The notes beneath the pieces were generated by a model, which did no database searches, was not told the DNA's origin, and worked only from the letters and a program-made list of their open reading frames with translations. Below, piece by piece: positions 1 through 35,748 of a stretch of DNA of 35,748 nucleotides. Position 1 is the stretch's first letter, and each line of letters begins with the position of its first letter. Made by a program: the position numbers and the translations under genes. Origin of the DNA: Deltaproteobacteria bacterium (lineage in GTDB: Bacteria > UBA10199 > SBBF01); NCBI GenBank assembly GCA_016183175.1, contig JACPFC010000088.1, positions 1-35,748 of the forward strand. The letters are read 5' to 3'.

Positions 1-45
1 GCCGCGGGCGATTTTACCGTCAATATCACGGCCGGGACGTTGTAA
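1..45 (+). CDS. C-terminal end of an unidentified upstream protein (partial)
   Basis: The first 14 codons read in frame to a TAA at 43-45 and end in the peptide DFTVNITAGTL. The alternating hydrophobic/polar pattern fits a terminal beta strand of an exported protein, but too little is present to name a family. The next gene starts 31 bases later on the same strand, so the two may be co-transcribed. This could be chance coding. Confidence 0.4.
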   Translation, partial: AAGDFTVNITAGTL

Positions 46-76
46 GACGATGCCTTAAGAAGGGTGGGCGGATTGG

Positions 77-2782
77 ATGATGAAAAATATCTTCCCGTTT
101 GGGGTGGCCCTGTTTTTGGCAGTTGGTCTTTTGCAGGCCTGCCTCGAATCGGCGGAGGATGAAGAGGCTGTCGACGAGGGGACCTTTTCCGAAGAAACCA
201 TCACTCTCGCTGTTACGGTGGCCGAACCGGTGTCCGCCAATCTTTCGGTCCCTGCCCTGACGATGGGAAAAAGAGGTCTCGCCTTAAAATCGCCCGCCAT
301 GGCCACAGAGGCCGCCGAGGCAGGTGACGTGATTCTCAAGACAGCTGATGGTCTTCTCCCCACCATTTATGGTTGCACCATCGACGAAACCGGCACCTGC
401 ACAATAGAAGTCCCGGTATCCTTGGCAGAAGAAGGAGGAGTTCTGGTAGCCGATACCGGCACCACGATCCAACACGCAATGATAGCCATGACACCGGAAG
501 AAACAGAGGCCCTTCAGGCATCGGGAGAACCACAGGCCACATCGATCAATCCGGTGACCACTGTGACAATGGCAACCGTGCAAGCCCTCCTTGAGGACAA
601 TCCGGACACGGACAGACCATCCATTATCGAGGCCATGAATGCCCTGTACGCCGAGGCGGCCACAACGACTGATGACGACGAGGATACCGATACCGTCTCC
701 GACTCCGCCAGAAGCCTCGTCACCGCCATGCAAGATATCATCCTCGATGCGCCGGAGGCAACACGACCGGTTATTTTGATGGAAAGAGCCTTTGCCGATC
801 AAAGCATAGAAGGCATCGAGTCGCTCGTAGCGGACAGTTCAACCCTTGCCGATTCTGTCGTGAACACACAGGAGACGGCGGGGGTCATTGCCGACGCCTA
901 CTCTAATCCAGATGATCCGGACGGTCCTGTGTGGACCGAGGCTGTAACCAACGCGGCCGCCGAGACAGGGCTCGACACCGCCGACATCGCCAAGATGATT
1001 GTCGCCACAGTGGGGGTATCGACCCCGGAAGAAGTGGACCAGACTGGAAACGACCCTTTCAGCATTCAAGAGCTCCAAAATATGGCCCTTGCCGTAACCT
1101 CCGTGACCGACCTTGTCGAAAAAGGGGCCACCGATCGGAAAGTACCGGGGGCCATTGCCGAAATGATGCGATTGGGGAATTTCGCCGGCACCGACTCGAT
1201 GGTCATCAATCAGGCGATGGGATTGCTTGACGCGACGTTTCCGACGGATTTCAGTTCCTACAACGCAAAAACCGCGGCCCGGGCCGCCCTTTTGTTCAAT
1301 GCGGAATATGCCAGCGAGGGGGGCTTTCTTTCTCCGTCGGAGCTCGCCTCCGTCCTTGCCCCGGCCTTAAAGGACAACTCGGTACAGTTTTCGATATCGA
1401 CCGGCGGCACAAAGGCCTTCAGCACTTTTATGGCGAATCTTGTCACAGACGGTTTGGCTTTTGACGCCTCGGCCCGTAAAGTCGATATCTTTAACGGCCC
1501 CGGGGAATCATGCACTACGGATAGCGACTGCGCAGGTTCACTCTGTGTGAGTAGCGTATGCACCGCCGATTCGACCACCATCGGCGGATCGTGCGATACC
1601 GACTCCGATTGCACCAGCGGCGAGGTCTGCGTCGGCCGTCACAGGAACCGATTCTGCATGGCGGCCAATGGCGCCCCGGCGGGTGTGACTGTTTTCGGTT
1701 CCGGGGACGCAACAACGCCCGTATTGAGAAGCGAGGTAACCATCGCCTCCGGGGAGGCCGGTTCCGATTGCCCCTGTAGTAGCGGTTTTACCTGTACCAG
1801 TTCCACCGCCAGCGCCGGCGTCTGCCGTCCTTCAACCCTGACCGGCTATAGAGCACCGGGAATGACCTGCACAAGCGCCGACCAGTGCATCAGCGGAACC
1901 TGCAGTACGGGGCGTTGCGCCGCTACGACATCCTTTATGGCCTCTCTGGGAACTTTGAAGGTGATCGGCGATCCCTGCACGTCCCCCATGGATTGCCAGA
2001 GCATGTGGTGTAATGCCGGGATCTGCGATTCACCCCCCACTTTTATCCAGAACCTTTTTACCGGGGCCTCTCTGGCCGGAGCCGGGGTCTCTTGCACCTC
2101 CAACAACCAGTGCAAGTCCTTTTTCTGCAATGCCGGAGTCTGCGGCGCTTACACCGGATCGGGCTACACGACTGTCGCGGAGACAAAAACCTCGGGGCAA
2201 ACCTGCGCCTTCACGGGGGAATGTGTCAGCCCCCTGCAGTGCGTCTCGGGAACCTGCGCGGGCATTACGTGGGCGATCCCCTGCAATGCGACAAGCCAGT
2301 GCCCGGCGGACAAATATTGCAAGGAATTCAGTTGCGTTGCCAGATCATCCGAAGGGGGAAGCTGTACGGGGACAACGACAAGCACCATCGGAGAAGCCTG
2401 CGTGAACGGGATCGGGCTTGCATGTCTTGCGTCCAACAGTACCTGTCAATACAGAACCCTGCGCAACAACACCTGGACCAAATACACTGGGCCCGACACC
2501 CCAAAGACAAGCCCAGGCGGCTCCTATTGCCTCGCAACGGCGGACAACGCCTATACGTTCACCTCGGGGGGACCCGGCCTGACTGCTTACGGCGCCGGAG
2601 GCACGGGAAATCTGACGGTCACCCTGACACCAGGTGGAAACTGTACCGGCGTGTTGAATGGACAGGCCGGGAGCGGCCAATGTCCCGGCACCTCCGCAGG
2701 TCCGACGGGAACAGTCACCGGAAGCAAGATCGTGCTTTCCTTTCCCGGCCTTGGAAATTGTCAGCTTGTCTTGAAGAATTAA
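77..2782 (+). CDS. Cys-rich repeat lipoprotein, surface-exposed (901 aa)
   Basis: A predicted exported lipoprotein of unknown function. A hydrophobic signal segment (residues 5-20) ends in a lipobox LLQAC, with Cys22 as the lipidation site. Residues about 23-475 are rich in Ala, Thr, Asp and Glu and contain no motif I recognise. From about residue 476 to 800 there are at least seven short modules of the form C-x5-C-x4/5-C-x4-C (for example CTTDSDCAGSLC, CTSADQCISGTC, CTSNNQCKSFFC). These resemble the Dickkopf/EGF-like Cys-rich repeats common in myxobacterial surface proteins. The last 100 residues are Gly/Thr-rich and probably beta-structured, with a few more Cys. ATG 77 is followed by a second ATG at 80, and either could be the start. 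The stop overlaps that of the convergent yifB. Function is unknown; adhesion or a structural role at the cell surface is a guess. Confidence 0.85.
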   Translation: MMKNIFPFGVALFLAVGLLQACLESAEDEEAVDEGTFSEETITLAVTVAEPVSANLSVPALTMGKRGLALKSPAMATEAAEAGDVILKTADGLLPTIYGCTIDETGTCTIEVPVSLAEEGGVLVADTGTTIQHAMIAMTPEETEALQASGEPQATSINPVTTVTMATVQALLEDNPDTDRPSIIEAMNALYAEAATTTDDDEDTDTVSDSARSLVTAMQDIILDAPEATRPVILMERAFADQSIEGIESLVADSSTLADSVVNTQETAGVIADAYSNPDDPDGPVWTEAVTNAAAETGLDTADIAKMIVATVGVSTPEEVDQTGNDPFSIQELQNMALAVTSVTDLVEKGATDRKVPGAIAEMMRLGNFAGTDSMVINQAMGLLDATFPTDFSSYNAKTAARAALLFNAEYASEGGFLSPSELASVLAPALKDNSVQFSISTGGTKAFSTFMANLVTDGLAFDASARKVDIFNGPGESCTTDSDCAGSLCVSSVCTADSTTIGGSCDTDSDCTSGEVCVGRHRNRFCMAANGAPAGVTVFGSGDATTPVLRSEVTIASGEAGSDCPCSSGFTCTSSTASAGVCRPSTLTGYRAPGMTCTSADQCISGTCSTGRCAATTSFMASLGTLKVIGDPCTSPMDCQSMWCNAGICDSPPTFIQNLFTGASLAGAGVSCTSNNQCKSFFCNAGVCGAYTGSGYTTVAETKTSGQTCAFTGECVSPLQCVSGTCAGITWAIPCNATSQCPADKYCKEFSCVARSSEGGSCTGTTTSTIGEACVNGIGLACLASNSTCQYRTLRNNTWTKYTGPDTPKTSPGGSYCLATADNAYTFTSGGPGLTAYGAGGTGNLTVTLTPGGNCTGVLNGQAGSGQCPGTSAGPTGTVTGSKIVLSFPGLGNCQLVLKN

Positions 2783-4314
2783 ACCAGATTTCGGTCGAGG
2801 CTCCGGTACTGGACCGCTTCCAGGAGGTGGCGGGTTTCAATGGATTCAGACTCCTCCATGTCCGCCAGCGTCCGGGAGACTTTCAGAATACGATCGAAGG
2901 CCCGCGCCGAGAGGTGAAATTTTTCCATAATCCCCTTGAGCAACTGCTTTCCCTCCGCGCCAAGCCCGCAGTATTTGCGCATCATCCGGGGGGTCATCTG
3001 CGAGTTGAGCCGGACCCCCTCTTTTTTAAACCGCTCGCACTGGATGGCCCTCGTCTTGATCACCCGCTTTCGAATCGCCTCCGATGACTCCCGCGCCTCG
3101 CGGGTGGAGGTCATCTCATCGAAGGGAACCGGCGGCACCTCGATCTGCAGATCGATCCGGTCCAAAAGGGGGCCCGACAATTTGGTCCGGTATTTCTGCG
3201 TCAGATGCGGCGTGCAGACGCAGGCCTTACGCGGATGGCCGTAAAACCCGCAGGGGCAGGGGTTCATCGCCGCCACCAGCATGAAATCGGCCGGATAGGT
3301 GAGGCTCATCGAGGCGCGGGTGATGGTCACCTCTCCCGACTCCAGAGGCTGACGCAGGAGTTCCAACACATTTTTTTTGAATTCCGGCATTTCATCCAGA
3401 AACAAAACCCCGTTGTTCGCCAGCGACACCTCGCCGGGGCGGGGGATGGTCCCGCCGCCGATCAATCCGGCATCGGAGACGCTGTGATGCGGCGCCCGGA
3501 AGGGGCGTTCGGTCAAAAGCTGGTTTTGGTGACGCAGAAGATTCATCACGCTGTAGATCTGGCTTGTCTCCAGCGATTCCTGAAAGGTCAGCGATGGAAG
3601 AATGGTGGGGAGGCGCGAGGCAAGCATCGTCTTTCCCGCCCCCGGCGGGCCGACAAAAAGGATGTTGTGCCCCGCCGAGGCCGCCACCTCCAGCGCCCGC
3701 TTGGCCTGGTACTGGCCGCTGATCTCGTCGAAATCGACACGGGCATTTGCGCCGGACCCGTTCCCGCCGAAGGGACGGTTTTCAACGGGATCGAGCGGAA
3801 GACGCCCCTCCACAAATTCCACCACCTCCGAGAGGTGTTTCATACTGAAGACCGGAAGCTCTTCCACCATTGCCGCTTCCCCGGCATTGACCTCCGGGAG
3901 GATGATTCCGGCATACTTTTTTCTCGCCGCCAGCATGGCAATCGGCAAAACGCCGCGAATGGGGCGGAGATCGCCGTTCAGCGAAAGTTCTCCGACGTAA
4001 AGATACGACTGCGCCTTTTCGCTCTGCACCACGCCGGAGGCGTTTAAAAGACCGAGGGCTATCGGCAGATCGAAGGCCGTCCCCTCTTTTTTGATGTCCG
4101 CCGGCGCGAGATTAATGGTGACCTTCCGCTGGGCAAAATCGTAGCCGCTGTTCTTGATGGCCGAAACCACCCGCTCGCGGCTTTCCTTCACCGCGCTTTC
4201 CGGCAATCCGACGGTGTGCCACTGGGGCAAAGATTGGAGGGAGATATCCACCTCCACATCCAGCGGATAGGCGTTGATACCAAGCAGACCAGCCGATTTA
4301 ATGGAGGAGATCAT
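2779..4314 (-). CDS. comM: YifB/ComM family Mg-chelatase-like AAA+ ATPase
   Basis: A 511-residue protein of the usual length for the YifB/ComM family. In naturally transformable bacteria ComM is a hexameric helicase that promotes branch migration during integration of incoming DNA. The N-terminal Lon-protease-like domain (about 1-165) is followed by a Mg-chelatase-type AAA+ domain with Walker A GPPGAGKT near residues 220-228. Other family signatures are FRAPHHSVSDAGLIGGG, the Walker B LFLDEMPEF and the Cys-rich stretch PCPCGFYGHPRKACVC, followed by a C-terminal helical domain. The ATG at 4314 has no Shine-Dalgarno sequence. The bases just upstream form the 3' arm of a long repeated hairpin (4319-4421). 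The stop overlaps that of the Cys-rich lipoprotein gene by four bases. Confidence 0.95.
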   Translation of the reverse strand: MISSIKSAGLLGINAYPLDVEVDISLQSLPQWHTVGLPESAVKESRERVVSAIKNSGYDFAQRKVTINLAPADIKKEGTAFDLPIALGLLNASGVVQSEKAQSYLYVGELSLNGDLRPIRGVLPIAMLAARKKYAGIILPEVNAGEAAMVEELPVFSMKHLSEVVEFVEGRLPLDPVENRPFGGNGSGANARVDFDEISGQYQAKRALEVAASAGHNILFVGPPGAGKTMLASRLPTILPSLTFQESLETSQIYSVMNLLRHQNQLLTERPFRAPHHSVSDAGLIGGGTIPRPGEVSLANNGVLFLDEMPEFKKNVLELLRQPLESGEVTITRASMSLTYPADFMLVAAMNPCPCGFYGHPRKACVCTPHLTQKYRTKLSGPLLDRIDLQIEVPPVPFDEMTSTREARESSEAIRKRVIKTRAIQCERFKKEGVRLNSQMTPRMMRKYCGLGAEGKQLLKGIMEKFHLSARAFDRILKVSRTLADMEESESIETRHLLEAVQYRSLDRNLV

Positions 4315-4318
4315 ATGA

Positions 4319-4421
4319 TTTGGGGCCCGTTCGGCCCGGTCGTTGCTACTCGCATTTATATGATATTACGGGCCTCACATGGCCCCAAACCCCGCGCTCA
4401 CCACGGGCCAAGCCCGATGGT
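4319..4421 (-). ncRNA. Structured repeat element, copy A, abutting the comM start
   Basis: Read on the minus strand this is homologous to 22374-22465. The first hairpin (4421-4400) is ACCA-T-CGGGC / TTG / GCCCG-TGGT, with a bulged T. Next comes a conserved spacer, GAGCGCGGGG. The outer stem is TTTGGGGCC (4389-4381) paired with GGCCCCAAA (4327-4319). Nested in it is an inner stem GGCCCG (4374-4369) / CGGGCC (4338-4333) with an AT-rich 30-nt loop. The outer stem ends four bases before the comM ATG. It could be a cis-acting leader RNA or a dispersed palindromic repeat. Confidence 0.55.
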
Positions 4422-4592
4422 TCGCTTTGTGAAGCTTCTGGGCGGTTCGATCCAATGGGTGATTTCTTCTTCGGCAGAGACATGATCGCCAAAACAGATC
4501 CGGAGCGGATCGAGGCAAAGGTCGATCCCTTCAAATTGGCGCCGATAAATTTCTTTCCCGGTTTCCAGGATGTTTCCGACAAGGACGAACAT
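4398..4592 (-). CDS. Possible small protein or gene remnant upstream of comM (64 aa)
   Basis: An ATG-started frame of 64 codons. Its codon use (ATC, CTC, GAA, GCC) and protein-like composition (GNILETGKEIYRRQFEG..., ending KRTIGLGPW) look more like coding than its neighbours do. No family is recognised and there is no convincing ribosome binding site. Its stop TGA lies inside the first hairpin of the repeat element, at the same position as the stop of a 11-codon frame in the second copy (22362-22397). It may be a leader ORF, a decayed gene end or chance. Confidence 0.25.
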   Translation of the reverse strand: MFVLVGNILETGKEIYRRQFEGIDLCLDPLRICFGDHVSAEEEITHWIEPPRSFTKRTIGLGPW

Positions 4593-4630
4593 GCCGATTT
4601 TCTATTTCAAAGATCGTGCCAAGTAAGGCA

Positions 4631-4661
4631 GGGGATAGGGTTTAGGGTATAGGGTCCAGGG
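4631..4661 (+). repeat. TAGGG-type tandem repeat with G-quadruplex potential
   Basis: Five runs of at least three G are separated by 3-4 bases (units ATAGGG, TTTAGGG, TATAGGG, TCCAGGG). This meets the usual sequence rule for an intramolecular G-quadruplex on the plus strand. A purer version, three exact TTTAGGG units, lies at 22273-22293. The function is not known. Confidence 0.7.
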
Positions 4662-4680
4662 AAAACAAGGAGTTAGCTTG

Positions 4681-4704
4681 TAGGGGCGCGATTCATCGCG
4701 CCCG
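4681..4704. repeat. Palindrome GGGCGCGAT-TC-ATCGCGCCC
   Basis: A 9-bp perfect inverted repeat (4684-4692 with 4695-4703) is separated by two bases and preceded by TAG. It has no T-run, so it is not an obvious terminator. It looks like a small dispersed palindromic repeat. Confidence 0.6.
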
Positions 4705-4720
4705 TCGGAGAAGCGCCAAT

Positions 4721-4762
4721 CGACCGATTTTCGGACGGTACCGTCCGATTTTCGGTCGGTTC
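4721..4762. repeat. Tandem 21-bp repeat forming nested palindromes
   Basis: Two adjacent 21-base units have the pattern CGxCCGATTTTCGGxCGGTxC. Each unit contains a CCGA-TTT-TCGG hairpin, and their junction forms a perfect 16-bp palindrome CGGACGGTACCGTCCG (4732-4747). This could be a protein-binding site or a repeat relic. Confidence 0.6.
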
Positions 4763-4932
4763 CGTTTCCAAAAAATGCATGCCATCACCGACACATGATT
4801 GTCATGATAAAACTTAACAGGCTTTTGACTTTGATTTCAGAATCTTCTTTATCGGCCGGCGGCGGTAAAAGTTACGGTTTATTAAGCGAGCATTCTGATT
4901 ATTAATTAGTTTAAATATATTCAAAAAAATAG

Positions 4933-5517
4933 ACTTATAATCTACTTTTTAGAAATAAAATAAACTATGCCATTGCCAATCTGTGTGCCAAAGCCGAAAC
5001 TGTTTTTGAAAAAACCGCCTCTATCAACACTCTTTCTTTTGCGGATCTCTATGGCGGAAAAATTTGCGCGGCTCTCGACCGCCAGCATCCGCGCGATATT
5101 TTTGATATAAAAATTCTTCTCGAAAATGAGGGGATCACCCCGGACACCAGAAGGGCCTTTGTTGTTTATTTGGCCAGCCATGATCGGCCGATGAACGAAT
5201 TACTTAATCCCGCAAGGCATGATTTTGAACAGGTCTTTCAGGCCGAGTTTTCCGGAATGACCCTTGCGCCTGTTACCTGTCGGGAACTGGTCGATGTCAG
5301 AGAAATGCTTATTTCACAAATCAACCGGGACCTGGCATCCAACGAAAGACAATTTCTGTTCTCTATAAAGGAGGGAAATCCCAAATGGAACTTGCTGGGC
5401 TTGCCTGGAATCGAAACCCTGCCGGCGCTACAGTGGAAACTCGCCAATATCCGAAAAATGCCGGCTAAAAAGCATGCCGAAGCCTTGGAAAAATTGAGAA
5501 AGATTTTGGCGCTATAA
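4933..5517 (+). pseudogene. AbiEii/AbiGii-type nucleotidyltransferase toxin, 5'-truncated remnant
   Basis: The open frame begins just after a TAG at 4930 and has no usable start codon at the expected place. It encodes about 194 residues matching the C-terminal two thirds of AbiEii-family toxins. The diagnostic stretch is FADLYGGKICAALDRQHPRD followed by IFDIKILLENEG (nucleotides about 5032-5133), the K...A...R..PRDxxD motif of the family. The N-terminal nucleotidyltransferase signature (GGT...DxD) is absent. An internal ATG at 5200 could start a shorter frame, but it would lack the motif too. No AbiEi antitoxin partner is next to it. The AT-rich left edge fits a deletion junction. AbiEii toxins are the NTP-transferring partners of type IV toxin-antitoxin systems; this copy is probably inactive. 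Confidence 0.75.
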
Positions 5518-5596
5518 TATTCCCACCCAGCCGATGGGGAATCAAAAAAACCTAGAAGCCCATCAGAAAAAATGCCAATATTGGGGCGGAGAAAAT

Positions 5597-6775
5597 ATGC
5601 CCAAGGTGAAAACAGGCATCGATCGTCTTTTTGAGGAAGAGATTGTCGACTTTAAGAACAAGCGGGTCGCCCTTTTGGTCCATCCGGCCAGTGTCAACTC
5701 CCGACTCCAATACACGCTCGACCTTTTTTACGAAAATCCAAAAATCAATTTGACCCGGCTCTTCGCCCCCGAACATGGACTCTGGGGATACGCGCAAGAC
5801 ATGATCGCCGTCGAATCGCAAACCGATCCGCGCACCTCCCTTCCCGTAAAAAGCCTGTACGGAAAAAACATTGCCTCGCTGAAACCGACGCCCGCAGATC
5901 TTGCCGATGTCGATTGCGTGGTATGCGACCTTCAGGACATAGGCTCCCGCTACTACACTTTCATCTACACGATGGCGCTGACCATGCAAGCCTGCGCCGA
6001 AAACAACCGGGAGATGATCGTCCTCGACCGCCCCAATCCGATCAATGGGATCGACCTTGAAGGAAAAATTCTTAAAAAAGGGTTTGAATCATTCGTGGGG
6101 CTCTATCCGCTTCCCGTGCGCCACGGGATGACCATCGGCGAATTGGCCGCTTATTTTAATGAGGAATGCAACATCGAGTGCAATTTGAAAGTGGTGCCGA
6201 TGAAGGGGTGGAAGCGGGAAATGTTCTTCGACGCGACCTCCCTCCCGTGGGTTCCCCCTTCCCCTAATATGCCGACTTTGGAGACCGCCTTGGTGTATCC
6301 CGGCATGTGTCTTTTGGAGGCGACAAATCTCTCGGAGGGGCGGGGCACCACGCGCCCCTTCGAGCTGGCCGGCGCGCCGTTTATCGACGCGCATGAGCTG
6401 GCCAAAAATTTAAGCGCTCTCCATCTGGAAGGGGTTATTTTTCGGCCGACAACTTTTCGGCCGACCTTTCACAAATGGGCCAACGAAGAATGCGGCGGCG
6501 TCCAACTGCATGTGACCGACCGGAAAAAATTCAGGCCTTATCTGACCGGAGTTGCCTTTTTAAAAACGGTGATCGACCTCTACCCGAACGATTTCCAGTG
6601 GCGCGATAAACCGTACGAATTTGTCAGCGAGATTCCGGCGATTGACCTCCTCTCCGGCGACGCCGTTTTGCGCAAAAAACTGGAGGCCCACGCATCGCTG
6701 GAGGATATTCAGAAAGACTGGAAGGAAGGGTACGAGGAATTTTTGAAGAAGAGGCAGAAACACTTGTTGTATTGA
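5597..6775 (+). CDS. DUF1343 / NamZ-like exo-beta-N-acetylmuramidase
   Basis: About 392 residues matching the DUF1343 (YbbC/NamZ) family. Characterised members are exo-acting N-acetylmuramidases used in cell-wall recovery. Conserved stretches are LVHPASVNSRLQYTLDLF, LFAPEHGLWGYAQDM, SLYGKN, VVCDLQDIGSRYYTFIYTM, LDRPNPING, LPVRHGMTIGELA, and NLSEGRGTTRPFELAGAPF. The start is placed at ATG 5597 because GGGCGGAG lies 5-12 bases upstream and the family similarity begins there; an in-frame ATG at 5534 adds 21 poorly conserved residues. No signal peptide is apparent, so the location is uncertain. The gene is convergent with truB and follows the toxin remnant. Confidence 0.9.
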   Translation: MPKVKTGIDRLFEEEIVDFKNKRVALLVHPASVNSRLQYTLDLFYENPKINLTRLFAPEHGLWGYAQDMIAVESQTDPRTSLPVKSLYGKNIASLKPTPADLADVDCVVCDLQDIGSRYYTFIYTMALTMQACAENNREMIVLDRPNPINGIDLEGKILKKGFESFVGLYPLPVRHGMTIGELAAYFNEECNIECNLKVVPMKGWKREMFFDATSLPWVPPSPNMPTLETALVYPGMCLLEATNLSEGRGTTRPFELAGAPFIDAHELAKNLSALHLEGVIFRPTTFRPTFHKWANEECGGVQLHVTDRKKFRPYLTGVAFLKTVIDLYPNDFQWRDKPYEFVSEIPAIDLLSGDAVLRKKLEAHASLEDIQKDWKEGYEEFLKKRQKHLLY

Positions 6776-6787
6776 TGTTACCATCCA

Positions 6788-7681
6788 CTATCCACTATTC
6801 ACCAGCCTCTTCGGCCACAACTTGCCGCCGCGAAACTCGCCGATGCCCAAAAAATCACTCCCGCTTTTTAAGACAACAATATTTTTTTCAGTATCGGCCG
6901 CCGTTATCGGCTGTCCCTGACAAATCCGCTTTGCTTCGACGGCCGACAGATCGACGGAAGGCAAATGGGCCAGCGCCGATTCCATTGAAATGAGATTTTT
7001 TTCCAAATCGAAATCCGACGCGGGATCAACGGCGTCCTTTACGCTGAATGACCCCGCCTGTATCCGCCGAAGCTCCGTCAAATGCCCCACCGTTCCAAGC
7101 CGCCCCGCCAGATCGGCCCCCAAGACGCGGACATAAGTGCCGCGCGAACAGGAAACCCGGAAGGAGATTAAATCCCCCCCCACCCCCCTTTGACAAAGGG
7201 GGGAGTGCTCCATAGGAGCCGGGGGGATTTGAAGAGACAATTCAAAAATCTCGATCTCCTGCGGCTGACGTTTAATCTCCAAGCCTTGCCTTGCCAATTC
7301 ATACAGTTTTTTCCCCTCCTTTTTTTTTGCGGAATACATGGGAGGCATTTGGGTCTGCCGGCCCACAAAAGATTTCAGGACTTTTTCGACAGCCTCCCGG
7401 TCGATCGGCAAATGGGTTTTTTTTTCCGTGATGCGTCCTGTCTTATCAAGCGTATCGGTCGCCTCACCCAGTTTGAGCATCGCCTCGTAGACCTTCGGTT
7501 CTTCGTTCAGATAGGGAATGATTTTTGACGTCTCGCCGACAGCAACAACAAGCAGTCCCGTGGCAAACGGATCGAGCGTGCCGGTATGCCCGATTTTTCC
7601 CATTATTTTTTTCTTGAGGATGTTAAGAGCTTCGTTGGAGCTGATACCGGCGGGCTTGTCGATAAGGAGAAAACCGTTCAT
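6788..7681 (-). CDS. truB: tRNA pseudouridine(55) synthase TruB
   Basis: TruB converts uridine 55 in the T-loop of tRNAs to pseudouridine. The N-terminal signature GFLLIDKPAGISS and the catalytic-Asp motif GHTGTLDPFATGLL are present, as are KLGEATDTLD and the PUA-side motif RGTYVRVLGADL. The length (297 aa) is normal. The oddity is a segment of about 20 residues (around PPAPMEHSPLCQRGVGGD) between the EIFELSLQ strand and FRVSCSRGTY. It is encoded entirely by a palindromic repeat (7170-7230) that homologues are not expected to have. The start ATG overlaps the rbfA stop by four bases, so the genes are translationally coupled in the rimP-truB operon. Confidence 0.96.
   Translation of the reverse strand: MNGFLLIDKPAGISSNEALNILKKKIMGKIGHTGTLDPFATGLLVVAVGETSKIIPYLNEEPKVYEAMLKLGEATDTLDKTGRITEKKTHLPIDREAVEKVLKSFVGRQTQMPPMYSAKKKEGKKLYELARQGLEIKRQPQEIEIFELSLQIPPAPMEHSPLCQRGVGGDLISFRVSCSRGTYVRVLGADLAGRLGTVGHLTELRRIQAGSFSVKDAVDPASDFDLEKNLISMESALAHLPSVDLSAVEAKRICQGQPITAADTEKNIVVLKSGSDFLGIGEFRGGKLWPKRLVNSG
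7170..7230. repeat. In-frame palindromic element inside truB
   Basis: A 61-bp element with perfect 10-bp terminal inverted repeats AAATCCCCCC / GGGGGGATTT and an inner hairpin CCCCCCTTT-GAC-AAAGGGGGG. It is read through without a stop in truB. The same termini flank the element at 29596-29666 inside sspB. Confidence 0.85.
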
Positions 7682-8034
7682 GTTTTGTTCTTTTCTTCTT
7701 CCAACTTTCGAAACAACTCTTCCACCCTCAAGCTCGCCTGGGTCGTTTCATCGTAGTGAAATTCGAGTTCCGGCATAAAGCGGAGCTTGATCCGGTCGGC
7801 CAGCTCCTTTTTCAAAAAACCCCTGCTTCGTTTCAGCCCCTTTAAAACGTCTTTTCTCCGTGCCGGCGGGCCGTCCGCTTCATAATAAATGCGCGCCAGG
7901 CGGAGATCGGGGGTGAAAATCACGCGGGTCACGCGGACCGATTGCAAAAGAGGATCGCGCGCCTCAAACAACAAAAGCTGGGTGATCTCTTTTTTGTACG
8001 CCTCCTCGACTTTCCTGATGCGATGGGATTCCAT
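7678..8034 (-). CDS. rbfA: 30S ribosome-binding factor RbfA
   Basis: A 118-residue RbfA-like protein, which acts in late 30S maturation at the 16S rRNA 5' end. It starts MESHRIRKVEEAYKKEITQL and contains the RVTRVIFTPDLRLARIYYE strand-helix region and the C-terminal RIKLRFMPELEFHYDE typical of the family's KH-like fold. The start is set at 8034, where the family similarity begins; the longer open frame to 8094 adds 20 non-family residues and overlaps the DUF503 gene. It overlaps truB by four bases and begins one base from the DUF503 stop. Confidence 0.93.
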   Translation of the reverse strand: MESHRIRKVEEAYKKEITQLLLFEARDPLLQSVRVTRVIFTPDLRLARIYYEADGPPARRKDVLKGLKRSRGFLKKELADRIKLRFMPELEFHYDETTQASLRVEELFRKLEEEKNKT

Positions 8035-8035
8035 T

Positions 8036-8323
8036 TTAAAAAGAAATAACCTCCCGCTGACAATCCAAAACATCCCCCAATCCCAACCCTTCAATAAAAC
8101 GCAAAATCTGATCCGTCAGCGATTCGATGAATCCGTGATCGCTCCCGACAAGGGCAAAACCGATCTGCGACCTCTGCCAGGTGTCCTGATGCTCCACCTC
8201 CGAGATGTTGACGGAAAACTTTGCCGCCGTCCGCCCCTTTATTTTGTTGAGTTGCTGTCGTTTTTCCTTCAGGGAATGGCAGTAGGGGAAGTGAACGTCC
8301 AGTTTGACAATTCCAACCAACAT
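8036..8323 (-). CDS. DUF503 (YlxP-like) protein
   Basis: A 95-residue protein of the DUF503 family, small alpha/beta proteins normally encoded between infB and rbfA. The conserved features MLVGIVKLDVHFPYCHSLKEKR, the central FSVNISEVEHQDTWQRSQIGF and the following ALVGSD are all present. Its place in the operon suggests a role linked to translation or ribosome assembly, but its biochemical function is not established. The spacing to infB is five bases. Confidence 0.92.
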   Translation of the reverse strand: MLVGIVKLDVHFPYCHSLKEKRQQLNKIKGRTAAKFSVNISEVEHQDTWQRSQIGFALVGSDHGFIESLTDQILRFIEGLGLGDVLDCQREVISF

Positions 8324-8328
8324 TATAT

Positions 8329-10653
8329 TTACAAAGTCGCCCGAATCAGCTCGATTTCAAACGCCTCAATCACATCCTTCGGCTTTATGTCCTGATAACC
8401 CTCAAGGCCGATGCCGCATTCAAGGCCGGAGGTCACCTCGCGGGCGTCGTCTTTGACCCGCTTGAGGGAGGCGACCTTCCCCTCGTAGACCACCACGTTG
8501 TTGCGCAAAAGACGGAGGGAGGCGGAGCGGGTGATTTTGCCGTCGATCACGAACGAGCCGGCAATCGTTCCCACCTTGGAGACGGTAAAAGTCTGGCGCA
8601 CCTCGGCGCGGCCGAGATAATTTTCCTTTTTGGTGGGGGCCAGAAGCCCCTCCATCGCCTGCTTCACGTCATTTACCATTTCATAGATGATTTTGTAGAG
8701 CTTGACATCCACCCCTTCCCCCTTGGCCACGGAGAGCGCCTTGGTTTCGGGGCGGACGTTAAACCCCACAATGATCGCGTTGGAGGCCGAGGCCAAAAGC
8801 ACGTCCGATTCATTGACGCCCCCGACAGCGGCATGGATGACATTCACGGCAACCTTCGGCGTGGAAAGTTTTTTGATCGCCTCGGAGACCGCCTCAACCG
8901 AACCCTGCACGTCGGCCTTGAGCACGACGCGCAACTCCTTCACCTCCCCCTCCTGAACGCGGGCAAAGAGGTCTTCGAGGGAGACTTTTTTGAGGGGGAC
9001 GGCCTGCGCTTTTCTCTGTTCATCAATGCGATGCTCCACCACCTGCTGGGCCGATTCTTCGTTGGCCATGACATGGAAGGGGTCGGAGGCGGAAGGGACT
9101 TCGCCCAACCCCAGAATTTCGACGGCATACGAGGGAGGGGCCTCTTCCGCGGGCGCGCCCCGGTGGTCGGTCATCGCCCTCACCCGGCCGGATGAGGAAC
9201 CGGCAATAATGATGTCTCCCAGGCGCAAAGTCCCTTCTTGCACCAAAACGGTGGCCACGGGGCCCCTCGTTCGGTCGAGCTTCGCCTCGATCACCACCCC
9301 TCTGGCCCGGCGGTTTGGATCGGCCTTCAACTGTAATACCTCTGCCTGCAGAAGAATCGATTCGAGCAGGTCTTCGATCCCGGTTTTCTTTTTGGCCGAG
9401 ACCAGCGCCATCAGCGTATCGCCCCCCCATTCTTCGGGAGATAGGCCGTGATCCGCCAGTTGCCTTTTGATTCGTTCCACATTGGCCTCGGGCTTGTCGA
9501 TCTTGTTGATGGCCACGACAATGGGAACCTTTGCCGCCTTGGCGTGGTCGATTGATTCCACCGTCTGGGGCATGATGCCGTCGTCGGCCGCAACAACGAG
9601 AATAACCAGATCGGTCACTGAAGCGCCGCGCGCCCGCATGGCGGTAAAGGCCTCGTGGCCCGGCGTGTCGAGAAAGGTGATTTTTCCTTTGGGAAGGGAC
9701 GGTGTCCCGAGGGCAACGGTATAGGCGCCGATATGCTGGGTGATCCCCCCCGCCTCCCCTTCCGCCACGCTCGTCTGTCGGATGGCGTCGAGCAGGGAGG
9801 TTTTTCCGTGATCGACATGCCCCATCACGGTGACCACGGGAGGACGGTGTGTGAGATTTTCCTCCCCCTCCTTGCCTCTGGCCAGCGCCTTTTGCTCGTT
9901 AAAACCAACATCGCGCACCTCGTACTGAAACTCCTGCGCCACAAGCGAGACGGTGTCAAAATCGATCTCTTGATTGATGGCGGCCATCATCCCCATCCCC
10001 ATCAATTTGGCGATGACCGCCGAGGCCTTCACCTGCATCTGACCGGCCAAATCGGCGACCGAGATCGACTTGGTCATTTCCACAATTCTCTTGATCTGCT
10101 TGGAAACGGTGATGACGGTCTGTTTTTGCCCCTTACGGGGGATGATTCTTTTCTTTCGCCCGCCGCGGGTCGGTTGAAATACCCGCTCCAACCGGTCGGC
10201 ATGGGCGATGCGCGTCAACTGGGTGATGGTGCTGACCCGGCCGATCCCCTCCACTTCAAGAACCTCTTTCCCCCCCCCTTTTTTGGGAATTTTTTTGAGC
10301 TTTAACTGCTTGGCCTTTTCTTCCTCCTCCTCGGCCGCAGTAACTTCCTTTTTCTCTTCGCCCGGTTTTTCTTTGTCAGCCGGAGCCCGGCTGGCGGCCG
10401 GAGCCGGGCTGGTAGCGGTCTGCGCGGCGTCGGCAGTCCCGACGGGGGCGGCTTCTTTGGCAGAGGCGGCGGTTTTAACGCCGGCCGCCAGCCCCCTGGG
10501 GGCCAGCCGGGCTCCGGCCGGTTCCGCGGCGACGCCGCCTGCTTCTTCTTTTTTGGCCTCTTCGGCCGGAGGAAGAGGTGGAGCCTCCACCTTTCGGCGC
10601 CGGATTAACGTCGTTTTGATCCGCTTTTCCTGAATTTGGGTTTTTTCTTCCAT
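8329..10653 (-). CDS. infB: Translation initiation factor IF-2
   Basis: A 774-residue GTPase that delivers initiator tRNA to the ribosome. The N-terminal 150 residues form a low-complexity Ala/Pro/Glu linker, and an IF2_N-like region follows at about 190-240. The G domain starts with GHVDHGKTS near residue 276 and continues with [16 protein letters not shown] and NKIDKP. Domains II, III and the fMet-tRNA-binding domain IV follow ([25 protein letters not shown], and [16 protein letters not shown] near the C-terminus). The linker is encoded by GC-rich sequence with a perfect 16-bp inverted repeat (10380-10395 and 10502-10517). It is in the rimP-truB operon, 85 bases downstream of nusA. Confidence 0.97.
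10380..10517. repeat. Inverted 16-mers in the infB linker
   Basis: CCGGAGCCCGGCTGGC at 10380-10395 has its exact reverse complement at 10502-10517. A degenerate direct copy follows the first arm (10396-10412). Both arms lie in the Ala/Pro-rich linker of IF-2, where extra residues would be tolerated. Confidence 0.6.
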
Positions 10654-10738
10654 GATCTATTTTCAGGGGCTCGCGTCGCCCCCTCAACGCCGCTTTGCGG
10701 CTGGTTCAGACAAGCAGGACTTTCAAGTCCCGGCACCT
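10654..10738 (-). other. nusA-infB intercistronic region
   Basis: These 85 bases contain no gene. The ylxR/L7Ae genes often found here are absent. A GGACTT-TC-AAGTCC hairpin lies at about 10717-10730. Nothing else stands out. Confidence 0.4.
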
Positions 10739-12364
10739 TTAAGACGTTTCAGGCTCGGTAGCCGGTGCCTCTGTCCCTTCGGCACCTTCTTTTTTCTTTC
10801 TCGCCTTTCTTTTCCGAATCTCCGTTCCCGGCACCACAACCGATTCCCCCTCTTTTACCTCCACAGGTTCCGGATGCGCGGAGCCGTCAGCCTGAACCAG
10901 TGGCGCTTGCACCGGTTCCTGTTGAGCCACAGTTGCCGCCTCTGCTACCGCTTCAACCGCAACCGGTTCAGCCGCTTGAACCTCGGGTGAGGCCGACCCG
11001 GCTTGGGGGGCCGACCCGGCCTGGGGGGCCGCCTCGGCCTCGAGTTTTGCCGCTTCGGCGGCGGCCGCTTCGGCTTGGGCGGCCGCCTCGGCCGCCCTTC
11101 GGACCGCCCGTTCGGCGTCGATTTCAGCGCGATGTTCAACCACCCAGCCCGCCCGCTCGAAAATTTTCTTCAGCGAATTGGGATCCATCCCCGGAATCTT
11201 CAAGAATTCCTCCAGCCCCACCTCTTTGATTTCCTCCGCCGAACGGAAGGCGTTGCTGTAAAGAACGGTGGCGATCCCCTCCTCGATTTCCAAGTCCTCC
11301 ACCAGGCGCCCCTTGGCCTCCTTGGCCATGGCATCGAGCTTGCTTTCGCTGTAAATATCGATGTTCCACCCGGTGAGATTGGCGGCCAGCCGGACATTCT
11401 GCCCTTTGCGTCCGATGGCCAGCGAGAGCTGGTCGTCCGGCACCACAATCTCCATGGCATGCTCGTTTTCCTTGATGATGACCTTGCTCACCTCGGCCGG
11501 GGCAATGGCGTTGCAGACAAATTTGGCGGGATCGTCGTCCCACAGGACAATGTCGATTTTTTCGCCGCGCAGTTCCTGAACGACGCTCTGCACCCGTGAC
11601 CCCTTCATCCCCACGCAGGCGCCGACAGGATCGACATCCGAATCTTTGGAATAAACCGCCACCTTGGCCCGGATGCCCGGCTCGCGGGCGCAACTTTTAA
11701 TTTCCACGATCCCTTCCGAAATTTCGGGCACCTCCACCTCGAAAAGGGCCTTTAAAAGGGAGGGATGACGGCGGGACAAAATAACCTGCGCCCCCCTGCC
11801 GGAGGTGTTTAATTCCATGAAGAAGGCCTGAATCCGGTCGCCCGGCTTGTAGGCCTCGCTTTGCGCCTGCTCGCGGTAGGGAATGATCGCCTCCGTCTTG
11901 CCCAGATCGACCACCATGTTCCCTTTTTCATATCTCCGGACAATGCCCGAAAGAATCTGCCCCACGCGGTCTTTGTATTCCTTGAACACCACGTCGCGTT
12001 CGGCGTCGCGCATTTTCTGGATGATCACCTGCTTGGCGGTCTGGGCCGCGATCCTGCCGAGAATGTTCGGATCGATTTTTTCGCCGAGGCTGTCGCCGAT
12101 GACGGCGTCGGGGTCGAGTTTTTTGGCATCCATGGGGGATATTTCGGTATTCGGGTTGGTGATGGGATCGGCCACGGTTTTAAACTGGAACAGCTCCACC
12201 TCGCCCACTTCCTGATTGTAGTGGGCCTCCAGCTCCCCCAAAAAACCCATCTTTTTGTGCGCCGCCGAAAGCATCGCCGCCTCCAGCGCCTCGATCAGCG
12301 CAGAACGGGGAATCCCCTTGTCCTTTTCGATTTGTTCCAAAACACGATTGAGATCGACAATCAT
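10739..12364 (-). CDS. nusA: Transcription termination/antitermination factor NusA
   Basis: A 541-residue NusA that binds RNA polymerase and nascent RNA, modulating pausing, termination and antitermination. Visible parts are the N-terminal polymerase-binding domain (IEALEAAMLSAAHKK), an S1 domain (VVDLGKTEAIIPYREQ), KH1/KH2 domains (PVGACVGMKGSRVQSVVQEL, LSLAIGRKGQNVRLAANLTGW) and a helix-hairpin-helix segment (FLKIPGMDP). A C-terminal extension of about 120 residues, rich in Ala, Glu and Pro, replaces the usual acidic repeats. Part of it (APQAGSAPQAGSA) is encoded by the 40-bp repeat at 10991-11030, also found in the epimerase gene. It lies 48 bases after the rimP stop. Confidence 0.97.
   Translation of the reverse strand: MIVDLNRVLEQIEKDKGIPRSALIEALEAAMLSAAHKKMGFLGELEAHYNQEVGEVELFQFKTVADPITNPNTEISPMDAKKLDPDAVIGDSLGEKIDPNILGRIAAQTAKQVIIQKMRDAERDVVFKEYKDRVGQILSGIVRRYEKGNMVVDLGKTEAIIPYREQAQSEAYKPGDRIQAFFMELNTSGRGAQVILSRRHPSLLKALFEVEVPEISEGIVEIKSCAREPGIRAKVAVYSKDSDVDPVGACVGMKGSRVQSVVQELRGEKIDIVLWDDDPAKFVCNAIAPAEVSKVIIKENEHAMEIVVPDDQLSLAIGRKGQNVRLAANLTGWNIDIYSESKLDAMAKEAKGRLVEDLEIEEGIATVLYSNAFRSAEEIKEVGLEEFLKIPGMDPNSLKKIFERAGWVVEHRAEIDAERAVRRAAEAAAQAEAAAAEAAKLEAEAAPQAGSAPQAGSASPEVQAAEPVAVEAVAEAATVAQQEPVQAPLVQADGSAHPEPVEVKEGESVVVPGTEIRKRKARKKKEGAEGTEAPATEPETS
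10991..11030. repeat. 40-bp GC-rich tandem element inside nusA
   Basis: Two 20-base units of the form GGCCGACCCGGCYTGGGGGG (the second ends in CC). The reverse complement of 21742-21781 in the epimerase gene matches all 40 bases except two C/T swaps. Here the minus strand is read, giving APQAGSAPQAGSA; in the epimerase the other strand of the repeat is read. Confidence 0.85.
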
Positions 12365-12412
12365 GACTTACTCCTTATCTTATTTTACATTCAATTAAAT
12401 CGCTTTTTGCCT

Positions 12413-12931
12413 CTATGATCTCCGCTCCCAAGCCGCTTTATCCGCCACTGGCGGCGCGGCTTGGGAACCCTCCTTATATTCCAAATTCGCCTTTTCCACC
12501 TGATTCATCGGAACCACATATTCTTTCCGATCAATCTCCATCACCAGCTCCGCTCCGCCAACCGACTTCAGAACCCCCTTGTAATTTTGCCGGCCATCGA
12601 GCGGAATCTTTGTTTTTACCCGGATGACCTTTCCCACCGACTTTTCAAAATGCCTTTTTGTTTTAAGCGGCCGGTTGATCCCCGGCGATGAAACCTCCAG
12701 GTCGTATTTAACGGGAACGATCTGCTAGACCTCAAGCACATCCTCCACCGCGTGGCTGACCCGCTCGCAGTCGGCCAGACTGACCGTTCCCTCTTCCCGG
12801 TCCAAAAGAAGCCGCAAGATATTTCTGCCGTTTTCGAAGGTCCAGACCACATCGAGCAGTTCCAAACCCTCTTCGGCCGCAATGGGGGCTGAAAGACTCG
12901 CCACTTTTTGCTTTACCGCTGAAATATCCAC
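12413..12931 (-). pseudogene. rimP: Ribosome maturation factor RimP, interrupted by an in-frame amber codon
   Basis: RimP acts in early 30S assembly. The N-terminal part (VDISAVKQKVASLSAPIAAEEG ... LADCERVSHAVEDVLEV) and the C-terminal part (QIVPVKYDLEVSSPGINRPL, then KRHFEKSVGKVIRVKTK) lie in the same reading frame and match the family end to end. They are separated by one TAG codon at 12725-12727 (minus strand, context GTC TAG CAG). One base change (GAG to TAG) would explain it, since homologues have an acidic residue near here. TAG ends other genes in the window, so it is not generally a sense codon. The chosen start is the GTG at 12931, where family similarity begins. This could be a true nonsense mutation, readthrough or a sequencing error. 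A fragment restart downstream could begin at ATG/GTG codons near 12637. Confidence 0.85.
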
Positions 12932-12944
12932 ATGACACAGAAAC

Positions 12945-12978
12945 AAAAAAAAAGGGCCAAAACGCTTCCTTTGGCCCT
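12945..12978 (-). terminator. Intrinsic-terminator-like hairpin in the rimP leader (attenuator candidate)
   Basis: On the minus strand AGGGCCAAA (12978-12970) pairs with TTTGGCCCT (12961-12953) across an 8-base loop, and a run of nine T follows (12953-12945). It lies 14 bases before the GTG of rimP. Because the gene upstream (bioB) is divergent, this sits in the 5' leader of the rimP-nusA-infB operon. Confidence 0.65.
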
Positions 12979-12992
12979 GATTATACGACCAA

Positions 12993-13023
12993 AATGTGGG
13001 GGTTATATATATTAATGAAGGGG
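12993..13023 (-). promoter_or_regulatory. Possible promoter of the rimP-truB operon
   Basis: On the minus strand a -35-like TTGCCT lies about 17 bases before an ATATAT/TATATA -10-like box in the AT-rich stretch near 13000-13014. A second TATAAT (12986-12981) is closer to the hairpin but has a poor -35. The exact coordinates are approximate. Confidence 0.35.
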
Positions 13024-13105
13024 GAAAAGGCAAGAGGGAAAATCCTTGAAGATCATACGGCAGAGTCTTGACCTGCCGCGGAAATTATTTTAAGGCTCTC
13101 CCATC

Positions 13106-14210
<1,105 letters not shown>

Positions 14211-14211
<1 letters not shown>

Positions 14212-14270
14212 CCCGCCAAACAACACGGCGGGTCCCCCTCACCAAATTGACTATCCTTTGTTTGGCGGGG
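14211..14270. repeat. 13-bp inverted repeat starting at the tRNA-Ser(GCU) 5' end
   Basis: CCCCGCCAAACAA (14211-14223) has an exact reverse complement at 14258-14270, with a 34-base loop. The first arm begins at the first base of the tRNA. More GCCCGCC/GGCGGGC arms follow at 14275, 14293, 14303, 14319, 14674 and 14694. Confidence 0.7.
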
Positions 14271-14332
14271 GAGAGCCCGCCACTAAAACTTTGGCGGGCA
14301 CGGCCCGCCTCGTTTTTTGGCGGGCTCCTATT

Positions 14333-14575
14333 CTATTTTGTCATGCAAATTCTCAAAGTAACTCGCCCTTTCCCCGTCTTGAAATATCGCTCCCTTTTCT
14401 CTGCTTGTCCCCTATTGTAGAAAGATTCTGAATAAACAAGCTCAAAAGGACGACGATGTTTAGTTGAACTCACTTTCCCAGCGTTATGTTCTTTAATACG
14501 TCGTTCCAAATCAGCAGTTGTCCCGACATAATGCTTCAAATCGTTGACACTTTTCAAGACATAAACAAAATACAT
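14333..14575 (-). CDS. Small GIY-YIG nuclease-domain protein (UvrC/YhbQ-like)
   Basis: An 80-residue protein made of one GIY-YIG endonuclease module. MYFVYVLKS matches the GIY-like strand and HYVGTTADLERRIKEHNAGKVSSTK the YIG-type strand with its conserved Arg. RPFELVYSESFYNRGQAEKRERYFK carries the conserved Glu region. Stand-alone proteins of this kind are DNA-structure-specific nucleases or of unknown role. The start is at 14575, where the domain begins; the frame continues upstream without family similarity. The gene lies between two divergent tRNA-Ser genes and is bracketed by GCCCGCC/GGCGGGC repeats. Confidence 0.85.
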   Translation of the reverse strand: MYFVYVLKSVNDLKHYVGTTADLERRIKEHNAGKVSSTKHRRPFELVYSESFYNRGQAEKRERYFKTGKGRVTLRICMTK

Positions 14576-14702
14576 ACATGACTGGCTGTTTTTGCCAGAA
14601 AAAAACCGATAGTTCAAGGAACAATTGCCGTTTGATTTTCCCAGAAAAATTACGCACAATACCCCGTCGCATTGCCCGCCCCACTAATGCGTTGGCGGGC
14701 TT

Positions 14703-14762
14703 CCCCCAACACCACGAGTGCTTTGAGGGATGGGGGACCCAACAACGCAGTAGTGTTGGGGG
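14703..14762. repeat. 10-bp inverted repeat ending at the tRNA-Ser(UGA) 5' end
   Basis: CCCCCAACAC (14703-14712) pairs with GTGTTGGGGG (14753-14762). The second arm includes the first two bases of the tRNA. This mirrors the arrangement at the tRNA-Ser(GCU) gene. Confidence 0.65.
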
Positions 14763-14847
14763 AAGGGTGGCCGAGCGGTTGAAGGCACCGGTCTTGAAAA
14801 CCGGCAGGCCCGAAAGGGTCTCGTGAGTTCGAATCTCACCCCTTCCG
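14761..14847 (+). tRNA. tRNA-Ser (anticodon UGA)
   Basis: A class II tRNA of 87 nt: acceptor GGAAGGG/CCCTTCC, discriminator G, D-arm GGCCGAGCGG, variable arm with a GAAA loop, and T-loop GTTCGAATC. The anticodon loop CTTGAAA gives UGA. It is divergent from tRNA-Ser(GCU) about 550 bases away. CCA is not encoded. Confidence 0.95.
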
Positions 14848-14937
14848 CAAATTTTGAAAATCGGGCGCGACGACCCATTCTGAAATGATCCGCCACGCGC
14901 CCGCGTAATCAAAACGCAGGGTTTTGGCCAATCTGAT

Positions 14938-15921
14938 TTAACGAAAATGATCAAACCCCTTTTTGACCTTTTTTAATTCCATTCCCCGTTCATCCAACAC
15001 TTTTAAACCTTCATCGGCATTTGTAATCGTCCCGATTTCGTAAAATTTAAACCCCGCCTTTTGGACCCTCTGTTTAAAATCGGCCTTGGCTGATGGATGG
15101 ACGGTGAACAGGAGCTGATAGTCCTCTCCCCCTCCCAGAATCAAGTCGTGGGCCGACAACCTCTGTTCACGCACAAGCATTTCAAAATCCCTCTCGCGTG
15201 GGACATCGACAAAGCGGATCGCGGCGCCGACTTCGCTCTGTTCCAGAACATGGCCCAAGTCCTGCAAGAGGCCATCGCTGATATCGATCATCGCCGTAAC
15301 CCCCGCCTCCTTTCCCAAAAACTGTCCCGCGCCGATTCGCGCCCGCGGCGTCTTGTGGGCGCGGACATACGGCGACTCGCCCGATTTTCCTTTTTTAAGC
15401 AGATAAAGGCCAAGGGCGGAAGAACCCAGCGGCCCGCTGACAAAAATGCCGTCTCCCTCCTTTGCTCCTTTGCGGAACTTGCAGTAACGGGCCCCCACCT
15501 CCCCCACCTGGACAATATCGGCAAAGAAACTTTTGGGGGAACGGGAGATATCGCCGCCGACAATCGAGACGTTAAAACTCTGCGCCTCCTGCTGAAAACC
15601 CGCAGTGAGTTCATCAATCCATTTCTCGGAAATTGTTTGCGGAATCCCCAACGTTGTCATCGCGTACTTCGGCGTCCCCCCCATGGCCGCAATGTCGGAG
15701 AGCGACGCCGCAAAGGCCTTTTTGCCCGTCTCGAAGGCGGTGAAATATTTTGGTTCGAAATGGATTTTTTCGACGACGCAATCGGTTGTCATCAGGAGGT
15801 ATATGCCCCCCCCTTTGTCCACAACGGCGCAGTCGTCGCCGATCCCGCAAATGACCTGCGGATTGGGAACGGTTACATGGCTTTGGATTTTCCGGATGAG
15901 ATCGAATTCGGAGAGGTTCAT
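14938..15921 (-). CDS. thiL: Thiamine-monophosphate kinase ThiL
   Basis: A 327-residue ThiL, which phosphorylates thiamine monophosphate to the cofactor thiamine diphosphate. The N-terminal start MNLSEFDLIRKIQ, the ATP/Mg-binding GIGDDCAVVD, SLSDIAAMGG, and GGDISRSP are all present. So are GPLGSSALGL, AMIDISDGLLQDLGH and the C-terminal GGEDYQLLFTV. No other thiamine gene is nearby. Its start lies three bases from the stop of the upstream lipoprotein gene on the same strand, so the two are likely co-transcribed. Confidence 0.96.
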   Translation of the reverse strand: MNLSEFDLIRKIQSHVTVPNPQVICGIGDDCAVVDKGGGIYLLMTTDCVVEKIHFEPKYFTAFETGKKAFAASLSDIAAMGGTPKYAMTTLGIPQTISEKWIDELTAGFQQEAQSFNVSIVGGDISRSPKSFFADIVQVGEVGARYCKFRKGAKEGDGIFVSGPLGSSALGLYLLKKGKSGESPYVRAHKTPRARIGAGQFLGKEAGVTAMIDISDGLLQDLGHVLEQSEVGAAIRFVDVPRERDFEMLVREQRLSAHDLILGGGEDYQLLFTVHPSAKADFKQRVQKAGFKFYEIGTITNADEGLKVLDERGMELKKVKKGFDHFR

Positions 15922-15924
15922 TTC

Positions 15925-17823
15925 CTAGTTGCCTGTTTGCCGGATGCCCCCTTCCCCCGCTGTCAGGGCGAACGGGGTCACCGAGGCGCCGCTTTCGCCA
16001 AACGATTGAATGCCGGTGGCCCCCCCCAGCGCATCCATGACGAGGAGGGCATCCCTTATGTCGCCCCGTCTGAAATTCAAGGCCGACCGGAAACCGTTGA
16101 CAAAGGCGGGGGCCTTGCCGGCCCTGTTGCCGGGATAAAAGATGTCCAGAAAGAAACTGCCGGGATAATCGGCCGAAAGCGCGGGCGAGAGGGCGGCATC
16201 GTTCCAGGCGTTGGTGCCCAACAGGGCGATTCCCGTGATGCCCGACAGCTTCAGGTAAGGGATCAGATGATTGATGACCCGGTAGCTGTCGGGAATAAAG
16301 AGGGCGTCGAAACCGGCGGTGGTGCCGGTGTACGAAAAACGGGACTGCCCCAGCTTGAGCCGCCTCACATCGCCGGCGAGATCGGGCTTTGAAGGGTTAT
16401 ACGCCGCCTTTGCCGCGATTTTTCCCCCTTGTGAGCCCACCTCGCTCACAAACAGACCGCTCATCTCCTGGCCGTAGCTGGAATTCGGATAGAGCACGGC
16501 AAAATTTCTTTGCCCACGGGCCATCGCCCGGTTGACCAGATCGCGAATCTGTTGAGCGGCCGGATATCCCATGGGGAAAACATAGCCCCCTGTCTCCTCG
16601 ATCCCCGGTTTTTGCGTGATGGGGAAGAGAGGGATGTTGATCTGTTCGGCCCGTTTGGAGGCCGCTTCCGCCAGTTCCCCCGACATCGGGCCGATGATGG
16701 CCGAGACCCGTTCGTTTTCCAGCTCGTCCATCATGTCGGTCACCTCGTCGGGCATCGTTCCGGAGTCGCGGGTCACAAGCAGAACCTTGAGACGGGAGAT
16801 ATCCGTTCCCAGCGATGCCGTGCACCCATCCGTCATGCCGGAGGCGCATTCGATGCCGCGCAGAACCGTTCGGCCATACGCCCCTTGCGGACCCGAAAGG
16901 GGGAGGAGAACGCCGATTTTCAGCACATCCTTCAATTCCGCCACGGGAACGGCGCCCCCCAGCTCCTTCAACATAACCCGCGCCGAGTCGGCATATTCGT
17001 GTTTGGGCCAAGCGTCGACAAACTCCGACAATTTCCGGCGGGCCCCGCGCGTATCACCCGCTTCAAACAAGGTTTTTCCCCACTTGTATTCGACATACGG
17101 TTTGGAAAAAGTTTTGGGGTAACTGCGAAACCAGGCAGGGATGCGCCCATCGGGGAGGGGGGCGGTGACAAACCCGTGGAGGCGGCGCATGACATCGCGT
17201 TTGGGAAGCAGGTCCTCGGCCGACAGATCGGAGATACCGGGATCGGTCCCGTCTTCATAAATATCGGCCATCCGCAGAATGGAATAGTCGATCTCCTGAC
17301 GGGAGAGCCCCAGTTTTTCCCCCACCAGGACCCGTGTCGAATAAAGGCGGAGATTGAGCTTGGCGGTCATCGCCTGCGGATCGGCCTGATTCAAGTATTG
17401 GAGGGCCCGGCGGTAGTCCTGATACCTGTAGGCCGAATAGCCGGCCATCAGCCCCCCCTTGGAGCGGTAGGCCGGATCGGGCGATTTTTTCATCAGGGTT
17501 TCAAACTGGCCGATGGCCGGCCCCCACTGTCCTTGAAGGAAATAAATCTTGCCCATTTTATAATATGATTCATCGGTGAGCGCATTGTAGGCAAAGGCAG
17601 AAATGAATTTTTGGTATTCCGAAAGCGCCGTCGAAAGATTTCGGCGGTTGTAAGAACCCTCGGCCACGGCGAAGGCCGCTTTCATGGAGGCGTCTACCTC
17701 GGCGGGATAGACCGGTTTCTTTTTGCCCACCCCGCCGCAGGCAAAAAAGGTCAGGGCAAGACCGAAAAGGAAGAGGAACCGCAGATTCTGGGTGAATTGA
17801 TTCAAGGAATGTTTTTTTCTCAC
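15925..17823 (-). CDS. TPR plus periplasmic-binding-protein lipoprotein (LpoA/LppC-like)
   Basis: 632 residues with a signal peptide and lipobox FFAC (Cys about residue 29). Residues about 45-300 form TPR-like helical repeats (AEGSYNRRNLSTALSEYQKF, YKMGKIYFLQGQWGPAIGQF, TLFEAGDTRGARRKL). Residues about 310-620 resemble the type I periplasmic binding fold (IGVLLPLSGPQGAYGRTVLRG, AIIGPMSGELAEAASKRAEQ, FALFIPDSYR-like strands). This order of domains is that of LpoA/LppC, outer-membrane lipoproteins that activate a penicillin-binding protein in gammaproteobacteria. Similar proteins elsewhere are annotated as amino-acid ABC substrate-binding proteins, and I cannot tell these apart. The stop is TAG. 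Confidence 0.85.
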   Translation of the reverse strand: MRKKHSLNQFTQNLRFLFLFGLALTFFACGGVGKKKPVYPAEVDASMKAAFAVAEGSYNRRNLSTALSEYQKFISAFAYNALTDESYYKMGKIYFLQGQWGPAIGQFETLMKKSPDPAYRSKGGLMAGYSAYRYQDYRRALQYLNQADPQAMTAKLNLRLYSTRVLVGEKLGLSRQEIDYSILRMADIYEDGTDPGISDLSAEDLLPKRDVMRRLHGFVTAPLPDGRIPAWFRSYPKTFSKPYVEYKWGKTLFEAGDTRGARRKLSEFVDAWPKHEYADSARVMLKELGGAVPVAELKDVLKIGVLLPLSGPQGAYGRTVLRGIECASGMTDGCTASLGTDISRLKVLLVTRDSGTMPDEVTDMMDELENERVSAIIGPMSGELAEAASKRAEQINIPLFPITQKPGIEETGGYVFPMGYPAAQQIRDLVNRAMARGQRNFAVLYPNSSYGQEMSGLFVSEVGSQGGKIAAKAAYNPSKPDLAGDVRRLKLGQSRFSYTGTTAGFDALFIPDSYRVINHLIPYLKLSGITGIALLGTNAWNDAALSPALSADYPGSFFLDIFYPGNRAGKAPAFVNGFRSALNFRRGDIRDALLVMDALGGATGIQSFGESGASVTPFALTAGEGGIRQTGN

Positions 17824-17850
17824 AGAACAAAAGACTTTTCAACATTAAAT

Positions 17851-17876
17851 CGGGGGCTTTGCCGCTGGCGCCCCCG
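17851..17876 (-). terminator. Possible terminator downstream of the dnaJ-like gene
   Basis: On the minus strand CGGGGGC (17876-17870) pairs with GCCCCCG (17857-17851) over a 12-base loop and is followed by ATTTAATGTTG, a weak T-rich tail. It falls between the dnaJ-like gene and the next lipoprotein gene. Confidence 0.4.
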
Positions 17877-17917
17877 TACCCCCCTGTTCGCTCGCGCGGA
17901 ATAAATCCGTCGCTCGC

Positions 17918-18685
17918 TCACTCATTCACTCCTCGCCATCCAAATAACCGCCGCCACCAAGAGGGGCCTGCCTCTTTTTTCAGTTTCAGGCGCACAAGGA
18001 TATGAAGTTTTTTTCCCGTCGAAAGATCGGTTGAGTCGAGCGTGTAGGCAACCCCCGGAGAGAGCCCGGCCGGGATTTTAACCTCCTGCCTTTTCACTAC
18101 TTCCACCCTCCCAAAGCCTCCGCAATGGATGCAGGGATGTTTTACCTTTCTCCCCCGCCCCTCACAGCGGGGACAGACCTTCCATTGAATTTCATTTCCA
18201 TAGGTTGTTTTGATCTGCCCGCTCCCAAAACAGTAGGTGCAGATGACGGCGTGGGAATTGCCCGCCGAGCCCCCTCCCTTGCAGGAACGGCACTTTTCGG
18301 CGCCGACAAGCCGCGCCCGTTTTTTGGCGCCATGGGCCAGTTCCACCTCCGTCAACTCTATTTCCTGCGGCCTCTGGAGGCCAAGCACGCGGTCTTCACG
18401 GGTGAAGCCGAAGATGTCGTCGAAGATATCCTCGAGGTCTTTGACCGCCGGCGTTTTTGTGACCACCGGCGGGACCGCCTCCCCCTTTTTGGCCCATTTT
18501 TGAAAATTGTGGATGAGATGGTTGTAGGCCTCGGTGCATTCACGAAAGGACTCCGCGGCGGAGGCGTTTTCGGGGTTGCGGTCGGGGTGATGTTTAAGCG
18601 CCAAGGCGTGGTAGGCCCTTTTGACCTCCGGCGGCTGGGGCGGGTCTTGTAAACCCAGAATCTTGAGGGCCTGATGATAGTTCAA
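17918..18685 (-). CDS. Short DnaJ-like protein with J-domain and zinc finger
   Basis: 255 residues. The J-domain (about 1-70) carries the HPD triad in HHPDRNPENASA, which stimulates an Hsp70 ATPase. A DIFDDIFGF segment follows at about 87-95. Next come four CxxCxGxG modules (CRSCKGGG, CTYCFGSG, CPRCEGRG, CIHCGGFG) that bind two zinc ions in DnaJ. There is no Gly/Phe-rich linker and the second C-terminal substrate-binding domain is missing, as the protein ends about 50-60 residues after the zinc finger. It is therefore about 120 residues shorter than a standard DnaJ. It overlaps grpE by four bases. No dnaK or hrcA lies nearby. It could be a specialised co-chaperone rather than the main DnaJ. 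Confidence 0.88.
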   Translation of the reverse strand: MNYHQALKILGLQDPPQPPEVKRAYHALALKHHPDRNPENASAAESFRECTEAYNHLIHNFQKWAKKGEAVPPVVTKTPAVKDLEDIFDDIFGFTREDRVLGLQRPQEIELTEVELAHGAKKRARLVGAEKCRSCKGGGSAGNSHAVICTYCFGSGQIKTTYGNEIQWKVCPRCEGRGRKVKHPCIHCGGFGRVEVVKRQEVKIPAGLSPGVAYTLDSTDLSTGKKLHILVRLKLKKEAGPSWWRRLFGWRGVNE

Positions 18686-19362
18686 TGGATTGTCTCGGCG
18701 GAAACCGTCACCAGGGCGGGACGGATAAGCCGGTCATGCAGGGTAAATCCGCTCCGATGGACCTGCACCACCCTCCCCGGTTTGTGTTCTTTTGATTCCA
18801 CCTGACCGATCGCCTCGTGCCGGTGCGGATCGAATATTTCTCCTTCGACGCCGATTTTTTTCAGCCCGAATTTTTCGAGGCTTTTCTCGAGCTGTTTCAA
18901 AACCAGCCCCACTCCTTCGAGGATCGCCTTGGCTGTGCCTTCGACGGTTTTCGCCCCCTCGGTGTTCGCGTTTTTGTCCGACGAGGCCTCGGTTGCGTGC
19001 GCGATGCTCATTTCGAGATGGTCGATGGCGGGAAAAATCTCCTGAAGGATTTTTTCGTTGGCAAAGCGGGTGGACTCCTCTTTTTCGCGTTCCATCCGCT
19101 TGCGGAAATTTTCGAACTCGGCCAAAAGGCGCAGGTATTTGTCTTTTTCCCCTTTTAATTGATCTTCAGCCTCTTTGAGTTTGGCTTCAAGGACGCGAAT
19201 TTCCTCGTCAAGGAGGGAACGATCGGCCTCGGGGAGTTTCTGGGGCGCTTCGATGGGTTTCGCCTCCTCGGACGGAGGATAAACCTCCTTTTTCCCTTTC
19301 AGAACATCCCGCAATTCGTCAACCTTTTCGGCCTTTTTGAATTTATCAAATTCTTTTGCCAT
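18682..19362 (-). CDS. grpE: Nucleotide exchange factor GrpE
   Basis: 226 residues. GrpE releases ADP from DnaK. A long N-terminal coiled coil (about 40-130, DEEIRVLEAKLKEAEDQLKGE and FENFRKRMEREKEES) leads into the beta-wing domain with GVEGEIFDPHRHEAIGQ and KPGRVVQVHRSGFTLHDRLIRPALVTVS, the family signature. It is followed by the dnaJ-like gene with a four-base overlap. Confidence 0.95.
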   Translation of the reverse strand: MAKEFDKFKKAEKVDELRDVLKGKKEVYPPSEEAKPIEAPQKLPEADRSLLDEEIRVLEAKLKEAEDQLKGEKDKYLRLLAEFENFRKRMEREKEESTRFANEKILQEIFPAIDHLEMSIAHATEASSDKNANTEGAKTVEGTAKAILEGVGLVLKQLEKSLEKFGLKKIGVEGEIFDPHRHEAIGQVESKEHKPGRVVQVHRSGFTLHDRLIRPALVTVSAETIH

Positions 19363-19396
19363 CGCTTTTATCTAGTAAATCCCGGTAACCGACATG

Positions 19397-20560
19397 TCAA
19401 GCGGGGGAAGGCAAAAACGCCGCCATAATCTGATTGGAAAACAGCCGCCCCTCCCCCGTCAAGCGCGTTCCTCCGGTCATCCATCCGCGGTTTTCAAACG
19501 GTGCAATCCGGCCGGCAAAGCGATGGGCATACGATTCACCAAACAGCTCTTCAAAATTTTTCACCGACACTCCTTTGTCCAACCTCAATCCCATCATCAT
19601 GAATTCCCCCATCGCCGTACCGAAGGGAATCTCTTCGCGATCAAACCAGATTTGTGAATCCTTAAGGACATTCATATATCGATTTGGTTCTTTGAAATTA
19701 GTCGATCGATATCCAAATCCCCCGGATTTCTCCCGGCTTCTCAAAAACGAGACGGCGCCGGCGCCAAGCCCCAGATACTCACCGTAATTCCAATAGTTCA
19801 GGTTATGCCGGCATTCATGCCCCGGACGCGCAAAGTTCGAGATTTCGTAGCGACGCAATCCCCCTCTCGCCAATATTTTTCCCGTCATCTCGAACATCTC
19901 GGCCTGCAGGTCGGAATCGGGAGGAAGGGCTTTTCCCGACTTGATCTGTTGATGGTAAATGGTCCCCTCTTCCACGGTAAAACTGTAGCACGACAGATGG
20001 GGAGGGTCGAAGTCCAGAATCCCGTTAAGATCCGACTCCCACTGTTTAAGCGTCTGCCCCGGAAAACCGAAAATCAGATCGGCGTTCCATGAGCGAAAAC
20101 CGGCCGTGGCAATTAACTTTAGAGCCTCTCGCGCGTCGTCGGCCGAATGAATCCGGCCGAAGGCGGACAAATAGGCGTCATGCAGGCTTTGGACGCCGAT
20201 GGAGAGGCGATTGATGCCGGCACGCTTGAAACCATCGAGTTTTTTCGCAGAGATCGTTTTCGGATTGGCCTCGAGCGTCACTTCGACATCATCGCACAGA
20301 GGGACTGATTTTTGAATGCGGCGCAACAGATCGGCGAGATCCGAGGGCCTCATGAGCGATGGCGTCCCGCCGCCGAAAAAAACGGTGCGGATCGGGCGGG
20401 CTGAATCAAGTAGCGGGAGGCGTTTTTCCCATTCGGCAAGGAGGACCCGCTGATATTCTTCAAACGGGATGGATTTCTTTTCAACAGCATAAGAATTGAA
20501 ATCGCAGTAGTGGCATTTGTAGAGGCAGTAGGGGAAATGGATGTAAAGAGAGTTAAGCAC
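19397..20560 (-). CDS. hemW: HemW-type radical SAM protein (coproporphyrinogen III oxidase-like)
   Basis: The core begins with SLYIHFPYCLYKCHYCDFNSYA, containing the CxxxCxxC radical-SAM site. FFGGGTPSL and EVTLEANPKT follow, then GINRLSIGVQSLHDAYLSAFGRIHS and NADLIFGFPGQT. The C-terminal NLNYWNYGEYLGLGAGAVS is also present. HemW proteins are heme chaperones or heme-trafficking factors rather than true oxygen-independent coproporphyrinogen oxidases. The start is set at GTG 20560, directly before the core; the frame runs up to 20620 with alternative ATG starts at 20596 and 20620 inside the DUF1285 gene. The GTG choice gives an 8-base overlap. Confidence 0.9.
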   Translation of the reverse strand: MLNSLYIHFPYCLYKCHYCDFNSYAVEKKSIPFEEYQRVLLAEWEKRLPLLDSARPIRTVFFGGGTPSLMRPSDLADLLRRIQKSVPLCDDVEVTLEANPKTISAKKLDGFKRAGINRLSIGVQSLHDAYLSAFGRIHSADDAREALKLIATAGFRSWNADLIFGFPGQTLKQWESDLNGILDFDPPHLSCYSFTVEEGTIYHQQIKSGKALPPDSDLQAEMFEMTGKILARGGLRRYEISNFARPGHECRHNLNYWNYGEYLGLGAGAVSFLRSREKSGGFGYRSTNFKEPNRYMNVLKDSQIWFDREEIPFGTAMGEFMMMGLRLDKGVSVKNFEELFGESYAHRFAGRIAPFENRGWMTGGTRLTGEGRLFSNQIMAAFLPSPA

Positions 20561-21179
20561 GCTTCTTCTTGGCGGCTTTTTTGAAGGCTCGCGCATGCTT
20601 GACTCCTCGCACCCGGACACGCCCCCCCTGTTTGAGCGCCTTCCTCTTCGTCCCTTTCCCCTTTGTTTTCGGCCTTTCCTTTTCGCGGGACTTTCGGGTG
20701 TCCGGCGTCAAATCTTTTGGCGGGGAGGTATGGACGGGGTATTGCTTTCCCCGAAACAGGAGAAAATATTTTTTCCCCCTCTGCTTCAAGTCGCGGGTGA
20801 TTTCGTAATACGGGGCCCGCATGAACTTCGCGGGAAAATTTCCCCCTTTTACCACGCAATAAAGCGCGTGCCTCTTTCCGATCCAGAGGGAATTCAAATC
20901 GAGCAGTTCAATCGACTCGTCGGTGAGCGAGACGAGATAGCCGGCGATGGTGCGCTCCACTTTTTTGACCCAGTACGGAACATCCTCGACCTTGATGTAA
21001 ACCGGCCGCTCCTCCCCTTCGAGGTAATATTTTCCCGCCTCGTCTCGCACGATATGCTTGTAAAAAAACTGGCAAGTCCGCTCATGCAGGATGGGAAAAT
21101 CCCCCTGATACCAGTTCCCTTCGGAATCGAGGCGAATGACATCCTCGAAAGCGCGTCGGCTTCGGCTGTCCATAACCAT
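20553..21179 (-). CDS. DUF1285-like protein with a basic C-terminal tail
   Basis: 208 residues. Residues about 10-150 resemble DUF1285 proteins (DSEGNWYQGDFPILHERTCQFF, EERPVYIKVEDVPYWVKKVE), small soluble proteins of unknown function. The last 50 residues are a Lys/Arg-rich low-complexity tail (TRKSREKERPKTKGKGTKRK... KKAAKKKRA) that I do not know from the family; it may bind nucleic acid. It is immediately upstream of, and overlaps, hemW. Confidence 0.75.
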   Translation of the reverse strand: MVMDSRSRRAFEDVIRLDSEGNWYQGDFPILHERTCQFFYKHIVRDEAGKYYLEGEERPVYIKVEDVPYWVKKVERTIAGYLVSLTDESIELLDLNSLWIGKRHALYCVVKGGNFPAKFMRAPYYEITRDLKQRGKKYFLLFRGKQYPVHTSPPKDLTPDTRKSREKERPKTKGKGTKRKALKQGGRVRVRGVKHARAFKKAAKKKRA

Positions 21180-21235
21180 TGGAGTATAAAGGCGAATTTT
21201 GGAAATAGCAAGAAATTAATAATAAAAACGAGCAG

Positions 21236-22261
21236 TTAACAGTATCCGATCTTTTTAAACCAGTTTATCGCTTTGATAAAGCAATCTTCCATCGGCGAGG
21301 CGCGATATCCCAATTCACGAACCGCCTTGGCGGTATCAAGGGGATAGCCATATTGAACAAAACGGATCCCCAAAATAGGAAAGAAGGGGGGTTTTTTAAG
21401 GAGATAAAAAGATAAAAATTCGGAAACCCATGCGGCGGCAAGCGCCACGGGTATTGGAATTTTAATCCGGGGGGGCGTCACGCCCGCCAATCTGCAGATG
21501 GTTTCAACCGTTCTGGCGACGGTGACATTATACCCGCCCAGAATGTATCGGTCGCCGATTTTTCCCTTTCGGGCCGCCAGGACATGGCCGCGCCCCACAT
21601 CCTCTGCGGAAACGATATTGATCGCATGGTCCACATAAGCGGGGAGTTTGCGGTTGATCAACTGCGGGATCAGACAAAGAGAAGGGGGTTTTAGTTCATA
21701 CGGGCCAAAACAGCCGGATGGATTGACGATCACCGCAGGGAGGCCCCCCAAGCCGGGTCGGCCCCCCAGGCCGGGTCGGCCCTTGTTGCGGGCTCTCTGT
21801 CTGATTTCTTCCTCCATCCGATATTTGACTGCAAAATAGGGATGCGGCGGTTTTTTAAGATCGTACCGGCGCGACTCGTCGGAGAGTTCCCCCGCATGGG
21901 ACGGGGCGCCGATAGTGGTCAGCGAGCTGGTGTAGACCAGACGATCGATTGAACTCGACTCGGCGGCGGTGAGGACACTCTCAAGCCCTTCCATGGCCTT
22001 TTTCAGATGTGCCTTAAGTTGAAAGGTATTTGTGGGATAGTAAGGGGCGGTGTGAAAGACCCACGAGCATCCCTTCATCGCCCTGGCAACTGACCGGCTG
22101 TCGTTTAAATCCCCCTGAAAGCGTTCGACTTTCAGACCCTCGAGATTTTCGGAGGGGGTCACGCCGCGCGAAAAGGCGCGGACGTCGATCCCTTCTTCAA
22201 GAAGAGAACGAACGACATGGTTACCGATAATACCGGTGGCGCCAATGACGAGGGCTTTCAT
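21236..22261 (-). CDS. NAD(P)-dependent epimerase/dehydratase, HpnA-like
   Basis: 341 residues of the extended short-chain dehydrogenase family. Visible are the Rossmann motif GATGIIGNHVVR, the DLNDSRSVARAMKGC segment, the substrate-side YTSSLTTIG and the catalytic PYFAVK (YxxxK). The closest type by these motifs is hopanoid-associated sugar epimerase HpnA or dihydroflavonol reductase-like proteins, but no hopanoid gene is nearby. A run of repeats GRPGLGGRPGLGG just before LPAVIVNPSG is encoded by the 40-bp repeat at 21742-21781. This lies in a loop of the fold and looks like an insertion. Confidence 0.88.
   Translation of the reverse strand: MKALVIGATGIIGNHVVRSLLEEGIDVRAFSRGVTPSENLEGLKVERFQGDLNDSRSVARAMKGCSWVFHTAPYYPTNTFQLKAHLKKAMEGLESVLTAAESSSIDRLVYTSSLTTIGAPSHAGELSDESRRYDLKKPPHPYFAVKYRMEEEIRQRARNKGRPGLGGRPGLGGLPAVIVNPSGCFGPYELKPPSLCLIPQLINRKLPAYVDHAINIVSAEDVGRGHVLAARKGKIGDRYILGGYNVTVARTVETICRLAGVTPPRIKIPIPVALAAAWVSEFLSFYLLKKPPFFPILGIRFVQYGYPLDTAKAVRELGYRASPMEDCFIKAINWFKKIGYC
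21742..21781. repeat. 40-bp GC-rich tandem element inside the epimerase gene
   Basis: The reverse complement of this block matches 10991-11030 in nusA except for two C/T swaps. Read on the minus strand of this gene it gives GRPGLGGRPGLGG. The other strand of the same repeat is read in nusA, and neither strand has a stop in the frame used. Confidence 0.85.
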
Positions 22262-22272
22262 ATAAAGCAGAG

Positions 22273-22313
22273 TTTAGGGTTTAGGGTTTAGGGTAAAAAC
22301 TGTAGTTACCCTA
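22273..22313 (+). repeat. (TTTAGGG)x3 and adjoining hairpin
   Basis: Three exact TTTAGGG units (22273-22293) run into TAGGGTAA...TTACCCTA, an 8-bp hairpin (22289-22296 with 22306-22313). The unit is that of plant telomeres but is clearly internal here. A degenerate relative lies at 4631-4661. Confidence 0.7.
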
Positions 22314-22361
22314 GACCCCATCAGTTTCTCCTTGTCAAAGAAAAACGCGTGTACTAGCTAG

Positions 22362-22397
22362 ATGAAAAAGCGAACAATCCGGCTTTGCCGGTTGTGA
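22362..22397 (+). CDS. Possible leader peptide of the parA element (11 codons)
   Basis: ATG 22362 to TGA 22395-22397 encodes MKKRTIRLCRL. Most of the frame lies in the first hairpin of the structured element. The homologous position upstream of comM also ends a frame in KRTI... and TGA. The changes between copies preserve base pairing more than peptide sequence, so coding is doubtful. Confidence 0.2.
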   Translation: MKKRTIRLCRL

Positions 22398-22465
22398 GCG
22401 CGGGGTTTGGGGCCATCGAAGGCCCGACAAACATAAAAATCAAGAAGGGCCTTCGGGGCCCCAAG
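22374..22465 (+). ncRNA. Structured repeat element, copy B, abutting the parA start
   Basis: The first hairpin is ACAA-T-CCGGC / TTT / GCCGG-TTGT (22374-22395), with a bulged T. A conserved spacer follows. The outer stem is TTTGGGGCC (22406-22414) with GGCCCCAAG (22457-22465). The inner stem is CGAAGGCCC (22417-22425) with GGGCCTTCG (22447-22455) around a 21-nt A-rich loop. The 23 bases 22394-22416 are identical to copy A at comM, and the first hairpins differ by compensatory changes. There is no T-run after it. Confidence 0.6.
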
Positions 22466-22470
22466 TGCAA

Positions 22471-23331
22471 ATGATTACGGATAGAATCAAAGAGTTCATT
22501 GGAGTCGAAACCGCCAAAAATCTGCAGTCGGGAGGCCGGTCGGCCAAAACCATTGCCGTCTGCTCCCAAAAGGGGGGAGTGGGAAAAACCACCACCGCGG
22601 TCAATCTGGGGGCCGCCTTTTCGTATTTTAGCGAGAAGAAAGTCCTGATTGTCGACCTCGATCCGCAGGGGCATGTGGAAAAATCGCTCGGTTCAATTAT
22701 CCCCGACGGCCTCGACTACACGCCGGTTTCGGCGACGCTCACCTCCAAAAAAGGGAACCTCCTCAATTCGGTGATCAAAACCAAACTCGATTTTCTGGAC
22801 ATCACCCCCGGCGACAAGGCGCTGGGAGAGGCCGACAGCGCGCTGGCGGGAAAGATAGGCAGGGAGCTGATTCTCGCCCAAGCCCTCAAAACGGCCAAGA
22901 CGCACTACGATTACATTCTCCTCGACTGCCCCCCCAACCTCGGCAACCTGACCATCAACGCCCTCTGCGCCGCCGACTACGCGGTGGTGCCTTGCGAAAT
23001 GTCGGTTCTGGCTTTCGAGGGGGTCACCGATCTGTTGACGACGCTCGAGACGGTCAATGAACGCCTCAACAAATCGCTCAAAATCCTGGGCGTTGTTTTC
23101 ACCCGCGTGGACGGCAGAAACCTCACGATGAATGCGCTTGTGGAGGAGAATCTGAAAAATTTCTTCAACGGCAACATCTTCAAGACCCGCATCTCGGTGA
23201 ACACCGACCTTAACAAGGCCCAGCTCGAAGGGCACAGCATTTTCCATTTTGCCCCTTCCTCCACCGGCGCCGAAAATTACAGGGCGCTGGCGGACGAGAT
23301 TGCAAAGAAGGTGCGTAAGCTGGATTCTTAA
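22471..23331 (+). CDS. parA: ParA/Soj-family partition ATPase
   Basis: About 286 residues. A 26-residue N-terminal part precedes the deviant Walker A CSQKGGVGKTTTAVN, followed by VDLDPQGHVEKSLG, DYILLDCPPNLGNLTINAL and AVVPCEMSVLAFEGV. ParA ATPases use ATP to position chromosomes or other cargo. No parB follows, which is unusual for a chromosomal segregation locus, so it may serve another cargo. ATG 22471 is taken as the start; GTG 22465 is in frame and overlaps the 3' arm of the structured element. There is no Shine-Dalgarno sequence. It is convergent with hisS. Confidence 0.92.
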   Translation: MITDRIKEFIGVETAKNLQSGGRSAKTIAVCSQKGGVGKTTTAVNLGAAFSYFSEKKVLIVDLDPQGHVEKSLGSIIPDGLDYTPVSATLTSKKGNLLNSVIKTKLDFLDITPGDKALGEADSALAGKIGRELILAQALKTAKTHYDYILLDCPPNLGNLTINALCAADYAVVPCEMSVLAFEGVTDLLTTLETVNERLNKSLKILGVVFTRVDGRNLTMNALVEENLKNFFNGNIFKTRISVNTDLNKAQLEGHSIFHFAPSSTGAENYRALADEIAKKVRKLDS

Positions 23332-23337
23332 GCCGCT

Positions 23338-24594
23338 TCAATCAACAACATCCCCTTTAAAGAAGGAGACAATCCGGGCAAGCGGGACATTCGTTTGGGT
23401 TTTGGCGGAAAAATCCTTCACCTGAGCCATGCCCTGCTTTAGTTCCTCCTCTCCGATGATGATCACATGCGTGCAGGCAAGTTTGTCGGCCTTGCGGAGC
23501 TGGGACTTGAGCGATTTTTCGTCCGCCTCGATCTCGCACGAAATTCCGTTTTGCCTTATCTGAAAAGCAACCTCACGGGCCCTGGCGTGCGCCGCCTCCC
23601 CCAAAAAGGCGACAAAGATTTTTTTTGATGCGATGGGTTTCGGCTCACCGATCAACATTAAAAGACGTTCAATGCCGATTGCAAAGCCGACACCGGGGAT
23701 GTCGGCGCCGCCCAGATCCTTGACAAGAGAATCGTATCGCCCTCCCGCGGCAATGGCGGCCTGCGCGCCCAGCCTGTCCGAGACAAATTCAAACACCGTC
23801 CGCTGGTAGTAGTCGAGGCCGCGGACCATCTTGGGGTTGATCTCGTACGGCACTTTCAATTCATCCAGCGTTTTTTTGACCGACTCGAAATGGGCGCGGC
23901 TTTCCGGTTCCAGAAAATCGAGGATGTCGGGATGATCTTTGGAGAGTTCCCGGCACTTCGGATTTTTGCAGTCAAGGACACGAAGCGGATTTCTTTTGAT
24001 GCGTTGCCGGCAGTCATCACAAAAATTCTTTTCATTTTTGGCAAAAAACCCTTTCAGTTTTTCCTGATAGGCCTTCCGCTCATGCCCACAGCCGAGTGAG
24101 TTGATCTGCAGGGCCCAATCTTTTAAGCCGACTTTGTTCAGATAACCGGCCAGCATTTCGATGATTTCGGCGTCTGCGTACGGGCTTTTGGAACCAAAAC
24201 TTTCGGCGCCGATCTGATGAAACTGGCGGAAACGCCCCTTTTGCGGCCGCTCACGACGGTACATCGGACCAAGGTAATAGACCTTGAGATCGGGCGATGT
24301 CTGATTGATCAGATTATGTTCGATGGCGGAGCGGACGACAGAGGCGGTTCCCTCGGGGCGCAAGGTTAAGGAGAGATTGTCCTTGTCCTCGAAGGTGTAC
24401 ATCTCTTTTTGGACAATGTCGGTCAGTTCGCCGACACTTCGCGCAAAGAGGGGGGTTTCTTCCACAATCGGCGTCCGGATTTCTTCATGGCCGTAGAGGG
24501 CAAAATGCTCCCGCGCCGTCTGTTCCACGAATTGCCATTTCGGCGACTCGCCCGGAAGGATGTCGTGCATGCCGGATATGGATTTGTATTTCAT
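23338..24594 (-). CDS. hisS: Histidyl-tRNA synthetase
   Basis: 418 residues of a class II synthetase. Motif 2 is seen in YYLGPMYRRERPQKGRFRQFHQIGAE. The histidine-specific motifs LDYYQRTVFEFVSD and AAGGRYDSL are present, as is motif 3 GFAIGIERL. The C-terminal anticodon-binding domain (about 320-418) ends the protein. The start overlaps the nadC stop by four bases, so nadC and hisS are coupled. Confidence 0.97.
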   Translation of the reverse strand: MKYKSISGMHDILPGESPKWQFVEQTAREHFALYGHEEIRTPIVEETPLFARSVGELTDIVQKEMYTFEDKDNLSLTLRPEGTASVVRSAIEHNLINQTSPDLKVYYLGPMYRRERPQKGRFRQFHQIGAESFGSKSPYADAEIIEMLAGYLNKVGLKDWALQINSLGCGHERKAYQEKLKGFFAKNEKNFCDDCRQRIKRNPLRVLDCKNPKCRELSKDHPDILDFLEPESRAHFESVKKTLDELKVPYEINPKMVRGLDYYQRTVFEFVSDRLGAQAAIAAGGRYDSLVKDLGGADIPGVGFAIGIERLLMLIGEPKPIASKKIFVAFLGEAAHARAREVAFQIRQNGISCEIEADEKSLKSQLRKADKLACTHVIIIGEEELKQGMAQVKDFSAKTQTNVPLARIVSFFKGDVVD

Positions 24595-25469
24595 TCGATA
24601 TCAAACGCAATATCCACCGCCGGCGCCGAGTGCGTCAGCGCCCCGATGGAGATGCGGGATACCCCCGTCTGGGCGATCTTTCGCACGTTTTTCAGATTCA
24701 CGCCACCGGAGACTTCAAGTAGGGGCGTCCCGCCGTACGCCCTTATTTCCGAATTGTGTGCCAGTTTGACCGCCTTGCGAATCTGCGGAAGTTTCATATT
24801 GTCCAGCAGAATAATATCCGCCCCTTCTTCGAGCGCTTGCCGGACCTCCACCAGATTTCTCGCCTCCACCTCGATCAGTTTTCCGGTTTGGGATTTGGAA
24901 TTTGGAATTTGGAATTTCACTCTTTGGATCGCCTCCCGTATCCCCCCGCACGCGTCGATATGGTTGTCCTTGATCAGGTACTGATCGGCCAGATTCATCC
25001 GGTGATTTTTTCCTCCACCATCGACGACTGCCCGCTTTTCCAAAAAACGAAGGCCGGGGATTGTTTTTCTCGTGTCGAGGATGGAACACCGGTACGGCTT
25101 CACCTTTTCCACAAACAGGCTTGTCAGCGTGGCGATGCCGGAGAGATGCTGGAGAAAATTAAGCGCCGTCCGTTCGGCGCGAAGGAGGTCGGAGACAAAA
25201 CCGGCCGCCTCCGCGAGGCGCTCCCCCTTCTTTACATGCGCCCCGTTGCCGTAGCCGGTCACCACGCGCGTGTCTTTCGAGACGGACAAAAAAACATCCC
25301 GCGCCACGTCCAGCCCCGAAATCACCAGTTCCTGCCGGGCAACCAGAAACCCGCGCGCCCTCCCACCGCCGTTGCCGAAAACGGCAATGCCGGTGATGTC
25401 GCGCGCGGCGGCGTCTTCCTCCAGCGCTTTACGGATCAGGTTTGCACGTTCAATTTTTATGTTGTCCAT
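24591..25469 (-). CDS. nadC: Nicotinate-nucleotide diphosphorylase (quinolinate phosphoribosyltransferase)
   Basis: 292 residues. NadC makes nicotinate mononucleotide from quinolinate in NAD synthesis. Conserved stretches are RTALNFLQHLSGIATLT, the DTRKTIPGLRFLEKRAVVDGGGKNHRMNL core, DNHIDACGG, IEVEARNLVE, ADIILLDNM and EVSGGVNLKNV. A short segment KFQIPNSKSQTG before IEVEARN is encoded by an A/T-rich tandem repeat (24890-24917) and looks like a small insertion. No nadA or nadB lies nearby. Confidence 0.96.
   Translation of the reverse strand: MDNIKIERANLIRKALEEDAAARDITGIAVFGNGGGRARGFLVARQELVISGLDVARDVFLSVSKDTRVVTGYGNGAHVKKGERLAEAAGFVSDLLRAERTALNFLQHLSGIATLTSLFVEKVKPYRCSILDTRKTIPGLRFLEKRAVVDGGGKNHRMNLADQYLIKDNHIDACGGIREAIQRVKFQIPNSKSQTGKLIEVEARNLVEVRQALEEGADIILLDNMKLPQIRKAVKLAHNSEIRAYGGTPLLEVSGGVNLKNVRKIAQTGVSRISIGALTHSAPAVDIAFDIE
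24890..24917. repeat. In-frame AATTTGG-type tandem repeat inside nadC
   Basis: Units of GGGATTT, GGAATTT, GGAATTT, GGAATTT are read through on the minus strand as part of KFQIPNSKSQTG. The sequence is unlike the GC-rich gene around it. Confidence 0.7.
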
Positions 25470-25527
25470 CGCTTGCAGGCCTTTTTTGCGGAAAGGTAAC
25501 AGAAAGAAACCTTCCGATCAACGGCTT

Positions 25528-26736
25528 CTATTTCGGGTACACTTCCGTAATTCCCAGCGCCATGGTTCGGAGCATTTTGGGGAGTTGACCGGTTAATTTC
25601 ATGACCGGCGGCAATATCGGGGCAAGGATGTTTTCCACAAACCAGTTCCGGTTCATCAGCAGACGGGGTGGCGCCGACTGCAGTTTTTGAATCCGGTCGA
25701 TTTCTCCTTCGCGTTCCCTTTCGATTTTTTTCAAGACATCGAGGGGAACGGGGCCTTTTTTCAACGGCTCCGCCAGATGATTGGCGGCCACCACCGCATC
25801 CCGAAACGCAATATTGATTCCCTGCCCCCCCACCGGGCTCATCGGATGACAGGCATCACCGATAAACAACAGGCCGTCCTTCGACCACTCTTTCAAATGG
25901 CTGGAAATCACCGACAGAAGAACCATCTGCCCTGGATCGGTCAGATGCTTCCGTATTTGAAGTTGCACCTCTTCGGGATAAAAGGGAACAATCCATTCTT
26001 TGATCTGCTCCAACCTTTTTTTTCTCAAGTCACCGTAACTCCCCTTGGGAATCACCCAGCCGATCTGCATCAGCCCGTCACGGGGAGGAACAAGAATGGC
26101 CAGTTGTCCATGGCCGAAATAGGCGCGCGCCCGCAACGGAGCGCCTTCCGGAGGCGGGACTTTAAACCAGACCACGTCAAAGGGGGGATCGCTTCGTCTC
26201 ATTTCCATCGAGGCAAGCCGTCTCACGGTTGAACCCCGTCCATCCGCGGCCACCACCAGATTGGCCCGGATGCGAATCTCCTCCGAAGCACTGCGGGCCG
26301 CCAGACCGGCCACCCTCGCCCCTTCCATCATCAGCTCGACCGCCGCGTTTCCCATCAGAAGCTGAAAAGCCGGGTTCTTTTTTGCCTGATCCGCCAACAT
26401 CGACAGTACCCGCGGCTGGGAGATGTTGAGGGCATAGGGACGGCGAAGTCCGAGGGATTCGATGTCAAGATCCAGCCATGGTTTTTTGCGGTGGAAAATC
26501 TGAAAACCCGAAATTTTGACCGGCCTGGTGGAAAAAAGCTCATCCAAAAGACCCAATTCCTCGAAGAGATCGACGCAACCGGCCTGCATCACCTCGCCGG
26601 GAAACTCACGTTCGAAATCGCTGTGGCGTTCGACGAGAACGACTTCAACCCCTTTGCGCGCCAAAAGGGTTGCCAAGAGAACGCCCGCTGGACCGGCACC
26701 CACAATAGTGCATTGGGTTTGGAGAGTTTGGGGCAT
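25528..26736 (-). CDS. FAD-dependent monooxygenase-like oxidoreductase (PHBH/UbiH fold)
   Basis: 402 residues of the group A flavoprotein monooxygenase type. The FAD/ADP motif CTIVGAGPAGVLLATLLARKG is at the N-terminus. The VVAADGRGSTVRR (DG) motif lies near the middle, and GDACHPMSPVGGQGINIAFRDAV binds the FAD ribose. The substrate cannot be told from the sequence. It is transcribed toward nadC with a 58-base gap, and the acidic lipoprotein gene ends 31 bases upstream. Confidence 0.85.
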   Translation of the reverse strand: MPQTLQTQCTIVGAGPAGVLLATLLARKGVEVVLVERHSDFEREFPGEVMQAGCVDLFEELGLLDELFSTRPVKISGFQIFHRKKPWLDLDIESLGLRRPYALNISQPRVLSMLADQAKKNPAFQLLMGNAAVELMMEGARVAGLAARSASEEIRIRANLVVAADGRGSTVRRLASMEMRRSDPPFDVVWFKVPPPEGAPLRARAYFGHGQLAILVPPRDGLMQIGWVIPKGSYGDLRKKRLEQIKEWIVPFYPEEVQLQIRKHLTDPGQMVLLSVISSHLKEWSKDGLLFIGDACHPMSPVGGQGINIAFRDAVVAANHLAEPLKKGPVPLDVLKKIEREREGEIDRIQKLQSAPPRLLMNRNWFVENILAPILPPVMKLTGQLPKMLRTMALGITEVYPK

Positions 26737-26766
26737 TTTTTAAAGGGTGACTCTCCCTCGCCGTGC

Positions 26767-27837
26767 CTAAGAAGAAGTGTCTGCGGTAATCTCCGCTGTG
26801 GGAATAAGAGGGGCCCATTCCCCACTCTCCGCGGTCGCCTCCCCCCCATCTCCGGGAAAGAAACCGGGAAAGTCGGCGGTATCCTGCGGCGCGAAGTCCT
26901 CGTAGTAGAAGGTATCGGCCACGGAGAAGGCGGCGGTGATGGTGGTAAGAACTTCGGGGTCGATCGTCAGCAGTTCATCAAAATCGAGAGTCGCGAGATA
27001 AATATCCTGTTCGGCCCCCTGATTCAATTCTTCCTGTTCCCATTGTTCCTCATTTCCGAAAAAACCGCGGTCATGACCGGTTTCGTCATCCACCCCTCCC
27101 GCGCCGTTTTGACCGTCGCCGCGCGTGTCGCTCAGGTTTTCGGAGAGCCAGGTGGAATCGATCCATCCCAGTTCGGTATCGTCGGAAAGATCATCGGAGG
27201 TGTCGTTGTCATCGATAAAGGTGATATCCCCTTGGTGATGACCGAGGCTCCCCTCCGCCTCAAAATCGTCGTCGCTCATGTAGACACGGACATTCTGCTC
27301 GACGCCGGCCACCTGAAAGGTGAGTTGGAAATAGTACAATTCCACCTCAACTCCGCTGTAGGTCCCCGCCGGCAGATCGGCGGAGTCAATGCTGATGATC
27401 GACTCTTCGGTGTCATCCTCGGTAAAATCGACTATTTCCGAGGCGGCAAGGGTGCCGGTATCGGCAATCAGGTCGACCGATTCGGCATCTTCCCCTTCCA
27501 CATCCGCCGGCAGAAGGGTCGCCCTCTTGAAGGCAAGGGCATAACGGCTGGGGGTAATATGTTCCACGATACCGTCGTCTCCATCGCAATCGAGCCCGTC
27601 CTCCAGAATGGGACTATCCATTGTTGAATCTTCCAGATCGGCGCACTCCCCCGTGGTCACGCGCCGAATCAGGGCCGAGGCGGCGCTGGCCGAACTGTCA
27701 AAATCACCGGCCACATCGAATTGGAGCCCGGAAGTTGCCTCGTCACTCGAATCGGACGAAGAGGAGGAAGAACTACAGGCCGATGCCATGAGAATAAAAC
27801 CAACCGCCGGATACCATAAGAAACCTCTCTTTTTCAT
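26767..27837 (-). CDS. Acidic lipoprotein of unknown function
   Basis: 357 residues starting MKKRGFLWYPAVGFILMASAC, a signal peptide with lipobox ASAC. A Ser/Asp-rich linker (SSSSSSSDSSDE) follows, then a very acidic mature part full of D/E pairs that ends PTAEITADTSS. No domain is recognised. The start is set at ATG 27837, where the signal peptide begins; the open frame continues upstream into the hydrolase gene region but has no coding character. A good promoter lies just upstream. The acidic composition is unlike its neighbours. Confidence 0.85.
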   Translation of the reverse strand: MKKRGFLWYPAVGFILMASACSSSSSSSDSSDEATSGLQFDVAGDFDSSASAASALIRRVTTGECADLEDSTMDSPILEDGLDCDGDDGIVEHITPSRYALAFKRATLLPADVEGEDAESVDLIADTGTLAASEIVDFTEDDTEESIISIDSADLPAGTYSGVEVELYYFQLTFQVAGVEQNVRVYMSDDDFEAEGSLGHHQGDITFIDDNDTSDDLSDDTELGWIDSTWLSENLSDTRGDGQNGAGGVDDETGHDRGFFGNEEQWEQEELNQGAEQDIYLATLDFDELLTIDPEVLTTITAAFSVADTFYYEDFAPQDTADFPGFFPGDGGEATAESGEWAPLIPTAEITADTSS

Positions 27838-27864
27838 AGAACCCCCTTTTTGACTTGAGGGTGT

Positions 27865-27894
27865 ATTATAAAGGAGAGAGGGATAATTTGTAAA
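27865..27894 (-). promoter_or_regulatory. Promoter of the acidic lipoprotein gene
   Basis: On the minus strand, TTTACA (27894-27889) and TATAAT (27870-27865) are separated by 18 bases. The -10 lies 27 bases before the ATG at 27837. Confidence 0.6.
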
Positions 27895-27899
27895 GACAA

Positions 27900-28766
27900 C
27901 TATCTCAAAAATTCCCTCACCAGACGGGCCAACTCCCCCGGTTTTTCGTGATGGATCATATGCCCGCATTCTTTCATCACCACGGTCTGTGAGCCGTTGG
28001 GAAAATGGCGGTAGCGTTCGGTGATTTCCCGCTGAAGATCCTCTTTTCCCCCCATCCACTCCCCCATGTCGGTCTGTTCTGCCGAGATCAGGAGGCATTT
28101 CGCCTGAATTTTTTCCCAGAAGGCATAAATGTTCTCCAACTGAAAGAGATAGGGATTTTTCATTTTATGTTTGGGGTCGGCGGCGATAACAAAGCCCCCT
28201 TTCACTTTTTTTCCGAGATGCTTGGCGAGAAAGAGGGCCCTATCCAACGGAAGATGCGGGTTTGATTGGATGAGCCGATCGGCCAGTTCCGGAATTTTTT
28301 TGTAAACCTTGAACCCTTTTCCCAACGGGCTTTCAATCCACTGCCGCATCCGGTCCGGACCCATCGACGGCGGCATGTCCTGAATACCAAATCCCTCGAT
28401 GTTCACAAAGTGACTCACCCGTTCCGGAAAGGCGCCGGCGTAGAGCGAAATAATATTTCCCCCCATTGAATGCCCGAGGGCTTTGACCGCCTCCCCGGGG
28501 GCCAGTTTGTTGAAGATTTCGTTCGCGTCGGCGATATATTCATAGAAAAAATAACCGAGCGGATTTTTGACGTGCTCGCTCCGGCCGAAGCCGCGCAGAT
28601 CGGGGGCAATGCAGTAAAAATCCTTTTGGAGGTCACGGCAGACAAATTCAAAGCTCGCCCCCATGTCCATCCAGCCGTGAAAAAGGAACAGCTTCGGCTT
28701 TTTGGAATTTCCCCAGAAATTGACGTTCAGATTGAGGCCGTTGATTTTGATTTCGCGGGTTTTCAT
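27900..28766 (-). CDS. Alpha/beta-fold hydrolase
   Basis: 288 residues. FLFHGWMDMGASFE gives the oxyanion HG motif, ALGHSMGGNIISLY the nucleophile Ser elbow (GxSxG), and KECGHMIHHEKP the catalytic His. The substrate is unknown; the family includes esterases, epoxide hydrolases and haloalkane dehalogenases. The gene is divergent from smpB, which begins 38 bases away. Confidence 0.9.
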   Translation of the reverse strand: MKTREIKINGLNLNVNFWGNSKKPKLFLFHGWMDMGASFEFVCRDLQKDFYCIAPDLRGFGRSEHVKNPLGYFFYEYIADANEIFNKLAPGEAVKALGHSMGGNIISLYAGAFPERVSHFVNIEGFGIQDMPPSMGPDRMRQWIESPLGKGFKVYKKIPELADRLIQSNPHLPLDRALFLAKHLGKKVKGGFVIAADPKHKMKNPYLFQLENIYAFWEKIQAKCLLISAEQTDMGEWMGGKEDLQREITERYRHFPNGSQTVVMKECGHMIHHEKPGELARLVREFLR

Positions 28767-28804
28767 TGGACGAATAAAAACCCGGCTAGTATATCTTTAT
28801 TCCA

Positions 28805-29257
28805 ATGGGTATCAAGATTATCTGTGAGAATAGAAAAGCCCGGTTCAACTACGAAATCCTCGAGCGCTTCGAGGCGGGAATGGCGCTCAAGGGGAGCGAG
28901 GTCAAATCGCTTAGGGACGGAAAGGCTCATTTAAGCGACGCCTACGGCATTATTCAAAACGGCGAGATTTTTCTGCTCAACGCCCATATCGCCCCGTACA
29001 CAGCCGCCACCTTCACCGGCCACGAACCTCTCCGGACGCGAAAACTCCTTTTGCACGCCCACGAGATCAAAAAATTGATCGGCAAGGTGAGCGAAAAAGG
29101 CCTCACGCTGATCCCCTTAAAGATGTATTTTAAGGAGGGATGCGCCAAGGTGGAGCTGGCGCTGGGGAAGAGCAAAAAAACAATCGATAAACGCGAGACG
29201 ATCAAGAAGAGAGAGACCGATCGGCAGTTGCGACGCGTGATGAAACAAAATCGATGA
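28805..29257 (+). CDS. smpB: SsrA (tmRNA)-binding protein SmpB
   Basis: 150 residues. SmpB binds tmRNA and is needed for trans-translation on stalled ribosomes. ENRKARFNYEILERFEAGM, LKGSEVKSLRDGKAHLSDAYG, and the C-terminal KTIDKRETIKKRETDRQLRRVMK tail, which enters the mRNA channel, are all typical. It overlaps sspB by four bases, giving an ssrA-tagging and degradation operon. The ssrA gene itself is not in the window. Confidence 0.97.
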   Translation: MGIKIICENRKARFNYEILERFEAGMALKGSEVKSLRDGKAHLSDAYGIIQNGEIFLLNAHIAPYTAATFTGHEPLRTRKLLLHAHEIKKLIGKVSEKGLTLIPLKMYFKEGCAKVELALGKSKKTIDKRETIKKRETDRQLRRVMKQNR

Positions 29258-29775
29258 AAATAACACACGCCCCCATCGATGCGAAAAAAATGGAACTCGA
29301 ACGCCTGCTCAAAAACGGCACCGTCATGGTTCTGCTCGACTCGCGCCGGTTTGGCGTCCAGGCGCCGCAGGATCACATGGGCAACCCCCAGCTGGCGCTG
29401 AATTTCGACACCATGTTCAACATTCCGGATTTTAAAATTCTGGACGACCGGATTGAGGCCACGCTGGAATTCGGCCCGATGAATTTCTTTTGCGTCATTC
29501 CGTTTGACGCCGTCTACGGCTACCGTCCCCTTTCGGGGGACGAGGCGGTGGTCTTTCCCGAAAGCGTGCCGAAGGACCTCGTCCCTCCGCCGACGAAATC
29601 CCCCCTCCCCCCCCTTTCTCAAACCTGTCCGCCGGTTGTGTGGCGGAGGGGGGAACGGGGGGATTTTTCCCCTGCCCCACCGCCCCTGGCCGTCGTCAAA
29701 TCACCAGATCCGGCCGAGAAGAAAGAAGAGCCGAAACCGGCAAAGAAAAAGGGGCATTTAAAATTGGTGAAATAG
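29254..29775 (+). CDS. sspB: SspB-like ClpXP adaptor
   Basis: 173 residues. SspB recognises ssrA-tagged proteins and brings them to ClpXP. The core (about 1-110) fits the family in GTVMVLLDSRRFGVQAP, LALNFDTMFNIPDFKI and EATLEFGPMNFFCVIPFDAVYGY. The Pro-rich linker carries a palindromic insertion (29596-29666) read as SPLPPLSQTCPPVVWRRGERGDF. The protein ends GHLKLVK, close to the XB tail of Escherichia coli SspB (LRVVK) that binds the ClpX N-domain. The 3' end is duplicated at 31291-31312, on the other side of the AbiE cassette. Confidence 0.85.
   Translation: MKITHAPIDAKKMELERLLKNGTVMVLLDSRRFGVQAPQDHMGNPQLALNFDTMFNIPDFKILDDRIEATLEFGPMNFFCVIPFDAVYGYRPLSGDEAVVFPESVPKDLVPPPTKSPLPPLSQTCPPVVWRRGERGDFSPAPPPLAVVKSPDPAEKKEEPKPAKKKGHLKLVK
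29596..29666. repeat. In-frame palindromic element inside sspB
   Basis: A 71-bp element with 10-bp terminal inverted repeats AAATCCCCCC / GGGGGGATTT, identical to the element in truB (7170-7230), and an inner CCGCC/GGCGG hairpin. It lies in the linker before the ClpX-binding tail and has no stop in the reading frame. Confidence 0.85.
29756..29775 (+). repeat. Left direct repeat (sspB 3' end) of the AbiE cassette
   Basis: ATTTAAAATTGGTGAAATAG, the last codons of sspB, is repeated exactly at 31293-31312. The A-rich/GGGGC sequence just before it is also shared, apart from small indels. Confidence 0.8.
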
Positions 29776-29799
29776 GGGATGGAGTTTCAAAATAACCCC

Positions 29800-29850
29800 T
29801 GGACTTCAATTCCAAGAATCCATATAATTTAGCCTAAACATTAGCTTAAA
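29800..29850 (+). promoter_or_regulatory. Promoter and putative operator of the AbiE cassette
   Basis: TGGACT (29800-29805), 17 bases, then TATAAT (29823-29828). Two direct repeats TTAGCCTAAA (29829-29838) and TTAGCTTAAA (29841-29850) follow at once, a likely site for self-repression by the antitoxin. Confidence 0.6.
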
Positions 29851-29871
29851 ACTAATTATTGGTTCAAACAT

Positions 29872-30456
29872 ATGGGAAAAGGGGGCTATCTCTCCGTCCT
29901 TTTGCGTTCCTCGAAAACGGTATTCTCGTTCAAGGACATCTCCTTGTTGTGGCGCACCGCCGAGACAAACGCAACGAGGGTCCGGGTCAACTATTACGTG
30001 CGAAGGGGAGAGTTGTTGCCCCTTCGCCGTGGCCTTTACGCCAGGGACAAAAATTACAACCGGCTTGAGCTGGCCGCCAAAATTTTTATTCCCTCGTATG
30101 TCAGTTTTGAGACGGTGTTGGGCATGGCGGGAATCGCCTTTCAATTTTACGGGCAAATCACCGTCGCCTCCTACCTGACCCGGGAGGTGACCGTCGAGGA
30201 CCAGACTTATGCCTTCAATAAAATCAAACCCCTTGTTCTGACGAATCCCGCGGGAGTGGAGAACAAAGATCATTGTTCCATGGCGACCAAAGAGCGCGCC
30301 TTTTTGGATACGATCTACCTGCATAAGGACTATCATTTCGACAATCTCCGGCCGCTGGATTGGGACAAGGTATTTGAACTCCTTCCGGCCTATGGAAACA
30401 AGAGAATGGAAAAAAAGGTGAAAATGTTTTACGAGCATTTCAAAACCGGAGAATAA
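29872..30456 (+). CDS. AbiEi-like antitoxin/transcriptional regulator
   Basis: 194 residues. The N-terminal winged-helix type segment (VFSFKDISLLWRTAETNATRVRVNYYVRRGELLPLRRGLYAR) matches the AbiEi antitoxin domain. The remainder (FIPSYVSFETVLGMAGI, IKPLVLTN, ATKERAFLDTIYLHKDYHF) fits the C-terminal AbiEi domain. AbiEi represses its own operon and counteracts AbiEii. ATG 29872 has no Shine-Dalgarno sequence. The gap to the toxin gene is 91 bases, longer than usual for AbiE pairs, which often overlap. Confidence 0.85.
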   Translation: MGKGGYLSVLLRSSKTVFSFKDISLLWRTAETNATRVRVNYYVRRGELLPLRRGLYARDKNYNRLELAAKIFIPSYVSFETVLGMAGIAFQFYGQITVASYLTREVTVEDQTYAFNKIKPLVLTNPAGVENKDHCSMATKERAFLDTIYLHKDYHFDNLRPLDWDKVFELLPAYGNKRMEKKVKMFYEHFKTGE

Positions 30457-30547
30457 CTACTGCGTAGCGCATATATAAGGTGACACTCCAGCACGCATGG
30501 AACATGGAAAAAAGTGTCGCTCTACTTGTGCGTAGACCGGTATTCCC
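30457..30547 (+). other. Intergenic region between antitoxin and toxin genes
   Basis: 91 bases with no gene. GACACT and AGTGTC arms (about 30482-30487 and 30513-30518) could form a hairpin. There is no clear ribosome binding site before the toxin ATG. Confidence 0.4.
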
Positions 30548-31243
30548 ATGCCGCTCGATACAGCCAGACATGAAAATCTCATGACCCAGATTCTCAAGGA
30601 TATCTGTATGGACACCTCCCTGTCCCCGTTTTTGGGCTTCAAGGGGGGAACGGCCGCGCTGATGTTTTACGGACTGGACCGTTTTTCGGTCGATTTGGAC
30701 TTTGACCTCCTGGATGCGGCAAGGGCGGATGACGTCTTTGAACGGGTAAAACGAATCCTCTCCCCCTACGGCGCGATGAGGGATGCGGAAAAAAAGAGGT
30801 TTAATCTGTTTTTTGCGATTTCATACGAAGAGGCGGCCCGCAACATCAAGGTGGAGGTCAATCTCCGGAGCTTCGGTTCCCGCTATGAGATCAAATCGCA
30901 CCTCGGCATCCCGATGCTTGTCATGGTCCGGGAGGACATGTTCGCCCACAAGCTTGTGGCGATGAAGGAACGGATCGGGAAAACGAACCGGGATATTTAC
31001 GATGTCTGGTTTTTTCTGAAAAACCGGTGGCCCCTCAATCAGGAAATCGTCGAGCGGAGGACGAAAATGCCCCTCAAGGATTTCCTGCCCCGATGTATTG
31101 CCGAGTTGGAAAGGTTTTCCGATCGCGCCATCTTGTCCGGCATGGGGGAGCTTTTAGGCGAAAAACAGAAGGCATGGGCCAAGGGCCATTTGAGAAAGGA
31201 TACGATCTTTTTGCTCAAACTCCTTTTGGAGGGCCAGGAATAA
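30548..31243 (+). CDS. AbiEii/AbiGii-type nucleotidyltransferase toxin
   Basis: 231 residues, complete. The nucleotidyltransferase signature FKGGTAALMFYGLDRFSVDLDFDLL has GGT and DxD metal-binding residues (about 35-58). DMFAHKLVAMKERIGKTNRDIYDVWFFL carries the K...R..RDxxD motif of the family. AbiEii enzymes transfer nucleotides, some of them to tRNA 3' ends, and block translation. ATG 30548 is the first start after a TAG at 30533. It pairs with the upstream AbiEi gene. A second, truncated member of the family lies at 4933-5517. Confidence 0.88.
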   Translation: MPLDTARHENLMTQILKDICMDTSLSPFLGFKGGTAALMFYGLDRFSVDLDFDLLDAARADDVFERVKRILSPYGAMRDAEKKRFNLFFAISYEEAARNIKVEVNLRSFGSRYEIKSHLGIPMLVMVREDMFAHKLVAMKERIGKTNRDIYDVWFFLKNRWPLNQEIVERRTKMPLKDFLPRCIAELERFSDRAILSGMGELLGEKQKAWAKGHLRKDTIFLLKLLLEGQE

Positions 31244-31244
31244 A

Positions 31245-31312
31245 ATGGAACCGGCCAAGCCTGTCTCTCCGACTCCAGAAAAAAAAGGGGCCATTTAAAA
31301 TTGGTGAAATAG
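31245..31312 (+). pseudogene. Displaced copy of the sspB 3' end
   Basis: ATG-frame codons read MEPAKPVSPTPEKK, then the frame stops shortly after. The exact 20 bases at 31293-31312 can encode HLKLVK-stop in another frame. Two extra bases (one A in an A-run, one C in GGGGCC) would account for the shift. This looks like a decaying duplicate of the sspB tail left by insertion of the cassette. Confidence 0.55.
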
Positions 31313-31352
31313 ATCGGTTTGTGCCAAAATCGCCGTCAAAATAAGGGGGCCC

Positions 31353-32657
31353 ATGCCAAAAATTGTCGCTATTTTCACCCTCCTGTTTCTCCTGTCGGGA
31401 GTTGTCGTTCCCCGCGGGCATTCCGAAGAGAAAGAATCCAAAGACAAAAAGTCATGGTCCCTCAAACCAACCGGATCGATCACCAATTACTTTATTTACG
31501 ACTCACACCCCTTTTACACCTCGCCCAAAGGGGTGTGGGACGAAATTGCGGTCACCGGCGGGGCAATCTTTGAATACAAAGAAAGCGTCAGGGCGGAAGC
31601 GGTGTTGATGGGGGTCAAAACCGCCGGAAACGATCCATACAACAGCGCCGCCGCCGGGTCGGCCCCCTCTTTTGATATCGACCGGGCCTTCATTCAGGTA
31701 AAACCCTTTCAGAAAATCCCCCTCACCTTTTCTTTGGGCCGACAGTATATCCGGATCGGCACCCAGTTCATCGTCGGCGACGGGATTTTGGAGGGCTTCG
31801 GGGGGGCGACCCAGGGGGTCTACATGGGGCCCCGGCTTGGTTTCGATTCCCTCAAAATAGAATGGGCGCCGGCCCCCTGGAAATTCACTGCCCTGATCTC
31901 CTTTGTCGACCCGAGCTGGGATCCGGGGTTGGCCCGCGGCGGAACTTTTTCGGGGATGGATGTGGAGTACGACGCCCTGGAGCGGTTTGGCGGGAAGTAT
32001 GGAGGAAACATTTTTTATCGATCCGATACGACAGGCGGCGCCAATCAAATGGGGGTATTCGCCGGTAGGGGCGAACAGCATTTCAAGAAAGTGCCGGGGG
32101 ATCTTTATCTGGGGGGCGAATTCGTTTTTGAATACGGCGATTGCAACAACCCCGTTTATTGCACCAATCCCGGCGCCCAGACGATGAACGAACATGCCTG
32201 GCACGTCGAACTCGGCTACAAATTCACCCAACTGAAAACGGCCCCCTTTCTGGAGGCGGGATATCTGCATCACTCCAACGACTACGATCCGGTCTTTGCC
32301 GGTTTTAACAGCTGGGGAAAATGGTATCTGGGAAGCGACATCTGGCTGGCTAATTTCAACACCAATCAGAAGGCCGTCCATGTCGAGGCCGGTTTCTCCC
32401 CTCTCGAGACGCTGACCCTCCGCCTGCTGTACTTCCACACCCGGTTGGTCAGCGGACCGGGAGGCGCCCTTTTGAATGAGATCGATCTTGTCGCGGATTG
32501 GACCCCTCTTGAGTGGCTCTGGGCCGCTCTTTTGGTCGGCTTTGAAAAACCGGGAAGCGCGATGGGGGGCTCGGGGCTGGTCAATCCGTTCACGTTAACA
32601 CCCGTCGGGACTTCGAGCTCGGCAAATGCCGTCGTGATGACGCGCGTCTCTTTCTAA
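31353..32657 (+). CDS. Outer-membrane porin-like beta-barrel protein
   Basis: 434 residues. A signal peptide (about 1-24) is followed by alternating strands (SITNYFIYDSHPF, FTFSLGRQYIRIG-like repeats, FEYKESVRAEAVLMGV). It ends VVMTRVSF, with the terminal Phe needed for barrel assembly. The pattern suggests an alginate-export or general porin-type barrel of 14-18 strands; the substrate is unknown. AAGGGGG lies just before ATG 31353. The substrate-binding protein and kinase genes follow closely on the same strand. Confidence 0.8.
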   Translation: MPKIVAIFTLLFLLSGVVVPRGHSEEKESKDKKSWSLKPTGSITNYFIYDSHPFYTSPKGVWDEIAVTGGAIFEYKESVRAEAVLMGVKTAGNDPYNSAAAGSAPSFDIDRAFIQVKPFQKIPLTFSLGRQYIRIGTQFIVGDGILEGFGGATQGVYMGPRLGFDSLKIEWAPAPWKFTALISFVDPSWDPGLARGGTFSGMDVEYDALERFGGKYGGNIFYRSDTTGGANQMGVFAGRGEQHFKKVPGDLYLGGEFVFEYGDCNNPVYCTNPGAQTMNEHAWHVELGYKFTQLKTAPFLEAGYLHHSNDYDPVFAGFNSWGKWYLGSDIWLANFNTNQKAVHVEAGFSPLETLTLRLLYFHTRLVSGPGGALLNEIDLVADWTPLEWLWAALLVGFEKPGSAMGGSGLVNPFTLTPVGTSSSANAVVMTRVSF

Positions 32658-32668
32658 AAGGAGTTTCC

Positions 32669-33661
32669 ATGAGAAAAATTTTAATTCTCGCTCTTCTCCT
32701 AACCGCCCTCTCCGCCTGCCCGACAAAGCCGACAGAAGAACCCCCCAAACTTTATCCGGGCAAAATCGTGATCGGCGGGGTCGACTGGCCCGGTTATCTG
32801 GCCCTCTACGTGGCGCGAGACAAGGGATTTTTCAAGGAGGAAGGGGTTGATGTTGAGTTCCGGATATACAACTCGCATGTGGGATATATCGCCGATTACC
32901 TGGCGGGCAAAATTCAGGGGGTCACTAACTTGGGCAACGAATTAATCGACCAGGTTCTTCGCGGATTTGACCAGAGGGTGGTGCTGGTTATCGACTACTC
33001 CAACGGCTCCGACGGCATCGCCGCCTCCCCGGCAATCAAGAATTTTGGGCAGATCCGCGGAAAAAGGGTGGCCTATGAGCACGGAACACTGGAGGAATAT
33101 TTTTTCCTCTACGCGCTGGAACAATACCGCCTCTCCGTCAAGGAGATCGTCCCGGTCAACCTCGACCCGATCGAGTCGGCCAAGGCCCTTGAGGAGGGAA
33201 AGGTGGACGCGGCGGTCACCTACGAACCTCATCTTTCCAAAACGATCAAAAAAATCGGCGGAACCTGCATCTACTCCTCGGCCGACGCCCCGGGGCTGAT
33301 CACCGATCTCTTGACCTTCGGCGCCCCGTTTATCGAAAACTATCCCGACAGCGTCTCCGCCATTGTCCGAGCCTACTTCCGGGCGATCCGTTTCTGGAAG
33401 GAAAACCCGGACGAGGTCCACGGGATTCTGACCGGACAGTTCAAAGCGACCAAAGAGGAGGTCATTCAACAACTCAAAGGGGTAACCATCCTTGATGAAC
33501 AGGAAAACCAGACGGCCCTCACCTTTTCCATGGGGACCGCATCCCTTTACGGAAACCTGCGCCGGGTGGGCGATTTTGTCATGCAGAAGCAGGGGAAAAA
33601 AAGGGGCGACCTGGACACCGATAAGTTGATCGACAAGAGATTCATCAAAAATCTCAAATGA
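32669..33661 (+). CDS. NMT1/SsuA-like substrate-binding lipoprotein
   Basis: 330 residues with signal peptide and lipobox LSAC (Cys17). The mature protein resembles nitrate/sulfonate/taurine and NMT1/THI5-type binding proteins (GWPGYLALYVARDKGFFKEEGVDVE-like start, ITNLGNELIDQVLRGF-like ligand region, KVDAAVTYEPHL, FIENYPDSVSAIVRAYFRAIRFW). The ligand is unknown. AAAAGGAG precedes ATG 32669. The stop overlaps the start of the sensor kinase gene. No ABC permease or ATPase follows, so a sensing role is possible. Confidence 0.88.
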   Translation: MRKILILALLLTALSACPTKPTEEPPKLYPGKIVIGGVDWPGYLALYVARDKGFFKEEGVDVEFRIYNSHVGYIADYLAGKIQGVTNLGNELIDQVLRGFDQRVVLVIDYSNGSDGIAASPAIKNFGQIRGKRVAYEHGTLEEYFFLYALEQYRLSVKEIVPVNLDPIESAKALEEGKVDAAVTYEPHLSKTIKKIGGTCIYSSADAPGLITDLLTFGAPFIENYPDSVSAIVRAYFRAIRFWKENPDEVHGILTGQFKATKEEVIQQLKGVTILDEQENQTALTFSMGTASLYGNLRRVGDFVMQKQGKKRGDLDTDKLIDKRFIKNLK

Positions 33662-35748
33662 AACTTTCATTCAAACTACTGATCCCCCTTATTGCGGGAA
33701 CGGCCGTTGTCGTTCTCCTCGTCAGCCTCCTTTCCTACAACTATACCCGGTCGGTCCTCCGAAAAACCGTTTCCGCCAACCAGCTGGGCATCGCCAGGCA
33801 GACGATGGAACAGATCGACGGTCTCCTCTACGAACGCTACAACGATATACAACAAGCGGCGGGAGAGGATCTTTTTCAGGATGCGCTAAAGGGACAAACA
33901 AAAAACAACCCCTCCGCCCTCCGCAGGATCAGGGAACTCACCATTACGTCGGGGCCGTGGGACTCCCTTTTCGCGGTGGATCGGAAGGGAAATATTGTCC
34001 TGTCGTCTATCGAAGAGGAGATCGGCAAGCCGGTCGGCCTCGAGCCCCACAGCCTTCCGGCCTATGAGGAGGCCATGAAGGGAAAGATATACCACTCCGA
34101 CCAGGTGATCTCGGACGATACGGGGAAACCGACGATCATTTTTTCCGCCCCGGTGCGCGACAAAGAGGACCCCAAGCAGGCTGTTATCGGGACCGCGATC
34201 GGCCATTTTGCCTGGCCGGCGGTCGAGGAAATTCTGGATAACATGCCGTCCCCCTCCCGAAAGGCCCATGCGATGGTCGTCAACAACGAGGGGACGGTCA
34301 TCGCCTGTAGCATGCCGGACCCGGATATGGTCGGAATGAATATGGAAAAGAGCTCCTTTGTCAGGGAGGTCCTGGCGGGGCGGGCCGGGTCGGCTGTTCT
34401 CCCGGCAAACGAGGGGATGCTGGGGGTATCAAGCCTTGTCGCGTATGCCCCGCAGGAGGGGCGGCTTTCTTACAAGCCCAACGGCTGGGGGCTGATTTTG
34501 GAAACACCGCTTGAAGAAGCCCTGGCCGACGCCTCAAAAACGGCCTTCCGGCTTGTCCTGTTTCTCATGCCGGTTCTTCTCGCCATGGGAGGACTGGCCG
34601 TCTGGCTCAATGTAAAGCTGGTCCTCAAGCCGGTCTCCCTTCTGACAAAAACGGCTGAGGCGATCCGGCGGGGGGATATCTCCCAGCGGGCCGTTCCCCT
34701 TTCACAGGACGAGATTGGCGAACTTGCCAATACCTTCAACCAGATGATTGAAAACCTAAGCTCCGAAAAAAAATACCGGGCTTTTACCGATTCGGCGCCA
34801 AACGCCATTGTCTCCATGGACGAGGCCGGCTGTATTATCTCCTGGAATTTGAGGGCCGAAAAAATGTTCGGATACCAGAAAGACGAGGCGTTGGGCAAAC
34901 CAATGACCCTGATCATGCCGGAGCGTTTTCGTGAGGCGCATCTCGCGGGCCTCAAACGCTACCGGAAAATCCGGGAGTCGAATGTTATCGGCAAAACAGT
35001 TGAACTGGCGGGCCTGAAAAAAACAGGGGAGGAATTTCCGGTAGAACTGGTCATCTCCTCGTGGAATCAGGAGTCCGAACTGTTTTTTACAGGCATTATC
35101 CATGACACCACCGAGCGCAAGAAGGCCGAAAAGGAAAGAGAGCGCCTTGAGGCTCAACTCCTTCAGGCCCAGAAAATGGAATCGATCGGGCGGCTGACCG
35201 GCGGCGTCGCCCACGATTTCAACAACCTCCTCGGCATCATCATCGGGAACTGCGAACTGGCCCAAAACGAGGCAAAACCGGACGGGCCGGTTGGGGAATA
35301 TCTCAAAGACATCAAAGAGGCCGGCGATCGGGCCGCCCAGCTCACCCGCCAGCTTTTGGCCTTCAGCCGAAAACAGGTGCTGAAACCCGCCCTGCTCAAC
35401 TTGAACGATACTCTGGAGGAGACGGACCGACTGTTCCAGCGCCTGATTGGGGAGAATATTCAGTTGCTCACCGTCCCGGCCCCCGATCTGGGACTGGTGA
35501 AGGCCGACCCCAATCAGATTGAACAGATCATTTTCAATCTCGCCTCCAACGCGCGCGACGCCATGCCCTATGGCGGCAAACTGACCCTCGAGACCCAAAA
35601 CGTCGTCTTGGATGAACAATACGCCGTCCATCACCCGGAGGTGAAACCGGGGCCGTATGTGATGATGGCGGTCTCCGACAACGGCCTGGGAATGGACGCC
35701 AAGATTCTGTCGCAGATTTTTGAGCCTTTTTTTACGACAAAGGAGAAA
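33658..35748 (+). CDS. Membrane sensor histidine kinase (Cache-HAMP-PAS-HisKA), runs off the window
   Basis: 697 codons without a stop to the window edge. One TM segment (about 5-27), an extracytoplasmic Cache-like sensor domain (about 30-290), and a second TM segment (about 297-318). A HAMP domain (about 319-372), a PAS domain (about 376-485) and HisKA with GGVAHDFNNLLG (His519) follow, then an ATPase domain with NLASNARDAM (N box) and SDNGLGMD (G1), ending at FEPFFTTKEK. The start ATG overlaps the binding-protein stop (ATGA). It is likely the signalling partner of that protein; a response regulator or receiver may lie beyond the edge. Confidence 0.9.
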   Translation, partial: MKLSFKLLIPLIAGTAVVVLLVSLLSYNYTRSVLRKTVSANQLGIARQTMEQIDGLLYERYNDIQQAAGEDLFQDALKGQTKNNPSALRRIRELTITSGPWDSLFAVDRKGNIVLSSIEEEIGKPVGLEPHSLPAYEEAMKGKIYHSDQVISDDTGKPTIIFSAPVRDKEDPKQAVIGTAIGHFAWPAVEEILDNMPSPSRKAHAMVVNNEGTVIACSMPDPDMVGMNMEKSSFVREVLAGRAGSAVLPANEGMLGVSSLVAYAPQEGRLSYKPNGWGLILETPLEEALADASKTAFRLVLFLMPVLLAMGGLAVWLNVKLVLKPVSLLTKTAEAIRRGDISQRAVPLSQDEIGELANTFNQMIENLSSEKKYRAFTDSAPNAIVSMDEAGCIISWNLRAEKMFGYQKDEALGKPMTLIMPERFREAHLAGLKRYRKIRESNVIGKTVELAGLKKTGEEFPVELVISSWNQESELFFTGIIHDTTERKKAEKERERLEAQLLQAQKMESIGRLTGGVAHDFNNLLGIIIGNCELAQNEAKPDGPVGEYLKDIKEAGDRAAQLTRQLLAFSRKQVLKPALLNLNDTLEETDRLFQRLIGENIQLLTVPAPDLGLVKADPNQIEQIIFNLASNARDAMPYGGKLTLETQNVVLDEQYAVHHPEVKPGPYVMMAVSDNGLGMDAKILSQIFEPFFTTKEK

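Follow-up and report, generated by a model that had tools for sequence, protein, structure and literature searches.

A dispersed two-hairpin element at a fixed distance before start codons in an uncultured bacterial phylum

The window analysed here, a stretch of 35,748 nucleotides of DNA from a Deltaproteobacteria bacterium, carries similar structured sequences close before parA and comM, and the question it raises is what kind of element this is. The initial annotation framed the matter as a choice between a regulatory RNA motif and a dispersed palindromic repeat. Both elements are present where it had placed them, in the leader of parA on the forward strand and of comM on the reverse strand, although each extends further than was marked. 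A covariance model (R1, below) sets the limits at 22368..22464 (+; 91.9 bits, E 4e-17) for the parA copy and at 4320..4427 (−; 104.7 bits, E 9.5e-20) for the comM copy, both belonging to what we term type A. They share an identical block of 23 bases, GTGAGCGCGGGGTTTGGGGCCAT, as had been described, and both fold far better than shuffled sequences, with z values of −4.8 (parA) and −3.7 (comM). They are no isolated pair but two among about 60 family members in the genome of the window, G000 (2.35 Mb in 137 contigs).

The relation to the two start codons is close. The start of parA had been placed at GTG 22465, but the conserved start is ATG 22471 (MITDRIKEF, as in orthologs, which begin MITDK or MITEK). 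This opens a gene for a ParA-type ATPase (22471..23331, +; Pfam AAA_31 and CbiA). The GTG is part of the 6-nt tail GTGCAA (22465..22470, +) between element and ATG, where the usual tail is RTMWW. At comM (2779..4314, −; Mg-chelatase ChlI family, Pfam Mg_chelatase, ChlI and Mg_chelatase_C), whose orthologs in G001 and G005 are 70% identical, the ATG lies 5 nt from the element, after the tail ATCAT (4315..4319, −). Before the parA copy the sequence TTGTCA...TACTAG (22332-22357, 14-nt spacer) is only suggestive of a promoter; a similar pair is also found in G001 and G002. We note that a telomere-like unit, TTTAGGG, occurs three times in head-to-tail order at about 22273-22295, between a divergent epimerase-like gene and the parA promoter region.

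The parA copy consists of two hairpins joined by a G-rich linker. Hairpin 1 (22370..22399, +), defined by covariation and folding, has the bulged U, the loop and the two double changes relative to comM that had been claimed for it. It extends below ACAA/TTGT through a tandem G.A/A.G to GC/GC; above the bulged U are CCGGC/GCCGG and a UUU loop. The linker, GCGGGGT (22400..22406, +), is nearly invariant in an alignment (A2) of 29 G000 copies that lack large internal inserts, from which start codons were left out. Hairpin 2 (22407..22464, +), also defined by covariation and folding, has the base TTGGGGCC/GGCCCCAA, a bulged A, a U.G wobble and the upper stem CGAAGGCCC/GGGCCTTCG. In type A as a whole, hairpin 1 comprises GC, the tandem G.A/A.G, four pairs, the bulged U, five pairs and a three-base loop; GCGGGG(T) connects it to hairpin 2, which is built on TTTGGGGCC/GGCCCCAAA with the bulged A and U.G wobble and often has a second tandem G.A in its upper stem. 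Enclosed in this upper stem is a further, small hairpin that carries a GNRNA loop (GCGAGTAGC) and is absent from the parA copy. Other small palindromes are nested at fixed places inside some copies, leaving the spacing to the ATG undisturbed; these are CCTGCCCGCCGGATTGGCAGGCGGG in G000 and TTCACCCCGTGGGATATGCATG... and CAGCACTCAAA...TTTGAGTGCTGG in G001 (loci L018, L021, L025, L029, L045 and L071, L074, L079-L088).

With the parA leader as query, 40 places were found in G000. The covariance model R1, built from alignment A2, gave 64 matches there at E ≤ 0.1 and 59 at 1e-3. It also found 47 in G001 and 16 in G002, which are other genera of the same family, and one in G005 of the same order, with none in four further genomes of that order. 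A second model (R2), made from 91 copies, matched 21 of 46 genomes of the phylum at E ≤ 0.01. Subtype B shares hairpin 1 and the linker with type A but has GGGGGGAA...TTCCCCCC as hairpin 2. Its model (R3, with a structure from RNAalifold on 14 sequences) matched 22 of the 46 genomes; G022, for example, has 42 copies, and G025 and G032 have 19 apiece. In these counts each species is represented by a single genome, in many cases a metagenome bin, and the models had a short calibration. R3 recovers type A copies not used in its building at about E 1e-6, so A and B look related. No family in Rfam 15 scored above its gathering threshold; the window gave only two tRNAs, and eight element loci gave nothing at E up to 1. 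The element had no phage or plasmid match, and a ParA search in viral contigs returned nothing. Relatives outside the phylum were considered and set aside: the core 19-mer occurs exactly in two known relatives and six single contigs of other organisms, and the best R1 score there was 19.5 bits (E 0.035), which we treat as chance.

A probable shorter relative was seen by eye at 17845..17927 (−; approximate limits), with hairpin 1 GCGAGCG/CGCGAGC, linker GGGGGGTAC and hairpin 2 GGGGGC/GCCCCC, followed by TTTAATG; it is unmatched by R1. It precedes a 632-aa ORF with TPR and periplasmic-binding domains, called from GTG 17823; the ATG immediately downstream of this relative is in another frame. Short copies of this kind also occur before tRNA-Cys and elsewhere in G000.

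The initial annotation took the compensatory changes between two copies as a sign of selection on structure, and the larger family bears this out. Double changes are found in 16 pairs among the 29 copies of A2. In a second alignment (A3) of 91 copies from G000, G001, G002, G005 and other families, fitted to the model and thus favouring the structure, 36 of 37 pairs have compensatory changes, a number that none of 500 shuffles reaches. Double-change cells in A3 number 544, against a mean of 152 on shuffling and 57-92 in slid controls. The margin is very wide even for an alignment fitted in this way. Covariation is significant, decisively so, and the structure is under compensatory selection. 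Leaving aside one pair that is U.G in 83 of the 91 copies, there are 45 G-U pairs but only 19 A-C mismatches, which argues that the folded molecule is RNA of the coding strand. The element folds on the sense strand.

The placement of the copies is just as decisive. The start codon was excluded from the model, and an ATG occurs exactly 5 or 6 nt after the model end in 47 of 57 full-length copies in G000, 26 of 41 in G001 and 10 of 14 in G002. For G000 this has p~6e-61, calculated with a chance of 2/64 for each copy and on an assumption of independence that does not hold for related copies. The strong bias to sites just 5′ of start codons that the annotation looked for is therefore present; the outcome that it had named as adverse, copies mainly inside or downstream of genes, was checked and is not what is found. 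Covariation and a consistent leader position on the sense strand, as expected for a cis-acting structured RNA, are both observed. The frames downstream are genuine genes, several with domains starting at the first residues. They encode ribosomal protein L3, DnaK, HPr, HPr kinase, RuvC, the acetolactate synthase small subunit, NrdR, a GlmS-type amidotransferase, a CDP-alcohol phosphatidyltransferase, MraZ, citrate synthase, a Mur ligase, ParA, ComM and others (judged from surrounding stretches of a few kilobases and putative ORF starts). The stop codon of the upstream gene is no more than 10 nt from the start of the copy in 21/46 cases in G000, 15/34 in G001 and 5/10 in G002. About half of the copies are therefore intercistronic.

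No common pathway or functional theme was found among these genes. This bears on the possibility of a classical trans-controlled regulon or riboswitch-like leader, in which a protein or ligand would bind conserved unpaired features and control a set of genes. Such features exist, i.e. the bulged U, a pyrimidine-rich loop, the GCGGGG linker, the GNRNA pentaloop and the tandem G.A. Given targets with no common pathway, few of them shared as orthologs, and a central hairpin that is missing in the parA copy of the window, we consider such control very improbable.

The annotation had also drawn attention to the lack of a Shine-Dalgarno (SD) sequence at parA and comM. This is not peculiar to them, since SD-like sequences are rare at other G000 genes (19%, against 7% in a control stretch). 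Type B copies of family f7 have an ATG 4-6 nt downstream in 15 of 19 cases. In family f17 many copies have the tail ..GAATAGGAG(G) and then ATG, i.e. the element ends at the SD sequence. SD-like sequences before other genes reach 36% in f17 against 11% in the control, compared with 7-22% against 7-14% in f1 or f7, where start calls are rough and numbers small throughout. The element abuts the ATG in SD-poor families and the SD sequence in f17, so that in each family its end borders the initiation region, whichever form that region takes there. Retention of an SD sequence in front of the element was considered as a general rule and rejected on reading the flanks, where only some copies have one.

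The constant spacing is what an SD helix typically shows. Placed 4-6 nt upstream of the AUG, the base of hairpin 2 could replace the SD/anti-SD helix on the platform of the 30S subunit and so recruit ribosomes, in the manner of an IRES, where SD sequences are rarely used. The position of the element directly at the AUG in SD-poor families would suit this, as would two anomalous starts in G000. At nadD (L033) the element sits at the N-terminal codons of the orthologs, the usual ATG is gone and an AUC lies 6 nt after the element; at ftsL (L044) an AUA occupies the start position directly after it. These could be near-cognate starts, or either could result from sequencing error or decay, and they are two cases in a metagenome bin. 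Moreover an SD sequence is kept between element and AUG in f17, and tRNA genes carry the element too. We therefore regard direct ribosome recruitment as rather improbable. A further candidate non-AUG start (G000:C28:3697 and G002:C140:2277) was rejected, as the element there abuts the stop codon of a convergent frame.

Sense copies lie directly before tRNA genes at a distance of 6-8 nt, including in G000-G002, and subtype B copies too are found ahead of tRNA 5′ ends. A minority of copies are antisense and abut tRNA 3′ ends, in genomes of f17, in G037 of f18 and once in G001; these have an ATG at the junction. A promoter within the element was considered and rejected: by eye, the tail reads TATAAT in some copies and TCTAAT or TCAAAT in many, lying 0-1 nt from tRNA starts. 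An intrinsic terminator was likewise rejected, since no U-tract follows hairpin 2 in the copies read. At one tRNA-Met (L161:2062-2346) elements flank the gene on both sides with their right ends toward it, one of them in tandem duplicate. At L159:1446-1520 what follows the element resembles the 3′ portion of a tRNA-Thr gene, and the complete gene lies about 190 nt further on; this may be a scar of integration.

Copies are present at sites that are empty in relatives. Before rplC, G000 has TAA-AGGGAT-[element]-ATG where G001 has TAA-TTAATT-ATG. At comM the G001 sequence aligns up to the ATG and has no element, and the four other relatives with comM show none. Relatives likewise lack the element at parA, but in G001 the divergent neighbour gene has a copy in the same intergenic region. 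The empty sites indicate that the element is mobile, and since most orthologs are without it, no gene needs it. Some placements look retained or recurrent: five genes have the element in both G000 and G001, where 0.9 would be expected (p about 0.002, assuming 2000 genes). Individual genes with the element in different families are nrdR (G000, G001 and G037), gatC (G001 and G025), that of an S66 peptidase (G000 and G020) and ilvN (G000-G002, with a reversed copy upstream in G013).

It is quite possible, though on balance doubtful, that this is a selfish, non-autonomous element of MITE- or REP-like kind, whose copying machinery sets its right end ...WWAT against gene termini, whose structure serves mobility and whose insertions are merely tolerated. 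The element is short, multi-copy and non-autonomous, with occupied and empty sites (rplC, comM and parA), and copy number ranges from 0 to ~60 among genomes of one order. Subfamilies have one and the same nested palindrome at one place, and a tandem pair lies beside a tRNA gene. Its best evidence is that antisense copies abut tRNA 3′ ends and that the targets have no theme in common. By contrast, random insertion does not give a fixed spacing of 4-6 nt from starts in one orientation, in three genera and in subtype B, and known small repeats avoid such sites (PMC3049150). The two ends are different hairpins, no target-site duplication was seen by eye in the flanks examined, and no transposase was found among the downstream proteins scanned. 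A search for RAYT (Y1_Tnp) genes gave only partial domains in frames of 70-74 aa in G000 and G001, and none in G002. Mobilisation of the RAYT/REP kind is therefore unsupported in these three genomes.

The account that we favour, and hold tentatively, is of a mobile two-hairpin RNA acting in cis on the sense strand at the 5′ boundary of genes. We infer that the element is co-transcribed with the gene and acts by insulation, stabilisation or 5′-end definition, and that a protein or RNase may read it. It would make up the final ~105 nt of a leader or of the spacer between two cistrons, ending exactly where the gene begins. The double hairpin would seal off the RNA upstream and expose only the AUG, the SD sequence plus AUG in the family that uses it, or the 5′ end of a tRNA. 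The RNA downstream would thereby be insulated, with its 5′ side probably stabilised or defined. We prefer this 5′-boundary reading because it accounts at once for mRNA starts, for starts with an SD sequence and for tRNA 5′ ends. Counting against a leader role, antisense copies at tRNA 3′ ends or at the stop codon of a convergent gene cannot be leaders, most orthologs are without the element, and the targets have no theme. A boundary element and a selfish repeat can both be true at once. The alternatives of regulatory motif and dispersed repeat were thus drawn too sharply, since the element is both a dispersed mobile repeat and a sense-strand leader. A bolder proposal, which we think unlikely, is an RNA module that spreads itself throughout the phylum by settling at gene 5′ ends, where it takes over as start signal or 5′ boundary; an RNA/cDNA intermediate that becomes joined to the 5′ ends of RNAs might be involved. 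Such an intermediate would explain why mRNAs are hit at the AUG or SD sequence and tRNAs at their mature 5′ ends, and RNA boundaries would then define where this mobile element inserts.

Several known systems resemble the element in part. REP sequences lie mostly 3′ of genes; REP/BIME elements with RAYT transposases are likewise extragenic hairpins with mismatches or bulges, whereas the element-rich family here has no intact RAYT. Hairpins that act as 5′ stabilisers and intercistronic stem-loops, e.g. the ompA leader, are stable structures that lie at a 5′ boundary and could shield the RNA beyond it; they are single-locus features, unlike this homologous family dispersed across a phylum. The intergenic IRES of dicistroviruses is also a compact, intercistronic fold that ends directly at the start codon and tolerates non-AUG starts, but it has no homology to the element, in which no pseudoknot was identified and initiation is putative. 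Pneumococcal BOX, RUP and SPRITE are small interspersed repeats with strong secondary structure, present in dozens of copies beside genes without a theme, probably non-autonomous and mobile (PMC3049150). These are over-represented between convergent genes (PMC3049150), while the element sits upstream in a single orientation and keeps a fixed distance of 4-6 nt to the start codon. Correia/NEMIS, ERIC and other bacterial MITEs resemble it in size (about 100-150 bp), in inserting near genes and in being able to fold in mRNA after co-transcription. They differ in their terminal inverted repeats and, often, a duplicated target (PMC2229807); the two ends of the element are unlike each other, and by eye no duplication was apparent in the flanks read. 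Repeats that are small, structured and mobile are a known kind, and the new aspect is the placement rule, which both subtypes follow in several families of a single uncultured phylum. We know of no precedent for a homologous two-hairpin RNA directly before the starts of dozens of unrelated housekeeping genes and some tRNAs. The element makes it possible to test how SD-poor bacteria mark the 5′ edges of genes within operons, and whether a mobile element can supply the mark.
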